IMG/VR virus record: IMGVR_UViG_3300045012_000018
Coordinates: 1-47,188 of that record
DNA from: a virus
DNA: 47,188 nt
Direction: 5' to 3' (one strand)
Below are positions 1 to 47,188 of the stretch, piece by piece (the first letter of the stretch is position 1; the number at the start of each line of letters is the position of its first letter). Below the pieces are notes generated by a model that was not told where the DNA came from, did no database searches, and saw only the letters and a program-made list of their open reading frames with translations. The translations under genes and the position numbers were made by a program.

Positions 1-127
1 CTGCAAACCATGCAAGCCTCCAGTAGTGTGGCCCTGGATTGTGATGGGGTTTCTGGGGGTGCCGTTTTTCAAGGTGTGGGACTTTTTGTTCCCGCCGAAG
101 GGATAGGATTTGGGGAGCGTTTTGGGA
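1..127. repeat. Left copy of the 127-bp terminal direct repeat
   Basis: Bases 1-127 are identical to 47062-47188. A length of exactly 127 equals a common assembler k-mer, so this is best read as the overlap of a circular contig and not as a biological terminal repeat. It carries the 3' part of the small membrane-protein gene whose full copy is at 47057-47167; that reading frame ends at base 106 here. Confidence 0.93.
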
Positions 128-160
128 TAAGAATTTCTGTGGGAAAGGTGAATATCGCAA

Positions 161-637
161 ATGGGGAATTCTCAAAGATGGGTTTTGACCGTAGTTATCG
201 CGTTTGTGGCTGTAGGCATAGGGTTCGGCGTATGGTTCGGATTATTACGTGACATCCACTGGTTTGACCGGGAAGTATCCCAAGAAGATCGCCATGCAGA
301 AATTGTTGGAGCCAGCCCTCTCCCAAAAGAACGCGTGCGATTAGTTATTAATCGTAGACATGAGGGATGTGCCGTTGCAGATCGGGCTGAAGTCGATGGA
401 GATAAGTTGTGGGTCTACTATCACAACGGCTGCCAATCAACAATCAGCGTCGGCTATGACAACGTAGTTGATGTGATTTACAAGGGGATAGCTCCTGACG
501 GTACAGTAGTGTCGTCGTCTTACGAACAGGCGAACTGGGGAACCCCGCTGGACCCGGGCCAGAAAATAGAATTCGCGCACACTTTCGAGGATGACCCGCG
601 CATCGCAACGATGGAGATAATACTCCGCACTCATTAA
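161..637 (+). CDS. Membrane-anchored hypothetical protein (158 aa)
   Basis: The protein has one N-terminal transmembrane helix at about residues 8-29 (WVLTVVIAFVAVGIGFGVWF), followed by a polar domain of about 125 residues with an IxxAPDGTxVSSSYEQ stretch. This suggests an anchored domain on the outer face of the inner membrane. The start ATG follows a purine-rich AAGGTGAAT stretch. It is one of many small membrane proteins in the rightward early block. I recognise no family, so no function is assigned. Confidence 0.7.
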   Translation: MGNSQRWVLTVVIAFVAVGIGFGVWFGLLRDIHWFDREVSQEDRHAEIVGASPLPKERVRLVINRRHEGCAVADRAEVDGDKLWVYYHNGCQSTISVGYDNVVDVIYKGIAPDGTVVSSSYEQANWGTPLDPGQKIEFAHTFEDDPRIATMEIILRTH

Positions 638-683
638 TCACGGTGTGTCCGGGCAGTGATGGGGGGATGGGGAGAGGAAGACA

Positions 684-1007
684 ATGAAGGTTGAAAATGT
701 TCCGACGCCAGAAGGTTTCGAACTTGGATTCGCACTCGCCAGATTCGTGGATAACGCCCCTCAGATTGCAGAGCGGTGCTGGACGTGCGCGTTCCGGCAA
801 GGTACCGATGCGAACGGTTCTCCGCAGACCACAATGGACGCTCTTAAGTGTGTGATGGAAGGCATCCCATTCTACTGCCACGAGATTGAGGATCGCAGCA
901 AACCGATGCGGTTGTGTGCTGGATATCTTGCTCTGCGAGCCGAATCGCCGACCAAGTTAACTATGCCGTGGCAGTTTTCTGATGAAACTGGGGAAGAAAA
1001 TGGCTGA
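684..1007 (+). CDS. Cys-rich conserved phage protein (107 aa)
   Basis: The start is supported by an AGAGGAAGAC ribosome-binding site just upstream. The protein shows the pattern CWTCAFRQGT, then GIPFYCHE and later LCAGY. Four to five Cys and one His in this spacing look like a structural metal site. I have an impression that similar proteins with this C-x2-C ... FYCH ... LCAGY layout occur in other phage genomes, but their function is unknown to me. It belongs to the large set of small Cys-rich early proteins in this genome. Confidence 0.75.
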   Translation: MKVENVPTPEGFELGFALARFVDNAPQIAERCWTCAFRQGTDANGSPQTTMDALKCVMEGIPFYCHEIEDRSKPMRLCAGYLALRAESPTKLTMPWQFSDETGEENG

Positions 1008-1037
1008 CCCCACACGCCGCGAGCTGGAGGGAAGGAA

Positions 1038-1262
1038 ATGAGCTACGACAGACACGACCGGGCAATGGATCGCTACATTACTGGCAATTGGGGCGAAGAT
1101 CAATTTCGCGGACAATGCGAGTGCGATCTGCCCGATGAAGAACACGTCACCGGAGATCAGTTTACGTGTAAGAAATGCGGCACAATCTGGGAGTTCGACG
1201 GGGTTGAGTGGAAAACAATCGGCCAGGTAGACGTTGAATCGGAGGCCCGCGATGCCGACTAA
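1038..1262 (+). CDS. Small zinc-ribbon protein (74 aa)
   Basis: The 74-aa protein has CECD near residue 28 and CKKCGTIWEF near residue 44, giving two Cys pairs as in a zinc ribbon. It begins MSYDR, and the 18-bp start region AAATGAGCTACGACAGAC recurs at the micro-ORF at 4956. A GGAGGGAAGGAA ribosome-binding region precedes the start. Its end overlaps the next small gene by 11 nt. It may bind nucleic acid or protein; the function is unknown. Confidence 0.7.
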   Translation: MSYDRHDRAMDRYITGNWGEDQFRGQCECDLPDEEHVTGDQFTCKKCGTIWEFDGVEWKTIGQVDVESEARDAD

Positions 1263-1350
1263 GTATCCCGAACTATACGAAATCGCATGGAAGTATCCCT
1301 TGGCTATGGCAATTGTTCTGACTCTTTCGAAGATTGCGGGGGTGAAATGA
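1252..1350 (+). CDS. Tiny membrane protein (32 aa)
   Basis: The short frame starts inside the end of the zinc-ribbon gene. Its stop overlaps the ATGATG start of the next gene (AAATGATG), so translation is probably coupled on both sides. The sequence contains one hydrophobic segment (YPLAMAIVLTLSKIAGVK). The overlaps are the main support; the coding call remains tentative because of its size. Confidence 0.5.
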   Translation: MPTKYPELYEIAWKYPLAMAIVLTLSKIAGVK

Positions 1351-1841
1351 TGAAGCGCGTATTCGTTTTGTTGCTGCTGTGCGGGATGGCGTGGGGGCAA
1401 ACGACTAAGACTGTCGCAGCATATGAATGCTTTAACACATACGACTCATCGGTGCATGTGTTCGCGGTGATCGACGGCAAGCTATACAGAAAGACGCATC
1501 CCTTGGTTGTCGGCGAATCGCTCGTAGATTGCCGCGATGATGCGGTGGCGACGACGATGGAAATCAATGCGCCAGAGCCGGAGGATGTCCCGGCGATCAC
1601 GATCCCAGGACAAGAGAAGCGCATACCAGTTCAAGTGCTCAGATCAATGTTCGGGATAAAGGATAAAACCACCGACGACGAGTTTTGCGAAACGTATGGT
1701 CCGGGCGTATTAGACGGAAAAGACTGCGTTAAGTGGGAAGAGGAACGCACAACCTGTGCCGACAAACTTCGTATCCTTGAGCACGACGAATCAGAACCCC
1801 CGCACTACTGGTGTAGGAAGCCCCAGACGGAATCGAAGTGA
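1347..1841 (+). CDS. Secreted Cys-rich protein with signal peptide (164 aa)
   Basis: The N-terminus MMKRVFVLLLLCGMAWGQ is a typical cleavable Sec signal peptide ending A-W-G-Q, followed by a polar Cys-containing domain (six further Cys). Double ATG codons follow a GGGGGTGAA site. The protein is predicted to act in the periplasm or outside the cell. The signal-peptide style (xGQ after a short h-region) matches those on the tailspike and fibre of this phage. No family is recognised. Confidence 0.75.
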   Translation: MMKRVFVLLLLCGMAWGQTTKTVAAYECFNTYDSSVHVFAVIDGKLYRKTHPLVVGESLVDCRDDAVATTMEINAPEPEDVPAITIPGQEKRIPVQVLRSMFGIKDKTTDDEFCETYGPGVLDGKDCVKWEEERTTCADKLRILEHDESEPPHYWCRKPQTESK

Positions 1842-1856
1842 GCCGGGAGGATTGGG

Positions 1857-2102
1857 ATGACGAGCAAGGACGATATACGCCGCTGGTTTAAGCAAGGCGT
1901 GGCCGATGGCGCAACGCACATGATCGTGGTCTGCGATACATACGATTACGATGATTACCCCGTCTATGTCGCTGCCGATCAGGATGTCCGGGAAGTCGAG
2001 AAAAAGCATTCGCTTTCGGCTATGCAGAAAGTGATGGAAGTCTACAACCTGTCGCTGCCAATGGACAATCAACTGGAAGCCAAGCGTGCGTTTAACTACT
2101 GA
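1857..2102 (+). CDS. Conserved hypothetical protein (81 aa)
   Basis: A GGGAGGATTGGG site precedes the ATG. The protein starts MTSKDDIRRWFKQGVADGA and contains THMIVVCDTYDYDDYP, an acidic, tyrosine-rich strand-forming segment. It is an ordinary small soluble phage protein. I see no catalytic motif and cannot assign a role. Confidence 0.7.
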   Translation: MTSKDDIRRWFKQGVADGATHMIVVCDTYDYDDYPVYVAADQDVREVEKKHSLSAMQKVMEVYNLSLPMDNQLEAKRAFNY

Positions 2103-2131
2103 GTGAGCATCTTCGCGTGGTGGAGGATTGG

Positions 2132-2713
2132 ATGGGCGAACAGGAAGTTTTGCTTTACGATGAATACGGACATGAGATCGAAGTTGCACCCGCCCCGCCT
2201 GTCTTCACTTGGAGATTCTTCATTCCTCTCCTTGTAGCGGGGATGGGTTTGATGTTCGCGGCTGGCCGTCAAACAAGGCTTGCCACCAGCACGACTGCAA
2301 TAGAGATACATGCCGGAGGAAGAGTGGTAACTGAGTTCGACTCTCCGGTTACCTATCAAGAGGCTAAAGTGCCGACAGACCATCCTCCCGCTCACGTAGA
2401 CGTAGACGGAGAGGAGTACACATTTCATTACACTCGCCGCAGCGAATTGCTCCAACATTTTGCCACGGCTCAAACCTGGGTCGATGACAAAATTATCTGG
2501 CTGCCGACTGATGAAGACGGAAGAACGATACGGGAAAGCGTGCTGCACGAATTGATGCATGTGGCGCTGCATAAATCCGGCGGAGAGTATGCTCATCCGA
2601 TTATGGCCGACAGCGGCGACGGGGAGCCGGTCATCAACCCCACAGCGAGGATGCTGCTGAACATCCTCAGAGACAACCCGGCATTAGTGCGCTGGATACA
2701 GAGAAAGAATTAA
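2132..2713 (+). CDS. Membrane-anchored HExxH zinc metalloprotease (193 aa)
   Basis: A single transmembrane helix lies at about residues 28-45 (FFIPLLVAGMGLMFAAG). It is followed by an outside domain ending in the zincin signature HELMHVALH (His139, Glu140, His143, third His147) and a later HPIMAD that could form a Met-turn. This predicts a small zinc peptidase facing the periplasm, or the cytoplasm if the orientation is reversed. I chose ATG 2132 because GGAGGATTGG lies at ideal distance; a GTG at 2117 is in frame but less likely. It sits among early membrane proteins, so remodelling of a host envelope protein is possible, but that is inference. Confidence 0.75.
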   Translation: MGEQEVLLYDEYGHEIEVAPAPPVFTWRFFIPLLVAGMGLMFAAGRQTRLATSTTAIEIHAGGRVVTEFDSPVTYQEAKVPTDHPPAHVDVDGEEYTFHYTRRSELLQHFATAQTWVDDKIIWLPTDEDGRTIRESVLHELMHVALHKSGGEYAHPIMADSGDGEPVINPTARMLLNILRDNPALVRWIQRKN

Positions 2714-2752
2714 TCCGCCGATCCATTCCGCAAGCAAGGGAGGTAAAACAGA

Positions 2753-3034
2753 GTGAGAAAGATTGATGGGAAATTCAGCACTGATGGAGTTAGCATTTTC
2801 AATACAGTGAGCGGCGAATTGGTTCCAGAAGATGAGCCTTTGTTTCTTTTGCGTGCGCGAGATGTACACGCGCTGGCCGCGATTGATGCATACCAGTTTG
2901 CGGTAGAGAAAGACTGCAATGAACTCCATCGCGCCGGGATCAAGCAACTACGGTCGAAGTTCAAAGCATTTGCTTCGTCAAACCCGGACCGAATGAAGCA
3001 GCCGGGGATCACTCGACACCTGAAACTGGAATAG
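2753..3034 (+). CDS. Hypothetical protein (93 aa)
   Basis: It starts with GTG after a GGGAGG site 9 nt upstream. The C-terminal half is helical and basic (HRAGIKQLRSKFKAFA), and the N-terminal half is acidic. There is no recognisable domain. It may bind nucleic acid through its basic helix, but that is only a composition-based guess. Confidence 0.6.
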   Translation: MRKIDGKFSTDGVSIFNTVSGELVPEDEPLFLLRARDVHALAAIDAYQFAVEKDCNELHRAGIKQLRSKFKAFASSNPDRMKQPGITRHLKLE

Positions 3035-3107
3035 TCGATATGAGCGGGACAAAATCGGTGATGCGTAGACCTCTACCCGAACCCTTCCGCAGGATTGGAG
3101 GAAAGTT

Positions 3108-3419
3108 GTGCTTGTGCGTCTATTTTGGATGTTAGTTGGGCATGCGGTTGCTGATTATCCGTTGCAGGGAGATTTTCTGGCAAAGGCCAAGGATTATCAG
3201 CATCCCATAAAGGGGATCGACTGGTGGATTGCTATGTCGGCTCATTGCGCAATTCACGCCGGAGTAGTAATGCTAGTCACTCACAATCCTGTATTTGCAG
3301 CATTGGAGTTCATACTGCATTTTGTGTTCGATGTTTTCAAGTGTGCTGGCTTCACTAACTTCCGCACAGATCAAGCGCTGCATGTTATTTGTAAAATAGT
3401 GTGGGCGGTGCTGCCGTGA
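3108..3419 (+). CDS. DUF3307-like integral membrane protein (103 aa)
   Basis: The pattern GHAVADYPLQGDFLAKAKD at the N-terminus, two His-containing hydrophobic helices (MSAHCAIHAGVVMLV, LEFILHFVFDVFKCAG) and the end TDQALHVICKIVWAVL match my recollection of the phage-associated DUF3307 family, whose function is unknown to me. GTG 3108 is preceded by GGAGGAAAGTT. Its TGA stop overlaps the GTG start of the next small membrane protein (GTGA). Confidence 0.8.
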   Translation: MLVRLFWMLVGHAVADYPLQGDFLAKAKDYQHPIKGIDWWIAMSAHCAIHAGVVMLVTHNPVFAALEFILHFVFDVFKCAGFTNFRTDQALHVICKIVWAVLP

Positions 3420-3532
3420 GACGGCGAATTTCGGAACCCTTCCGCACCCTGATCTGGGTCATTCCGGTGGCCGGAGGGATGGTGTTTGTGATGTGGTGGG
3501 CGCTGAATAATGCCTGGGGAGGATTGTGGTGA
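3416..3532 (+). CDS. Tiny single-pass membrane protein (38 aa)
   Basis: GTG at 3416 overlaps the stop of the upstream gene, and the stop TGA overlaps the start of the next gene. The sequence MRRRISEPFR is followed by a hydrophobic helix (TLIWVIPVAGGMVFVMWWAL), giving a positive-inside single-pass membrane protein. The double overlap and clear topology support it despite the small size. Confidence 0.6.
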   Translation: MRRRISEPFRTLIWVIPVAGGMVFVMWWALNNAWGGLW

Positions 3533-3720
3533 AGAATAAAAAGCAGGAAGACGAAATAGCTGTATCGCAAAGCTTTTACTTTGTATTTCAAGTAGAAGCA
3601 CAGACATACACGTTTAACATAGCCGCCCGTAATAGAGCGGAGGCTGAGGGTACGTTGACCCGTCAGTTGCACGCAATCGTAGAGTTTTTGAAGTCGAATG
3701 GGGCGGCAGGCGGTGAGTGA
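3526..3720 (+). CDS. Hypothetical protein (64 aa)
   Basis: Tandem GTG codons (3526, 3529) follow GGGGAGGATT. After a lysine-rich start the protein contains FYFVFQVEAQTYTFNIAA, which looks like a beta-hairpin domain, then a helix (ALTRQ-type, HAIVEFLKS). It overlaps the upstream membrane protein by 7 nt. No family recognised. Confidence 0.6.
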   Translation: MVKNKKQEDEIAVSQSFYFVFQVEAQTYTFNIAARNRAEAEGTLTRQLHAIVEFLKSNGAAGGE

Positions 3721-3748
3721 GGCGATTTCGGGAAGGTGAGGAGGAACG

Positions 3749-4546
3749 ATGGCGGAAGTGAAGATTGAAGAGTGGATGCGGAAAGCCGCACAGAGATTGC
3801 GAACGCTATATGGCACAGTGATTATGGAGGCTCCTGAGTACTTGCCTTCCGTAGAAGACGGCATTGCTGAGATCGCCCGCGCTTACGCTGAGTCAGGGCA
3901 GCAGAATTACGAAGCATGGATCGCATCGCTGCCAAAGTGTCTCGGAGATGAGATCGGATGTGAAGGCAATCTAGTTGGAATGCCGCATGAGGAAGCCTGT
4001 CCTATGTTCGGCAAACAGTTCGCAACTATGCGAGACGCATTTGAGGCTGGACGGCGGGCTGAGTCAGGGCAGGATGAGTATCGGCGAGGGATACAGGACG
4101 CTAAAGGCGACTGTTTCCAGTGTGAACAGGCAGACCTGAAACCATCCAGCGTGTCTTTAACTGGATTAGTAAATGGAGAACCATACACTGTTCAAATTAA
4201 CGGGCTGCGATGCCCGAACTGCGACTATCAGACAATTGAAGGAAGCGATACGCCGCATTTTAGGAAATTGTTAACAGAAGAATATAAACGCACTCACAAG
4301 GCTGAGCGCTCCCCGTATAATTCAGAACGAGATGAGTATCGGCGAGGATGGAAAGCTGCCAAGGAAGCAGCACGAGCGGTTTCTTCAGCTAAGTACACGG
4401 TTGTCTTTAAGTTGCGACAATTCGCTCCTAACGAAGTCTCGCGCCAAGAGCTTGAGGTAAGTGGAAGGTTTATCAGTGAAGTAGAAGCCGAAATCGGAGC
4501 ACTTGAACCGGATGAGCACTACCGTGTTGGCCAAGAGGAAAAATGA
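3749..4546 (+). CDS. Modular early protein with internal zinc-ribbon domain (265 aa)
   Basis: The first about 110 residues are helical. A central segment (about 125-180) has C-x2-C and, after a beta stretch (GEPYTVQINGL), C-P-N-C, then DTPHFRKLLTEEYKRTH. This resembles the YgiT/MqsA-type zinc finger seen in some antitoxins, although no toxin gene is adjacent. Short repeats occur within the protein: AESGQ twice and DEYRRG twice, encoded by 15-17 bp identical DNA, suggesting internal duplication. The C-terminal part is a beta/alpha domain. It has a GAGGAGGAACG ribosome-binding site and overlaps the next gene by ATGA. Confidence 0.7.
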   Translation: MAEVKIEEWMRKAAQRLRTLYGTVIMEAPEYLPSVEDGIAEIARAYAESGQQNYEAWIASLPKCLGDEIGCEGNLVGMPHEEACPMFGKQFATMRDAFEAGRRAESGQDEYRRGIQDAKGDCFQCEQADLKPSSVSLTGLVNGEPYTVQINGLRCPNCDYQTIEGSDTPHFRKLLTEEYKRTHKAERSPYNSERDEYRRGWKAAKEAARAVSSAKYTVVFKLRQFAPNEVSRQELEVSGRFISEVEAEIGALEPDEHYRVGQEEK

Positions 4547-4692
4547 CAATCTGGGAAGCAATGGCTGGGATCGCAATTCCAGGGTTGGCGGCTTTTCTGA
4601 TTGTTGGCGCGGCAGCGATACTTTCAGCGGTAAGGGTAGCGCGAGACGCAGGATTAAAAAACGCGGGCCAAGAGGAAGGACAACCGAAATGA
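4543..4692 (+). CDS. Small single-pass membrane protein (49 aa)
   Basis: The ATG overlaps the upstream stop (ATGA) and its own stop overlaps the next ATG (ATGA). The N-terminal helix IAIPGLAAFLIVGAAAILSA is followed by a short charged tail, as in small phage membrane peptides. The overlaps strongly suggest genuine translation. Confidence 0.65.
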   Translation: MTIWEAMAGIAIPGLAAFLIVGAAAILSAVRVARDAGLKNAGQEEGQPK

Positions 4693-4952
4693 AACCAGGA
4701 CTGACAACGACGATCAGGGAACTACTGGCTGAGTACGATGACGGTACGTATATAACAGTAAGATCGGAAAAGGCGAAATCAATCTTCGAGCGTCTTCGCT
4801 CCGAGTTCAACATCGAAACGGGGAACTCAGGGACGGTCGATATTCCGGTCACGGATGGGATCAGCCAGTTGTGCCAGCGGGAGAACTGTGAGGCATGCAG
4901 AATGCCACAGTGTACGCATGCTTGCCATCTGTATTCCAGTGAGGGACGGTGA
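4689..4952 (+). CDS. Hypothetical protein with C-terminal Cys cluster (87 aa)
   Basis: It is translationally coupled to the upstream membrane protein. The N-terminal two thirds look like a small alpha/beta domain (LLAEYDDGTYITVRSEKAKS). The end carries a compact cluster, CQRENCEACRMPQCTHACH, with five Cys and one or two His that could hold one or two zinc ions. No family recognised. Confidence 0.7.
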   Translation: MKPGLTTTIRELLAEYDDGTYITVRSEKAKSIFERLRSEFNIETGNSGTVDIPVTDGISQLCQRENCEACRMPQCTHACHLYSSEGR

Positions 4953-4955
4953 GAA

Positions 4956-5012
4956 ATGAGCTACGACAGACTGCTTGTATCGCTGAATCAGATCGAGAAC
5001 AAGCCGAATTGA
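4956..5012 (+). CDS. Micro-ORF (18 aa), possible remnant
   Basis: It reads MSYDRLLVSLNQIENKPN. The first 18 bp repeat the start region of the zinc-ribbon gene at 1038. It could be a leader peptide or the relic of a duplicated gene start. Evidence is limited to the repeat and an upstream GAGGGACGGTGAG. Confidence 0.3.
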   Translation: MSYDRLLVSLNQIENKPN

Positions 5013-5057
5013 TATGCCGATGTAGTGGAGGGCTTATAGAAGTCTGGGAGATCGAGA

Positions 5058-5276
5058 ATGCCTAAACCGATGAGCACTGAATCGAGGGGCGCACAGCTGG
5101 AACAAACACGGACCGATGGAATTGAACTCAAGCGCGGCCCGTGTGTTTGTGGCGCTGCTTTCGAAGACCACAAAGGTGGATATTGTCCCAACCAACTTCA
5201 ATACACAGGCATTTGCTGGGGGTGGCAATGTAATGGACGATGCGGCTTCAAATGCTGCCCATCAGGAAGGAACTGA
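5058..5276 (+). CDS. Cys-rich zinc-binding protein (72 aa)
   Basis: Start ATG follows GGGAGATCGAGA. The C-terminal half has CVCG, then GYCP, then CNGRCGFKCC, a Cys-rich arrangement able to bind two metal ions. The N-terminal 25 residues are polar and probably flexible. It ends 4 nt before the next ATG. Function unknown. Confidence 0.65.
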   Translation: MPKPMSTESRGAQLEQTRTDGIELKRGPCVCGAAFEDHKGGYCPNQLQYTGICWGWQCNGRCGFKCCPSGRN

Positions 5277-5280
5277 CCCG

Positions 5281-5946
5281 ATGAGCCATGAAACAGCGCC
5301 ACGCTGCCCAACATGCAGTGGGACTCACAAAGAACCTCTCATGTTGACGAACAACCTGACAACTGCATACGTAGCATGCCCGAATTCGTTCCATGCGAGC
5401 GCCGTGCCCGAATCAACTGCCGGGGAGCCAGATGGAGTTATCACAACGCTGGCATCCGCACTTCAATCTGAATTAGGTGATTGCTCATCGCTGGCACAAG
5501 AACTTCGAACTATAGTGGCTGCTCTAAGAGCAAGCTATAACGCAGGGGCGCGGGCCGGGGTGCATCCTTCTCTCGGCGAAGCCGCTCAGCCTCCATTTTG
5601 GTCTGCCGAAGCCGAGAAGAAGATGGAAGATGCATTAGCTAAGATGAATCCCGATCACAGCGCTACCTACTATGATGGCTTTCGTGAGGGATGGGGACTA
5701 GCCCGTGCACCGAAGATAGAACCTGACGCGCCGCAGCCGGGGACTTGGTTCTCATTCGAGGAACGCACTCAGGTCCTGCGCTACTTGGCAATGAATTCGC
5801 AGGGAGGGACATGGCCGATTGACTGGAATGCCGAGATCGTTAAGCGGGTGTTAGAGAAAATACAGCCAAGGACATATTCCACTGTTTCTGGTATTAGCGA
5901 CGTGCCGCAGCCGCGCTCCGCGAATGCGGCGGAGGAGAAAACATGA
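5281..5946 (+). CDS. Hypothetical modular protein (221 aa)
   Basis: I chose ATG 5281, just after the previous stop, since upstream in-frame residues belong to the shadow of the Cys-rich gene. The N-terminus has CPTCSG and a later AYVACPN, a possible zinc site. The middle is helical. A YYDGFREGWGLAR segment resembles the DEYRRGW motif of the 265-aa protein. It overlaps the next gene by 4 nt (ACATGA). Confidence 0.65.
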   Translation: MSHETAPRCPTCSGTHKEPLMLTNNLTTAYVACPNSFHASAVPESTAGEPDGVITTLASALQSELGDCSSLAQELRTIVAALRASYNAGARAGVHPSLGEAAQPPFWSAEAEKKMEDALAKMNPDHSATYYDGFREGWGLARAPKIEPDAPQPGTWFSFEERTQVLRYLAMNSQGGTWPIDWNAEIVKRVLEKIQPRTYSTVSGISDVPQPRSANAAEEKT

Positions 5947-6224
5947 TCCGCGTAAAAGCTACTGTGCCGTGGCCCGACCATGGAGAAAGCAGTCCAAACA
6001 CGACGTACTCGGCAGATAGACTGCGCGAGAAAGGCATCACGGGGGAACCGTCAGATACGTACCCAGTAGTTTTTACTCTAGGAAGCCCGGCTGCGCCGTC
6101 TCGCATTTGGACCTGCGGGACAGATATAGTCTGGCCCGTGCTTGAAATTAATGGCCGCGCGATAGAGGCCGTAAACGGCACTAGGCCATACGTCTGCCGT
6201 CATGAAATAGAAGCTGGAGACTAG
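5943..6224 (+). CDS. Hypothetical protein (93 aa)
   Basis: It overlaps the stop of the upstream gene (ATGA). It is a mainly beta protein with RIWTCGTDIVWPVLEINGR. No membrane segment or catalytic motif is visible. Part of the last gene pair of the rightward early block. Confidence 0.6.
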   Translation: MIRVKATVPWPDHGESSPNTTYSADRLREKGITGEPSDTYPVVFTLGSPAAPSRIWTCGTDIVWPVLEINGRAIEAVNGTRPYVCRHEIEAGD

Positions 6225-6239
6225 GAAGGGAGTATCCCA

Positions 6240-6473
6240 ATGACCGCGTATAGTACGCGAAGCGATGAAGCCAAAGTAGTCTACGCCGCAGAAGGAACGC
6301 TGATTCTATGCGTCTCCGGCCTGTGGTCTGACGCCAGAACCGAAGAATTCGCCCGCCGCAATGTTAAGTCCTATGGCGAGGAAGTGAACTGGCGCTGCAT
6401 TCCGGCACATGCCAGAACGGTGTGCCGCACATGGTTCGATAAGAGCCGGGAGCACGTTACACTGGAGGCATGA
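6240..6473 (+). CDS. Hypothetical protein (77 aa), last gene of the early block
   Basis: GGAAGGGAGTATCCCA precedes the ATG. The protein is a small basic alpha/beta chain with two Cys (WRCIPA, TVCRTWFDK). The stop codon is followed within a few bases by a hairpin that closes this block against the converging late block. Confidence 0.6.
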   Translation: MTAYSTRSDEAKVVYAAEGTLILCVSGLWSDARTEEFARRNVKSYGEEVNWRCIPAHARTVCRTWFDKSREHVTLEA

Positions 6474-6500
6474 AAAAGCCGACCTCTTAAAGATCGGCTT
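6473..6500 (-). terminator. Intrinsic terminator of the leftward late block
   Basis: A hairpin (AAGCCGA ... TCGGCTT with inner CT/AG pairs and a short loop, 6476-6500) lies between converging genes. Read on the minus strand it is followed directly by five Ts (6473-6477), the classic rho-independent layout. It therefore terminates late transcription after the lipoprotein gene. On the plus strand it lacks a U-tract and would be weak. Confidence 0.8.
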
Positions 6501-6547
6501 CCCCGGTCCCAACCTCCACTCACGCCTTTCAGCGTAAGACCGTTAAA

Positions 6548-7156
6548 TCACTTGATCCAGTTTTTGTACTGCGCTCCGAACGCACCAGCCTTGGCATTGT
6601 AGTCCTTGCTGAATTGCTTGGCAGACTTCAATTTGGCGACTGCTTCAGGATGTGCCGCCAGCGCTTTCATCACATCTGCCGGAGTGATGGCTCCCTTGAC
6701 CACAGGAATCAGATTGAGCAACGCCTCGAACTCATCCGATACTTCGGTCACGATGGCGGTGATTTTGGCCTGCAACGCGCTATTTTCCACTTTCAGCGTC
6801 GGCAGGATGGTTTTAAGGTTGGCAGTGATGGTATTCAATGCCGTTTCGATCTGGGTCAGTATTCCCGGCTGCGCGGCAGCTTCCGCTGTGTTGTATTGAT
6901 TGATGAGCGGCGTGACTACATTCTCCAGATCGTTTTGGGCCCGCGTTCCCCATGCCTGCACTGCGGTGATGACGGACGGAGACAGGCCGACCGCACCTAG
7001 ACCGGACAGGATCACGAGCACGCCTTCCACGGCAGGCACGAGTGCACCGATGATGGAAGACGCCTCCTGGACCCACGAAGTCGAGCAGGCCACTAGGAAA
7101 ACGAGCAGGTTGAACAAGGCAAGCAGGGCGATGAAACGGCGAGTGTTGAATGTCAT
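6548..7156 (-). CDS. Lipoprotein, last gene of the late block (202 aa)
   Basis: The N-terminus MTFNTRRFIALLALFNLLVF is followed by LVACSTS, a lipobox with Cys24, so the mature protein is predicted to be lipid-anchored. The rest is a long helical, Ala-rich domain ending ALGAQYKNWIK-like. GGAGG lies 5 nt before the ATG. Its position next to holin-like proteins suggests an envelope or lysis role (for example an outer-membrane spanin partner), although it is longer than usual o-spanins. No family recognised. Confidence 0.7.
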   Translation of the reverse strand: MTFNTRRFIALLALFNLLVFLVACSTSWVQEASSIIGALVPAVEGVLVILSGLGAVGLSPSVITAVQAWGTRAQNDLENVVTPLINQYNTAEAAAQPGILTQIETALNTITANLKTILPTLKVENSALQAKITAIVTEVSDEFEALLNLIPVVKGAITPADVMKALAAHPEAVAKLKSAKQFSKDYNAKAGAFGAQYKNWIK

Positions 7157-7176
7157 TCATTCCTCCGAAGCAAATC

Positions 7177-7335
7177 TTAGCACAGCTTTTTAAGCTTCTC
7201 CTTCAATTTGTCGATCAGGTCTTGAATAGCCTCGTCCAACTGTCCGTTAATGCGGTCCTCTAATAGTGCAATGCGCTCCCTGATTTCTTCAGCCGTCTGT
7301 GGCTCTGGGAGAACTCTGAGTAGAGGATTCGGCAT
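7177..7335 (-). CDS. Small coiled-coil protein (52 aa)
   Basis: Begins MPNPLLRVLPEP and continues as a highly charged heptad helix (EEIRERIALLEDRINGQL, then IDKLKEKLKKL). It sits between the coiled-coil/TM protein and the lipoprotein, and may pair with one of them. The start has only a weak ribosome-binding site, so coupling to the upstream stop (5 nt away) is likely. Confidence 0.55.
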   Translation of the reverse strand: MPNPLLRVLPEPQTAEEIRERIALLEDRINGQLDEAIQDLIDKLKEKLKKLC

Positions 7336-7339
7336 CTCA

Positions 7340-7663
7340 TCATTTGATCCAGATTTTCAGAGCCACATTCACGATGATGACCAAAGCGCTGATCGCCGCC
7401 CCGAGCATCCAAATGCTGCCGGACCATTTGCTGTTCTGCAACTCCAGAGCGCTCACCCGCTGTGCCAGTAGCTGATGTTCGGCATCGTATCGCTCTCTGG
7501 TAAGGTATATTCCACGTTCCCGCGTGATCTGCTCCCGAAGCTCATTCATCTCGCCCAAGCGCTCATTGAGCCTGACCATCGCCAGTTCTACTGCTTCCTT
7601 CTGTGCGTCGAAACGAACATCTACCAGTTCCCGAAGATGGCGGATCTCGTCCTCGCTGGTCAC
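7340..7663 (-). CDS. Coiled-coil protein with C-terminal membrane helix (107 aa)
   Basis: GTG 7663 overlaps the upstream stop (GTGA). The chain has a long coiled coil (RFDAQKEAVELAMVRLNERL) and an ERYDAEHQLLAQRV segment, then a C-terminal helix (SIWMLGAAISALVIIVNVAL) and a basic tail. This matches a phage family with a RFDAQKEAV signature and terminal anchor, found near lysis genes (DUF7201-like; recalled, not searched). A holin or spanin-like role is plausible but unproven. Confidence 0.7.
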   Translation of the reverse strand: MTSEDEIRHLRELVDVRFDAQKEAVELAMVRLNERLGEMNELREQITRERGIYLTRERYDAEHQLLAQRVSALELQNSKWSGSIWMLGAAISALVIIVNVALKIWIK

Positions 7664-7839
7664 TGCGTTTGATAGACTCCCAGCAGCACAATCGCCCATC
7701 TTCCATCCGGTCGCTGCATCGCAGGGCCGATAGCCCAGCCCTTCTGCTGCGCTGCCTCAATATTGGCGAGATCGTCAAAATCGTTTCCGGTCATGTACAG
7801 CCAAGCATCTTTGTCTGGCGGCCCCGTTGGTGATGACAT
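7660..7839 (-). CDS. Small hypothetical protein (59 aa)
   Basis: An excellent AAGGAGGATAAACTG site precedes ATG 7839. The start overlaps the upstream stop (TGATG) and the end overlaps the next start (GTGA). The sequence includes WLYMTGNDFDDLANIEAA and RPDGRWAIVLLGVY, a compact alpha/beta chain without a membrane segment. No family recognised. Confidence 0.7.
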   Translation of the reverse strand: MSSPTGPPDKDAWLYMTGNDFDDLANIEAAQQKGWAIGPAMQRPDGRWAIVLLGVYQTQ

Positions 7840-8207
7840 CAGTTTATCCTCCTTGCGTTTCCGTGCTCATCTCGATCCCAGAAGAATCCTAATCCTACCG
7901 CTCGAATGCTCTTGCAGTTCCCGCGCTCCTCCCAAACCGCCTGACGGGCTACATACCCGGTCCAGATCACGCGTGCATTCGGGAAGTCCTCGCAGCCCTT
8001 GTACAGATACCATGTGGGATTTTCGTCATCGCTCATCCACCACTGGTCTTTCGCTACCTCGCTCCAGACTTTGACATTGTGGTGCGTCTCTTTCTCGTAG
8101 CGAGAGCGAATTCCGCCCCAGATCAGAAGCCCACAGCAGATAGCCGCAAATATAAGCTCAGGAACGAATCCCCGTCCATCAGTCTTCCGACCGCTGATGT
8201 CTCGCAG
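7839..8207 (-). CDS. Membrane protein with unresolved start (about 110-122 aa)
   Basis: The credible part begins near GRGFVPELIFAAICCGLLIW, a transmembrane helix, and continues as a Trp/Tyr-rich domain (KDQWWMSDDENPTWYLY; VGLGFFWDRDEHGNARRIN). The same frame is open up to 8435 but is antiphase to the gene at 8179-8439. No ATG, GTG or TTG lies between the credible part and that overlap. The interval given starts at an in-frame CTG. Alternatives are a +1 frameshift from the upstream gene near its stop, or initiation inside it. Confidence 0.5.
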   Translation of the reverse strand: MRDISGRKTDGRGFVPELIFAAICCGLLIWGGIRSRYEKETHHNVKVWSEVAKDQWWMSDDENPTWYLYKGCEDFPNARVIWTGYVARQAVWEERGNCKSIRAVGLGFFWDRDEHGNARRIN

Positions 8208-8439
8208 CTTTGTCCATGTTGTCGAGCCGTTCGTCGTGGCGGGCGAGGTGGATGTCGTGTGCGTTGAGTTTGTCCCCTTGCTTCCTGACCTCCGCTCGAT
8301 CATCGCTCTGACGCGCATCGTTAGCAGATACAGCACGCTGAAGAAGCCAAATGCACATAGCAATAAATCCCCCAAAGATAGCCTTGGGAATCCATTCGGA
8401 AGGTGCGCCGTCCAGAAGCATCCCAGCGTATTCATTCAC
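8179..8439 (-). CDS. Single-pass membrane protein with coiled coil (86 aa), lysis candidate
   Basis: GTG 8439 follows GGAGATTT. The protein has an N-terminal helix (PKAIFGGFIAMCIWLLQRAV) and then a charged coiled coil (RAEVRKQGDKLNAHDIHLAR), the layout of inner-membrane spanins or of small holin partners. It opens the leftward small-membrane group after the divergent gap at 8440-8553. Confidence 0.65.
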   Translation of the reverse strand: MNEYAGMLLDGAPSEWIPKAIFGGFIAMCIWLLQRAVSANDARQSDDRAEVRKQGDKLNAHDIHLARHDERLDNMDKAARHQRSED

Positions 8440-8553
8440 AAATCTCCGCTCCGAGAGTACAAAGTGGGCGCAATTTACGAAACCCGGAAAAACAATATTC
8501 CCTTTTCGGCCAGTTTCTGCATCATAATGGAGCCGTTCACTGGAGGCCATGCC

Positions 8554-8787
8554 ATGATTGCCTTAGCCCTGTTCCAGTACCACGCCATGACGTTCAACTT
8601 CGTCCACTTCATGATCGGCTTTATCCTGCTGATCTGCGCTATCGCCATTGTCATCATTCTCGTCAAATGGATCGCCCAGCTATCCGGTGTTGCTGTCCCC
8701 GCACCACTGATGATGGTTCTCGGTATTCTACTGTTCGTGGTGCTGCTTATTCTCCTTCTGAACTGGTCAGGCTTGGGCCTGTGGTGA
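8554..8787 (+). CDS. Two-helix membrane protein on the opposite strand (77 aa), holin-like
   Basis: GGAGG lies 7 nt before ATG 8554. The protein has two strong transmembrane helices (FMIGFILLICAIAIVIILV; LMMVLGILLFVVLLILLL) separated by a short KWIAQLSGVAVPAP loop. It is transcribed against the late block, and its last 21 bases overlap the end of the converging gene at 8767-9030. Size and topology fit a class II holin, but only the topology is visible. Confidence 0.65.
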   Translation: MIALALFQYHAMTFNFVHFMIGFILLICAIAIVIILVKWIAQLSGVAVPAPLMMVLGILLFVVLLILLLNWSGLGLW

Positions 8788-9030
8788 TTTGTACAAGCTC
8801 GACTTCAGGTATAGTCCGCCGACCGCTACGATGCCAGTCCTGATCGCTGCCACGGCGGTAAACTTCACGCAAGCACCGATAGCAACCCCTGCCTCGCATA
8901 CGGGCTGATTGTTTGCCCAGTCCCACACTTTAGAGCCTAAAACCTGCCCTGCCGCGCTGCCAAAGCCTACCAGCACCGCTTGCACACCGTGCGGGAGAGA
9001 ATTCCACCATGCCGCGATTTTCGCTATCAT
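8767..9030 (-). CDS. Small hydrophobic protein (87 aa), holin-like
   Basis: An AGGAGGAAC site immediately precedes ATG 9030, 11 nt after the tailspike stop. Two moderately hydrophobic segments (VQAVLVGFGSAAGQVLGS and FTAVAAIRTGIVAVGGLYL) flank a Cys-containing loop (NNQPVCEAGVAIGACV). It lies directly downstream of the spike, a usual place for lysis genes. A holin or other membrane protein is likely; not proven. Confidence 0.65.
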   Translation of the reverse strand: MIAKIAAWWNSLPHGVQAVLVGFGSAAGQVLGSKVWDWANNQPVCEAGVAIGACVKFTAVAAIRTGIVAVGGLYLKSSLYKSPQAQA

Positions 9031-9041
9031 GTTCCTCCTGT

Positions 9042-12000
9042 TTAATACGCTGCTGCTGAGAACTGAATCAAATCTCCGCTTGTAACCGTTCCCGTCAAAG
9101 TGCAGGTTGTCGTGCTTTTTGCCGTCTGCGTGAAGGTATCGGCAGGGGTTGTTATATCCGCCGCCGAACAGCGGAACCCGTTGATCGCCGTTTCCCCCGG
9201 CGTGATGACTACCGTACAAGTTCCTGAAGCCGCATTGAAACTGCCGGAAAACCCATTGCCAAGCTGAGAGGTAACTGTCCCGCAGCCCGTGATTGTAGGC
9301 ACTGCATTGGGTGCCATATAGTCGATATAAAGCCCGGTTGTGCCAGAGACGTGAGTGCCGACATTGACGAAGCGCGGCTTGATGATGTTGTTATTGGTCC
9401 CAACCGTAGAGGCGATGCCGTTCGTCAGGTTGTTTAACTGGATATCGGTAAAGGTGTTGGAGTCGGCTGTCCCGGTGCCTTGAATCGATATTCCTGTTTC
9501 CGTGACCGAAGTTCCCGGCGTCCCATTGATGGTGATCCCGGAGAAGTGATTGTCGGAGGTATAACACCCTCCCGCCAGCGTGCAGCGTTCCTGAATGCCG
9601 TAGAGCGTCGATGTCAGCGACCCGTAGATTCCGACCGGGAAGTTGATCGTAATCCCACTGAAAGTGTTATTCCACGATCCAGTCTGCACCGTCCCTGTGC
9701 CCGTGCAATTGCCCAGCCCGGTAACGGGAAGTACAACAGAAAAAGTTCCAGAGATGCGGTTGTAGTTCGTGTTGATGACCGTATACGGGCCTCCGCCGTA
9801 GCCAGAAGGTGTATAGCTTCCGCCGAAGTAAACCGTAGCAGGAGGCTGCCATGCGGCCTGCAACGGAGGAGTGGTAACCGTGTAGGTTGCGATGTTCCCC
9901 GACTCACTGCATGAGGTGATAGCCTGTACCGCACCCGCAGCCGCGGCAGAAACTTCAAGCCCTGCCGTGACGCCGCTGGTTGAACTCTCGCCAAAGCCGT
10001 TGATGGTCACGCCGCTTAGGGTGCTGTTCGACGTGCTGCTGAAGATAATTCCTTCGCTGTTGCCCGGACCCTCGCCGTTGATTGTGCCTCCGGTGATGTC
10101 GATGTTGTTGTCGAGGATGAACTCCCACATCGTATAGTTTTGGGCATCGGAAACCCCGGTATTCGATTCGCAGACTCCAAGGTCGAATCTGGAATCCCTT
10201 ACTCCCTGAAAAGATCCGCAGTTAGCAATATTGCCAGACAGAAGAGTGAGGTTCGGCCCATAGATGATATCCGTGGAAGCGTAGCCGTTAAATTGGCCTA
10301 ACTGCACCGTCCAGCATTCTCCGGTGGAGCAGTTCGGGCTTATTAGGGTGTTATGCGCGATGATCCCATGAGAAATCTGCGTGGTCAGTCCCTGGGATTC
10401 CAACTGAAGCGTCGCTGGTCCACCAGATCCGCTCAGGGTAATGGCCGAACCATCGAAGGTATTGTTTTCAATATCGAAGTACTCGATATCCTGACTGAAC
10501 TGCAAGGGGAAGCCGTTGGCTCCGCCGATGATGGTATTGTTCAGGACTCTGAAATTGGATGGCCCGGTCGCTCCCGAATTCAACCCTGTAAACGTGAGCG
10601 AGTTGCCGTCGCAGTTGTGGACGTAATTGTTCTGGAATATGACTTGGGTTGCGGCAGTAGAAAACGTGATACAGGGTCCGGTAAATGATCCGTTGTTCCC
10701 GTCATATGCGATGCCGTCGATAATGGTGTTTGATCCGGTGATGACAAAACTTCCATTGCTGCCGGGAAATCCACCAGTGGAGTTGTAAGACTTCTTGATG
10801 ACCGCGCCCTGGGCAAAGGACTGAATCGTGCATCCGGCAGTGCTGATGGTCAACTGCCCGGTATGCTTGTAAAATCCGCCTCCGGTATTTGGCGGCAGAT
10901 AAACCGTCCCGCCACTACAGTTCGTGAATGCTTTATTCAGCGCTGTTGTGGAATCTGCCACGCCCGTCGGATCAGCTCCATATCCCGGTCCCGTGACATC
11001 AATCCACGGACGAGGGCCTGCGACTGAAAAATTTGCATTGTAATTAAGCGTAGTCCCATTTTCAGTAAGCCCAGATGAGCCGCTGACATTGCTCCCAGTG
11101 CTCGGATACTCCGCGACCTGATGGATGGTGCCAGGGCTAACCCCACCTCCAGTACCGCAATTAGACCCCGCCGTGAGGACTCCAGAAACAAATCCCGCGC
11201 AATTGTTCCCAGCGCCAGCCAGCGAAAGCGTCCCGGCCTTGTAGGAATATGGGCAAGTGGAATCCCCTCCGACGCCATGAGAATTCGCTCCTGACCCCTG
11301 CTGATACCAGTGGCACGCACTCCCGATGGTCCCATCCTGAATTGATATCGCTCCGCTTCCAGTAAGGCCTCCCTCGGAATGCACAAACGTGCTCTGGCAG
11401 TTATTCTGGAAGCCAACCTGATTTGCCAGCGTTCCCGTGGTTTCCATCGTGCCATCGTAAAAGTTGTTATCCCGGCAGAAGTTGGTGTTGTCGCCCAACT
11501 GCACGATTACTGGCGGTTGAGACGATCCAGTATTGGAAACGTCCACATCGTAAAACGCATTCTCGCTTGCATTGCCAGTCACTTTGATGCTGGGAGAGGT
11601 AGAACTCCCTACCGTGTTGACCTCAAAGCTGCATTGATGTGCCGAGTTTTGATTCACTACTTCATTGGTGTGAGTTTGTTGCAACCAAAGCTGCGGCCCG
11701 CCATTGTTGAATATGCGCGAGTTGAGGCAGGAATTGTATATTCCAGAAGAACTTGCGCTGTCTGTAATTAACCATCCCGTGCCTGTAAACCCAGTGATCA
11801 TGGAGCTGTCAATCACTCCGCCCTGCGAACCCTGCATCACAATGCCATCGGTATTTGCTTGCCCTCCGCTCTGCTTTAATACGCAGTTTCGGAATGAGAA
11901 TCTTGACCCGTTTTGCACCGTGACTGCCGACTGATTGGCAATAGATGGAGCGAACGTCAGGACCGTCCCCCCTCCATTCTGATCCGATCCATTGACGCAC

Positions 12001-12482
12001 TCGATTGTGATTGGCGAGGAAGCCTGAGAGAACACCAGACCGGAAGTGAAAGTTTGGCTCTTGGTGACGTAGATGTGGCAGCCAGCCGATGAAGATGGAC
12101 ACTTCGCTACCGCCTGAGCTAAGGTGACCAGGGTTCCGTCCGCAGCGAAGATGCCATTGATATTGGCGTTGGGAATGATATTCAGTGCATTTAAGGTCAA
12201 GGCTCCAGTCGAAGAATTGAAGCTGGAATTGGGAATCGCCGTGAGCCTTCCAGAAAGGTTTCCCTGCAATGAAAGACTGGGCGCTGCCGCAGATGCGGCT
12301 CCGAAACACGGCGCATTGTTCAACAAGCAGCTTCCCGTGATAGTGAGGTTATTGGCGAAGATATTCCAAGGCTGGTTACTGCGTCCCAGGTTAAGGCCGG
12401 GGCTGGCTGGGATCACGTCGGTATTTATCTGCTGCCCCGCTAATGGGATCGACAGCAGACACAGCAGCAACCATTTCCTCAT
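9042..12482 (-). CDS. Tailspike/receptor-binding protein with signal peptide and two beta-helix regions (1146 aa)
   Basis: A signal-peptide-like start, MRKWLLLCLLSIPLAGQ, is followed by an adaptor-like module (VIPASPGLNLGRSNQPWNIF, about 23-50). This module resembles the start of the 385-aa tail gene. Residues about 120-400 form a first parallel beta-helix. A second pectate-lyase-like region begins near 493 with WIDVTGPGYGADPTGVADST, typical of capsule- or LPS-degrading spikes. The C-terminus is Ser/Thr/Gly-rich with many Cys. GGAGGCCAACA precedes the ATG, which overlaps the upstream stop. A secretion signal on a tailspike is unusual; the predicted job is host surface binding and glycan cleavage. 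Confidence 0.85.
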   Translation of the reverse strand: MRKWLLLCLLSIPLAGQQINTDVIPASPGLNLGRSNQPWNIFANNLTITGSCLLNNAPCFGAASAAAPSLSLQGNLSGRLTAIPNSSFNSSTGALTLNALNIIPNANINGIFAADGTLVTLAQAVAKCPSSSAGCHIYVTKSQTFTSGLVFSQASSPITIECVNGSDQNGGGTVLTFAPSIANQSAVTVQNGSRFSFRNCVLKQSGGQANTDGIVMQGSQGGVIDSSMITGFTGTGWLITDSASSSGIYNSCLNSRIFNNGGPQLWLQQTHTNEVVNQNSAHQCSFEVNTVGSSTSPSIKVTGNASENAFYDVDVSNTGSSQPPVIVQLGDNTNFCRDNNFYDGTMETTGTLANQVGFQNNCQSTFVHSEGGLTGSGAISIQDGTIGSACHWYQQGSGANSHGVGGDSTCPYSYKAGTLSLAGAGNNCAGFVSGVLTAGSNCGTGGGVSPGTIHQVAEYPSTGSNVSGSSGLTENGTTLNYNANFSVAGPRPWIDVTGPGYGADPTGVADSTTALNKAFTNCSGGTVYLPPNTGGGFYKHTGQLTISTAGCTIQSFAQGAVIKKSYNSTGGFPGSNGSFVITGSNTIIDGIAYDGNNGSFTGPCITFSTAATQVIFQNNYVHNCDGNSLTFTGLNSGATGPSNFRVLNNTIIGGANGFPLQFSQDIEYFDIENNTFDGSAITLSGSGGPATLQLESQGLTTQISHGIIAHNTLISPNCSTGECWTVQLGQFNGYASTDIIYGPNLTLLSGNIANCGSFQGVRDSRFDLGVCESNTGVSDAQNYTMWEFILDNNIDITGGTINGEGPGNSEGIIFSSTSNSTLSGVTINGFGESSTSGVTAGLEVSAAAAGAVQAITSCSESGNIATYTVTTPPLQAAWQPPATVYFGGSYTPSGYGGGPYTVINTNYNRISGTFSVVLPVTGLGNCTGTGTVQTGSWNNTFSGITINFPVGIYGSLTSTLYGIQERCTLAGGCYTSDNHFSGITINGTPGTSVTETGISIQGTGTADSNTFTDIQLNNLTNGIASTVGTNNNIIKPRFVNVGTHVSGTTGLYIDYMAPNAVPTITGCGTVTSQLGNGFSGSFNAASGTCTVVITPGETAINGFRCSAADITTPADTFTQTAKSTTTCTLTGTVTSGDLIQFSAAAY

Positions 12483-13441
12483 TGTTGGCCTCCGAGAGCC
12501 TGACTCTGTAACGCCGCCTTCGCTTTCTGTCCTGCTGTCATCTTGGCCGATGGAACCCTGCCGATAAGATTCGTTTCGTACCGCCCCTTGATCTGGTTCG
12601 CGTGAAAACTTCCCTGCGATTCCGATGCCTGATAGCTCTTGTACACCTCTGGCGGGACGCCTTTGTACTCGTACACGTTGCCGTTCTTGAACTGCATGAC
12701 CATGCGCTGGTTGGCCGCGTCATAGCCATGCTGGGCAATCGTTGTTGATTGCGCTGGTTCCATCGTTGGAGTCTGTGGAATGACGCCCTGCACTGCCGGA
12801 ATCTTCATCGGCTCCGGCAAAGGAACATTCTGCTGAGGTTCCAGATGTACTATCTGATACCTGTCAGCCGCTATCGCTTCGGGCGTAGCAGGGGCAGAGG
12901 CAGCACTAGGTTCGGCACTTTTTCCAGCCATAAAGAACGGCAGCATCTCCGATCCAGGAGGAATGTATTTCCCTAAAGGTAAATGCTGGCGTGCATAGTT
13001 AATCCCCTCGCTAGCTGCTACATACGGGAGAGATTGTATTCCGGCTTTGGCGGCAGTCTTTAGCCCGGTCAACACCGAACCAGCATTCAGACCAGCATAG
13101 GGAGCCGCCGCGCCCGCAGCACCAATTGCCGCCGCGCCGAGTAACTTTCCTTGCTGATCTGGATTGTCCAGCGCGAATTGTTCCGCTGGCTGCGCTGGAT
13201 TAGCTATAGCGCTGCCCGTGTGATCTGATCCTAACGCGGTTCCAAGGTTAGACTTCTGCATCTGAATATTCGGCTGGGCTGGTCCAGACATGGAACTCAG
13301 GCCACGAAGGTGCATCAGATAATTAATCTGGTCCTGCGGCCCCGCCTTCGCAAAATCAGGGTCAGTCTGAGAGAGATAGGCCATCTGGTCATGCGGAGCA
13401 GCCGCCATGAAATCAGGATCAGTTGTGGGATCACCGGGCAT
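12479..13441 (-). CDS. Virion-associated protein with C-terminal KTSC domain (320 aa)
   Basis: ATG 13441 was chosen because it overlaps the upstream gene by only 11 nt; the frame is open further back. Residues 8-44 contain two copies of a DPDF-x2-A-x-P-x-DQ-x2-YL repeat. The middle is Ala/Gly/Pro-rich with hydrophobic stretches, as in ejection proteins. Residues about 238-294 (RMVMQFKNGNVYEYKGVPPE, then a SQGSFHANQIKG ending) match the KTSC domain, a small beta domain found in phage and bacterial proteins. Probably a virion or tail-tip protein. Confidence 0.7.
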   Translation of the reverse strand: MPGDPTTDPDFMAAAPHDQMAYLSQTDPDFAKAGPQDQINYLMHLRGLSSMSGPAQPNIQMQKSNLGTALGSDHTGSAIANPAQPAEQFALDNPDQQGKLLGAAAIGAAGAAAPYAGLNAGSVLTGLKTAAKAGIQSLPYVAASEGINYARQHLPLGKYIPPGSEMLPFFMAGKSAEPSAASAPATPEAIAADRYQIVHLEPQQNVPLPEPMKIPAVQGVIPQTPTMEPAQSTTIAQHGYDAANQRMVMQFKNGNVYEYKGVPPEVYKSYQASESQGSFHANQIKGRYETNLIGRVPSAKMTAGQKAKAALQSQALGGQQ

Positions 13442-14765
13442 TTTGTCGCGCCTTCCACGCTGCGAATCCTCCAGTTGTAGGCGGGGTGGATGGCGGTGGA
13501 TTAGCACCGCCTCTCAGCTTTTGCACCGCCGCATTCGTTGCCCCGGTGGCGTAATCGTTAAGCATCGAGCGGGTTTCCTGCATAGCTCCGCGCCACGCGT
13601 CCGGTCCTTGATTGATTCCCATCGTGTTTTTGAAATCATCATAGATTTCACGGGAAGTCCGTCCGGTATGGGCACGCATGGCGGCGCTACTTGTATAACT
13701 CGCCGCCGCCCTAAGTTTTCCGATGTCTTCCTTGTCCTGCGCTGGCAAAGTCGGATCCACCAGTCCGTTGCCGAAAATCCAGTTCTCGATCTTATTGGAA
13801 GCGACGTTGCCGAGAACGCCGCGAGCCTCAAGGCGCTGCATGGCAGCCTGTGCGTCGTCGAGCCGATTCAACCCTGATTGAGCAAAAGCTGCTGTCTGCA
13901 TCATGGCTGCTGGGGCTTTCCCTGCCGACATCTGGGCCACTTGCAGTTTGGTCTGATTATCTTGCGTAGTTTTCCATTGCTGGTAAGCCTGAGACTGGCG
14001 GAACATATCCAGCTTATTCTGCTGTGATGTCGCGGTAGGCGCTGCTCCCATCTGGGTAGCCTCAGCCAGCTTCGAACGGTATGTATCCATGTCGCCGCTG
14101 GTATAGGCTTGCGAGGCATCGTTTAGCACAGATTGCAGTGGATGGGTAGCCTGAGCGCTCTGGTCCTTCATGCTCTGGACCTGGGTAGCCGTATCGCCCT
14201 TCATGCCTTGCACTTGCAGGCGATTGGCCGCTGCTACCTGCCCCGCATAAAAAGTCTGCGCGTGATTGGCTGGCAGGGAAATAACCTTCCCGGTGGTTGG
14301 GTCGGTAATCGGTTTACTATCTAAACCCACGAGCGGTACCGGGGCATACTGTGCCGCCATTGACTGATGTAAAGATGCCAATCCCTGAGAACTGGTCAGC
14401 AGGGAGAGATTGGTCATCGCCTTCTGCTGTTTGTCGTATTCCGTGGGAAGTCCGGCTTCGTGAACCATTGACTGCCCCATGCCGCCGATGAAGTTCTGCA
14501 AGAAGCGCTTAATCGGGCCGCCAGACGGTCCTTGCTGAGGAGTGGCCTGTTGGGCGAGGGACTGCTTTAACTGCTCTATTTGATCGGGTTGCTGGCCCTG
14601 CTGTTGTTGGCCTTGCTGAGGAGCAGGTTGCCCCTGCGGAGCGCCCTGTTGGGATTGCTGAAGCAATTGGGCAATCTTCTGCGGCCCTCCCTGCGCTGCC
14701 TGATCTATGTCATCAGGTTGCTGCAAAGCTGACTGCATTCCCGGAATTCCAGCGAATCCGCCCAT
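13431..14765 (-). CDS. Q-rich internal virion/ejection-type protein (444 aa)
   Basis: The N-terminal 90 residues are extremely Gln/Pro/Gly-rich. The remainder is helical and Ala/Gln-rich with AQYAPVPLVGLDSKPI and repeated QVQSMKDQSAQ-type helices. Together with the next gene upstream it resembles the DNA-ejection proteins of P22-like phages in composition and position between tail hub and spike. The assignment rests on composition and order, not on a recognised domain. Confidence 0.6.
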   Translation of the reverse strand: MGGFAGIPGMQSALQQPDDIDQAAQGGPQKIAQLLQQSQQGAPQGQPAPQQGQQQQGQQPDQIEQLKQSLAQQATPQQGPSGGPIKRFLQNFIGGMGQSMVHEAGLPTEYDKQQKAMTNLSLLTSSQGLASLHQSMAAQYAPVPLVGLDSKPITDPTTGKVISLPANHAQTFYAGQVAAANRLQVQGMKGDTATQVQSMKDQSAQATHPLQSVLNDASQAYTSGDMDTYRSKLAEATQMGAAPTATSQQNKLDMFRQSQAYQQWKTTQDNQTKLQVAQMSAGKAPAAMMQTAAFAQSGLNRLDDAQAAMQRLEARGVLGNVASNKIENWIFGNGLVDPTLPAQDKEDIGKLRAAASYTSSAAMRAHTGRTSREIYDDFKNTMGINQGPDAWRGAMQETRSMLNDYATGATNAAVQKLRGGANPPPSTPPTTGGFAAWKARQNAR

Positions 14766-14766
14766 A

Positions 14767-15453
14767 TTACCAGCCCATATTCCCAGACCCTACCGTAGAT
14801 AGCGCCGTCCCCAATCCGCCTGTTGCCGCCCCACCTATCCCGCTGCCAATAGCACTTCCTAACCCGCTGCCAAGGCTTTTTGCGAACGATCCACCGAAGG
14901 AGTTGGCTGATGCTTGTACGTAAGAATTCAGAGCGCTTGAAGCTGCATTTCCGGCCACACCCTGCGCTCCCGTTAGAGTCGCCGCGTTGCCACTGAGAAG
15001 ACTCCCGGCATTAAACTGATTCTGCAATGCCTGTTGGGCGTTCTGCACATTGATTCCCAGAAGTCCTTGAGATTGGCTTCCAGCCTGCGCTGCTAGAAGG
15101 TTAGAAATTCCGCCTGCATATGTCCCGCCCGTAGGAGCGTTGCCGCCGCCTTCACCGCGAGCCAATAGCGCAGATTTAACCTGACTGCCAGCCTGATTAA
15201 ACGTCGAACTGTTGGAATTCAGAAATTGCGACCGCATGGAGGCTAACATTTGCGGGCTAAAGCCCTGCGTTCCTGAGAGATAGGGAGAGAAAGACTTGTT
15301 GAGCATAGCCAACTGTTGCTGCTGGGTATTGAACGCCTGTGTCTGCATGTTCAATTCCTGCTGCTGCATCTGCTGGGCGGCCGATTCCGCACCCTTCATC
15401 TGCCCATCGTAAGCAGGGTAATCCCCGCCGCCCCAGTTGATATCGAAAGTCAC
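14767..15453 (-). CDS. Gly/Ala/Gln-rich ejection-type protein (228 aa)
   Basis: A coiled N-terminal region (ESAAQQMQQQELNMQTQAF) leads to an Ala/Ser/Asn-rich middle. It ends in a glycine-zipper-like tail (SGLGSAIGSGIGGAATGGLG) able to insert in membranes. Such tails are seen in proteins that form the trans-envelope channel of short-tailed phages. The start overlaps the GNAT-like gene by ATGA. Role inferred from composition and synteny. Confidence 0.65.
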   Translation of the reverse strand: MTFDINWGGGDYPAYDGQMKGAESAAQQMQQQELNMQTQAFNTQQQQLAMLNKSFSPYLSGTQGFSPQMLASMRSQFLNSNSSTFNQAGSQVKSALLARGEGGGNAPTGGTYAGGISNLLAAQAGSQSQGLLGINVQNAQQALQNQFNAGSLLSGNAATLTGAQGVAGNAASSALNSYVQASANSFGGSFAKSLGSGLGSAIGSGIGGAATGGLGTALSTVGSGNMGW

Positions 15454-15860
15454 AAGCGCCTCCGGTACACCTTGTACGGTAACTCCTCGAACCCCATCAG
15501 CTTGGCCCCTTGCGCCGTTGTGTCGTCGCTCGCAAGAAAGTACAGTTCGCGGTATCCTGCCGAGTATGCCAATGTCGCCGCTGCCTTCACCATCTCCATT
15601 ACACCATTTGCTATTTCCAGCGGAGTGGCTGCTGGATTTGGACCTATGGACTCCAGCATCGCTGTTCCCTGAATGGGCATGTAGGCGTAAACCGTCCCGT
15701 TGTTGTGAGCCGCTAGTGTCTTCGTCGCCGGGTAGCCGAGCACGGATTTGTCGAACGAATTCCTAGCTGAATTAGCCTCACACCATTCAACAACAGGTTC
15801 TTTCCCGGCATCTGCCAGTCTGACCATCACGAGATTTTTCAACTCGGTCCCGATACTCAT
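15450..15860 (-). CDS. GNAT-like acyltransferase-fold protein (136 aa)
   Basis: The C-terminal part AAATLAYSAGYRELYFLASD, followed by TTAQGAKLMGFEEL and a final strand, resembles the end of the GNAT fold, including a GA-x2-x-GF motif. The N-terminal part is divergent and the usual acetyl-CoA P-loop (Q/R-x2-G-x-G/A) is not obvious, so enzymatic activity is uncertain. It overlaps the Hint-domain gene by ATGA and lies in the tail module. Confidence 0.6.
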   Translation of the reverse strand: MSIGTELKNLVMVRLADAGKEPVVEWCEANSARNSFDKSVLGYPATKTLAAHNNGTVYAYMPIQGTAMLESIGPNPAATPLEIANGVMEMVKAAATLAYSAGYRELYFLASDDTTAQGAKLMGFEELPYKVYRRRL

Positions 15861-16876
15861 GGCCCACCCGGCGTAAAAGCCTTGTTGTTATGGCTTAAAA
15901 ACCCGTTGGCGAAGTACAGATGCCCTTTTGTCATCATCACTTTATGCTTGGAGCACTTCCGCTTGTGGGGATGGGCTAATGTCAATTTCTGTTCCCCGCA
16001 ATCGGTAATTACCAGATCGCCCTCATTTAACGCGTCGGCTTGCACCTTTCCTTTAACCGCATGATACAACGGATGGTTGCAAGTGCAATATAAATCACGC
16101 CCATCCTCGATTCTGAGGTGTATCCATTCGGTCTCAGGGATTACCTCCAGGCTGAAGTCGTAGTCTCCCAATGGCACAATATCGGTGCCACTCATCACGC
16201 ATCCACGCCCTCCAGCCCCTCCTCCTCCAGAGCCACTGGTCGTTGTGATAGCGGACATGAACCCAGCAGACAGCGGCTCGTTCTGCTGTAAAGTCTGTTC
16301 CATGATGTAGGAGGGTTCATTCACTGGATCGGTGGTGTCCGCCACAACGAAGGCTATTTGAGGGCTTCCGATAGTTCCTGGAACCCACCCGATATTGCAT
16401 ACGTTGGTAACATTCCAGAATGGCAGGAAGTAATACGTGGTATTCGCAGTCAGGCCGGATATCGTAAGCCCTGATCCTGAGGTCGGGACCGTGAATCTGG
16501 TCCCATCTGCCCGCGTAATTACCGGGACCGTAGAGCCGTTCGTTCCATCCCAGTACCAGGTAAGACTTGTTGAGGTGGATGTATAGGCGAATCCGAAGAT
16601 GTTGGCCGACACCGACACTCCGCCAATTTTCCTGATCGCCACGCTGCTGACGTTAATGACTTGCTGAGCGTTAGCCTTCGTCGATAACAGCGTTCCCGGC
16701 ATTCTCGCGTACACTCCAGCGGTAGGCCTATATGATCCATGCCAGACTCTCTGCGAGCCTTTCTCAAGGCGCTGTATCCTTCCAGTCGCGGGAGGCTGGG
16801 TATTAGAGAATCCAGGGTAAATCGTCGATCCCTGCTTTGCTGGATTTTGTCCTGTCTTGGTACTGAATCCTGACAA
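15857..16876 (-). CDS. Tail protein with C-terminal intein-like (Hint) domain (339 aa)
   Basis: Residues 1-215 form a beta-rich virion domain with an Fn3-like segment (FAYTSTSTSLTWYWDGTNG; LTISGLTANTTYYFLPFWN). After a Gly linker, residues 226-330 look like a Hint domain: Cys226 starts CVMSGTDIV, block B has TCNHPLYH (His268), and the end is HLYFANGFLSHN (His329-Asn330) followed by Asn331. These are autocleavage residues of bacterial intein-like domains. The residue after Asn330 is not Cys/Ser/Thr, so cleavage instead of true splicing is expected. The domain is short (about 105 aa). Nine residues follow. Confidence 0.75.
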   Translation of the reverse strand: MSGFSTKTGQNPAKQGSTIYPGFSNTQPPATGRIQRLEKGSQRVWHGSYRPTAGVYARMPGTLLSTKANAQQVINVSSVAIRKIGGVSVSANIFGFAYTSTSTSLTWYWDGTNGSTVPVITRADGTRFTVPTSGSGLTISGLTANTTYYFLPFWNVTNVCNIGWVPGTIGSPQIAFVVADTTDPVNEPSYIMEQTLQQNEPLSAGFMSAITTTSGSGGGGAGGRGCVMSGTDIVPLGDYDFSLEVIPETEWIHLRIEDGRDLYCTCNHPLYHAVKGKVQADALNEGDLVITDCGEQKLTLAHPHKRKCSKHKVMMTKGHLYFANGFLSHNNKAFTPGGP

Positions 16877-18700
16877 TTACCCTCCTGCTGGATGGAAGCC
16901 CATGTCTACGTTGTACAGATGGAAGTTTTGCCCTCCGTTCCAGACAAACTTTAGCGCAACATAAGCCGCCGATTCTGGTGTTGCCGGATACCGCCAGCTC
17001 TGAAGAAACGCTCCTTGATGAGCCAATAGCGGCGAAGGCTCCGCTCCTGAAGTAAGGTCGGAGAATGGCGCTTGCGTGGGATCGTCATCAATGCACTGCA
17101 AAACTTGCGTCGGCGGTACAGCGTCAGTTTTAAGTTCCGTCCAGTCATGTGTGCCCTGAAAACTCGGATTGCTGTCGGGTGTCACTGGGACCAAGTTGGT
17201 AATTCCGGTCGCTGAGTATTTAGTCCCGGCATCGCTGTATGTCCCGGCTGCCAACTGCTGAGTGGTTGTATTGCCCAAAGCCAGGATAAGATTTATATCC
17301 CCGATAGAAGTTTCCCCTGAGAACAATGCCGAGGCGCTGTTACCAAGGGTCCACGGAGGAAGCCATTGCGAGGTGTCGAGATCGTAAACGTACAAAATTC
17401 CATTCTCTCCATCGAGCACCGTCACCCAGTGGAAGATTCCTGAGATGTGCATGGTGATGTAGCAGGTGAGGGGGTTGATTCCTGCCGTGTCGGGCCTAAT
17501 AGGAATCCCAATTTCACCAAGGTCGGATAGCCAGATGGTATTGCTTGTGTCCAGCCAGACGACACTTCCACCGAGCGAAGCAACCGTCGTGCGGCTTCTG
17601 GTGCCACGCTTTTCGAGCAGAGTATATCGTCTAAAGGTATCAAGGCTATCTCCTTCAATCTTAGTGATTTGTGTGGCCTGTAAAACAGCGATTCCGTCCG
17701 TCAGGGAAGCGTGCCCAAAGACTTCATTCGGCCAAGGATAGTAATTCCCGGTTAACCCTCCGGGCCAGCATTCTTCGGGCACTCCGTTGACGATCTCCTC
17801 GAAGCCGGAGAAATACGTCGTGTTGTTGGCGAATCCCCAGATGCGCCCTGAGTATGTCACGAACCCCTTGCACGGAGTGGGAGGATTGTTCCTGAAGAAC
17901 TCCGGCGCGGTCCTGATCGATAAGTCTATATCCGCCGTTGAATCAACGACATTACCAGTCGCGTTGGGAAATGGAGAATTAGAAATCTCCTGCATCAATG
18001 CCGGGTCTTGCGCCCCGCCATCGGGAGTTCGATAAACCCTTATATTCGTGACCTGTGGATCGGTCGAAGCCACTACGCTCAATTGCGAGTTCTTGTTTGT
18101 GAAGACTCCAGAACAGGCGGAAATAGGACTCGGAGAAGATTCGTGCCCGGTATTAGAATTGTAGTAGGTGTAGCAATAGCACCACGAGGTATAGACGTTG
18201 TTAGTTCCTGTAACCAGCGTGATTCCTGGTCCGTTTACAGGTGCCACAATTCCCCAATTCGACAGCGTTTGGCTGTCGAACTTCTGCATATCCGTGCCGT
18301 TGCCGAAAAAGCACGTATTGCTCGAAACGACAAAATCAAATGGCTCCGCAGAGGTCGATGTCCACAGAAGTACAGGAGCGCTATCCACCCCTAATATCTT
18401 CTTATAAACCTTCGCCACTCCTCCCGATATATCGCACACCATCCATATGAACAATCCGCCGTTGGGTGTGCTGTTTGTCCATCTCCTCCAGATGAAATTA
18501 CGCGCCACATTGGTAAATCCGGTCCCATCGAAGTTTACCGAGAATCCCGGCCTCAGCTCCGACCAGTTACGCAGAGATGTCATAATGTTCTGCGATCCCG
18601 GAATGTATTGCGGGGAGGTAGATGTCAGGGAAGCATTGGAGATGTAGGGAAGGGCTGTATTTGAAAGCGTCCGATGTTCGGTCTTAGAGGCTGGAGGCAT
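16877..18700 (-). CDS. Beta-propeller tail protein, P22 gp10-like (607 aa)
   Basis: The sequence is rich in repeated strands with conserved Trp/Gly and contains KGFVTYSGRIWGFANNTTYF and VVWLDTSNTIWLSDLGEIG. This is the style of packaged-DNA stabilisation or tail-tube proteins of short-tailed phages (gp10-like propeller). It is placed between the connector candidate and the ejection proteins, as expected for the tail tube. It starts 4 nt after the upstream gene. Fine assignment would need a structure comparison. Confidence 0.7.
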   Translation of the reverse strand: MPPASKTEHRTLSNTALPYISNASLTSTSPQYIPGSQNIMTSLRNWSELRPGFSVNFDGTGFTNVARNFIWRRWTNSTPNGGLFIWMVCDISGGVAKVYKKILGVDSAPVLLWTSTSAEPFDFVVSSNTCFFGNGTDMQKFDSQTLSNWGIVAPVNGPGITLVTGTNNVYTSWCYCYTYYNSNTGHESSPSPISACSGVFTNKNSQLSVVASTDPQVTNIRVYRTPDGGAQDPALMQEISNSPFPNATGNVVDSTADIDLSIRTAPEFFRNNPPTPCKGFVTYSGRIWGFANNTTYFSGFEEIVNGVPEECWPGGLTGNYYPWPNEVFGHASLTDGIAVLQATQITKIEGDSLDTFRRYTLLEKRGTRSRTTVASLGGSVVWLDTSNTIWLSDLGEIGIPIRPDTAGINPLTCYITMHISGIFHWVTVLDGENGILYVYDLDTSQWLPPWTLGNSASALFSGETSIGDINLILALGNTTTQQLAAGTYSDAGTKYSATGITNLVPVTPDSNPSFQGTHDWTELKTDAVPPTQVLQCIDDDPTQAPFSDLTSGAEPSPLLAHQGAFLQSWRYPATPESAAYVALKFVWNGGQNFHLYNVDMGFHPAGG

Positions 18701-18703
18701 ACA

Positions 18704-19861
18704 TTACATGGCCTCTACTTTGATATGAAGATTGTAGGCCATCGCGCTGGCTGGACTGGAGGTATAGGCCATGGCGTAGGTTAAAGCCGATGCGGCCTGA
18801 CAATTCAGCAGCAATGGCAAGCCAATAAGCACTGTACTCACTGTGTTGCCCGTGCTCGTGGTCGCAATCGTTCCTGCCGAAATCATTGCCGCCCCAGTCA
18901 GCGTGATCAGCGTCCCGTCGGGATCAGTATAGGCAATCGTGAAGGCTCCCAACGTAGAACTTGAGCCAGCCGCCGTAGTCACCTTGGCATTCCACGTTAC
19001 CCGGTATTGCCCAGCCCCAACAGTAGTGTAAATCGTACTGCCGACTCCGGCACTAACGCCCGTCAGATTGACGGCGGCGACCTCCACCGGAGGTCCGTTG
19101 AGGATAGGCGCACCGGATAAAGCCAGACTCAAGGCCGTCAGCGCCGCATCGCCAGAATCGTCGGCTAGACGGACATTAACAGCGTTCGAGTTCCCCTTGA
19201 GCATTGGGAATGCAGATGTAGAACCTCCTAGCCTGACGTTGGGATTCGTGCACACCAGCATGAATCCGTTCGTGGCCGTATCTACCATGTGGTCGGAGGT
19301 ATCCACATAAAGGAATTCGTCGAACGTGTTGATCGAGTTGCGCCATGCTATCGACTCGTTATTGCCCAGTCTTAGAACCCCCGCCTGAGCAGGGTTAGCG
19401 TTGGCAGACTGAATAAAACTCTGCTTCATGACGCCGCCAACGGTAATCGTATCGTCGGAATTGTGCGAAAGCCCGGTTATGTCGGCGGAATTTGCCTGAT
19501 TGCGGAAGTTGATTGCATCCCCGCCCGCTAGTCTAATCACTCCCGAAGCGGCAGGATTAAGAAAGCTGCTAATGAAGATTCCCTGAAAGAACCCGCCACT
19601 GAATTCCAGTGTGTCCGCTGGCACATTCCCCGCCGCCGCTCCGCTCGTGCTCAAGGCCACATCGGCGGTGTTGGCATTGTTCCGCCATGCAATCGTGTCC
19701 GTAGATGCAAGCCTGATAGCCCCAGAGAGCGCCGGGTTGATAGTGCTCGACTGAATCGTTCCAGCGAATACATTCAGCAGGTAGGCGGTCCACTGCTGAT
19801 TGACCGATCCTAGAGATAAGCCAGCCGATGCGGGAAGGATGTTTGCGTTAAAGCTACCCGT
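18704..19861 (-). CDS. Tail/virion protein with repeated strand motifs, apparent ACG start (385 aa)
   Basis: The reading frame extends upstream of all standard start codons to 19861. There ACG stands 7 nt after AGGAG, just behind an in-frame stop. The upstream part is clearly coding: FNANILPASAGLSLGSVNQQ matches the N-terminal module of the tailspike. Four imperfect repeats of an ALSGAIRLASTDTIAWRNNA type follow (for example GVLRLGNNESIAWRNS). The C-terminal about 150 residues form a jelly-roll-like domain (AGQYRVTWNAKVTTAAGSS). The first standard codon, GTG 19660, would remove the repeats. Probably a fibre or tail-associated protein. Confidence 0.7.
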   Translation of the reverse strand, partial: TGSFNANILPASAGLSLGSVNQQWTAYLLNVFAGTIQSSTINPALSGAIRLASTDTIAWRNNANTADVALSTSGAAAGNVPADTLEFSGGFFQGIFISSFLNPAASGVIRLAGGDAINFRNQANSADITGLSHNSDDTITVGGVMKQSFIQSANANPAQAGVLRLGNNESIAWRNSINTFDEFLYVDTSDHMVDTATNGFMLVCTNPNVRLGGSTSAFPMLKGNSNAVNVRLADDSGDAALTALSLALSGAPILNGPPVEVAAVNLTGVSAGVGSTIYTTVGAGQYRVTWNAKVTTAAGSSSTLGAFTIAYTDPDGTLITLTGAAMISAGTIATTSTGNTVSTVLIGLPLLLNCQAASALTYAMAYTSSPASAMAYNLHIKVEAM

Positions 19862-19862
19862 A

Positions 19863-20069
19863 TTATTTCTCCTTTAATATATCCAAAGGCTCCAACTCTG
19901 GGCCATCCATTAGTTCTAGAAATGACAATGGGTGGATCACGCCGCCAGGATATTCGATAGCCATACCATCACAGGTGCATATACCCGTGACGCCTATAGC
20001 CAGATGACATTGGGGCCGATCTGCCAGCAACTCCTGTATGCGGTTCAGTTGTGATGGTGAAATATGCAT
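19863..20069 (-). CDS. Small hypothetical protein (68 aa)
   Basis: It begins MHISPSQLNRIQELL and contains CHLAIGVTGICTCDG and an acidic C-terminus (PELEPLDILKEK). ATG 20069 overlaps the 3' vicinity of the connector gene; a TTG at 20087 is possible. The AAGGAG inside its last codons is the ribosome-binding site for the next gene. No family recognised. Confidence 0.6.
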   Translation of the reverse strand: MHISPSQLNRIQELLADRPQCHLAIGVTGICTCDGMAIEYPGGVIHPLSFLELMDGPELEPLDILKEK

Positions 20070-20073
20070 AGTT

Positions 20074-20811
20074 TTACGGCCAGCCAAAAATATTTAGGGA
20101 ATTGGAATCTCTCGGCACTCCCATCGCGTCGCTTGGGAACACGCTGTCTGTGAAGCCAAAATCTTCAGACGCCTTCATTCTTCCAAGAGCCGACTTATAA
20201 GTTCCCAATTGCCCCGTATACCCTGTTACCCTGTTGTAGGCGTCGGTTGTAGCCGATCCCGCCCTGCCATCATCCGCAAGCTTGTAGACCCAGTAAAGCA
20301 AACCCTCCAAGGCCACTACGGCGAAGCGATCGTCGAACCAGATGATCTGATTTAGGCTTACTACTTTGATTGGGTCAATTTGGTAATCAACCCGCAATTC
20401 AAGCATCATTCCTGTCGGGACATTCACCGCCGCATTCAGCCGAAACTTGCCGAATGACTGCTGCAAGGAAACCTGGGAAATTGAGATATAGCTTCGTGGG
20501 TAAAGATCGACCCCTAAGTCCCGGACAATGGAAAGCTCTCGCGTGGTCGGCGGGATCGTGTCTGTGCGCCACAATTCCGCCTTCAGCGGCCTCATGATGT
20601 TCGGAGCCGAGCACGGAAAGTCCTGCTGGGAGTCAATCAGCGGAATCGTCCCTTTTGCCGTGTTGGTAATGGTCTGCTTCCACGGGTACTCCTGATACAT
20701 GTCCTGAGAAACGAAGTCGCAAATCTGGGCATTGACTTTCGACAAAGGGATGCCCTTGCCGTAAGAAGAGCCTACTGAGACGAGATCGTTCCACGAATAG
20801 GTGTATGCCAC
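20074..20811 (-). CDS. Head-tail connector/adaptor candidate (245 aa)
   Basis: The N-terminus (YSWNDLVSVGSSYGKGIPLS) and QDMYQEYPWKQT are followed by a beta domain. The end is the helical segment YTGQLGTYKSALGRMKASED, which resembles adaptor or tail-connector proteins of podovirus-like metagenomic phages. Its position just upstream of the propeller tail protein fits a connector. Identification is by resemblance and order only. Confidence 0.6.
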   Translation of the reverse strand: MAYTYSWNDLVSVGSSYGKGIPLSKVNAQICDFVSQDMYQEYPWKQTITNTAKGTIPLIDSQQDFPCSAPNIMRPLKAELWRTDTIPPTTRELSIVRDLGVDLYPRSYISISQVSLQQSFGKFRLNAAVNVPTGMMLELRVDYQIDPIKVVSLNQIIWFDDRFAVVALEGLLYWVYKLADDGRAGSATTDAYNRVTGYTGQLGTYKSALGRMKASEDFGFTDSVFPSDAMGVPRDSNSLNIFGWP

Positions 20812-20812
20812 G

Positions 20813-21319
20813 TCAGGCCGCTATGTTTTCCTCGTTAGGATTTCTCCGCGCCCACTCCACCACCCTGCGAATATCTTCATCGGTCCACTGATCCATATTC
20901 ACCCCGCCCTGCAATTGATCCGAAGTGGCGAGAATCTTTGGACTGGGCAGGCCGAATACCCGATCCCACGTACTACTGCATTGCGTACACCGGGGAATGT
21001 AATAAGGCTTCTCGCCGTGCGGGGTCATTACTTGCGCCCGCCACTGGTGAGTGAAGACGTGAGTTCCTTTGTGCGTTGTCCCGTGCGGACAGAACTTCGC
21101 GGCGTTCTCCTTGCCTTGTTCTTCTGCCATTGCCAGCTTGACAGCCGCCGCTGCCCGCTCCTTGAGCTTGGCGTGTTCTTTGTCGAGCTTGGCCTGTTCC
21201 TCTGGGGACGGCTTCTTTAACTCGCGGGCAAACTCAATAAGCGCATCACGATTGTCCTTTTGCAGAGTGCCGAGCATCTGCATGACCTGTTCCATCGTGA
21301 ATGTGGCGGGCTGGTCCAT
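20813..21319 (-). CDS. Hypothetical protein with helix and zinc-like motif (168 aa)
   Basis: ATG 21319 follows the upstream stop by 2 nt. A strongly charged helix (EEQAKLDKEHAKLKERAAAA) precedes a segment with CPHGTTHKGTH and, further on, PRCTQCSSTWDRVFG, giving three Cys and several His that could bind zinc. The C-terminus is helical (EDIRRVVEWARRNP). It sits in the head-tail region; function unknown. Confidence 0.6.
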   Translation of the reverse strand: MDQPATFTMEQVMQMLGTLQKDNRDALIEFARELKKPSPEEQAKLDKEHAKLKERAAAAVKLAMAEEQGKENAAKFCPHGTTHKGTHVFTHQWRAQVMTPHGEKPYYIPRCTQCSSTWDRVFGLPSPKILATSDQLQGGVNMDQWTDEDIRRVVEWARRNPNEENIAA

Positions 21320-21321
21320 TT

Positions 21322-21558
21322 TCAGTTGATTCGGCGGTCTGCCGCGCCTTGGCCTGTCAGTTGCTCCAAGGTCGTCTGAAGCATCGCTCCCAGCAGTTTC
21401 GGGTCGTTCGTCTCCGAGCATAAAACCTCCACTCCGCTGCCCATCGGTTTATTGGGGTCAGATTTTTGATCCAGCATAACAATCAATACCATGTAGCCGT
21501 CACGCCTGAGTTCGTCGATTGCGGCGTCCAGCGCCCGCTTTGTATGCTTGCCCATCAT
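21322..21558 (-). CDS. Small alpha/beta protein (78 aa)
   Basis: Its start overlaps the glycosyltransferase stop (ATGA). KRALDAAIDELRRDGYMVLI and a later strand suggest a small alpha/beta fold. It ends 2 nt before the next gene. No family recognised. Confidence 0.6.
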   Translation of the reverse strand: MMGKHTKRALDAAIDELRRDGYMVLIVMLDQKSDPNKPMGSGVEVLCSETNDPKLLGAMLQTTLEQLTGQGAADRRIN

Positions 21559-22256
21559 GCCAGCACCGCCTCTTGAGCCATCATTGGATAGGAATCTTCC
21601 GGCAGGCGGAATCCTTTCCCGGATTCATAATCCCAATGAGTAGGCAGAATCCAGGCATTCGCCAGAGCCTTAAATCCATGCAGCTTCATCTTGGCAAAGA
21701 AGAATGCATCGTCCGTGCAGGAGACTGTCAGAGTATCCACATCGCGGAACCATGGCTTAGGAATCTTTTTGAATACTTCCGTTTTCCACAAAGAGCATCC
21801 CAAGCCAATAAGCTCGCATGGGAATATCGTGTCTTTCTTCCACCGCCAGTACGCTCCCAGTCCAATATCCTGAAAGACGACAGGCTCGCACGGGTTCTGC
21901 TTTGTGACGTAAATCCCCCCTGCAACCATAACGTCTTCATCCGCCGAAGCCAATGTTTGCATAAGGTGGCGGCAGGTTCCAAAAGGAAGCTCCACGTCAT
22001 CGTCCACAAACATCACGTATGGAGCTTTTAATTCCAGAGCGCCGTCAACTATGTATTCCGCCGCTAAATCCCTCGGCAACCCCTCGCTCCCGGTTTTAGG
22101 GTTTGAGCAATGAACTGGAGCGTAAGCCACATTCACGCCCATGCCAAAGTTCTGTGTCGCCAGCCCAATGGCCCACTCTGGCGTTACCAGACGCGAGGAG
22201 CGGATCCCGACGACAACTCCGACTCTGGGTATCAATTGGCCGTTAACGTCGATCAC
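21555..22256 (-). CDS. Glycosyltransferase, GT-A fold, GT2-like (233 aa)
   Basis: GTG 22256 overlaps the upstream stop (GTGA) with GCGAGG in good position. The protein has the N-terminal strand PRVGVVVGIRSSRLVTPEWA, the metal-binding DxD segment PYVMFVDDDVELP, the acceptor-side VMVAGGIYVTKQNP and a later CTDDAFFFAKMKLHGFKA, consistent with a GT-A nucleotide-sugar transferase. Placement inside the virion module suggests glycosylation of capsid or tail proteins; acting on host surface sugars is the alternative. The sugar donor cannot be read from sequence. Confidence 0.8.
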   Translation of the reverse strand: MIDVNGQLIPRVGVVVGIRSSRLVTPEWAIGLATQNFGMGVNVAYAPVHCSNPKTGSEGLPRDLAAEYIVDGALELKAPYVMFVDDDVELPFGTCRHLMQTLASADEDVMVAGGIYVTKQNPCEPVVFQDIGLGAYWRWKKDTIFPCELIGLGCSLWKTEVFKKIPKPWFRDVDTLTVSCTDDAFFFAKMKLHGFKALANAWILPTHWDYESGKGFRLPEDSYPMMAQEAVLA

Positions 22257-22816
22257 GCGGTAAACCTCGCCCAATTTTCCGAATCCCTTGAGGGCGGTCC
22301 AAACATAGCATATGCGCCCGATTCGGTGATAATGTTCTTTCGGATAAGCCGCATTAAAACGCGCCGCCAGCCAGGGATGATTCCTTTCGGCGTTCCGTCA
22401 TCATTCTTCACCCGTAAGGTAAATTCAGGGCTATCTTCAGCCTGCATCCCGCAGAGGAATTCCTTGTCTTGTCCGCCCTTTCCGTCATTCTTGAGGAGAT
22501 AGATTCCCAGTTGTTCGGGGGCGGCTTTGGAGCGCTCGAACCAAAGATTGCGATTAAGTTTCTTCAGACGAGCCGCGACCTTCCAGCCCTCAAGAGGTAT
22601 GCCCACGATCTGCTCCCAATCGGAGGTGTCTTCCATCGCTCCATCGGAGGCCAGAGCGTTAGCCTCATTTTGCCTGTATTCCTTCTGGCAGGCTCTTTGG
22701 TAAAGCAGTCGTAGTTGGGTTTCGGTGACTTCTCTGCGCTTTTCGGGAGATAGGGACGGCACGCCAGCGGTAACTTTCTGACGGTCGTCCCTATATTGTT
22801 CGAGCAATGCAGCCAT
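22253..22816 (-). CDS. Head-module hypothetical protein (187 aa)
   Basis: A helical N-terminus (EKRREVTETQLRLLYQRACQ) precedes an alpha/beta C-terminal half including GIPLEGWKVAARLKKLNRNL and GIIPGWRRVLMRLIRKNIIT. It is located between decoration-like proteins and the glycosyltransferase. No family recognised; a virion or assembly role is likely from context. Confidence 0.6.
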   Translation of the reverse strand: MAALLEQYRDDRQKVTAGVPSLSPEKRREVTETQLRLLYQRACQKEYRQNEANALASDGAMEDTSDWEQIVGIPLEGWKVAARLKKLNRNLWFERSKAAPEQLGIYLLKNDGKGGQDKEFLCGMQAEDSPEFTLRVKNDDGTPKGIIPGWRRVLMRLIRKNIITESGAYAMFGPPSRDSENWARFTA

Positions 22817-22830
22817 TTCCGGCTACTCTA

Positions 22831-23301
22831 TCATGCTGCGTTAGCGTCCGTCACTCCTCTTGACCATGCCGCAACGTAAAGCGTCGAGACGGGAGCCGTT
22901 CCGCTCACAGTCATGAAGAACTTCATGTTCTGCGGATCGACGATTGCTCCGAGACTGAGAACGCCGCCAGTAGCAGCGGTAAGGCCGCCTTCACCAGTGG
23001 TGATGGTTCCCACCGGGCCGTTGGCAGGTCCGATGCCAGAGTGAACGTTCAGAACGAAACATCCGGTCGTGGTAGTGACTTGCGCGAATCTCCACGGCAC
23101 GTTAACGAACGTGGTTCCCTTGTCCACCGAGGTCTGAAACACGGTATCCATCGTGGTCTGACCAGCCGTGGTTACGTTCAAATAGAACGTGTACGCATCG
23201 GCAAATGGAATGGAGAATGCCGCCGAGGCTCCCGTAGCCTGCGTAGCCGCGATAGCCAGAAGGTTCTTGAAATAAGGCGGTTGAGAGATTGAGACTGCCA
23301 T
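22831..23301 (-). CDS. Beta-rich virion protein, decoration-like (156 aa)
   Basis: The protein is Thr/Gly/Val-rich with alternating strands (FADAYTFYLNVTTAGQTT; GTTFVNVPWRFAQVTTTT) and no catalytic motif, as in capsid decoration or head fibre proteins. It overlaps the stop of the preceding beta-rich gene by 1 nt and lies just downstream of the major capsid protein. Confidence 0.65.
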   Translation of the reverse strand: MAVSISQPPYFKNLLAIAATQATGASAAFSIPFADAYTFYLNVTTAGQTTMDTVFQTSVDKGTTFVNVPWRFAQVTTTTGCFVLNVHSGIGPANGPVGTITTGEGGLTAATGGVLSLGAIVDPQNMKFFMTVSGTAPVSTLYVAAWSRGVTDANAA

Positions 23302-23867
23302 TACATCACCTCCAGTTCAAGCTCTGATAGCGAAACCACATTGGAGGCATTGGTCGATCCGAAGTGCGCTCCCACAACAAATCCGGGACCGGGAACCGAG
23401 AGGTCAATGGTCGTCAACTGCGTAGTGACGGCAGGCGCGGCCAGTGTCGGGGTAGGGCTGGACAGGGTATCGAAATACCCATTCAACTGCTTCGAAGTGT
23501 AGTCCCAAAGGAACGTCGCCTCGATCATCCAGTTGCCAGACGTTGTTCCGATAGCGCCCGTGGTCAGGGTTGCTCCGGTGGTCGAAACCCCCGTTCCGTT
23601 GTAGGTAATCGCCGTCCGCGCTGCCGTGGCGTAGTATAGGGTAACGATCAGGGTTGACGACGTTCCGGTCGTTACCTTTCCAGTCGCCCGGACATAGAAT
23701 GGTTTCCCGTCAAGGTTCGACGTTCCGCCAACTTCTCCGCCCTGATAGGCAGAGACGTAAGCCGCCAATGCCGAACTGTCACTCTGGAGAAAGATTGAGT
23801 CGTTCGTAATCGGATTTGTCAGCGCTACGGATTTCTTTGCTACGTATACCGATCTTCCTGAAGCCAT
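23301..23867 (-). CDS. Beta-rich virion protein, lectin-like strand pattern (188 aa)
   Basis: GAGGACCTCTAAA precedes the ATG. The chain is Thr/Ser/Gly-rich, with FYVRATGKVTTGTSSTLIVT and WMIEATFLWDYTSKQLNGYF, a jelly-roll or concanavalin-like strand order, and ends SLSELELEVM. Its position after the capsid gene suggests a decoration or head-fibre protein. Assignment is by composition. Confidence 0.65.
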   Translation of the reverse strand: MASGRSVYVAKKSVALTNPITNDSIFLQSDSSALAAYVSAYQGGEVGGTSNLDGKPFYVRATGKVTTGTSSTLIVTLYYATAARTAITYNGTGVSTTGATLTTGAIGTTSGNWMIEATFLWDYTSKQLNGYFDTLSSPTPTLAAPAVTTQLTTIDLSVPGPGFVVGAHFGSTNASNVVSLSELELEVM

Positions 23868-23928
23868 TTTAGAGGTCCTCCCTCATGGAGTTCGCCATTT
23901 AAGACAGCCGCGACCCCGGTTCGTGATG

Positions 23929-24108
23929 CTAGGAAAACTTCTGTTGCGGGAGAGACGTTTTGTACAGCATATCCCGTCTGACCCAGTCTGAATCTGTCGA
24001 ACTCCTTGCTCCTGGATCGGCATAGGCAGGTCCGGGAGGAACCGCTCGCGGATCAACTGCACCGCTCCCCGAAGTCTGCCCGTCGCCGTTATTGAGATGA
24101 AGGGCCAT
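23929..24108 (-). CDS. Small protein coupled to the major capsid gene (59 aa)
   Basis: The ATG overlaps the capsid stop codon (TAATG), so translation is very likely coupled. The protein is Gly/Pro/Asp-rich and flexible (SGAVDPRAVPPGPAYADPGA), ending in DWVRRDMLYKTSLPQQKF. It could be a capsid-associated peptide. A 61-nt gap with a GAGGGAGGACC site follows before the next gene. Confidence 0.6.
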   Translation of the reverse strand: MALHLNNGDGQTSGSGAVDPRAVPPGPAYADPGARSSTDSDWVRRDMLYKTSLPQQKFS

Positions 24109-25178
24109 TACACCAAGCTCGCATCTGCGGTCACGATCTTGAAACGGAGGTTGACCGTATCCAGAGTCTTTGCCGCAAAGACGAACCGATAGCTCACGTA
24201 GCTGGCGATTTCACCAACCGGATCAGCCGGGGAAGGCCCACCCTTGACCATATTCAGAGTGAATCTCTGTTTCCGGGGATCGACAACCTGATCTGGACCC
24301 CTCCCGGTCAAGTTGACGATCCCGATTCCACCCGAACCCATAATGTAGGTCGAGTAGAGAACGTTGGGCACGGCTCCAGAGGTGCCGACATTGGTCGAGG
24401 TCAGCAAACGGCACATGCCGATTTCGCCCACTTCGCCCTGAAGCACCTGACGGCCCGCCATGTATTTCAATGCGTCAATGAATCCGCCAGCAGTGTTGTC
24501 GGAGATCAAGTCATAGACCACGTAGGGGTGAATGACCGAGAAAAAGTAGTTGTCGAAGCGTGGCCGGACGTTGATGCCCAGAAGCAATGCCACGTTCGAT
24601 TTGAAGTCTGCCGCTGAAAGATATGCCCCCAGAGTGGAAACCTTTGCAGAGGTGTTGGAGTCGATCTCAGTCCTGATAATGGTATCGACCGTTCCAGTCG
24701 CCCGGTAGGACAAATCATCCGCCATGCGGTCGTTGGTCGGGTTGATGTCGGTTTCGGTCAGGAGCGCAGAAGCGCTCATGAAATCGGAATACTGCTCGAC
24801 CGTGGCCGATACGGTGGTGGTTGCCTGTGGAACCGGAGCGCCAATCACGCCTTCTGCCGCTGGCTGAGTATTGAATCCAGGCAGCGTGTAGCGATTCATT
24901 TGAATCGTCCGGCCCGCGCCTTGGGGAATGTCGTGAGGCTCGCAGACCTGATAGAAGCGGAACATTGCTTCCAAACGCTCAAGAGATCGGCGCTCATAGT
25001 AAACCGTCGCAAGGTGGGTAAATCCCGGCGATTGAGTCGTCATGCCTGCTGGCGCATAATCGCCGCGTTCGCAGGTCAAAAGTTCTACGAGGGAAATAAA
25101 ACTTGTGCGCTGGATAATGAATTCAGCGACATGCAGCGCTAGGCCGACTGCGAGGACAAGCAGAAGTACTTGGAACAC
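24108..25178 (-). CDS. Major capsid protein, N4-gp56 family (356 aa)
   Basis: The core from about residue 46 has features I associate with the N4-gp56 family: YYERRSLERLEAMFRFYQ, GAGRTIQMNRYTLPGF, then AEGVIGAPVP and TTTVSATVEQYSDFMSAS, and SYRATGTVDTIIRTEI. This HK97-fold protein builds the head. GTG 25178 lies 7 nt after a perfect GGAGG and adds 45 residues with a hydrophobic helix (QVLLLVLAVGLALHVAEF). The usual family start would be ATG 25043 (MTTQSPGF), which lacks a good ribosome-binding site. The stop overlaps the next ATG. Confidence 0.9.
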   Translation of the reverse strand: MFQVLLLVLAVGLALHVAEFIIQRTSFISLVELLTCERGDYAPAGMTTQSPGFTHLATVYYERRSLERLEAMFRFYQVCEPHDIPQGAGRTIQMNRYTLPGFNTQPAAEGVIGAPVPQATTTVSATVEQYSDFMSASALLTETDINPTNDRMADDLSYRATGTVDTIIRTEIDSNTSAKVSTLGAYLSAADFKSNVALLLGINVRPRFDNYFFSVIHPYVVYDLISDNTAGGFIDALKYMAGRQVLQGEVGEIGMCRLLTSTNVGTSGAVPNVLYSTYIMGSGGIGIVNLTGRGPDQVVDPRKQRFTLNMVKGGPSPADPVGEIASYVSYRFVFAAKTLDTVNLRFKIVTADASLV

Positions 25179-25305
25179 ACACACCTCCGATGAAGTCTTG
25201 TTTTCGGGGTGCTCGACGTGGAACTCACGATCAGGCGACCGTTATTCAATTCGCCACGTCTGGAACTCAGGCGGGATATTCGCAGGGAATGCCTGCTTGA
25301 AAAAG

Positions 25306-25314
25306 ACTATAGCA
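25306..25314 (-). promoter_or_regulatory. Extended -10 promoter candidate for the capsid operon
   Basis: On the minus strand the sequence reads TGCTATAGT, an extended -10 element with one mismatch, about 120 nt upstream of the capsid start. No good -35 is present. It faces away from the HNH promoter, so the two form a divergent pair. Confidence 0.35.
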
Positions 25315-25337
25315 TACGATGTCCATTATTCGACTTG

Positions 25338-25346
25338 TGTTATAAT
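25338..25346 (+). promoter_or_regulatory. Extended -10 promoter, leaderless HNH transcript
   Basis: TGTTATAAT is a perfect extended -10 element. The HNH ATG begins 7 nt after it, where transcription itself is expected to start. There is no room for a ribosome-binding site, so the mRNA would be leaderless. Confidence 0.65.
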
Positions 25347-25353
25347 GCTATAT

Positions 25354-25758
25354 ATGACGATTGAGGAAAGGTTCTTGGCTAAGGTTGCGCGGGTCGCTGG
25401 GTGTTGGAACTGGACGGCCTGCTTAAATAATCGAGGCTATGGAGTTTTTGGTGTTAGCGATGGAGAGGTAATTAATGCTCATCGCTGGTCTTATCAGAAC
25501 TGGATTGGACCGATTCCAGAAGGGCTAGAAATAGACCATTTATGCCGCAATAAGCAATGCGTAAATCCTGCTCATCTCGAAGCGGTAACGCATCTTGAAA
25601 ATATGCGCCGCTCTCCTATTGCCGTGCAGACCCATTGCAAGAGAGGACATTCTTTAGATGACGCATATCCTTCAAAACGATCTGATGGGAGTTTTTCTAG
25701 AAGATGTCGTCAATGCCACAAGGCGCTGCTCAAGAGAAAACGAAATGCAAATCATTAG
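25354..25758 (+). CDS. HNH homing-type endonuclease (134 aa)
   Basis: The protein contains AHRWSYQNWIGPIPEGLEI, then DHLCRNKQCVNPAHLEAVTH: Asp61-His62, Asn71 and His74 form the HNH active site with a paired Cys64/Cys69. A C-terminal HCKRGH ... RRCRQCHK zinc-type element follows. It lies on the opposite strand between the Fn3 gene and the capsid gene, as expected for a mobile, free-standing endonuclease. The ATG was chosen because it matches the family start and sits directly behind the -10 element. Confidence 0.9.
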   Translation: MTIEERFLAKVARVAGCWNWTACLNNRGYGVFGVSDGEVINAHRWSYQNWIGPIPEGLEIDHLCRNKQCVNPAHLEAVTHLENMRRSPIAVQTHCKRGHSLDDAYPSKRSDGSFSRRCRQCHKALLKRKRNANH

Positions 25759-25769
25759 ACCGTCAAGCC

Positions 25770-25848
25770 CACCCTTGCGGTGCCGTCTCAGCTTTCGCTT
25801 TAGGAAGAGGTGCGCTGCCTTGGCTGGCAGTTCTTCCCCGCAAGGGTG
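25770..25848. repeat. Inverted repeat between convergent HNH and Fn3 genes
   Basis: An 11-bp perfect inverted repeat (CACCCTTGCGG at 25770-25780, its complement at 25838-25848) encloses 57 nt that hold a second small hairpin (CTGCC/GGCAG, 25815-25830). It fills the space between two converging genes and may act as a structured terminator region or a remnant of HNH insertion. No U-tract is present on either strand. Confidence 0.4.
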
Positions 25849-25854
25849 TTGTGG

Positions 25855-26163
25855 TTAAACTATCACAGCGGAAGCCCCGGTTGGCGCCGTTGGCGCTCCC
25901 GGCCAGATAGCGGCGATCTCTGTACCGTAGGCCGATTCACCGTCTGTGGTAACCGTGCTGATGACGTAGTAATAATTCACGCCATTGGAGAGATTTCCCG
26001 GCCCATCCTGATACGTCGTAAGGATGTTGGTTGATGCTGAAGTCATGCCAGGATTAGGATTGGATTGACCGACAAGCTGGTATGGACCTCCTGAAAATGT
26101 GGAGCGGTACACTTTGTAGTAAAGCGCGTTCGGTACCGCTCCCCAACTCAGGTTGACCTGCAA
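25855..26163 (-). CDS. Fibronectin type III domain protein, apparently permuted (102 aa)
   Basis: The sequence is a clear Fn3 module: VNLSWGAVPNALYYKVYRST, then GVNYYYVISTVTTDGESAYG. The strand A signature (PTAPTGASAVIV) stands at the C-terminus and not at the N-terminus, as if the frame were cut from a tandem array. The first codon is TTG directly behind the TAA of the Ig-like gene and in the same frame, with no ribosome-binding site of its own. Stop-codon readthrough or reinitiation from the Ig-like gene is therefore likely. Such domains on virions are thought to bind surface carbohydrates. Confidence 0.7.
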   Translation of the reverse strand: MQVNLSWGAVPNALYYKVYRSTFSGGPYQLVGQSNPNPGMTSASTNILTTYQDGPGNLSNGVNYYYVISTVTTDGESAYGTEIAAIWPGAPTAPTGASAVIV

Positions 26164-26580
26164 TTAGCCCCTCTTCGCATTCGCAACCGGAATCACTGCC
26201 GAATCGTTTACGTCGATCAGGATCGTACCAGTGCCAGCGGTCGCTGCCGTGCCTGAGACGATCAGGTTGTTGTTCTGGTCAATTCCCACCGTGACGCCGG
26301 GAGGAAGCTGATTCGGACTGGAAGCATCCACTGAAGCCGTGTAGGGCGGAACTCCGCCTGTGATTGGGGTCAGAATGTCGCTGCCCTGCGTATTCGCCTG
26401 AAGAGTAGCCGACCCGGAAGTCGCGCCCTCCGTCAGCGGAGTAACTGCGGGAGTGACGGTGAGTGTGAGAGTGTACTGAACTTGTGACATATTTTCTCCT
26501 AGAATGATTGTTACTAGCTCGCGCAGTTTATGAACGAGTTCGTTAAGATCGTGCTCTTTGTGGTGATGAAACCAGTTCAT
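26164..26580 (-). CDS. Ig-like domain virion protein (138 aa; internal start 26490)
   Basis: ATG 26580 overlaps the upstream stop (ATGA) and adds a 30-residue charged helix (HHHKEHDLNELVHKLRELV). A second in-frame ATG at 26490 has a near-perfect AGGAGAAAAT site and starts MSQVQYTLTLTVTPAVTP. Both starts may be used. The domain (GGVPPYTASVDASSPNQLPP; LIVSGTAATAGTGTILIDVN) has the putative-Ig repeat style of surface proteins. It is followed without a gap by the Fn3 frame. Confidence 0.7.
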   Translation of the reverse strand: MNWFHHHKEHDLNELVHKLRELVTIILGENMSQVQYTLTLTVTPAVTPLTEGATSGSATLQANTQGSDILTPITGGVPPYTASVDASSPNQLPPGVTVGIDQNNNLIVSGTAATAGTGTILIDVNDSAVIPVANAKRG

Positions 26581-26888
26581 TGCCCGAATGGCCTCGACGT
26601 TCCTTTGCTGGTTACTGTGTAGCTGTAATGCGATGGAACTGAATGCTCTTCTGCCTTTTCCCCGAAAGGCTTCAGGCCCGGAGATGAAACAGAAGCGACT
26701 GGCGCCGGTTCTTTGTCGTGCCACATGCGCCCCTTCAGTTCCGGGTGCTGTGCTTTGAATTGCTGCAAGTTGCGGTATTCTCCCAGCCTCTCCAGATAGG
26801 TGACGTTCTCAGAAACCCAGCGCGGCCTGTCCGCATCGTCGGCTGGCGGCTTCGGCTGAGTCGGTTCGATGTCTCGCGGGTCTATCAT
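26577..26888 (-). CDS. Pro-rich hypothetical protein of the head module (103 aa)
   Basis: It starts MIDPRDIEPTQPKPPADDAD, contains a short helix (NVTYLERLGEYRNLQQFKAQ) and ends in a Ser/Pro-rich tail. Both ends overlap neighbours by 4 nt (ATGA). Probably a small virion or assembly protein; no family recognised. Confidence 0.6.
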   Translation of the reverse strand: MIDPRDIEPTQPKPPADDADRPRWVSENVTYLERLGEYRNLQQFKAQHPELKGRMWHDKEPAPVASVSSPGLKPFGEKAEEHSVPSHYSYTVTSKGTSRPFGQ

Positions 26889-27355
26889 ACTTTGCTCGCT
26901 TTCGCCAGATAGTTTTCCAGTCCGGCAGTGTGAATGATATTCAATTGTTGCTCCAGATCGGCAATGTGTTGCTCGTCATCTTTAACGACGTGCTCGATCA
27001 TGCGGCGAAGGGAATCTTCGTTGGCTGTTCTGGCCGCCGAAAGGAACTCGTTAAGGTCTGTTACGCACTGACGTTCGTTTTCCAAGTCGTTCGTCAACTG
27101 CGATACTACATCGGTGCCGATGGCTGGCTTCACGCTATCCATCTTCGGCGTGACTTCGCGCTGGGCCATATAGTGGAGGGTTGATTTCAGATGGTCGCGC
27201 TCGTCGTCAATTCGACCCTTGGTATGCTTCGCCAGTTTCTTATAGCCCCAGGCTCTTTGCAAAGAATGGTGCGCCTGCATTTGGGCTATGTGCCCCTGCT
27301 TGGCAGCTATCATCTTGTGCAATCCGGTTTCTAAGCCCGTGGAAGCTAGCTTCAT
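26885..27355 (-). CDS. Bacterioferritin-like four-helix protein (156 aa)
   Basis: Length and sequence match bacterioferritin nearly without gaps by my recollection of E. coli Bfr: an AWGYKKL segment aligned with NWGLKRL, then IDDERDHLK, NDLENERQCVTDLNEFL, and KDDEQHIADLEQQLNII with GLENYL at the end. Of the diiron ligands, Glu52, His55, Glu94 and His130 are kept. The first ligand is Lys19 in place of Glu, and the fifth is Asp127 in place of Glu. The haem-ligand Met is Arg53, so no haem is expected. Start and stop overlap neighbours. It may be a virion component, an iron store or a scaffold. Confidence 0.8.
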   Translation of the reverse strand: MKLASTGLETGLHKMIAAKQGHIAQMQAHHSLQRAWGYKKLAKHTKGRIDDERDHLKSTLHYMAQREVTPKMDSVKPAIGTDVVSQLTNDLENERQCVTDLNEFLSAARTANEDSLRRMIEHVVKDDEQHIADLEQQLNIIHTAGLENYLAKASKV

Positions 27356-28056
27356 CGCTGTGGCTCCAACTGCTGCTTGATAGCCGCCGCCCGCAATTCA
27401 TCCATCTTCATGTTCCACGGCTCGTTAGGATTGGCACGGTTAGCGTCCGGGGAAGTGCCGTGAATCATCGGTGGAGGAGCAGTTCGGCTGGCCTGCTGCA
27501 TGTTATTCGCCCATGCCGAATTTATCTGTTCTGCCGTCAATGGCGCATAGCCCTTTTTGTCGTCAGAGGCGTGTTCCCTGACCAGTAAAGCATGGGCCGC
27601 CGTCATGGACTGGGTATTGAAATCCCAATGCATTTCGTCGATCTTTTTCGAGAGCGATTCGATGGCTTCAGGCGTGTTCGGGAAATCCTGATTCAGGGCG
27701 AGGAACTCAGTCGCCACAAGTTGATTATTGACCTTCTCTGTCGTTCCCTTGACTCGCGCCAGATCGGCCTTGTACTGGTCGGCATTCTCGTATCCGAGCG
27801 CTTTCGCGGTCTGCGTCAAAAGGTAATTCTGGAGTTGGGCCTCATTTGGATCTACGACTGGCTGCTGCTGAGTTGGCGGTTGCTGGACCGGAGGCGTTTC
27901 CGCCTTCTGTTTCCACTCCTGCCCCCATCGCTTCGTGGAGACGTGAGCCTCGGCCATCTTCTGCGTTACTTCGAGAGGATCGCCCTCAAATATCTCGCCC
28001 GTCTCCAACTTCGCTGTAATCTTCCCATCCGGGTGTTTCGTGATCTCGTTCGGCAT
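27352..28056 (-). CDS. Scaffold-like protein (234 aa)
   Basis: It begins MPNEITKHPDGKITAKLETG, then has a Pro/Gln-rich linker (TPPVQQPPTQQQPVVDP) and long helices (VATEFLALNQDFPNTPEAIE; KKIDEMHWDFNTQ). Place between portal and capsid gene, acidic helical nature and size fit a capsid scaffolding protein, but sequence alone does not prove this. The ATG is 11 nt behind AGGAG and overlaps the upstream gene by 71 nt. Confidence 0.55.
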   Translation of the reverse strand: MPNEITKHPDGKITAKLETGEIFEGDPLEVTQKMAEAHVSTKRWGQEWKQKAETPPVQQPPTQQQPVVDPNEAQLQNYLLTQTAKALGYENADQYKADLARVKGTTEKVNNQLVATEFLALNQDFPNTPEAIESLSKKIDEMHWDFNTQSMTAAHALLVREHASDDKKGYAPLTAEQINSAWANNMQQASRTAPPPMIHGTSPDANRANPNEPWNMKMDELRAAAIKQQLEPQR

Positions 28057-28357
28057 TTGGAGGAACACTCCTTGATTGTTCTAATAACAGAAGTCTTTCC
28101 GATTCACAAGTCTGAATGTAATTCTGAACGCCTAAAAACATCGCTTCGCGCTGCTGCCATCTGGTTTGAAGGCCAGCCTTGGCTTCGGCTGAGGCGTAAG
28201 CCGCCTTTCGCATGTCATCCAAAGCCTCTTCGACGAATGCCTCCATCTGGGCCAGAATCCGTCTCCAGCCTCCAGATTGCACCGTCTGGCATACCTCTCT
28301 AACTTCCGCCAGATGCTCCAGCTCCGTTGCCGTTAGGACTTGCGGGTGGTTGGTCAC
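27986..28357 (-). CDS. Coiled-coil protein downstream of portal (123 aa)
   Basis: GTG 28357 lies inside the end of the portal gene (59-nt overlap), and the end overlaps the scaffold-like gene by 71 nt. The chain is mostly helical (EALDDMRKAAYASAEAKAGL; QTRWQQREAMFLGVQNYIQT). No metal site or catalytic motif is seen. The long overlaps make the exact ends uncertain. Confidence 0.55.
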   Translation of the reverse strand: MTNHPQVLTATELEHLAEVREVCQTVQSGGWRRILAQMEAFVEEALDDMRKAAYASAEAKAGLQTRWQQREAMFLGVQNYIQTCESERLLLLEQSRSVPPNAERDHETPGWEDYSEVGDGRDI

Positions 28358-30488
28358 TCGGTAAAGTCAATCCTGCGTCAGCATACTCGTTCAACAGCTT
28401 GTGCGCCACATCCGGCGTCATGATTCTGTCAATCAGTGCCTTGATTAGCTGCGTTTCGTCGCGGTCGGTCGCTACCTGCTGGTGAGACTGCAAGCGCTGC
28501 TGCTGTTCCTGCATCTTCATCTGGAACTGCATCATATTCAACTGCATCATGGTCTGCTTGTACTCAGGCTCCATGGGCACCCATAGGGCCTGCGGAGGCA
28601 GAGAGAATGTGTCATTGATGATCCGCGTAACCTGCTTCAAATCGAGCCGCACTCCCTGCACAAATGCCAGTTTGTCGAGATCGGGGTTTAGTAATGTCTG
28701 GATTAGAATTCCCAATCCTCCCTGTGCCAAGGCCGCCTTGATCTTCAGTTTGCTTGAGGCGTTCATCCTGAATCTGACCCCGGCATTCATCACATCTACC
28801 GGATCAATCTGGATCATCGAGCCTTCCGGGCCGAGGACCTGCTGCATCTCGTCGAGGGGCAAAAATACCTGATTCAGCGCATGAATGATATTTAGAGCCG
28901 GGACAATGAACTGATCTTCGGCATTCTCTACGTGGTACTGTATCCGCTTCCCAGAAGCTCCCTCCTGAGTCGAGACGCCTGTTGCCGTCCTATTGGCCGA
29001 ATTGCCCCCTGAGGCAGGGGTGCCAAGGACAGCAAGGTCAGTGACTCCGGTTTTCTTCTGCACTCGCTGTTCAAGGGCCTGGACTTCGATGTAGGCGTCT
29101 TGGGTAACTGGCTGAGATTCCATCCATTTGATGTCATTTGCGGGGTCCTCCACCTTCCAGACCACTCCGGGCCTGAGTCTTTGTTGAGATGCTGAGAATG
29201 CCCGCCCTTCCTTTACAATCAGCGGGCGGTGGATCATCAGGTTAAGCTCGTCGATTCTGGCATTTACGATAGCTTCGGCTAACTTCTGGTCGCCTTCCAC
29301 CAGATCGCAGATTGAAAGCCCTGCGAAACGTGAAGGGACGTCTACATAGAACGCATCCAGAAAAGGCAGCATTCCGAACTGGTTCGGCTGGTTATAAGCC
29401 ACCCACTGCCGGCCAAGGAGCCAGACATGACGATTGGCCTGCCAGTAACGGATCACTTCCAACTGAGCCAAAGCCGGATCGACGGAGTAATCAATTGTCG
29501 GCTGGTAGGTCATTCCCCTGAAGGCTTCGAGATTCATCTTCGAGGAATCCCCCTGCGTCATTGTCTTGATCTGAGCCAGCTTCAGAAGAGCGGAGGCAGG
29601 GGGAATTTTGAAGCCTTCCGTATTGGCAAACTCAAGCACGCGATTTACAGACATCAGGTGCCGGGTCGCGCAGAATCCGCCGTCGTTGATGTTATGGGAG
29701 TTGCAGTTCGGGTCCCAGTAGAAGTCCCTGATATCCACGTTTGACAGCATGGGCCTTACGACACGCTGCATCTGCATCCGCTTCTGCACGACAGAGCGGA
29801 ACAGTCCTGTTGGAACAGCTACAGGCTCTCCGGTGAGAGGATGGGCTACGATTTGTCGAACCGGGACTTGAGTTCGGGTGAAATGATTACGTGTGATGTT
29901 TCGGTCCAGCACGCCGAACTCAACGATGCCGTTCCCGTAGATGTAGGACTGTTTATAGGCGCGTCTTGCAACCTCGCGGAGACTGAGATACTTCCCTGGT
30001 TCGCCAATGTCCTGAAGCTGCCAAGAGATGAGGTCGCGGACGGCATCGGCCTGGGCTGGGGTTGTGGAAGGCTCCGGCTCAACGTCAAACGGTAGGCGGT
30101 TGTTGTCGGGAAAAAGAGACAGCACCACAGACGGCAGCAGAGCTTCAATCTGCTCCAGAGCGAGAAATATTCCCACCGACGACCGAGGAATCTTGGTTCC
30201 TTCCCACGTTCGGCGCTGAGTCCATGCAAGGTAAAGCTGATCCGAGACTCGGAATCGCCAGTCATGGTTGATTGTTCGATAACCTTCCGCTCTTTTGAAA
30301 TCCCCAAGGGCAATTTTAGCCGCATACTCATCGCTCCATTGTTCGGTAGGCAGTTTGGGTTTTTCGCGCTCCTCGGTAGTCATGGAAGCAATTCCCGGAC
30401 CTTGAGGCAGATTGGTCGGGGCATCCGTGGCCGGAGTTGCGGCCATCGAGAAGTTTGTTAAACTGCCGTTTGCGTCATCTCCGGGCAT
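28299..30488 (-). CDS. Portal protein (729 aa)
   Basis: The size, location directly after TerL and a typical portal layout support this: wing region with WRFRVSDQLYLAWTQRRTWE, a YIYGNGIVEFG motif, DIRDFYWDPNC, PFLDAFYVDVPSRFAGLSIC and a C-terminal Gln-rich coiled region (NMMQFQMKMQEQQQRLQSHQ). It resembles the large portals of short-tailed phages. The dodecamer forms the DNA entry vertex and binds terminase. The start is 1 nt after the TerL stop. Confidence 0.85.
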   Translation of the reverse strand: MPGDDANGSLTNFSMAATPATDAPTNLPQGPGIASMTTEEREKPKLPTEQWSDEYAAKIALGDFKRAEGYRTINHDWRFRVSDQLYLAWTQRRTWEGTKIPRSSVGIFLALEQIEALLPSVVLSLFPDNNRLPFDVEPEPSTTPAQADAVRDLISWQLQDIGEPGKYLSLREVARRAYKQSYIYGNGIVEFGVLDRNITRNHFTRTQVPVRQIVAHPLTGEPVAVPTGLFRSVVQKRMQMQRVVRPMLSNVDIRDFYWDPNCNSHNINDGGFCATRHLMSVNRVLEFANTEGFKIPPASALLKLAQIKTMTQGDSSKMNLEAFRGMTYQPTIDYSVDPALAQLEVIRYWQANRHVWLLGRQWVAYNQPNQFGMLPFLDAFYVDVPSRFAGLSICDLVEGDQKLAEAIVNARIDELNLMIHRPLIVKEGRAFSASQQRLRPGVVWKVEDPANDIKWMESQPVTQDAYIEVQALEQRVQKKTGVTDLAVLGTPASGGNSANRTATGVSTQEGASGKRIQYHVENAEDQFIVPALNIIHALNQVFLPLDEMQQVLGPEGSMIQIDPVDVMNAGVRFRMNASSKLKIKAALAQGGLGILIQTLLNPDLDKLAFVQGVRLDLKQVTRIINDTFSLPPQALWVPMEPEYKQTMMQLNMMQFQMKMQEQQQRLQSHQQVATDRDETQLIKALIDRIMTPDVAHKLLNEYADAGLTLPSDQPPASPNGNGAGASGGS

Positions 30489-32276
30489 CTACCATCCAGT
30501 GACAAGATCGACTGCATTCGTCGATTCCGGCTCTTTCACACCCCACAGCCGATCCAGCAAATCCTTCAGGTCGGGGTTGATGATCTTTCCTGTCGGATTA
30601 GCGATTGTCTTTTCCATCGGCTGCACGTCCGATACTACACCACCATCCCGGTTTTGCATCGCATCCGCAATCGTATCCAGAATGTCGTCATGGGCGTACT
30701 TGGGGAACCTCATGATCTCGTTGATGATCGCCAGCTTGTGCGGTTGATTGTCGGCGAACTTGATGGAGCCGTTTCTAAACCACGGCTGAAGTCCCTTAAT
30801 GCGCTGCTGCTTGGAGGTTCGGTTATCACGGCGAATTTCCACGATGGGCAGCCATCTTTGGCGTTTGGCCATTTCCCGCTTGAGGAACGGAAGTAGCACT
30901 CTCGCATGTGCTTCTTTCTCCACCTTGACATCCACAATTCGCGGGTGAATTTTGACAAGGTTAAACAGATAATCGATAACTTCGAAAGGCGTATAGCGAC
31001 CGCGCAGCACGGACAGGATATAGAGTGTTCCGTCGTGACCGAACCCGTGCAAGTTAATGACGGTATAATCGTTATCCGCCAGTTTATTGGTACTCGGCTC
31101 CATTCCGGCGAGGTCCACGGTAATGTGGAGGTTGAGGTAGGCATACAATCCTTTCATCGCCTGAGGTGGAACCCAGACAATTTGATCCTGTGAATCTACC
31201 AACCCTGCGCTGTCCGGGATTGGGTTCATCAAATACTGCGAGCTTAAAACCGACCATCCCTGCAAAGGGTCCTCGGCAATCGCCAAAAGTCCTTCGGCAG
31301 GCAGGCGAGACGGCCATAGCGTCTTGCAGTGCTTATAGACGGCGTGAGGCTTGGGCAGATTGCAATCGGCCCTGCACTCTTCCTTGCTCAATTCTCCATC
31401 GAGGATTGCCGACTGGCGGTAGACGTAGTAGGTTTTGACTTCCTTTTTGGCCTCTTCATCAAGGACCGTTGCATATGCATCGCTGAAGTCATAGGTAGTT
31501 CCCACAAGGTACCACCATCCACGCTGATAGCCAACGGGCCGCGTATCAGACTTTGGAGCTGTTTCAAGTAAGGGCCATAGCATACCCAAATGCTGCTTGA
31601 CGGTTTGGATTTGCTCCGGTGTGCGGACGTTTTCTTTATCGACGGCATCGTCATTGTCAATCACATCGTAGTGCGTGGAAGCCACGACTGCCCCCACAGA
31701 GACCGTTCCGACAGTAGGTTCCTTGGCATTGGGTCTACGGCAATTTGGCACCGTGAACTGATCCTGGTTGCCAAAATCCTTTGCAGTCTTCGCAGGCGGG
31801 CAGAACTCAGGATACAGCCAGCGGAACATTTCGTTGTACTGGAAGTGTCCTTTGATTTCCTTGAGGAAGCCATGCACCTGATCCCCCGTGCCTGACGATA
31901 ACAGAATCCTGATGTTTGGATAGTTCAAAATCCACTGGATCATGTGGGCCATCATGACCGTGCTCTTGAGATGCCCGCGAGGCATCAGGATCAAAGTCTT
32001 CCTGAGGCCGTGAGGGGATTCCAAATCCCAAAAGTTAGGCACGACAGGCTCGTACCCTTCAATAAGCTCTTTGAAGGTGCCAGGCGAAACGTTCTGCCCG
32101 ACAAAGCGGGAATGTGTCCAGTCCCGGCCTCCCTTAAACTTCTGCAATGACCGGATTAACGGCCCGTGGACTTCAGTAGATACGTCTTTGTAGCCGAGGA
32201 CGTTGTTGGAGAGATAGAACAGCGAAGTTCTGCCATACTGCCGCATCTTTCGCCACTCTTCGATGGTGAATGGCAT
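30489..32276 (-). CDS. terL: Terminase large subunit (595 aa)
   Basis: The ATPase half has a deviant Walker A, LMPRGHLKST (about 98-106), followed by a WILNYPNIRILLSSG strand and a VIDNDDAVDKENVRTPEQ segment near the acidic Walker B/coupling region. The nuclease half has LHITVDLAG, DVKVEKEA and AHDDILDTIADAM, the Asp-rich RNase-H-like site. The enzyme cuts and pumps DNA into the head. Its start overlaps the upstream gene's stop by 1 nt. No intein or frameshift is seen. Confidence 0.93.
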   Translation of the reverse strand: MPFTIEEWRKMRQYGRTSLFYLSNNVLGYKDVSTEVHGPLIRSLQKFKGGRDWTHSRFVGQNVSPGTFKELIEGYEPVVPNFWDLESPHGLRKTLILMPRGHLKSTVMMAHMIQWILNYPNIRILLSSGTGDQVHGFLKEIKGHFQYNEMFRWLYPEFCPPAKTAKDFGNQDQFTVPNCRRPNAKEPTVGTVSVGAVVASTHYDVIDNDDAVDKENVRTPEQIQTVKQHLGMLWPLLETAPKSDTRPVGYQRGWWYLVGTTYDFSDAYATVLDEEAKKEVKTYYVYRQSAILDGELSKEECRADCNLPKPHAVYKHCKTLWPSRLPAEGLLAIAEDPLQGWSVLSSQYLMNPIPDSAGLVDSQDQIVWVPPQAMKGLYAYLNLHITVDLAGMEPSTNKLADNDYTVINLHGFGHDGTLYILSVLRGRYTPFEVIDYLFNLVKIHPRIVDVKVEKEAHARVLLPFLKREMAKRQRWLPIVEIRRDNRTSKQQRIKGLQPWFRNGSIKFADNQPHKLAIINEIMRFPKYAHDDILDTIADAMQNRDGGVVSDVQPMEKTIANPTGKIINPDLKDLLDRLWGVKEPESTNAVDLVTGW

Positions 32277-32605
32277 TATCCGCCAATCGTGTAATAGACT
32301 TGCCCGGTCAAAGCCACCGCGCCTGAAAGGTTTATGACGAACGCGCTCCCCGGTAGAGCCACAAAGTGAGGCGAGCCGTCATAGTAGAGCGTGAAGCTCG
32401 ATCCTGATGCGGTCAATACTGCTCCGCCGCTCAATGCTGTGGACCCGCTCTGAAAAGTGACGTTAACAGCTCCGCCAGCCGTAAACCAAATCTTCCACAC
32501 CTTGATTGGCCCTGCCGATGGCGCGGCGATGATCGTGTTGTTGCCGCTGGCGGAGCAATTCGTGGCATTCAGGGCGACGGTGTTCCACTGCGAAATCTGG
32601 CTCAT
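32276..32605 (-). CDS. Small beta-rich virion protein (109 aa)
   Basis: It has the pattern NNTIIAAPSAGPIKVWKIWF, then AVNVTFQSGSTALSGGAVLT and AFVINLSGAVALTGQVYYT. I recall similar small jelly-roll-like proteins near terminase or capsid genes in many phages. A decoration or tail-associated role is likely. It overlaps its upstream neighbour by ATGA. Confidence 0.7.
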   Translation of the reverse strand: MSQISQWNTVALNATNCSASGNNTIIAAPSAGPIKVWKIWFTAGGAVNVTFQSGSTALSGGAVLTASGSSFTLYYDGSPHFVALPGSAFVINLSGAVALTGQVYYTIGG

Positions 32606-33192
32606 GCTGGCACCTTCATGCCCTTAGCGGGAACTGCATTGGCTGGTTCAGTCTCGCTTGGGGTCGCCAGTTCATCCCTTAGCCAAGGATGTGACCCCAG
32701 GGTAGCCGCTGGCTGGTTTAAGCCGTAAAGCTGGTTGATTTCCGCGTGCTGACTTATTTCGGATCGTGTCGCTTGTAACAGTGCTCGCGGGTCCCCGTTC
32801 TTGTCCGAGGAAAACTGCTTTGAGGACACGGTATCGGGCACGATATTGTCGCCAGCGGTGTATTTTCCCAGCTCTAGTCCGGGATGACAGGCGTTGAATT
32901 CTCCGCCAATAGATTCGCGCTCGGTCCTGACATAAGACTGTCCCGGTCCCGTGCATTGAATCTCATCAAAGACGCGCTGCGGGTAATAGAATGGGTTATC
33001 CTCGGAAGACGTACCCAGAGGTTCCGATCCCGCCTGACGGTCGTAGACGTTGGGATATTGCCCGGAAGTAGGCTGTTGACCTTCAGAGGTTATATTGGCA
33101 TCCCAGCCCGGACTCATGTCGCGGTCGGTTTGCTTGTAGGACTGATCCTGCTGGCCGAATCGAACATCCTGAAATTCATTGCCTGTTGGCAT
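32602..33192 (-). CDS. Hypothetical protein (196 aa)
   Basis: The protein is polar and probably partly disordered (RFGQQDQSYKQTDRDMSPGW; PQRVFDEIQCTGPGQSY), with a helical C-terminal half (RALLQATRSEISQHAEINQL). The ATG follows the upstream stop directly. No family recognised; context suggests a virion or assembly protein. Confidence 0.6.
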   Translation of the reverse strand: MPTGNEFQDVRFGQQDQSYKQTDRDMSPGWDANITSEGQQPTSGQYPNVYDRQAGSEPLGTSSEDNPFYYPQRVFDEIQCTGPGQSYVRTERESIGGEFNACHPGLELGKYTAGDNIVPDTVSSKQFSSDKNGDPRALLQATRSEISQHAEINQLYGLNQPAATLGSHPWLRDELATPSETEPANAVPAKGMKVPA

Positions 33193-33423
33193 TCATGACC
33201 CCCATTTATCCCCGGTCTGCCTAGCTCTCTTCGATCTCGCTATCGCTCCGGCCAAAGCTCCCGGATTCTTGACATTCGGTCCAAAGCCCTTTTTCTTGCT
33301 GCGCTGCTGAAGAATCTGCGGCATCTGCGGTTGCGGAATCTGTTCTTGCGGAGCAGATGTCTGGTCGGGTGAAGTTGGTTCCTGAAAAGAAGATCCCATA
33401 CCGGGGAGGGGCGGAGTGCTCAT
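33193..33423 (-). CDS. Pro/Gln-rich hypothetical protein (76 aa)
   Basis: A disordered N-terminus (QEQIPQPQMPQILQQ) leads to a basic helix (NPGALAGAIARSKRARQ). Its ATG overlaps the stop of the DUF6496-like gene (ATGA). Function unknown. Confidence 0.6.
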   Translation of the reverse strand: MSTPPLPGMGSSFQEPTSPDQTSAPQEQIPQPQMPQILQQRSKKKGFGPNVKNPGALAGAIARSKRARQTGDKWGS

Positions 33424-33569
33424 TTCTTACCTCTTCGTGCCTCTGAAAGCGCGATGGCAATAGCCTGCTTTTGTGAACTGACCTGCGGTCCTTGCTTGGA
33501 GCCGGAATGCAACTGCCCTGATTTCCATTCGTGCATAACTTTGGCGATCTTGGCTGGATTCTTCTGCAC
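33420..33569 (-). CDS. DUF6496-like small basic protein (49 aa)
   Basis: The sequence AKIAKVMHEWKSGQLHSGSK followed by KQAIAIALSEARRGKK matches a widespread small domain I recall as DUF6496, usually written K-x2-KVMHEFK-x-G-x-L-x-SG and ending QAIAIALSEA. The start is GTG 33569, and the stop overlaps the next ATG. Function of the family is unknown to me; its basic helix could bind nucleic acid. Confidence 0.75.
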   Translation of the reverse strand: MQKNPAKIAKVMHEWKSGQLHSGSKQGPQVSSQKQAIAIALSEARRGKK

Positions 33570-33584
33570 GGGGTCACTATATCA

Positions 33585-35390
33585 TCACTGGCAAAATACC
33601 TGCACAATTTCCGTGTCCGAAGCTACTGGAGTGAGCGCGAAAGTAAAGACAACACCAGTCTTTGAAAGGCTGGTTTGCGTAAATCCGCCGAGCGGGTTCG
33701 TGCCGCCGATCTGGGTCGCCTGGCAGACATTCGGCAGCGCAATGAACGGAGTGGGGAATGTGATCGTAATGGTTGGCGTGACTCCGACTGTCGTGCCGTT
33801 TGTAATCGTCCCCGTGAAGCTGTTCTCACCATTGATCGCAGACCACGCCGCACCGCTGCCCCAGTTGGCGCTGAGAACCGCGTCCGCGGCTACCATGGCC
33901 GTACCCATGAACGGATCGGTATTGACGATCATCCCCGGCCCGGTATTGGAAATCCCAGCCCCGGTCCCCCATCCCGTATTTCCCGTGCCGTTATAAAGAA
34001 TGCTGCTGGCCGAGGTATTGCTCCAGGTGTTTCCCGTCCCGCTGGCAAGGAAGGTCGTGTTGGAAATGTTCAGATTGCAGGCCGAGGTGCAGTTGATGTC
34101 GGTCGCATTGGAAGCTCCGGCATTCTTAACAAATCCCCCGCTCATCTGAACCGTACATGCAGATGTAATGCATTGGATTCCAAAGGCCGTACCTGATACT
34201 CCGACAAACTGAACGTCGCTGTTGATGAGCTTAAGTGTCCCAGCCTGAATAAGAATGTCGGTTGTGGCGGCGCTGAACTGCGATCCGAAGAACCGGCAGG
34301 TTACGCAGGTTATAGTTCCTCCCAGCATGTTCATATTGGAGCTGTTGGAATTCACCGCCGAAACGTTCTCAGACACGAGACGGTAGAAATACCCGATAGC
34401 GCTGGAATCGACCTGCACCCCGATATCCCCGCACTGGGACACGTTAACCTGCTGCAATTGCGCCCAATGACTCACATACACGCCCATGTGGTTTACCCCA
34501 CCACCCATGGCGAGGTTGGTGCAGGTGAAATACTCCAGACTTCCAACATCCACGTTAATCATTTTGTGGTTCGTGCCGATTCCCGTAGCGCTGGCGCCGG
34601 AAACCCCGGCAATCTGGAAATTGCTGAATTTGCCCTCCAAGGGGACGGCGAAACATGCGGCGCTGTTGAACCCGTTATTACAGTTGCCAGATTCAGGAAA
34701 GTCCGGCACCAGCCAAAGGATCGTGGTTCCCGGCCCGCGCCCTTCAACCTCAAACCCTCCGGCCAGATACATATTTCCCTGCGCTGCCGCATTGCCCACG
34801 ATCTGAGGAATCGCTAGACATCCGGCAGGTTGGGTAAACAGATGCGGAGCGGTAAGCATGTATTGCGCCTGAGAGAGGAACACTTTCGGGCAAACATCCC
34901 CTGTATTCGCGGTGGATGCCATGAAGGTATCCACGGCGGCAAAGGCTGTATCATCCGGCGTCCCCCATACGATGCTGGCCGAGGCCAAATTCCCAGGGGC
35001 GGTAGTCGTAGTCACCACGGCACTGCTGGAAAATGTCGCAATGGTTAATGGGGCAGAGGAAACCAGAGTAGCCGTGCTGCTGAGAAACGGGTTCACCGTC
35101 TGCGATCCAAACAGCTTCTTCCCTACATCAGTGGATGCGAACGTTCCAGAGGGGCAGGTGATGGTATTTCCGGTCGCACTTGTAGCACATCCAGTGGCAA
35201 TCTGAGTATTAGCCGGAGTCTGAAAACACGATCCCGTCCCGGAAGTCGAGGGGCAACTTGGGGAAATGTAAATCGCCATAATAGGAGATGCGCCAAACCC
35301 CACCCCGCTCCCGCTGGAACTCCCACCGCCATTGACAATCTGCCCGTACAGAGAAGATGTAAAAATCAGGAAAATTAGCGCTGTTTTCAT
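33585..35390 (-). CDS. Secreted beta-helix fibre or spike protein (601 aa)
   Basis: It starts with a signal peptide (MKTALIFLIFTSSLYGQ) followed by a Gly/Ser linker. A right-handed beta-helix region begins near GTPDDTAFAAVDTFMAST and VFLSQAQYMLTAP, as in pectate-lyase-like spikes; later rungs are Cys-rich (TITCVTCRFFGSQFS). The C-terminal about 100 residues form a beta domain. It lies upstream of the terminase, far from the other spike, and may be a second receptor-binding protein. Its ATG is 6 nt after an extended -10 element. Confidence 0.75.
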   Translation of the reverse strand: MKTALIFLIFTSSLYGQIVNGGGSSSGSGVGFGASPIMAIYISPSCPSTSGTGSCFQTPANTQIATGCATSATGNTITCPSGTFASTDVGKKLFGSQTVNPFLSSTATLVSSAPLTIATFSSSAVVTTTTAPGNLASASIVWGTPDDTAFAAVDTFMASTANTGDVCPKVFLSQAQYMLTAPHLFTQPAGCLAIPQIVGNAAAQGNMYLAGGFEVEGRGPGTTILWLVPDFPESGNCNNGFNSAACFAVPLEGKFSNFQIAGVSGASATGIGTNHKMINVDVGSLEYFTCTNLAMGGGVNHMGVYVSHWAQLQQVNVSQCGDIGVQVDSSAIGYFYRLVSENVSAVNSNSSNMNMLGGTITCVTCRFFGSQFSAATTDILIQAGTLKLINSDVQFVGVSGTAFGIQCITSACTVQMSGGFVKNAGASNATDINCTSACNLNISNTTFLASGTGNTWSNTSASSILYNGTGNTGWGTGAGISNTGPGMIVNTDPFMGTAMVAADAVLSANWGSGAAWSAINGENSFTGTITNGTTVGVTPTITITFPTPFIALPNVCQATQIGGTNPLGGFTQTSLSKTGVVFTFALTPVASDTEIVQVFCQ

Positions 35391-35396
35391 TCCTGA

Positions 35397-35405
35397 CTTA
35401 TATCA
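35397..35405 (-). promoter_or_regulatory. Extended -10 promoter candidate directly before the fibre gene
   Basis: On the minus strand TGATATAAG ends 6 nt before the fibre ATG, so the transcript would begin at or next to the start codon. The six bases (TCAGGA) include an AGGA, but it is too close for normal initiation. There is no convincing -35. Confidence 0.45.
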
Positions 35406-35437
35406 CACAGGTCAACCCCTGCCTTCCCAATGCCCCT

Positions 35438-35730
35438 CTATCTTGGCCCGTCTTTCTCGCGCGATTTCGCGGAATCGTTCCCTTTCTGAATTCTCCGGTG
35501 CGCCTCCGACCACTGCGACCCCGTGGGGTTGTGGATCGTTATGTGTTCCGCCATCTTCTCCAGCGCCGGACTCTGCATGCTGTTCTCGAACACCTCCCCG
35601 CAAATTCCGCATACCCGATCTCCGCTTACCGGGTCCGGTGGAATGTAGTTTTCCGGCCTCCTCGTCCGCCGTTAACGCCCCCCACCTTCTCCCGTATCCG
35701 CGCCGCCGATTCCTGCTGCTCCTTCGTCAT
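35438..35730 (-). pseudogene. Frameshifted C2H2 zinc-finger-like gene
   Basis: The frame from ATG 35730 (GGAGGCTTG upstream) reads MTKEQQESAARIREKVGG and runs off frame. In the -1 frame, after an A4 run at 35649-35652, coding continues as NYIPPDPVSGDRVCGICGEV with FENS and EKMAEHITIHN (Cys2-His2) to the stop at 35438. One extra A would join both into a 97-aa protein. This may be an indel in the assembly, a true mutation, or a -1 frameshift. The 5' end overlaps the RHH gene by 59 nt. Confidence 0.5.
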
Positions 35731-35851
35731 CAAGCCTCCATTCCATTGCGTCCACCACCCACTGCTTGAATGTAACCCCCAACTCTACCGCCCTAACCTT
35801 TGCCTTCTTGATAGTGTCACTCGGTGCATTACGTATCACAATGTCCGTCAT
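35672..35851 (-). CDS. Ribbon-helix-helix (CopG/Arc-like) regulator (59 aa)
   Basis: The N-terminus MTDIVIRNAPSDTIKKAKVR followed by AVELGVTFKQWVVDAMEWRL gives the strand-helix-helix pattern of MetJ/Arc DNA-binding dimers. The C-terminus is a Gly/Asp tail. It is the first gene of the leftward block, next to the divergent control region, so it may regulate one or both blocks. The ATG stands 6 nt behind a -10 hexamer and lacks a ribosome-binding site. Confidence 0.75.
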   Translation of the reverse strand: MTDIVIRNAPSDTIKKAKVRAVELGVTFKQWVVDAMEWRLDDEGAAGIGGADTGEGGGR

Positions 35852-35857
35852 GCCATT

Positions 35858-35887
35858 AGTGTACGCAATTCGGTGCAGTAGTGTCCA
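35858..35887 (-). promoter_or_regulatory. Sigma70-type promoter, leaderless RHH transcript
   Basis: Minus-strand TGGACA (35882-35887), spacer 18, TACACT (35858-35863), then 6 nt to the ATG of the RHH gene. Spacing predicts transcription start at the start codon. Confidence 0.55.
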
Positions 35888-35921
35888 TCTGTTTTTGAGT
35901 TCTGTGTCGTTTAGGGGGTTA

Positions 35922-35946
35922 CCCGGCACCTTCAAGGGGTGCCGGG
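35922..35946. other. Strong hairpin in the divergent control region
   Basis: CCCGGCACC (35922-35930) and GGTGCCGGG (35938-35946) form a perfect 9-bp GC-rich stem with a 7-nt loop. It has no U-tract, so it is not a standard terminator. It may be a protein-binding dyad or an RNA structure between the two divergent blocks. Confidence 0.55.
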
Positions 35947-36319
35947 GGTCGCTCCACGGGGGCTACCGAATGAACCTTGTCAGTAACATTTCTTCGCGCA
36001 ACAAATGACGGCTAAGCCTTGTGTCGGCAATGGCTTGCACGATGATGCCGTGAGGGTTGAAGGGTAGGCACAGCAGTGGATAAGTGCGCCAAAGCCGCGT
36101 AAACACTGCCTAAACGCACGCATGGGCCATGTAATAGAGTGTAAAACGTGCCGGATTACCTTGTTAACAGCTGTCTGCTAGCGAAAATCTTTCATGCCTG
36201 TAAGTCTCTGATAATTAGCAAGTTGAGCTTTGTTTGGCGAGCGCGAGAGAGAAGAAAAGCGTGACCATATTGCCCGTAAGGTGCTAGATTCAGGCGCAGA
36301 TAAGTCTGGAGTAACCTAG
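35947..36319. other. Noncoding divergent region (about 370 nt)
   Basis: No convincing gene is seen between the RHH promoter and the TerS candidate. The region holds one near-consensus DnaA-type site (AGTGGATAA, 36075-36083) and several A/T-rich patches (TTGTTAAC at about 36161). It separates the two transcription blocks and is a plausible control, packaging-start or replication region. No repeats of note were found by eye. Confidence 0.5.
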
Positions 36320-36721
36320 ATGCATTTTGACCAGAAACACTACAAAGCTGCCGAGAACATTGAAAGAATGAATCCAGGGGATTCTTTGAAGAAAGCGTTA
36401 ATGGATGCCGGTTATGCGGAATCGACAGCTAACGGTGGCTGGGACGCTGTGCCGAATCGCGTTTTGAAACTGTTATCTCGTAAGGGTTTGAGATTGAAAG
36501 CGTTAGGTGAAATTGACGCGGAAACGCAAGAGAAACTGACGCGCGGAAGATTAGTCTATAACGTCATCAAAGGGACAGATAAGGGCGTATTGAGCGCAAA
36601 GGCTTTAGGTTCAGATCGCCGTGTCAATATGTTCCAACCCGATATCCAGGCTGGCGTGATTGTTCTCACATCGCCTACAGCTGCCGATCCTGCCAAAATG
36701 CTCGAAGAACCAAAAGAGTAA
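36320..36721 (+). CDS. Terminase small subunit candidate (133 aa)
   Basis: The N-terminal half (SLKKALMDAGYAESTANGGW) resembles the HTH-like opening of small terminase proteins (ALxxAGYSxxTA). The end has GSDRRVNMFQPDIQAGVIVL, the region I associate with phage TerS proteins. It lies at the divergent region, away from terL, which is unusual but possible. A GGAGTAACCTAG stretch precedes the ATG. An early DNA-binding regulator is the alternative. Confidence 0.6.
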   Translation: MHFDQKHYKAAENIERMNPGDSLKKALMDAGYAESTANGGWDAVPNRVLKLLSRKGLRLKALGEIDAETQEKLTRGRLVYNVIKGTDKGVLSAKALGSDRRVNMFQPDIQAGVIVLTSPTAADPAKMLEEPKE

Positions 36722-36749
36722 GTCTCTCATTCAAAAGCAAATGTAATTC

Positions 36750-36778
36750 TTGACATATATGACTATGATGATTATGAT
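36750..36778 (+). promoter_or_regulatory. Near-consensus sigma70 promoter, leaderless
   Basis: TTGACA (36750-36755), a 17-nt spacer and TATGAT (36773-36778), followed after 6 nt (GTGTAT) by the ATG at 36785. The -35 is perfect and the -10 has one mismatch. The transcript should start at the ATG, leaving no leader. Confidence 0.8.
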
Positions 36779-36784
36779 GTGTAT

Positions 36785-36883
36785 ATGAAACGCACCTGCA
36801 AACGATGCGGTTATGAGTGGAATACGAAAGTCCAAACTCCCAAAGAATGCCCAGACTGCAAAAGCCGTAAGTGGAATGGGTGA
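36785..36883 (+). CDS. Zinc-ribbon micro-protein (32 aa)
   Basis: MKRTCKRCGYEWNTKVQ is followed by CPDCKSRKWNG. Two CxxC pairs 12 residues apart make a complete rubredoxin/zinc-ribbon knuckle pair. It is the first gene behind a near-consensus promoter and has no ribosome-binding site. A small regulator or adaptor binding RNA polymerase or nucleic acid is possible; this is inference. Confidence 0.7.
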   Translation: MKRTCKRCGYEWNTKVQTPKECPDCKSRKWNG

Positions 36884-36917
36884 ATATGTTCCTGTCAGCG
36901 CAACGAAAGAGGAAAAT

Positions 36918-37112
36918 ATGACGCACGAATCAGACATTTCTTATCAGATTGGCGGTATCTGGGTGCTGGCGGATCGTCGACACTCGGCCTATACGGTCTA
37001 TGTCGACGGCGTTACGGCTGCCAAGGCCGATAGCAGCTATCAATTCACCGTCGACGGGCTTTCTCTCGCCAAAGCACGGGTCGACTATATGGCACGTCGA
37101 CAATCACGTTGA
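36918..37112 (+). CDS. Hypothetical protein (64 aa)
   Basis: AGAGGAAAAT precedes ATG 36918. The chain starts MTHESDISYQIGGIWVLADR and is a compact beta/alpha protein (YTVYVDGVTAAKADSSYQFT). No family recognised. It follows the zinc-ribbon gene by 34 nt. Confidence 0.6.
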   Translation: MTHESDISYQIGGIWVLADRRHSAYTVYVDGVTAAKADSSYQFTVDGLSLAKARVDYMARRQSR

Positions 37113-37145
37113 GCAGTCAGCACTTTACGAACGAAGGAGGATTTT

Positions 37146-37349
37146 ATGACGCAATACATTGCAACGGTTACCGGAATTCTGTGGGAAGGTGGCAAGGGAT
37201 TCACGCACTACGGATTCGATCACAGGCCGACACGCGCTGAAGTCATTGCAAAGTCTGGGGATTTCTCGCAAGTAACGCATATCAGGCTCGAAACTCGCAG
37301 GGTCATCCGATGGACTGTGAAATTGGCGAACGCACGTTTAGCAGACTGA
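37146..37349 (+). CDS. Hypothetical protein (67 aa)
   Basis: GAAGGAGGATTTT gives an excellent start site. The protein is a small basic beta/alpha chain (GFTHYGFDHRPTRAEVIAKS). No domain recognised. Confidence 0.65.
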   Translation: MTQYIATVTGILWEGGKGFTHYGFDHRPTRAEVIAKSGDFSQVTHIRLETRRVIRWTVKLANARLAD

Positions 37350-37410
37350 TTGACTGAGAAGGGACAGAAGCCTATTGAGCGCAGTTACAGACCAAGGGAG
37401 GATTAGGAAA

Positions 37411-37575
37411 ATGAAACCGACAAATGAGCAATTGCAACGAGATGCCGCATGGAAGCAGGTTTATCGTGCGATGTCCTATCTTGTGACGCGATATGGACAC
37501 GCCGAAGATGCTGCTATTTATGTCCTCGGAGATTCGATCCAAGCGATCAGGAGTGAAATGTGCGCGTCCTTGTAG
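37411..37575 (+). CDS. Small helical protein (54 aa)
   Basis: ATG 37411 follows GGGAGGATTAGGAAA. The chain is helical (WKQVYRAMSYLVTRYGHAED) and ends inside the start of the methyltransferase-like gene (16-nt overlap). The segment before it (37377-37392) is a 16-bp repeat also found at the end of that gene. Confidence 0.6.
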   Translation: MKPTNEQLQRDAAWKQVYRAMSYLVTRYGHAEDAAIYVLGDSIQAIRSEMCASL

Positions 37576-38174
37576 CGTGCGAGTTTTCGGGAGTGGTTAT
37601 GCGTGCGTTTCGTAAGCTCGGTCATGATGCATGGGCCTACGACGCGCTGGAGCCTGTCGCGGATTACCATGTGCAGGCTGATTTGTCGCCACGGACCACA
37701 CCGCACACGTGGTTCAGCCACAAACGATGGGACATGGTGATTGCATTTCCACCGTGCACGCATCTGGCAGTAAGCGGGGCGCGATGGTTCAAGGATAAGC
37801 GAGAGGAGCAAACCAGAGCAATCCAGTTTGTCCTGCATCTGGCGAACGCTCCGGTCCCGCGTATCGCAATCGAGAATCCCATTGGAGTCCTCAGCACGAA
37901 ATGGCGCAAACCGGATCAGATCATTCAGCCGTGGATGTTCGGGCACGGAGAAACGAAGGCTACCTGCCTGTGGCTCAAGGGATTGCCTAAACTACAGCCA
38001 ACTAAAATTGTAGCTGGCAGGGAACAGCGTATCTGGAAAATGGCTCCATCGCCAGATCGCTGGAAACATCGGAGTGTGACGTATCAGGGAATAGCGGACG
38101 CAATGGCGGAACAATGGGGCATCCCTATGCAAACGGACGCCCGCGCTGAAAAGTCGAGCGCAGTTACAGACTAA
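37560..38174 (+). CDS. Cytosine-methyltransferase-like phage protein (204 aa)
   Basis: The start MRVLVACEFSGVV, then WDMVIAFPPCTHLAVSGARW (catalytic-type Pro-Pro-Cys, Cys66), RIAIENPIGVLS and QPWMFGHGETKATCLWLKGL belong to a family common in phages and often labelled DNA cytosine methyltransferase. The SAM-binding FxGxG motif is reduced (CEFSGVV), and it is much shorter than true C5-methyltransferases. Activity is uncertain; a nucleotide- or DNA-modifying role is possible. GTG follows AGGAGTGAAAT. Confidence 0.75.
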   Translation: MRVLVACEFSGVVMRAFRKLGHDAWAYDALEPVADYHVQADLSPRTTPHTWFSHKRWDMVIAFPPCTHLAVSGARWFKDKREEQTRAIQFVLHLANAPVPRIAIENPIGVLSTKWRKPDQIIQPWMFGHGETKATCLWLKGLPKLQPTKIVAGREQRIWKMAPSPDRWKHRSVTYQGIADAMAEQWGIPMQTDARAEKSSAVTD

Positions 38175-38188
38175 TAGAGACTGGAAAT

Positions 38189-38395
38189 ATGACACACGAT
38201 CAAGTTCTTATCGGCAACAGTTACGATCACAAATTGGAAGGCCGCTTGTGGCGCGTGCGAATCACCCACGTGTTCGAGGATCGTCTGCGTTGGGGATGGG
38301 AAGGCATCATCGCAGAACCGGGCGACAATCTTGACGGAACTTGCTGCTGGGGCTGGGTTTCAGAATTACACGACCCGCAGGTGAACGCGGTTTAA
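38189..38395 (+). CDS. Hypothetical Trp-rich protein (68 aa)
   Basis: AGAGACTGGAAAT precedes the ATG. The sequence (GRLWRVRITHVFEDRLRWGW; GTCCWGWVSELHDP) suggests a small beta-barrel-like domain. No family recognised. Confidence 0.6.
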   Translation: MTHDQVLIGNSYDHKLEGRLWRVRITHVFEDRLRWGWEGIIAEPGDNLDGTCCWGWVSELHDPQVNAV

Positions 38396-38430
38396 GCAAA
38401 GAGCTATGCAACCGAGATTGAGGGGATCGC

Positions 38431-38622
38431 ATGAAAACATACCTGGAGATGGGTGCACCCCGAAGCCGTAGAACGCAGAATGCCGATCATTGTAGGCGTC
38501 TGCCGCGAGGATAATCCGCGTGATGTCGATGAAGCCTATGGCGAAGGAACGTATGCAAGTTGCAGGTCGAGAAGGCCCGGATGCAGATTGCGCCGTTCGA
38601 TCCCCAAAGAAAACTGAAGTGA
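38431..38622 (+). pseudogene. Probable broken small gene with two frame changes
   Basis: ATG 38431 has a GAGGGGATCGC site and reads MKTYLEMG. A one-base shift then gives VHPEAVERRMPIIVGVCRED and NPRDVDEAYGE. A further shift gives CKLQVEKARMQIAPFDPQRK to a stop at 38622. Each piece looks coding, but no single frame links them. Either the gene is decayed or the assembly has indels here. Confidence 0.35.
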
Positions 38623-38635
38623 TTGATCTGAATTG

Positions 38636-38974
38636 TGAGCGAGGACACAAAAATGCAGGTATGCAAACGGTGCGGAGCGCTGAAAGGGTGTCCATATACC
38701 CGCGAATGGTGCAAGGGAGTCTATAAATTGCGCCATAAATGGAGCCTTATATGGGAGAAAGAAAGGCTGCTAAAACGATCCAGCAGGCCACGAACCAAGA
38801 CTCAAAACTTTTAGGTGAGCGAGGACACTCCAAATGACATGCGACCGTTGCCAGTTGCAGTTCAAGGAAGACGATCTCGAATATTACGAGCCGACTAACG
38901 AGTATCTGTGCCGGCCATGCGAACAGGATCAGATTGCGGAAGACGAGCCGGAATCTGTGACTGAGCGAGGACAC
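38636..38974 (+). repeat. Three copies of TGAGCGAGGACAC before gene starts
   Basis: The 13-mer occurs at 38636-38648, 38816-38828 and 38962-38974. In each case an ATG follows 4 to 7 nt later (38653, 38834, 38982). The AGGA within it is the ribosome-binding site. In the third copy it also encodes the C-terminal ERGH of the upstream gene. Confidence 0.85.
38653..38814 (+). CDS. Small zinc-finger basic protein (53 aa)
   Basis: MQVCKRCGALKGCPYTREWC has C-x2-C and C-x6-C, a compact zinc site. It is followed by a basic, Arg/Lys-rich helix and tail (LLKRSSRPRTKTQ) that could contact nucleic acid. Start is set by the 13-bp repeat with its AGGA. Confidence 0.65.
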   Translation: MQVCKRCGALKGCPYTREWCKGVYKLRHKWSLIWEKERLLKRSSRPRTKTQNF

Positions 38975-38977
38975 TGA
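38834..38977 (+). CDS. Small zinc-binding acidic protein (47 aa)
   Basis: MTCDRCQLQFKEDDLEYYEP leads to YLCRPCEQD, so two CxxC pairs are 20 residues apart as in LIM/treble-clef-like small domains. The tail is acidic. Start follows the second copy of the 13-bp repeat; the third copy encodes its last residues. Confidence 0.65.
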   Translation: MTCDRCQLQFKEDDLEYYEPTNEYLCRPCEQDQIAEDEPESVTERGH

Positions 38978-38981
38978 CCCA

Positions 38982-39191
38982 ATGAATACAGCGCAAATCG
39001 AAGCAATCAAGACAGCTATTGCGAATCTGGAAGATAACCGCTATCGCTACCAACTGGCCGAACAACGCAAGCCGGGACAGGTTAGCGGTAACGGAGAGAC
39101 ATTTACCAGTATCATCGCCGACCACGATAGACGCATTGCGGAACTGAAACAGGGATTGCCAACATCGGCTTATGCTCGTAAGGAAATGTAG
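38982..39191 (+). CDS. Small helical protein (69 aa)
   Basis: The chain MNTAQIEAIKTAIANLEDNR, then a linker and FTSIIADHDRRIAELKQGLP, looks like a two-helix hairpin. The ATG lies 7 nt after the third 13-bp repeat. No family recognised. Confidence 0.6.
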   Translation: MNTAQIEAIKTAIANLEDNRYRYQLAEQRKPGQVSGNGETFTSIIADHDRRIAELKQGLPTSAYARKEM

Positions 39192-39233
39192 GACAAGGCG
39201 TATGCCGCAGTTGAAAAGGCCCAAGGAGGCACC

Positions 39234-39482
39234 ATGCTCGGAATCATTGAAGCCGTAAGCGGTTTGCGCAAGGTTTATAAGCGTCTGTGCAGCAATGCTT
39301 ACCGTGTTTGTGACAATAAATACAACGGGATACAGTGCAAGTACTGCGATGCTGAAGGGGAGTGGCACGCAGATGCAATAACCAGATTCGCCAGCGGTTA
39401 CGTTCATCACCTTGAGGACTGCCCGCTGATGATCGCGGAGCGAGAAATGGAAAAGGAGCAGAAATGTATCTCGGAAACTTAA
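39234..39482 (+). CDS. Zinc-finger-like protein (82 aa)
   Basis: AAGGAGGCACC precedes the ATG. Residues CKYCDAEGEWHADA and later HHLEDCPLM give a C-x2-C ... H ... H/C arrangement, probably one zinc site, between helical ends. It overlaps the next gene by 19 nt. Confidence 0.65.
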   Translation: MLGIIEAVSGLRKVYKRLCSNAYRVCDNKYNGIQCKYCDAEGEWHADAITRFASGYVHHLEDCPLMIAEREMEKEQKCISET

Positions 39483-39730
39483 TCAATGGCTCCATTGAAG
39501 CCGTAAATAGAACGTTTGCAAGGTTTTACAGCAAGAACCGGTCAGCTAAGATGTGCAGCGCCGATCTCACATACTGGGCATGCGATCATCCATCAACCAC
39601 CTTTTGTGCCACTTGCCGAAAGAATTTGTGCAACCAGCACGCGGTTAAGATCGGCTGGGAAACTTTTTGCCTTCAACATGCTGCCGAGGAAGAGAAGCGG
39701 GTCAAAGAGATGTTCGGGATTCAGGTTTGA
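39464..39730 (+). CDS. Cys/His-rich B-box-like zinc protein (88 aa)
   Basis: AAAAGGAGCAGAA precedes the ATG. The central part WACDHPSTTFCATCRKNLCN and QHAVKIGWETFCLQHA has C/H spacing like a B-box or treble-clef double zinc site. It is flanked by helices. Its stop overlaps the next start (TTGA). Confidence 0.65.
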   Translation: MYLGNLINGSIEAVNRTFARFYSKNRSAKMCSADLTYWACDHPSTTFCATCRKNLCNQHAVKIGWETFCLQHAAEEEKRVKEMFGIQV

Positions 39731-39903
39731 AAACCGTCCGCGTTAATGGCGTTTTGACCGTACTTGGCAGAAACGCATCCGTGCGCCTTTTAATCGCTAA
39801 ATCCGATTTCCCTACCCAAAACCACGTCCGGGTTAAACAAATGCTTTCTGCCGCGCTCAGAACGTTCAGGCGATACCTTCAATTGCCAAGTAAAAACCTC
39901 TAA
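39727..39903 (+). CDS. Basic hypothetical protein, TTG start (58 aa)
   Basis: TTG 39727 overlaps the upstream stop (TTGA), implying coupled translation. The chain is very basic (VRVKQMLSAALRTFRRYLQL), compatible with nucleic-acid binding. It is the last gene before the converging ATPase gene. The start is uncertain. Confidence 0.45.
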   Translation: MKTVRVNGVLTVLGRNASVRLLIAKSDFPTQNHVRVKQMLSAALRTFRRYLQLPSKNL

Positions 39904-39940
39904 TAAACAACCCAGATGGCCGGACCCGACCTTACTGGTC

Positions 39941-40078
39941 GATATATCTTTAGTAATAGCCTAAGCTGTTGATTTGCCGTATCAAGTATGAAAACAAATT
40001 ACAAAAAAGACGGAGCCAGGATATATCCCGTAGCAGCTACGAATTATCAATCACTTACAGCATTACTAAAGATATATC
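39941..40078. repeat. 17-bp inverted repeat with three GATATATC sites
   Basis: GATATATCTTTAGTAAT (39941-39957) and its exact complement (40062-40078) flank 104 nt. The 8-bp palindrome GATATATC occurs in both arms and a third time at 40020-40027. The right arm reaches the stop codon of the leftward ATPase gene. Possible roles: operator pair, replication iterons, a convergent-gene hairpin or a recombination site. Confidence 0.8.
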
Positions 40079-40809
40079 TATTTATGGTTGATTTGGTCTA
40101 TCAGTTTGGCGGGATGGAGCTTACCGTCTTCCCCGAAACACAGGTCAAAAACCATTCCGGGGCCGTTTCTGGGGCATACACTGAGCTGGCGGTAGGGATC
40201 GGCAGGGGTTTTGGGATTGGCTGGCTCTATCAGGAAGATTGTTTCTGAGAAATGCGCCCAGGCTGCTGCCCCGCTTACCCTTTGCCGGGGGTTCTCGTAG
40301 CGCTCCTGCGGCTTCATCTTGGGCGATTCCACCACGCCAAGAATCGTACAGCCTGTCTTGGCCATGAAGCGCCTGGATCGCTGCAACAGGTCCTTCACGC
40401 ATTTCCCGGTCGGTTGCTCCACAAACGTTCCATAGGCCTCGATAATCGCCAATCCAGCCTCGCTGGCTTCGATTTTATCGAATATCTCCCCAATCCCCAT
40501 ATTACCGTCCCAAGCCCTCACCAGGGGCACCAGATCGCTCGGAATGCCCATTCCTGAGAGCGTCCTGAGTACGGATTCGTGGCTGCGGTCGGCGGAGACG
40601 TAGACCCAAGGGCAGGGATAGGATTTCTTGCCCAGGATCGGGTTTCCGGCCTGCCAGTTGAGGATGGTATCGAACAGCCAGCGGCTTTTGCCCGCGCCGG
40701 ACGGACCCGCTAATAGGTGGACTTCTCTGCGTGGAAGGATTTGATCGACCAGATATTCAGACAAAGACGGCTCCTTGAGCGGGAGGGAGCAGGACTGGCG
40801 TCCGCTCAC
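40078..40809 (-). CDS. RecA/RepA-like P-loop ATPase (243 aa)
   Basis: The protein has Walker A GPSGAGKS (residues 35-42), a VYVSADRSHESVLRTL strand-helix and a Walker B-like LAIIEAYGTF with Glu in place of Asp, then TILGVVESPK and HFSETIFLIEPA strands. This is the AAA_25/RepA-KaiC style fold seen in phage replication or recombination ATPases. GTG 40809 was chosen (GGGGGCTGGC upstream); the frame is open to 40902. It runs against the early block and diverges from the 41001 gene at a DnaA box. A helicase loader or RepA-like initiator role is plausible. Confidence 0.7.
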   Translation of the reverse strand: MSGRQSCSLPLKEPSLSEYLVDQILPRREVHLLAGPSGAGKSRWLFDTILNWQAGNPILGKKSYPCPWVYVSADRSHESVLRTLSGMGIPSDLVPLVRAWDGNMGIGEIFDKIEASEAGLAIIEAYGTFVEQPTGKCVKDLLQRSRRFMAKTGCTILGVVESPKMKPQERYENPRQRVSGAAAWAHFSETIFLIEPANPKTPADPYRQLSVCPRNGPGMVFDLCFGEDGKLHPAKLIDQINHK

Positions 40810-40923
40810 GCCAGCCCCCAATCTCCAGAGACGCGACCCCCGGAGAAAATTCCTTATCGGGAATTCGCCGTAACTGTAGTACAGTGTTCGCCTTATTCGC
40901 AACGCCCTTTTCTTGTGTGCCGG

Positions 40924-40932
40924 TTATCCACA
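40924..40932 (+). promoter_or_regulatory. Consensus DnaA box
   Basis: TTATCCACA is a perfect match to the strong DnaA-binding consensus. It lies in the 188-nt gap between the divergent ATPase gene and the 41001 zinc-finger gene, next to the promoter. As a single 9-mer it could be chance, but the position beside a replication-type ATPase supports an origin or control role. Confidence 0.55.
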
Positions 40933-40961
40933 GACCACAACCTGTAGTGTGAAAATAATCC

Positions 40962-40990
40962 TTGACAGGTTTTCCTAACGGCGTTATAAC
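40962..40990 (+). promoter_or_regulatory. Near-consensus sigma70 promoter, leaderless
   Basis: TTGACA (40962-40967), a 17-nt spacer and TATAAC (40985-40990). A GTG follows 7 nt later (40998) and an ATG 10 nt later (41001). The transcript is expected to start at about 40996-40998, so it is leaderless or nearly so. Confidence 0.8.
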
Positions 40991-41000
40991 GTCATTCGTG

Positions 41001-41147
41001 ATGAGGAAGCAACGGCGGTGCGCGGCGAGCGATTGCGAAAGGAAGTTTACGCCGGTTCGGAGGTGGCAGCGCTATTGTTCGCCGCGTTGCAGTGGGCGGG
41101 TGAGGATGAGAAGGCTGATACGGAGGGCTAAAAATGGCGACCGTTAG
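41001..41147 (+). CDS. Zinc-finger basic micro-protein (48 aa)
   Basis: MRKQRRCAASDCERKFTPVR, then RYCSPRCSGRVRMRR, gives a C-x4-C ... C-x3-C finger with F-x4-RW spacing, as in small zinc-binding transcription-associated proteins, with many Arg residues. It has no ribosome-binding site and starts at the transcript end; GTG 40998 is the alternative start. It overlaps the RusA gene by 14 nt. Confidence 0.7.
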   Translation: MRKQRRCAASDCERKFTPVRRWQRYCSPRCSGRVRMRRLIRRAKNGDR

Positions 41148-41649
41148 CTTTATCATTCCGCAACTGCCCAAGGGCAAGGCCCGTCATTCTACCGTGGTTA
41201 CCCTGCGCTGCGACCGCTGCCAGCGGACAGTTAAGGGCCAGCGCTCGGAGTGTCCCTATTGCCAGAACAAGAAGCTGTGCTTTCTGTTCTCAAACGAATA
41301 CACGCCAGCCGAACAGAGAGAATACGAAAACTTTGCCAGTCTGTGCGCGGCTCAGGCGATGGACGGGAAGGATAAATTTACCGGGGCTACGCGGGTAGAA
41401 TGCCGGTTCTTTTTCCCTATCCCGCAGTCGAGGGTGAAGAAGCTGAAAGACGGGGAATGGCACACTCAGAGGCCGGATACCGACAACTGCGTCAAGTCGG
41501 CCTGGGATGCGATGAACAAGATTTGCTTTACCGACGATTGCGTGGTGGTGCAGATGGCGGCGGAAAAGAAGTGGACGGCGGGAATGCCGAGAACGGAAGT
41601 TTTTATCTCTTCATTGGAGGCGGGATATGGACAGCCAGTGGGTGATTGA
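41134..41649 (+). CDS. rusA: RusA-like Holliday junction resolvase with inserted zinc ribbon (171 aa)
   Basis: The family core is present: N-terminal IIPQLPKGKARH, FFFPIPQSRVKKLK and the acidic site TQRPDTDNCVKSAWDAMN with IC-FTDDCVVVQM. Asp114, Asp116 and Asp135 keep the spacing of the catalytic trio of E. coli RusA. An extra C-x2-C ... C-x2-C ribbon (Cys26, 29, 40, 43) is inserted near the N-terminus, making it longer than the usual about 120 aa. It resolves branched DNA before packaging. GGAGGGCTAAAA precedes the ATG. Confidence 0.88.
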   Translation: MATVSFIIPQLPKGKARHSTVVTLRCDRCQRTVKGQRSECPYCQNKKLCFLFSNEYTPAEQREYENFASLCAAQAMDGKDKFTGATRVECRFFFPIPQSRVKKLKDGEWHTQRPDTDNCVKSAWDAMNKICFTDDCVVVQMAAEKKWTAGMPRTEVFISSLEAGYGQPVGD

Positions 41650-41701
41650 TTTTTATTCCCAGGAGCATTGGGATTTGGTGCTTTTGGAGGCGGAACAATG
41701 A
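41627..41701 (+). CDS. Micro-protein (24 aa) between RusA and next gene
   Basis: A GGAGGCGGGAT site precedes the ATG, and the stop overlaps the next ATG (ATGA). It reads MDSQWVIDFYSQEHWDLVLL and overlaps the end of rusA by 23 nt. Good signals, but very short; it may serve only to couple translation. Confidence 0.4.
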   Translation: MDSQWVIDFYSQEHWDLVLLEAEQ

Positions 41702-41925
41702 GCGATAAGTTTGAAGTCACTTGGGAAGCGGACGACGGGTACGCTGGTGGCAGCGCACCGCACCATTTCACGATTAGCGCTGATGGCGTTGAAGGCGACA
41801 TGACCGACGAGGAGATCAGGGAATGGTTCTGGGAGGCCGTGCAAGAAGACTTCAATCAGAACGTCCATCCCACCTCGGAAGACGAGGATGCATTCGTTGG
41901 CTGGGTCAAAAAGGCCAAGTCATGA
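41698..41925 (+). CDS. Acidic hypothetical protein (75 aa)
   Basis: GGAGGCGGAACA precedes the ATG. The acidic chain (FEVTWEADDGYAGGSAPHHF; EEIREWFWEAVQEDFNQN) is compact alpha/beta. Its stop overlaps the next start (ATGA). I see no known domain; strong acidity could suggest DNA mimicry, but this is speculation. Confidence 0.65.
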   Translation: MSDKFEVTWEADDGYAGGSAPHHFTISADGVEGDMTDEEIREWFWEAVQEDFNQNVHPTSEDEDAFVGWVKKAKS

Positions 41926-42050
41926 CACGCGATAGCAAACTGATGCTCAGCCGGATCGGGATGATTGCAGGCTCAATGGTAAGCGGTGTTTGCGCTGTTG
42001 TGGTCGATCAGCACTCGTCCATCGCCTTCGTAGTCGGAGGAATTTTCTAA
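41922..42050 (+). CDS. Tiny membrane protein (42 aa)
   Basis: The ATG overlaps the upstream stop. The chain has one or two hydrophobic stretches (IGMIAGSMVSGVCAVVV and SSIAFVVGGIF). Coupling and topology support it; function unknown. Confidence 0.55.
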   Translation: MTRDSKLMLSRIGMIAGSMVSGVCAVVVDQHSSIAFVVGGIF

Positions 42051-42097
42051 CGGCGTGACGATTTATTCGTGGTTAACCAAATATGGAGCTAAGCCAA

Positions 42098-42427
42098 ATG
42101 AGCAAACTTAGACCTGAATGCGGTACGGCAAAAGTAAGCAATAGTGTGCCATACGACACGATGATGTTCCTGCTGCGAGATTCTGTAGCGCGGCGGAGGG
42201 AGCTTATCTATGGCCGCCTGAGAGACGGGCGAGGAAATCACTGCGCGATGGGGGCTTTTTGGGAAGACAACCCTCTAATTACCGTCCCAATTTCAATTGT
42301 GGATGAAGTAGCGGCAGTGAACGACTCTATTGGGCCATCGGCCACACCCAAGGAGCGCTGGAAGAAGGTCAATAGCTGGCTGCGCTTCAAGATTGCCGCG
42401 ATTACTCAGAAACGGGTGCAAAAATGA
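42098..42427 (+). CDS. Conserved phage hypothetical protein (109 aa)
   Basis: A GGAG lies 9 nt before ATG 42098. The segment GRLRDGRGNHCAMGAFWED, then EVAAVNDS and ATPKERWKKVNSWLRFKI, resembles a small phage family I recall with a conserved NxCAxG core. Function unknown. The stop overlaps the first leader peptide. Confidence 0.65.
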   Translation: MSKLRPECGTAKVSNSVPYDTMMFLLRDSVARRRELIYGRLRDGRGNHCAMGAFWEDNPLITVPISIVDEVAAVNDSIGPSATPKERWKKVNSWLRFKIAAITQKRVQK

Positions 42428-42483
42428 TGCCAGAACAGTTGTTAACCGAACTACGCAAGCTTCCTATAAATCATGGAGTTTAA
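42424..42483 (+). CDS. Leader-type micro-peptide, copy 1 (19 aa)
   Basis: MMPEQLLTELRKLPINHGV starts by ATGA overlap with the upstream gene and stops 2 nt before the next ATG. The same peptide head (MMP-x2-LLTELRKL) recurs at 42866, encoded by similar DNA. The GGAG for the next gene lies inside its coding sequence. Probably a translational coupling leader. Confidence 0.5.
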   Translation: MMPEQLLTELRKLPINHGV

Positions 42484-42485
42484 AA

Positions 42486-42839
42486 ATGAAGCAAGAATGG
42501 TACTGCGAGAACTGCGACGTTCTCAGTGTAGTGACAATCCCACGCGATGCCGATGTAGCGACAGGACTCCGTGCAGTCACTGAAGCGCACAAAAAGAAAT
42601 CTCCATCGTGTGCATTTATCAATCAGGCAGTAAAGGTGCGTATCCGTGCGCCGCATTGCACAAATGCTGAATGGAAGGCAGTCAGGCAAGACGCCAGAAG
42701 CGAAGCCGCCATTCAGGACCAGGGGGCTATATCCGCAATAGATGAGTCGCTGAAAAGGATGCCGCGACCGCAGATGCGCCGCGTTCTGACGCAAGTCGCG
42801 GAACGATATGGATACAGGGTTGGACTGGAGAAAAGGTAG
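42486..42839 (+). CDS. Hypothetical protein with N-terminal Cys motif (117 aa)
   Basis: The chain begins MKQEWYCENCDVLSVVTIPR and has a later SPSCAF, three Cys that could form part of a zinc site. The C-terminal half is helical (KRMPRPQMRRVLTQVAERYG). It follows the first leader peptide. No family recognised. Confidence 0.65.
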   Translation: MKQEWYCENCDVLSVVTIPRDADVATGLRAVTEAHKKKSPSCAFINQAVKVRIRAPHCTNAEWKAVRQDARSEAAIQDQGAISAIDESLKRMPRPQMRRVLTQVAERYGYRVGLEKR

Positions 42840-42865
42840 CAGAAGGTGTTCATGGAGGAAAACCA

Positions 42866-42937
42866 ATGATGCCCGATTCTTTGTTAACCGAACTCCGCAA
42901 GCTGAAAAGGAGAATGCAATGGAAAAATCTTTTGTAA
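42866..42937 (+). CDS. Leader-type micro-peptide, copy 2 (23 aa)
   Basis: GGAGGAAAACCA precedes ATG 42866. It reads MMPDSLLTELRKLKRRMQ and on, overlapping the start of the next gene by 19 nt. The AGGAG site of the next gene lies within codons for KRRM. Paralogous to the peptide at 42424. Confidence 0.5.
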   Translation: MMPDSLLTELRKLKRRMQWKNLL

Positions 42938-43173
42938 TCGAGTGCGACAGCGAACGCAGCACGGTGTTTGTGTACGAGGTTGATAAGGCACATGAGCGCA
43001 GCGAGGTGATCTACAAACGACCACTTGGCGAACCGCAAATATTCAACGAATTCATTGGCCCTAAGATGTACGGCAAGTTGCAGGCGATCCTATTCAGCGC
43101 GGACTATTCACCAGGCCGAGCCAATCGAACCGCAATTACCAAGTTCCGATCTCAAAAAGGAGGTTTTCAATGA
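42919..43173 (+). CDS. Hypothetical protein (84 aa)
   Basis: AAAAGGAGAATGCA precedes the ATG. The chain MEKSFVIECDSERSTVFVYE is beta-rich at the start and basic at the end (ANRTAITKFRSQKGGF). Its stop overlaps the next gene (ATGA). No family recognised. Confidence 0.65.
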   Translation: MEKSFVIECDSERSTVFVYEVDKAHERSEVIYKRPLGEPQIFNEFIGPKMYGKLQAILFSADYSPGRANRTAITKFRSQKGGFQ

Positions 43174-43556
43174 GGCTCAGTGAGGCAATCATGTTGGGAA
43201 GCACGATCCACCCGCAGGGGTTTGGGGATTTTAGGCAGGAAGGTCCATCGGGGATAACTACCTGTGCATGGGGAGCGGCACATGATGCGGTCGGGAACCA
43301 CGACGACTACGAAAATGATCCGGAAAACTGGCGCTGGGCAAGTAAGGAAACGGAAACCGTGTGCCCAGAATGCGGATTGCCCTGCATCGCTAGCGTCGGA
43401 TGCGCCATAGTGCACCTCAACGACTACCACCGCTGGACCCGTGAGCGCATTGCAGAATGGGTGCGCTCCGTCGAGCCGAAGGAACCAGAGGCTGCACTCG
43501 ATGCCAACGAATACACAATCATGGAAAAGGTCAGAGATGAAGCCGTCAGCGACTAA
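43170..43556 (+). CDS. Conserved phage protein with zinc motif (128 aa)
   Basis: AAAAAGGAGGTTTTCA gives a strong start. The head MRLSEAIMLGSTIHPQGFGD and TTCAWGAAHDAVG resemble a phage protein type I recall whose members start with MKLSEAIRLGA. The centre ETVCPECGLPC with later HLNDYH could bind zinc. Function unknown. Confidence 0.7.
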   Translation: MRLSEAIMLGSTIHPQGFGDFRQEGPSGITTCAWGAAHDAVGNHDDYENDPENWRWASKETETVCPECGLPCIASVGCAIVHLNDYHRWTRERIAEWVRSVEPKEPEAALDANEYTIMEKVRDEAVSD

Positions 43557-43785
43557 GCGCTCTCCGAAGATGTTCATCCTGTTCGATGGCCGGGCCAAAT
43601 CGGGAGATACCGATCGCGCCGCCGTGATGGATACCGCAGAAACCGTGCACGAGGCATGGTCGGCCAGCAGGCAGTGCTGGGAAGATGTTGATGCCATCTG
43701 GTACGAGCACATTTGGGACGAGGTGCAAAGTGCCTACGTGGAAGTCGCCCCCAGATGGGACATTGGAAAGGGAATTTTGCTGTGA
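43537..43785 (+). CDS. Hypothetical protein (82 aa)
   Basis: ATG 43537 overlaps the upstream gene by 20 nt (ATG 43570 is an alternative). The core MFILFDGRAKSGDTDRAAVM and WEDVDAIWYEHIWDEVQ suggest a small alpha/beta protein. No family recognised. Confidence 0.6.
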   Translation: MKPSATKRSPKMFILFDGRAKSGDTDRAAVMDTAETVHEAWSASRQCWEDVDAIWYEHIWDEVQSAYVEVAPRWDIGKGILL

Positions 43786-43802
43786 GCGCAGTGCGGGGTG
43801 TT

Positions 43803-44753
43803 ATGAGCAAGACTGATTCTCTATTTCCTCTCTACATCGACGCTTCGATGTTAAAGGATTGGGACTGCCATGAATTCGTCCGGCAGAGGTATCTGCTTAA
43901 CCGCGATACCGTGATTCCAAATGTGTATTACGAATATGGAAAGGCGGTTCACAGAGCGGTCGAGAGCTTCTGGCTGGGAGAGACTTATGCTCAGGCGATT
44001 GCCAGAGCATACGAGATCACTAATGCCTACCCAGTAACGCTGATTAAGCACAATGTATATCTCAGCAATAAGTGGATGGAGATGGTTGAACAACTGCCCG
44101 ATCTGGTAGCCATCTACTATGACTCCGTAGAGCAGGACTTAAGCAAGTGTCTGAGACTGGAGCATGAGTGGACTCTTCCTTATGGGGGAGGGATGAGTTC
44201 TCCGTTCGGGGAGGGAGAAGTTTATCTCTGTGGCCGGATTGACAGGTTAATGGCAGGGCTGGAACTTCCCGATGTGAAGACCGCCTCTGAGATTGCCAGT
44301 TTTGGCGTCCCCTGGAAGCAGGGATACCAGAAAGGGAAGATGCTTGAGGTTCAGTTCGGGCTGTATGACTGGTATTTACAGCAGATCGGCATGACTCCCA
44401 CGCGGGTTTATCTTGAAGTTCTGCTTAAGGGTTACAAGTCCAAGGGGCCACGGTTTGAGATTATCGAGCTTCCCTATGTGGTGACCGATGCTTACCGGGA
44501 TCGGTTTAAGCAGCAGTTGGAATGGAAGGTGAATGAGATTGTTTGCTACTTCCGGGATAAGCGGAATCGTAAGCCGTGGCCGATGACCCAGAGCTTATGC
44601 CAGACTAAATTTGGTGAGTGTCCCATGCTCCCGCTATGCGGATGGGGTGAGACTCCGAAGGTATTGGAGTTATATAAGATCAGAGAAGAACACTTGGAAT
44701 CCCGTAAGCGAACTGAGCCTTGCGACAGCAAGGCGGAGGTGAGCGGTACTTAA
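43803..44753 (+). CDS. Cas4/RecB-like PD-(D/E)XK nuclease with Fe-S cysteines (316 aa)
   Basis: The Cas4-type order is visible: N-terminal Cys22 (DWDCHEF), a helix with GKAVHRAVESFW (His50), GRIDRLMAGLELPDVKTASE (Asp147, Asp157, Lys159), QFGLYDWYL (Gln184, Tyr188) and a C-terminal Cys trio (Cys266, 273, 279; GECPMLPLCGW). Four Cys could hold a 4Fe-4S cluster. It acts as a DNA exonuclease, most likely supplying single strands to the RecT-like protein downstream. ATG 43803 is the usual family start; GTG 43782 overlapping the upstream stop is an alternative. Confidence 0.82.
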   Translation: MSKTDSLFPLYIDASMLKDWDCHEFVRQRYLLNRDTVIPNVYYEYGKAVHRAVESFWLGETYAQAIARAYEITNAYPVTLIKHNVYLSNKWMEMVEQLPDLVAIYYDSVEQDLSKCLRLEHEWTLPYGGGMSSPFGEGEVYLCGRIDRLMAGLELPDVKTASEIASFGVPWKQGYQKGKMLEVQFGLYDWYLQQIGMTPTRVYLEVLLKGYKSKGPRFEIIELPYVVTDAYRDRFKQQLEWKVNEIVCYFRDKRNRKPWPMTQSLCQTKFGECPMLPLCGWGETPKVLELYKIREEHLESRKRTEPCDSKAEVSGT

Positions 44754-44756
44754 ACC

Positions 44757-44846
44757 TGAGTAATGAGTTCCACCCATTCGGATCAGGTCTGAGGACTAAT
44801 GTATACCCGCCATGCGGGGAGTTGAATGGGTGGTATTGATTACTCA
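44757..44846. ncRNA. Structured RNA candidate between nuclease and RecT-like genes
   Basis: TGAGTAAT (44757-44764) pairs with ATTACTCA (44839-44846). After a symmetric 5/5 internal loop, CCACCCATTC (44770-44779) pairs with GAATGGGTGG (44824-44833). Inside are two small hairpins: GGTC/GACT around 44786-44797 and CCCGC-CAT-GCGGG (44806-44818). The element is about 90 nt, has 18 outer base pairs and fills the intergenic space. It could be a cis-regulatory RNA, a processing site or a small RNA. No known class recognised. Confidence 0.6.
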
Positions 44847-44865
44847 ACTATAAATACAAAGTGAG

Positions 44866-45699
44866 ATGAAAATAATGAACAACTCATTCAAAGTCGAATC
44901 TTCTGGCTCCTCCGCTCCTGAAAGGCAGCAATCCACGGGCCAATCTGAGCCGGGGCTGGAAGCTGGCCCAACCGCGACAGAACAGGCACACGTACCAAGC
45001 GCTAAAGAGCAGGCGGCCATTGTCAAAGCAGACAGGGCCGCCGCTTCCACCCAGAAGCAGAACGAAGAGTTGATTCAACTGGTCGGCGATCTTGAGTCGC
45101 TGGACTGGAAGAAGATCAAGCCGCACATCATGGCCCAGATATTGACCAAGATTCCATACCGGGGTAAAAGGGACGATCCTCCTTACTATCTTAGTCCGAT
45201 CCAGGCGTTGATTTTTGCGATTGAGGCCTACCGTATGGGGTTGAGTCCGTTGAGCGACCAATGCTTCTTTAATAAGGAATCTCACAAAGTAAACTCCACC
45301 CTCAGCGGCAAGAAGGCAATGTCGAGAGACATGGGCATGAACTTCGGGCCGCCGAAGTTTGAGCGGATTACGAAGCCATTCCCCAAGGGGAAGACGGTTC
45401 CAGGATTCACGGAGGATGTCGGATACAAGTGCTCGATGGAAATCAAAGGCTACCAGGATCGAGCCGAGTACACGGCCTATCTGAGTGAGTGGTACATGCC
45501 ATACAGCCCAGTATGGAAAGAGAAGCCGGAGCATATGCTTCAGACTCGCGCTCAGGAAAAGGCAATATCTTCTGCCAGTGGAGTCGGGGCCAGTGAAATG
45601 CCAAGCCAGCACGATATCGAACCGTTGCTGAGTGGGCCGCCAGAATTGTCGCTTCCATCTTTTACGGAATTTACTGAACAAACAAAAGGAGAAAAATAA
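44866..45699 (+). CDS. RecT-like single-strand annealing protein (277 aa)
   Basis: After a disordered Ser/Pro/Gln-rich head, the core has LSPIQALIFAIEAYRMGLSP, LSDQCFFNKESHKVN, ALSGKKAM-type helix (STLSGKKAMSRDMG) and SPVWKEKPEHMLQTRAQEKA near the C-terminus, features of RecT/Red-beta-like annealing proteins. It stands between a Cas4-like nuclease and a partner protein, the usual recombination set. The start may be 44866 or 44875 (ATGAAAATAATG). A TATAAA lies 12 nt upstream, just behind the structured element. Confidence 0.7.
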   Translation: MKIMNNSFKVESSGSSAPERQQSTGQSEPGLEAGPTATEQAHVPSAKEQAAIVKADRAAASTQKQNEELIQLVGDLESLDWKKIKPHIMAQILTKIPYRGKRDDPPYYLSPIQALIFAIEAYRMGLSPLSDQCFFNKESHKVNSTLSGKKAMSRDMGMNFGPPKFERITKPFPKGKTVPGFTEDVGYKCSMEIKGYQDRAEYTAYLSEWYMPYSPVWKEKPEHMLQTRAQEKAISSASGVGASEMPSQHDIEPLLSGPPELSLPSFTEFTEQTKGEK

Positions 45700-46413
45700 A
45701 TGTCTTTCTTACAAGATGTGGAAACCAACACACGGGAGCGGGTATCTCTTTCGCCGGGGTCTTACGGCACCGGGAAAGAACCCGGTCTGAAGATACTCCA
45801 ATACATCGACAAGACCTCCAAGCTGGATAAGTCGGGAGCCATGCGGCACTCGTTTCTGGTGGCCGCAACCCGGCCCTCGCGGGAGGCGGCGGAACTCCAG
45901 AAAAATGCCAAAAGCAATGGGTTCGACAAGGGATCGCCATTGTCTGAGCCGGACTTTGAAGGAACGGCATTTCTCAGCGTGACCCTGCATGAGCTATGGC
46001 TGACGCCGGAGGCGACCGCGCTGGCCTTCACCGAGGCCAGCCGTAACAAGGAAGGAGTAATCCAGGCGGATTATGTGACCAAGGCAATCGCCGATGGAGA
46101 TGCTACCCAGGATTCGATTGACCGGGCTGCCGGACACTTCAAGTCGCTGGCTGCCGACAAGGTGCTGGCGGCCAACACTCCCGACGACCAGGTCCAGGAT
46201 GCTACCGATACTCAGTACAAAAAAGAACTTACCCAGATTTCTATTAAGGTTGGTCAATTCCTAACTCTTCAGGACTGGGCTGGACAACCCCGTGATCTCC
46301 AGTTCGATCCCCTGAAACTTGTGGGAACGCAGTTCTCAGGAAAGGTGGAAACCAAAGAGTTCAACGGTAAGTCCGAGGCTGAGGTTTCCGCCATATGGTC
46401 GAAGAAGAAGTAG
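45700..46413 (+). CDS. ssDNA-binding partner candidate of RecT-like protein (237 aa)
   Basis: AAAGGAGAAAAATAA precedes the ATG. The chain has GTGKEPGLKILQYIDKTSKL, LSVTLHELWLTPEATALAFT and a C-terminal LVGTQFSGKVETKEFNGKSE strand pair of the kind seen in small OB or DUF669-like phage proteins that accompany recombinases. The domain itself is not recognised, so the role is inferred from position and this tail. Confidence 0.5.
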   Translation: MSFLQDVETNTRERVSLSPGSYGTGKEPGLKILQYIDKTSKLDKSGAMRHSFLVAATRPSREAAELQKNAKSNGFDKGSPLSEPDFEGTAFLSVTLHELWLTPEATALAFTEASRNKEGVIQADYVTKAIADGDATQDSIDRAAGHFKSLAADKVLAANTPDDQVQDATDTQYKKELTQISIKVGQFLTLQDWAGQPRDLQFDPLKLVGTQFSGKVETKEFNGKSEAEVSAIWSKKK

Positions 46414-46661
46414 TCTGGGACTGGAAGAGTAACCCGGTACGGTACGATCCCAGGCGGGGATACAGGATGTGTGAAGCCTGCTGGAACGGTAACCACTGGT
46501 CGAAGCCGTACCGGGATAAGCATGGGGTACATCATCCCAAGCACAGTAACTGCTTAATCAGCAAGTTCAGGAAAATGGGGGAATGCGGCTGTGGTTGTCT
46601 CGATCCGGGACCGAAGAAAGCTAAGTTCACTGGGAAAGGCCAGGAAAATCTTTTCCCCTAG
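46395..46661 (+). CDS. Cys/His-rich basic zinc protein (88 aa)
   Basis: It overlaps the upstream gene by 19 nt. YRMCEACWNGNHWSKPYRDK, HGVHHPKHSNCLIS and GECGCGCLDPG give many Cys and His, probably two zinc sites, on a basic background. Could bind DNA or RNA. No family recognised. Confidence 0.65.
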   Translation: MVEEEVVWDWKSNPVRYDPRRGYRMCEACWNGNHWSKPYRDKHGVHHPKHSNCLISKFRKMGECGCGCLDPGPKKAKFTGKGQENLFP

Positions 46662-46671
46662 GACCGGGGAG

Positions 46672-46812
46672 ATGTGGGTAGCCGGGTGGACCGAAAATGT
46701 TCCACTGGAATGTGGTCCCAAGTATGCCTGTATTGAAAGGCGGTGCGAGCCGCTGCCGATGCATGTTCATGTTGACAGGCCGCATTTGTTTTACTCAAGG
46801 AATAGACTTTAG
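46672..46812 (+). CDS. Small Cys-containing protein (46 aa)
   Basis: ATG 46672 lies behind AGGACCGGGGAG. The chain MWVAGWTENVPLECGPKYAC with IERRCEPL and MHVHVDRPHLF has three Cys and several His. Coding status is moderate; it follows the upstream stop by 10 nt. Confidence 0.45.
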   Translation: MWVAGWTENVPLECGPKYACIERRCEPLPMHVHVDRPHLFYSRNRL

Positions 46813-46847
46813 CTCCGGTGGCAATCGGGGCTAATAAGGAGCGGGGG

Positions 46848-47060
46848 ATGAAGCCGAATAGCAAGGGAAAACTAGGGCGTGGTAGTCTCCCGCTCTTGAA
46901 ATACACAAAGATGCCAGCCCTCAAGGGACAGGGTAACCCGGATATATTCCCGGCTGGCCGTGAGGGAAGATGCTCCCGGATAACCGGACATACTTTGATA
47001 GTTGGCGAAGGGAAAATAACATGCGTCGGGTGCGATGCCACATGGATGGTTGTGAAATGA
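46848..47060 (+). CDS. Small basic zinc-type protein (70 aa)
   Basis: AAGGAGCGGGGG precedes ATG 46848. The chain is Lys/Gly-rich at first (MKPNSKGKLGRGSLPLLKYT) and ends with GRCSRITGHTLIVGEGKITC then VGCDATWMVVK, where C ... H ... C-x2-C could form a zinc ribbon. Stop overlaps the next ATG. Confidence 0.6.
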   Translation: MKPNSKGKLGRGSLPLLKYTKMPALKGQGNPDIFPAGREGRCSRITGHTLIVGEGKITCVGCDATWMVVK

Positions 47061-47167
47061 CCTGCAAACCATGCAAGCCTCCAGTAGTGTGGCCCTGGAT
47101 TGTGATGGGGTTTCTGGGGGTGCCGTTTTTCAAGGTGTGGGACTTTTTGTTCCCGCCGAAGGGATAG
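47057..47167 (+). CDS. Tiny membrane protein across the contig junction (36 aa)
   Basis: ATG 47057 overlaps the upstream stop (ATGA). MTCKPCKPPVVWPWIVMGFL and the rest form one transmembrane helix after a CKPC motif. The gene lies in the duplicated 127-bp end, so its 3' part also appears at 1-106. Confidence 0.65.
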   Translation: MTCKPCKPPVVWPWIVMGFLGVPFFKVWDFLFPPKG

Positions 47168-47188
47168 GATTTGGGGAGCGTTTTGGGA
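47062..47188. repeat. Right copy of the 127-bp terminal direct repeat
   Basis: Identical to bases 1-127. Removing one copy gives a 47,061-bp circle in which the rightward early block continues without interruption from 47 kb into the gene at 161. Confidence 0.93.

Follow-up and report, generated by a model that had tools for sequence, protein, structure and literature searches.

What is a bacterioferritin (Bfr)-like gene doing inside the head module of a virus? The question arises from a 47,188-base virus record in IMG/VR (hereafter the window), for which the original prediction had offered three functions for the product of positions 26885-27355: an altered iron enzyme, an iron store during infection or a cage reused in capsid assembly. 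The open reading frame is real, running on the minus strand from an ATG at 27355 to a TGA at 26887-26885. In the window its ATG overlaps the stop codon of the upstream 238-aa gene by the 4 nt of ATGA, and its TGA overlaps the ATG of the next ORF, again via ATGA.

The product is a true Bfr homologue, far beyond chance. It matches PF00210 (Ferritin) with E=1.2e-16 (61.3 bits against a gathering threshold of 24.5), Bfr entries of the PDB with E-values down to 1.9e-12 as a single sequence and 7e-18 as a five-member profile, and Bfr in profile-profile comparison with E=3.4e-21 over 151 columns, its full length. The AlphaFold (AF2) model (pLDDT 89, pTM 0.82) contains helices A to E, and the best 50 matches listed by Foldseek against the PDB were all Bfr (top TM 0.94, at 0.9 Å; rmsd 0.8-1.3 Å across the matches). 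The initial assignment to Bfr rather than to another four-helix family is therefore upheld, as is the claim of a near gap-free alignment, since only indels of 1-2 residues separate the protein from E. coli Bfr. By its PF00210 score and fold the protein belongs to the ferritin-like superfamily; identity to E. coli Bfr and P. aeruginosa BfrB is 28-29%, and the score against the NCBIfam equivalog TIGR00754, 64 bits, lies below the cut-off of 125.55. A Dps identity was rejected, the best 50 PDB matches listed being all Bfr and helix E being present, and so was an encapsulin ferritin-like cargo (EncFtn/EncB), for which NF058679 gave only E=0.18.

The gene lies in a late operon with the order TerL, portal, small ORF, scaffold-like gene, Bfr-like gene, Ig-like or other ORF, FN3-like ORF and major capsid protein (MCP) (Table 1). 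The proposed head-module setting holds for the portal and the MCP, both of which have family matches, while 'scaffold-like' holds on position only: the gene occupies the same place in the order portal, small ORF, scaffold-like gene, MCP as in SU10. Its 238-aa product gave no significant match among Pfam and PHROG profiles and no profile match to the SU10 scaffold or to its Tunturi_3 counterpart, and its AF2 model is of low confidence and mostly helical. Support for the Ig label comes from a relative. L001 (handles of this kind denote the contigs compared) has an Ig gene at 528-932 with Big_2 (E=3.7e-7) and phrog_215 (E=1.9e-11) matches, whereas the window ORF at the corresponding place has no family match of its own and the FN3-like ORF is without a Pfam match. 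The 103-aa ORF just downstream of the Bfr-like gene likewise showed no family match. On the minus strand of 24000-30600 we found no promoter-like sites, and terminator-like sites in this interval were fewer than in shuffled sequence. The GC content of the Bfr-like gene (51.6%, GC3 62%) equals that of its neighbours, which argues that the gene is a long-standing resident.

Table 1. Features of the window, in minus-strand order, with the basis of each assignment; phage residues are listed in the order window, L001, L005, L012, L013 where they vary
Feature	Position	Strand	Basis or remark
Terminase large subunit (TerL)	30489..32276	minus	phrog_38 E=2.6e-59
Portal protein	28299..30488	minus	PF23899 E=2.3e-20; phrog_1216 E=1.2e-23
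123-aa conserved ORF after portal	27986..28357	minus	relatives in L002, L005, L045, L048
238-aa scaffold-like protein, directly upstream of Bfr-like gene	27352..28068	minus	position only
Bfr-fold gene, degenerate ferroxidase site	26885..27355	minus	156 aa; PF00210, AF2, Foldseek, relatives L001, L002, L005, L012, L013
K19 codon (ligand Glu18 position)	27299..27301	minus	K/K/Q/K/K in five phages
E52-R53-D54-H55 codons	27191..27202	minus	Glu51 E/E/V/E/E; haem Met52 R in all; His54 H in all
Y62 codon (cage-forming Arg61 position)	27170..27172	minus	Y in five phages, R in ten bacterial Bfr; PMC3179174
E94 codon (ligand Glu94)	27074..27076	minus	kept in all five
D127 codon (bridging ligand Glu127)	26975..26977	minus	D/N/N/D/D
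H130 codon (ligand His130)	26966..26968	minus	kept in all five
103-aa ORF just downstream of Bfr-like gene	26577..26888	minus	ATGA overlap; uncertain
ORF at place of L001 Ig-domain (Big_2) gene	26164..26724	minus	position relative to L001
102-aa conserved FN3-like ORF	25855..26163	minus	FN3 by eye; in all relatives covering that interval
Major capsid protein (MCP)	24108..25184	minus	phrog_1357 E=2.3e-23; 88-93% identical in relatives

Other genes of the window deserve brief mention. An HNH homing endonuclease-like ORF (25105-25758, plus strand, PF13392 E=5.5e-15) runs opposite to the late genes and overlaps the region between the FN3-like ORF and the MCP; a similar ORF in L025 (2534-2950) lies upstream of the portal, there on the late-gene strand. 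At 21555-22274 (minus) a 239-aa protein is glycosyltransferase-like by eye. Its counterparts in L001 (416 aa) and L005 (410 aa) run on into a methyltransferase domain (Methyltransf_24, E=1.2e-14 in L001) that the window copy does not have. A 342-aa protein at 12479-13507 (minus) carries a C-terminal KTSC domain (PF13619, E=2e-17).

The Bfr-like gene is fixed in its lineage, under purifying selection, as part of the late head operon. Counting the window, 6/6 IMG/VR contigs that belong to the lineage and span the slot carry it, with the same gene order as far as each contig reaches. Identity to the window protein is 79% in L001, 70-71% in L005, 65% in L013 and 55% in L012; L002 shows 81% over the part present, and as its 81 residues are identical to L001 it was counted as the same sequence, leaving five distinct sequences including the window, all from metagenome contigs. 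Synonymous sites are saturated (pS 0.69-0.93) while pN is 0.15-0.31, hence purifying selection acts on the protein; the gene changes at a rate close to that of the scaffold-like and FN3-like genes, above that of the MCP. In one contig (3300032174_000010, L019) an IS1-type transposase (10086-11021, PF03400) and further ORFs stand between the Bfr-like and FN3-like genes, and L009 begins with the same transposase sequence.

As to origin, the phage clade is placed close to bacterial Bfr without the haem Met, at the end of a long stem (1.74) and with a support of 0.755, a tree too weak to name a donor. Two scans of genome contigs with family profiles returned no relative, hence no prophage or host. 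The IMG/VR scan with bacterial Bfr returned one fragment; its patterns were proteobacterial, and the count is no measure of general rarity. Bfr matches in cultured-phage records were set aside as not convincing phage genes. Pseudomonas phage Y5 (OQ572407.1, 46449-54868, L004; unannotated and flagged UNVERIFIED) has pyrC-, peroxiredoxin- and glutaredoxin-like neighbours by eye, and Acinetobacter phage MD-2021a (CAKLQH020000007.1, L038) has zipA and ligA beside bfr; with bacterial chromosome genes flanking bfr, both records look misfiled, at least there. Two Salmonella records of 515-582 kb gave further matches.

Does the position of the gene speak for a capsid role? A broad MCP search recovered phages at MCP identities of 72%, 66%, 54% and about 50% (49-72%), in which portal and MCP are recognisable and most have a scaffold-like gene; a profile search found no Bfr-like gene on their contigs. 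Their slot between scaffold-like gene and MCP holds a methyltransferase, a polysaccharide deacetylase and other ORFs in L045 (3674-5887), a family-2 glycosyltransferase, a methyltransferase and, by eye, a homing-endonuclease-like ORF in L048 (2703-5962), and a family-2 glycosyltransferase in L049 (3822-5983), while L054, L055 and L066 have no insertion there; in the cultured Tunturi_3 it holds an acetyltransferase. Given its absence from these related phages, a single gain of the Bfr-like gene, in one branch and in an interval open to accessory genes, is the simplest account, and because the slot holds such varied cargo, a capsid role does not follow from position alone. The scaffold-capsid interval of these phages is thereby marked as an accessory-gene slot.

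These observations underlie the main rival explanation, unlikely in our estimate, that the gene is a 'moron', an accessory gene directed at the host and occupying a slot of variable cargo, and encodes a dead Bfr subunit that acts in the infected cell. For example, this subunit could pair with those of host Bfr and impair their ferroxidase activity or prevent the cage from closing, which would keep iron available. The different accessory enzymes in the slot of related phages, the Tunturi_3 acetyltransferase included, fit this explanation, natural hetero-Bfr do include ferroxidase-dead subunits (PMC6529640), and a protein that keeps E128 and E135 while losing R61 could cap a host interface. However, the interface changes R30S/V, D56K and E60H should hinder pairing with canonical subunits, and a late position with no promoter of its own found in 24000-30600 also argues against it.

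The protein has kept the five-helix fold of Bfr, and its ferroxidase, haem and key 24-mer contact residues have been replaced. We compared the five phage sequences with ten bacterial Bfr, nine of them of ferroxidase type. The by-eye ligand reading of the original prediction (K19, E52, R53, H55, E94, D127, H130) is exact: E. coli E18, E51, H54, E94, E127 and H130 correspond to K19, E52, H55, E94, D127 and H130 of the window, and M52 to R53. Over the six ligands the phages read KEHEDH (window, L012 and L013), KEHENH (L001) and QVHENH (L005), against EEHEEH in 9/10 bacterial Bfr, the tenth being a paralogue itself without the ligands. The full diiron set is hence absent from the lineage, which has K/Q, E/V, H, E, D/N and H at these positions. 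The haem Met is Arg in 5/5, and some bacterial Bfr are without Met52 too. The triple change of L005 (Q19, V52 and N127 together) is as might be expected of a remodelled core.

Could the site still hold one metal, bound by Glu94 and His130 with Glu52 and Asp127 (or by His55, Glu94 and His130), with Lys19 in place of the other? In favour of such an altered metalloprotein, H55, E94 and H130 are invariant in 5/5, E52 is present in 4/5 and an acid at position 127 in 3/5. Against it, L005 with Q19, V52 and N127 and L001 with N127 have not kept the site. Moreover, the nine ferroxidase-type bacterial Bfr share 31 invariant columns, of which 3/6 ligand columns and 11/25 others are retained by the phages (Fisher p=1); ligand retention thus equals background and does not point to selection for the metal site itself. 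We consider this explanation quite unlikely, and the earlier suggestion of an altered iron enzyme is not borne out, with three of four carboxylate ligands replaced or variable (K/Q19, V52, D/N127), retention at background level and no trace of the acidic charge of a typical Bfr.

The contacts that build the Bfr cage have changed as well. Formation of the E. coli Bfr cage depends on an R61-E128 salt bridge: R61A and E128A variants are stable dimers, R61A being sufficient by itself, and the 24-mer relies on Y114 and R30 too (PMC3179174). All five phages carry R61Y, R30S/V and Y114D and retain E128, E135 and W35, such that of the contact set R30, R61, Y114, E128 and E135 only E128 and E135 remain. 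At K33, Y45, D56, E60 and E128, listed as critical elsewhere (PMC6529640), the phage residues are K/R, K, K, H and E, respectively. Another candidate is a ferritin-type cage that still works, whether a 24-mer or not, and that either serves in assembling the capsid or travels inside the head. The subunit fold, which retains helix E and matches Bfr with TM 0.94, and the kept E128, E135 and W35 agree with this, but such a cage must contend with the replacement of R61, R30 and Y114 in every member when R61A alone halts E. coli Bfr at dimers (PMC3179174). We judge it improbable; for the predicted cage reused in capsid assembly, the lost contacts make the cage part unlikely, while the protein may have a virion or assembly role.

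The charge and surface of the protein have changed too. Net charge over the whole chain is -1 to +4 in the phages versus -7 to -16 in the ten bacterial Bfr; helix B goes from -2/-1 to between +2 and +5. In ferritins, helices B and D line the cavity; the phages no longer have H46 and E47, residues of the inner surface. At eighteen positions, which lie mostly in helices B, C and D, all phage sequences share a residue never seen in the ten bacterial Bfr, which argues that these residues are fixed and not drifting. That the gene is an ordinary iron-storing Bfr, an auxiliary metabolic gene like the Bfr judged functional in a Bathyarchaeia virus (PMC10904782), is scarcely credible despite the sequence homology, given the TIGR00754 score of 64 against 125.55 and the loss of ferroxidase and haem residues and of acidic charge; the iron store of the original prediction likewise finds no support, in view of replaced or variable carboxylate ligands, retention at background and a vanished Bfr-typical acidic charge.

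We give about an even chance to the explanation that the product is a domesticated, dead Bfr fold, probably dimeric, that serves late as a non-enzymatic structural or assembly accessory with a head or virion partner. An ancestor of the lineage would have acquired a bacterioferritin and then domesticated it, with iron oxidation and storage presumably lost. Lys19 probably fills the former iron-1 site through a salt bridge to neighbouring acids; a comparable buried salt bridge is present in mammalian L-ferritin. Assembly would stop at the dimer instead of the 24-mer, and the rebuilt surface with its 18 lineage-invariant residues may bind a partner. The likeliest partner would be a head or virion component, given translation together with the scaffold-like protein and a fixed place next to the Ig/FN3-like and MCP genes. 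Besides the varied contents of the slot, two features of the sequence run counter to this explanation. First, the invariance of H55, E94 and H130 makes residual metal binding possible. Second, the cage-stabilising E128 and E135 are kept. More tentatively, and with some doubt, we suggest that a Bfr stripped of its iron chemistry and cage contacts now serves a podovirus-like phage lineage in head assembly or as part of the virion.

Among known systems, the cultured phage closest by portal, and among the closest by MCP (26% identity each), is the Tunturiibacter phage Tunturi_3, which shares the order TerL, portal, small ORF, gp4, slot, MCP but has the acetyltransferase, and no Bfr-like gene, in its slot. 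In the open-access literature searched, we found no dead Bfr in a phage head operon. Phage Dps genes have been reported as oxidative-stress genes in Lactobacillus phages (PMC6669764) and Gratiaviridae (PMC8008677). These and other phage Dps/ferritin-like proteins, including SU10_067, share the ferritin superfamily with the window protein but are of Dps type, whereas the latter is of Bfr type and encoded in the head operon; SU10_067 sits among replication genes, not in the head operon, and the Bfr-like family profile did not match it. Fold matches in BFVD comprise phage ferritins, Dps and some phage proteins named prohead protease; three of the last from uncultured Caudovirales (A0A6J7WPK9, A0A6J7WIS1, A0A6J7XDU5) match the ferritin fold over part of their length, a hint that ferritin/Dps-like domains may be fused to head genes in other phages. 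The Bathyarchaeia virus also has a Bfr, an auxiliary metabolic gene product reported as probably functional in Fe oxidation (PMC10904782), while the phage lineage here has lost the iron site.

Parallels also lie in bacteria. With E. coli Bfr and P. aeruginosa BfrB (TIGR00754) the phage protein shares full-length homology, five helices, H54, E94, H130, E128, E135 and W35; it differs in E18 (K/Q), E127 (D/N), a variable E51, Arg for M52, the loss of R30, R61 and Y114 and its near-neutral charge. The heterooligomeric Bfr of Magnetospirillum MSR-1 contains a ferroxidase-dead subunit, Bfr2 (PMC6529640), likewise a Bfr subunit with lost ferroxidase ligands. Bfr2, however, keeps haem binding and works with a Bfr1 partner, whereas the phage protein has Arg53 in place of the haem Met and has lost other ligands, and its gene is the single bfr-like gene, with the only TIGR00754 match, in a record that may be a fragment. 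In the publications cited here, phage ferritin-like genes are seen as helpers in iron supply or oxidative stress; selection has retained the Bfr-like gene of the present lineage, inside the head operon, after loss of the iron-site residues, so that the name of a viral ferritin does not imply an iron function. If the protein does act in the virion or its assembly, it would be an example of a cage subunit reused beside a capsid protein.
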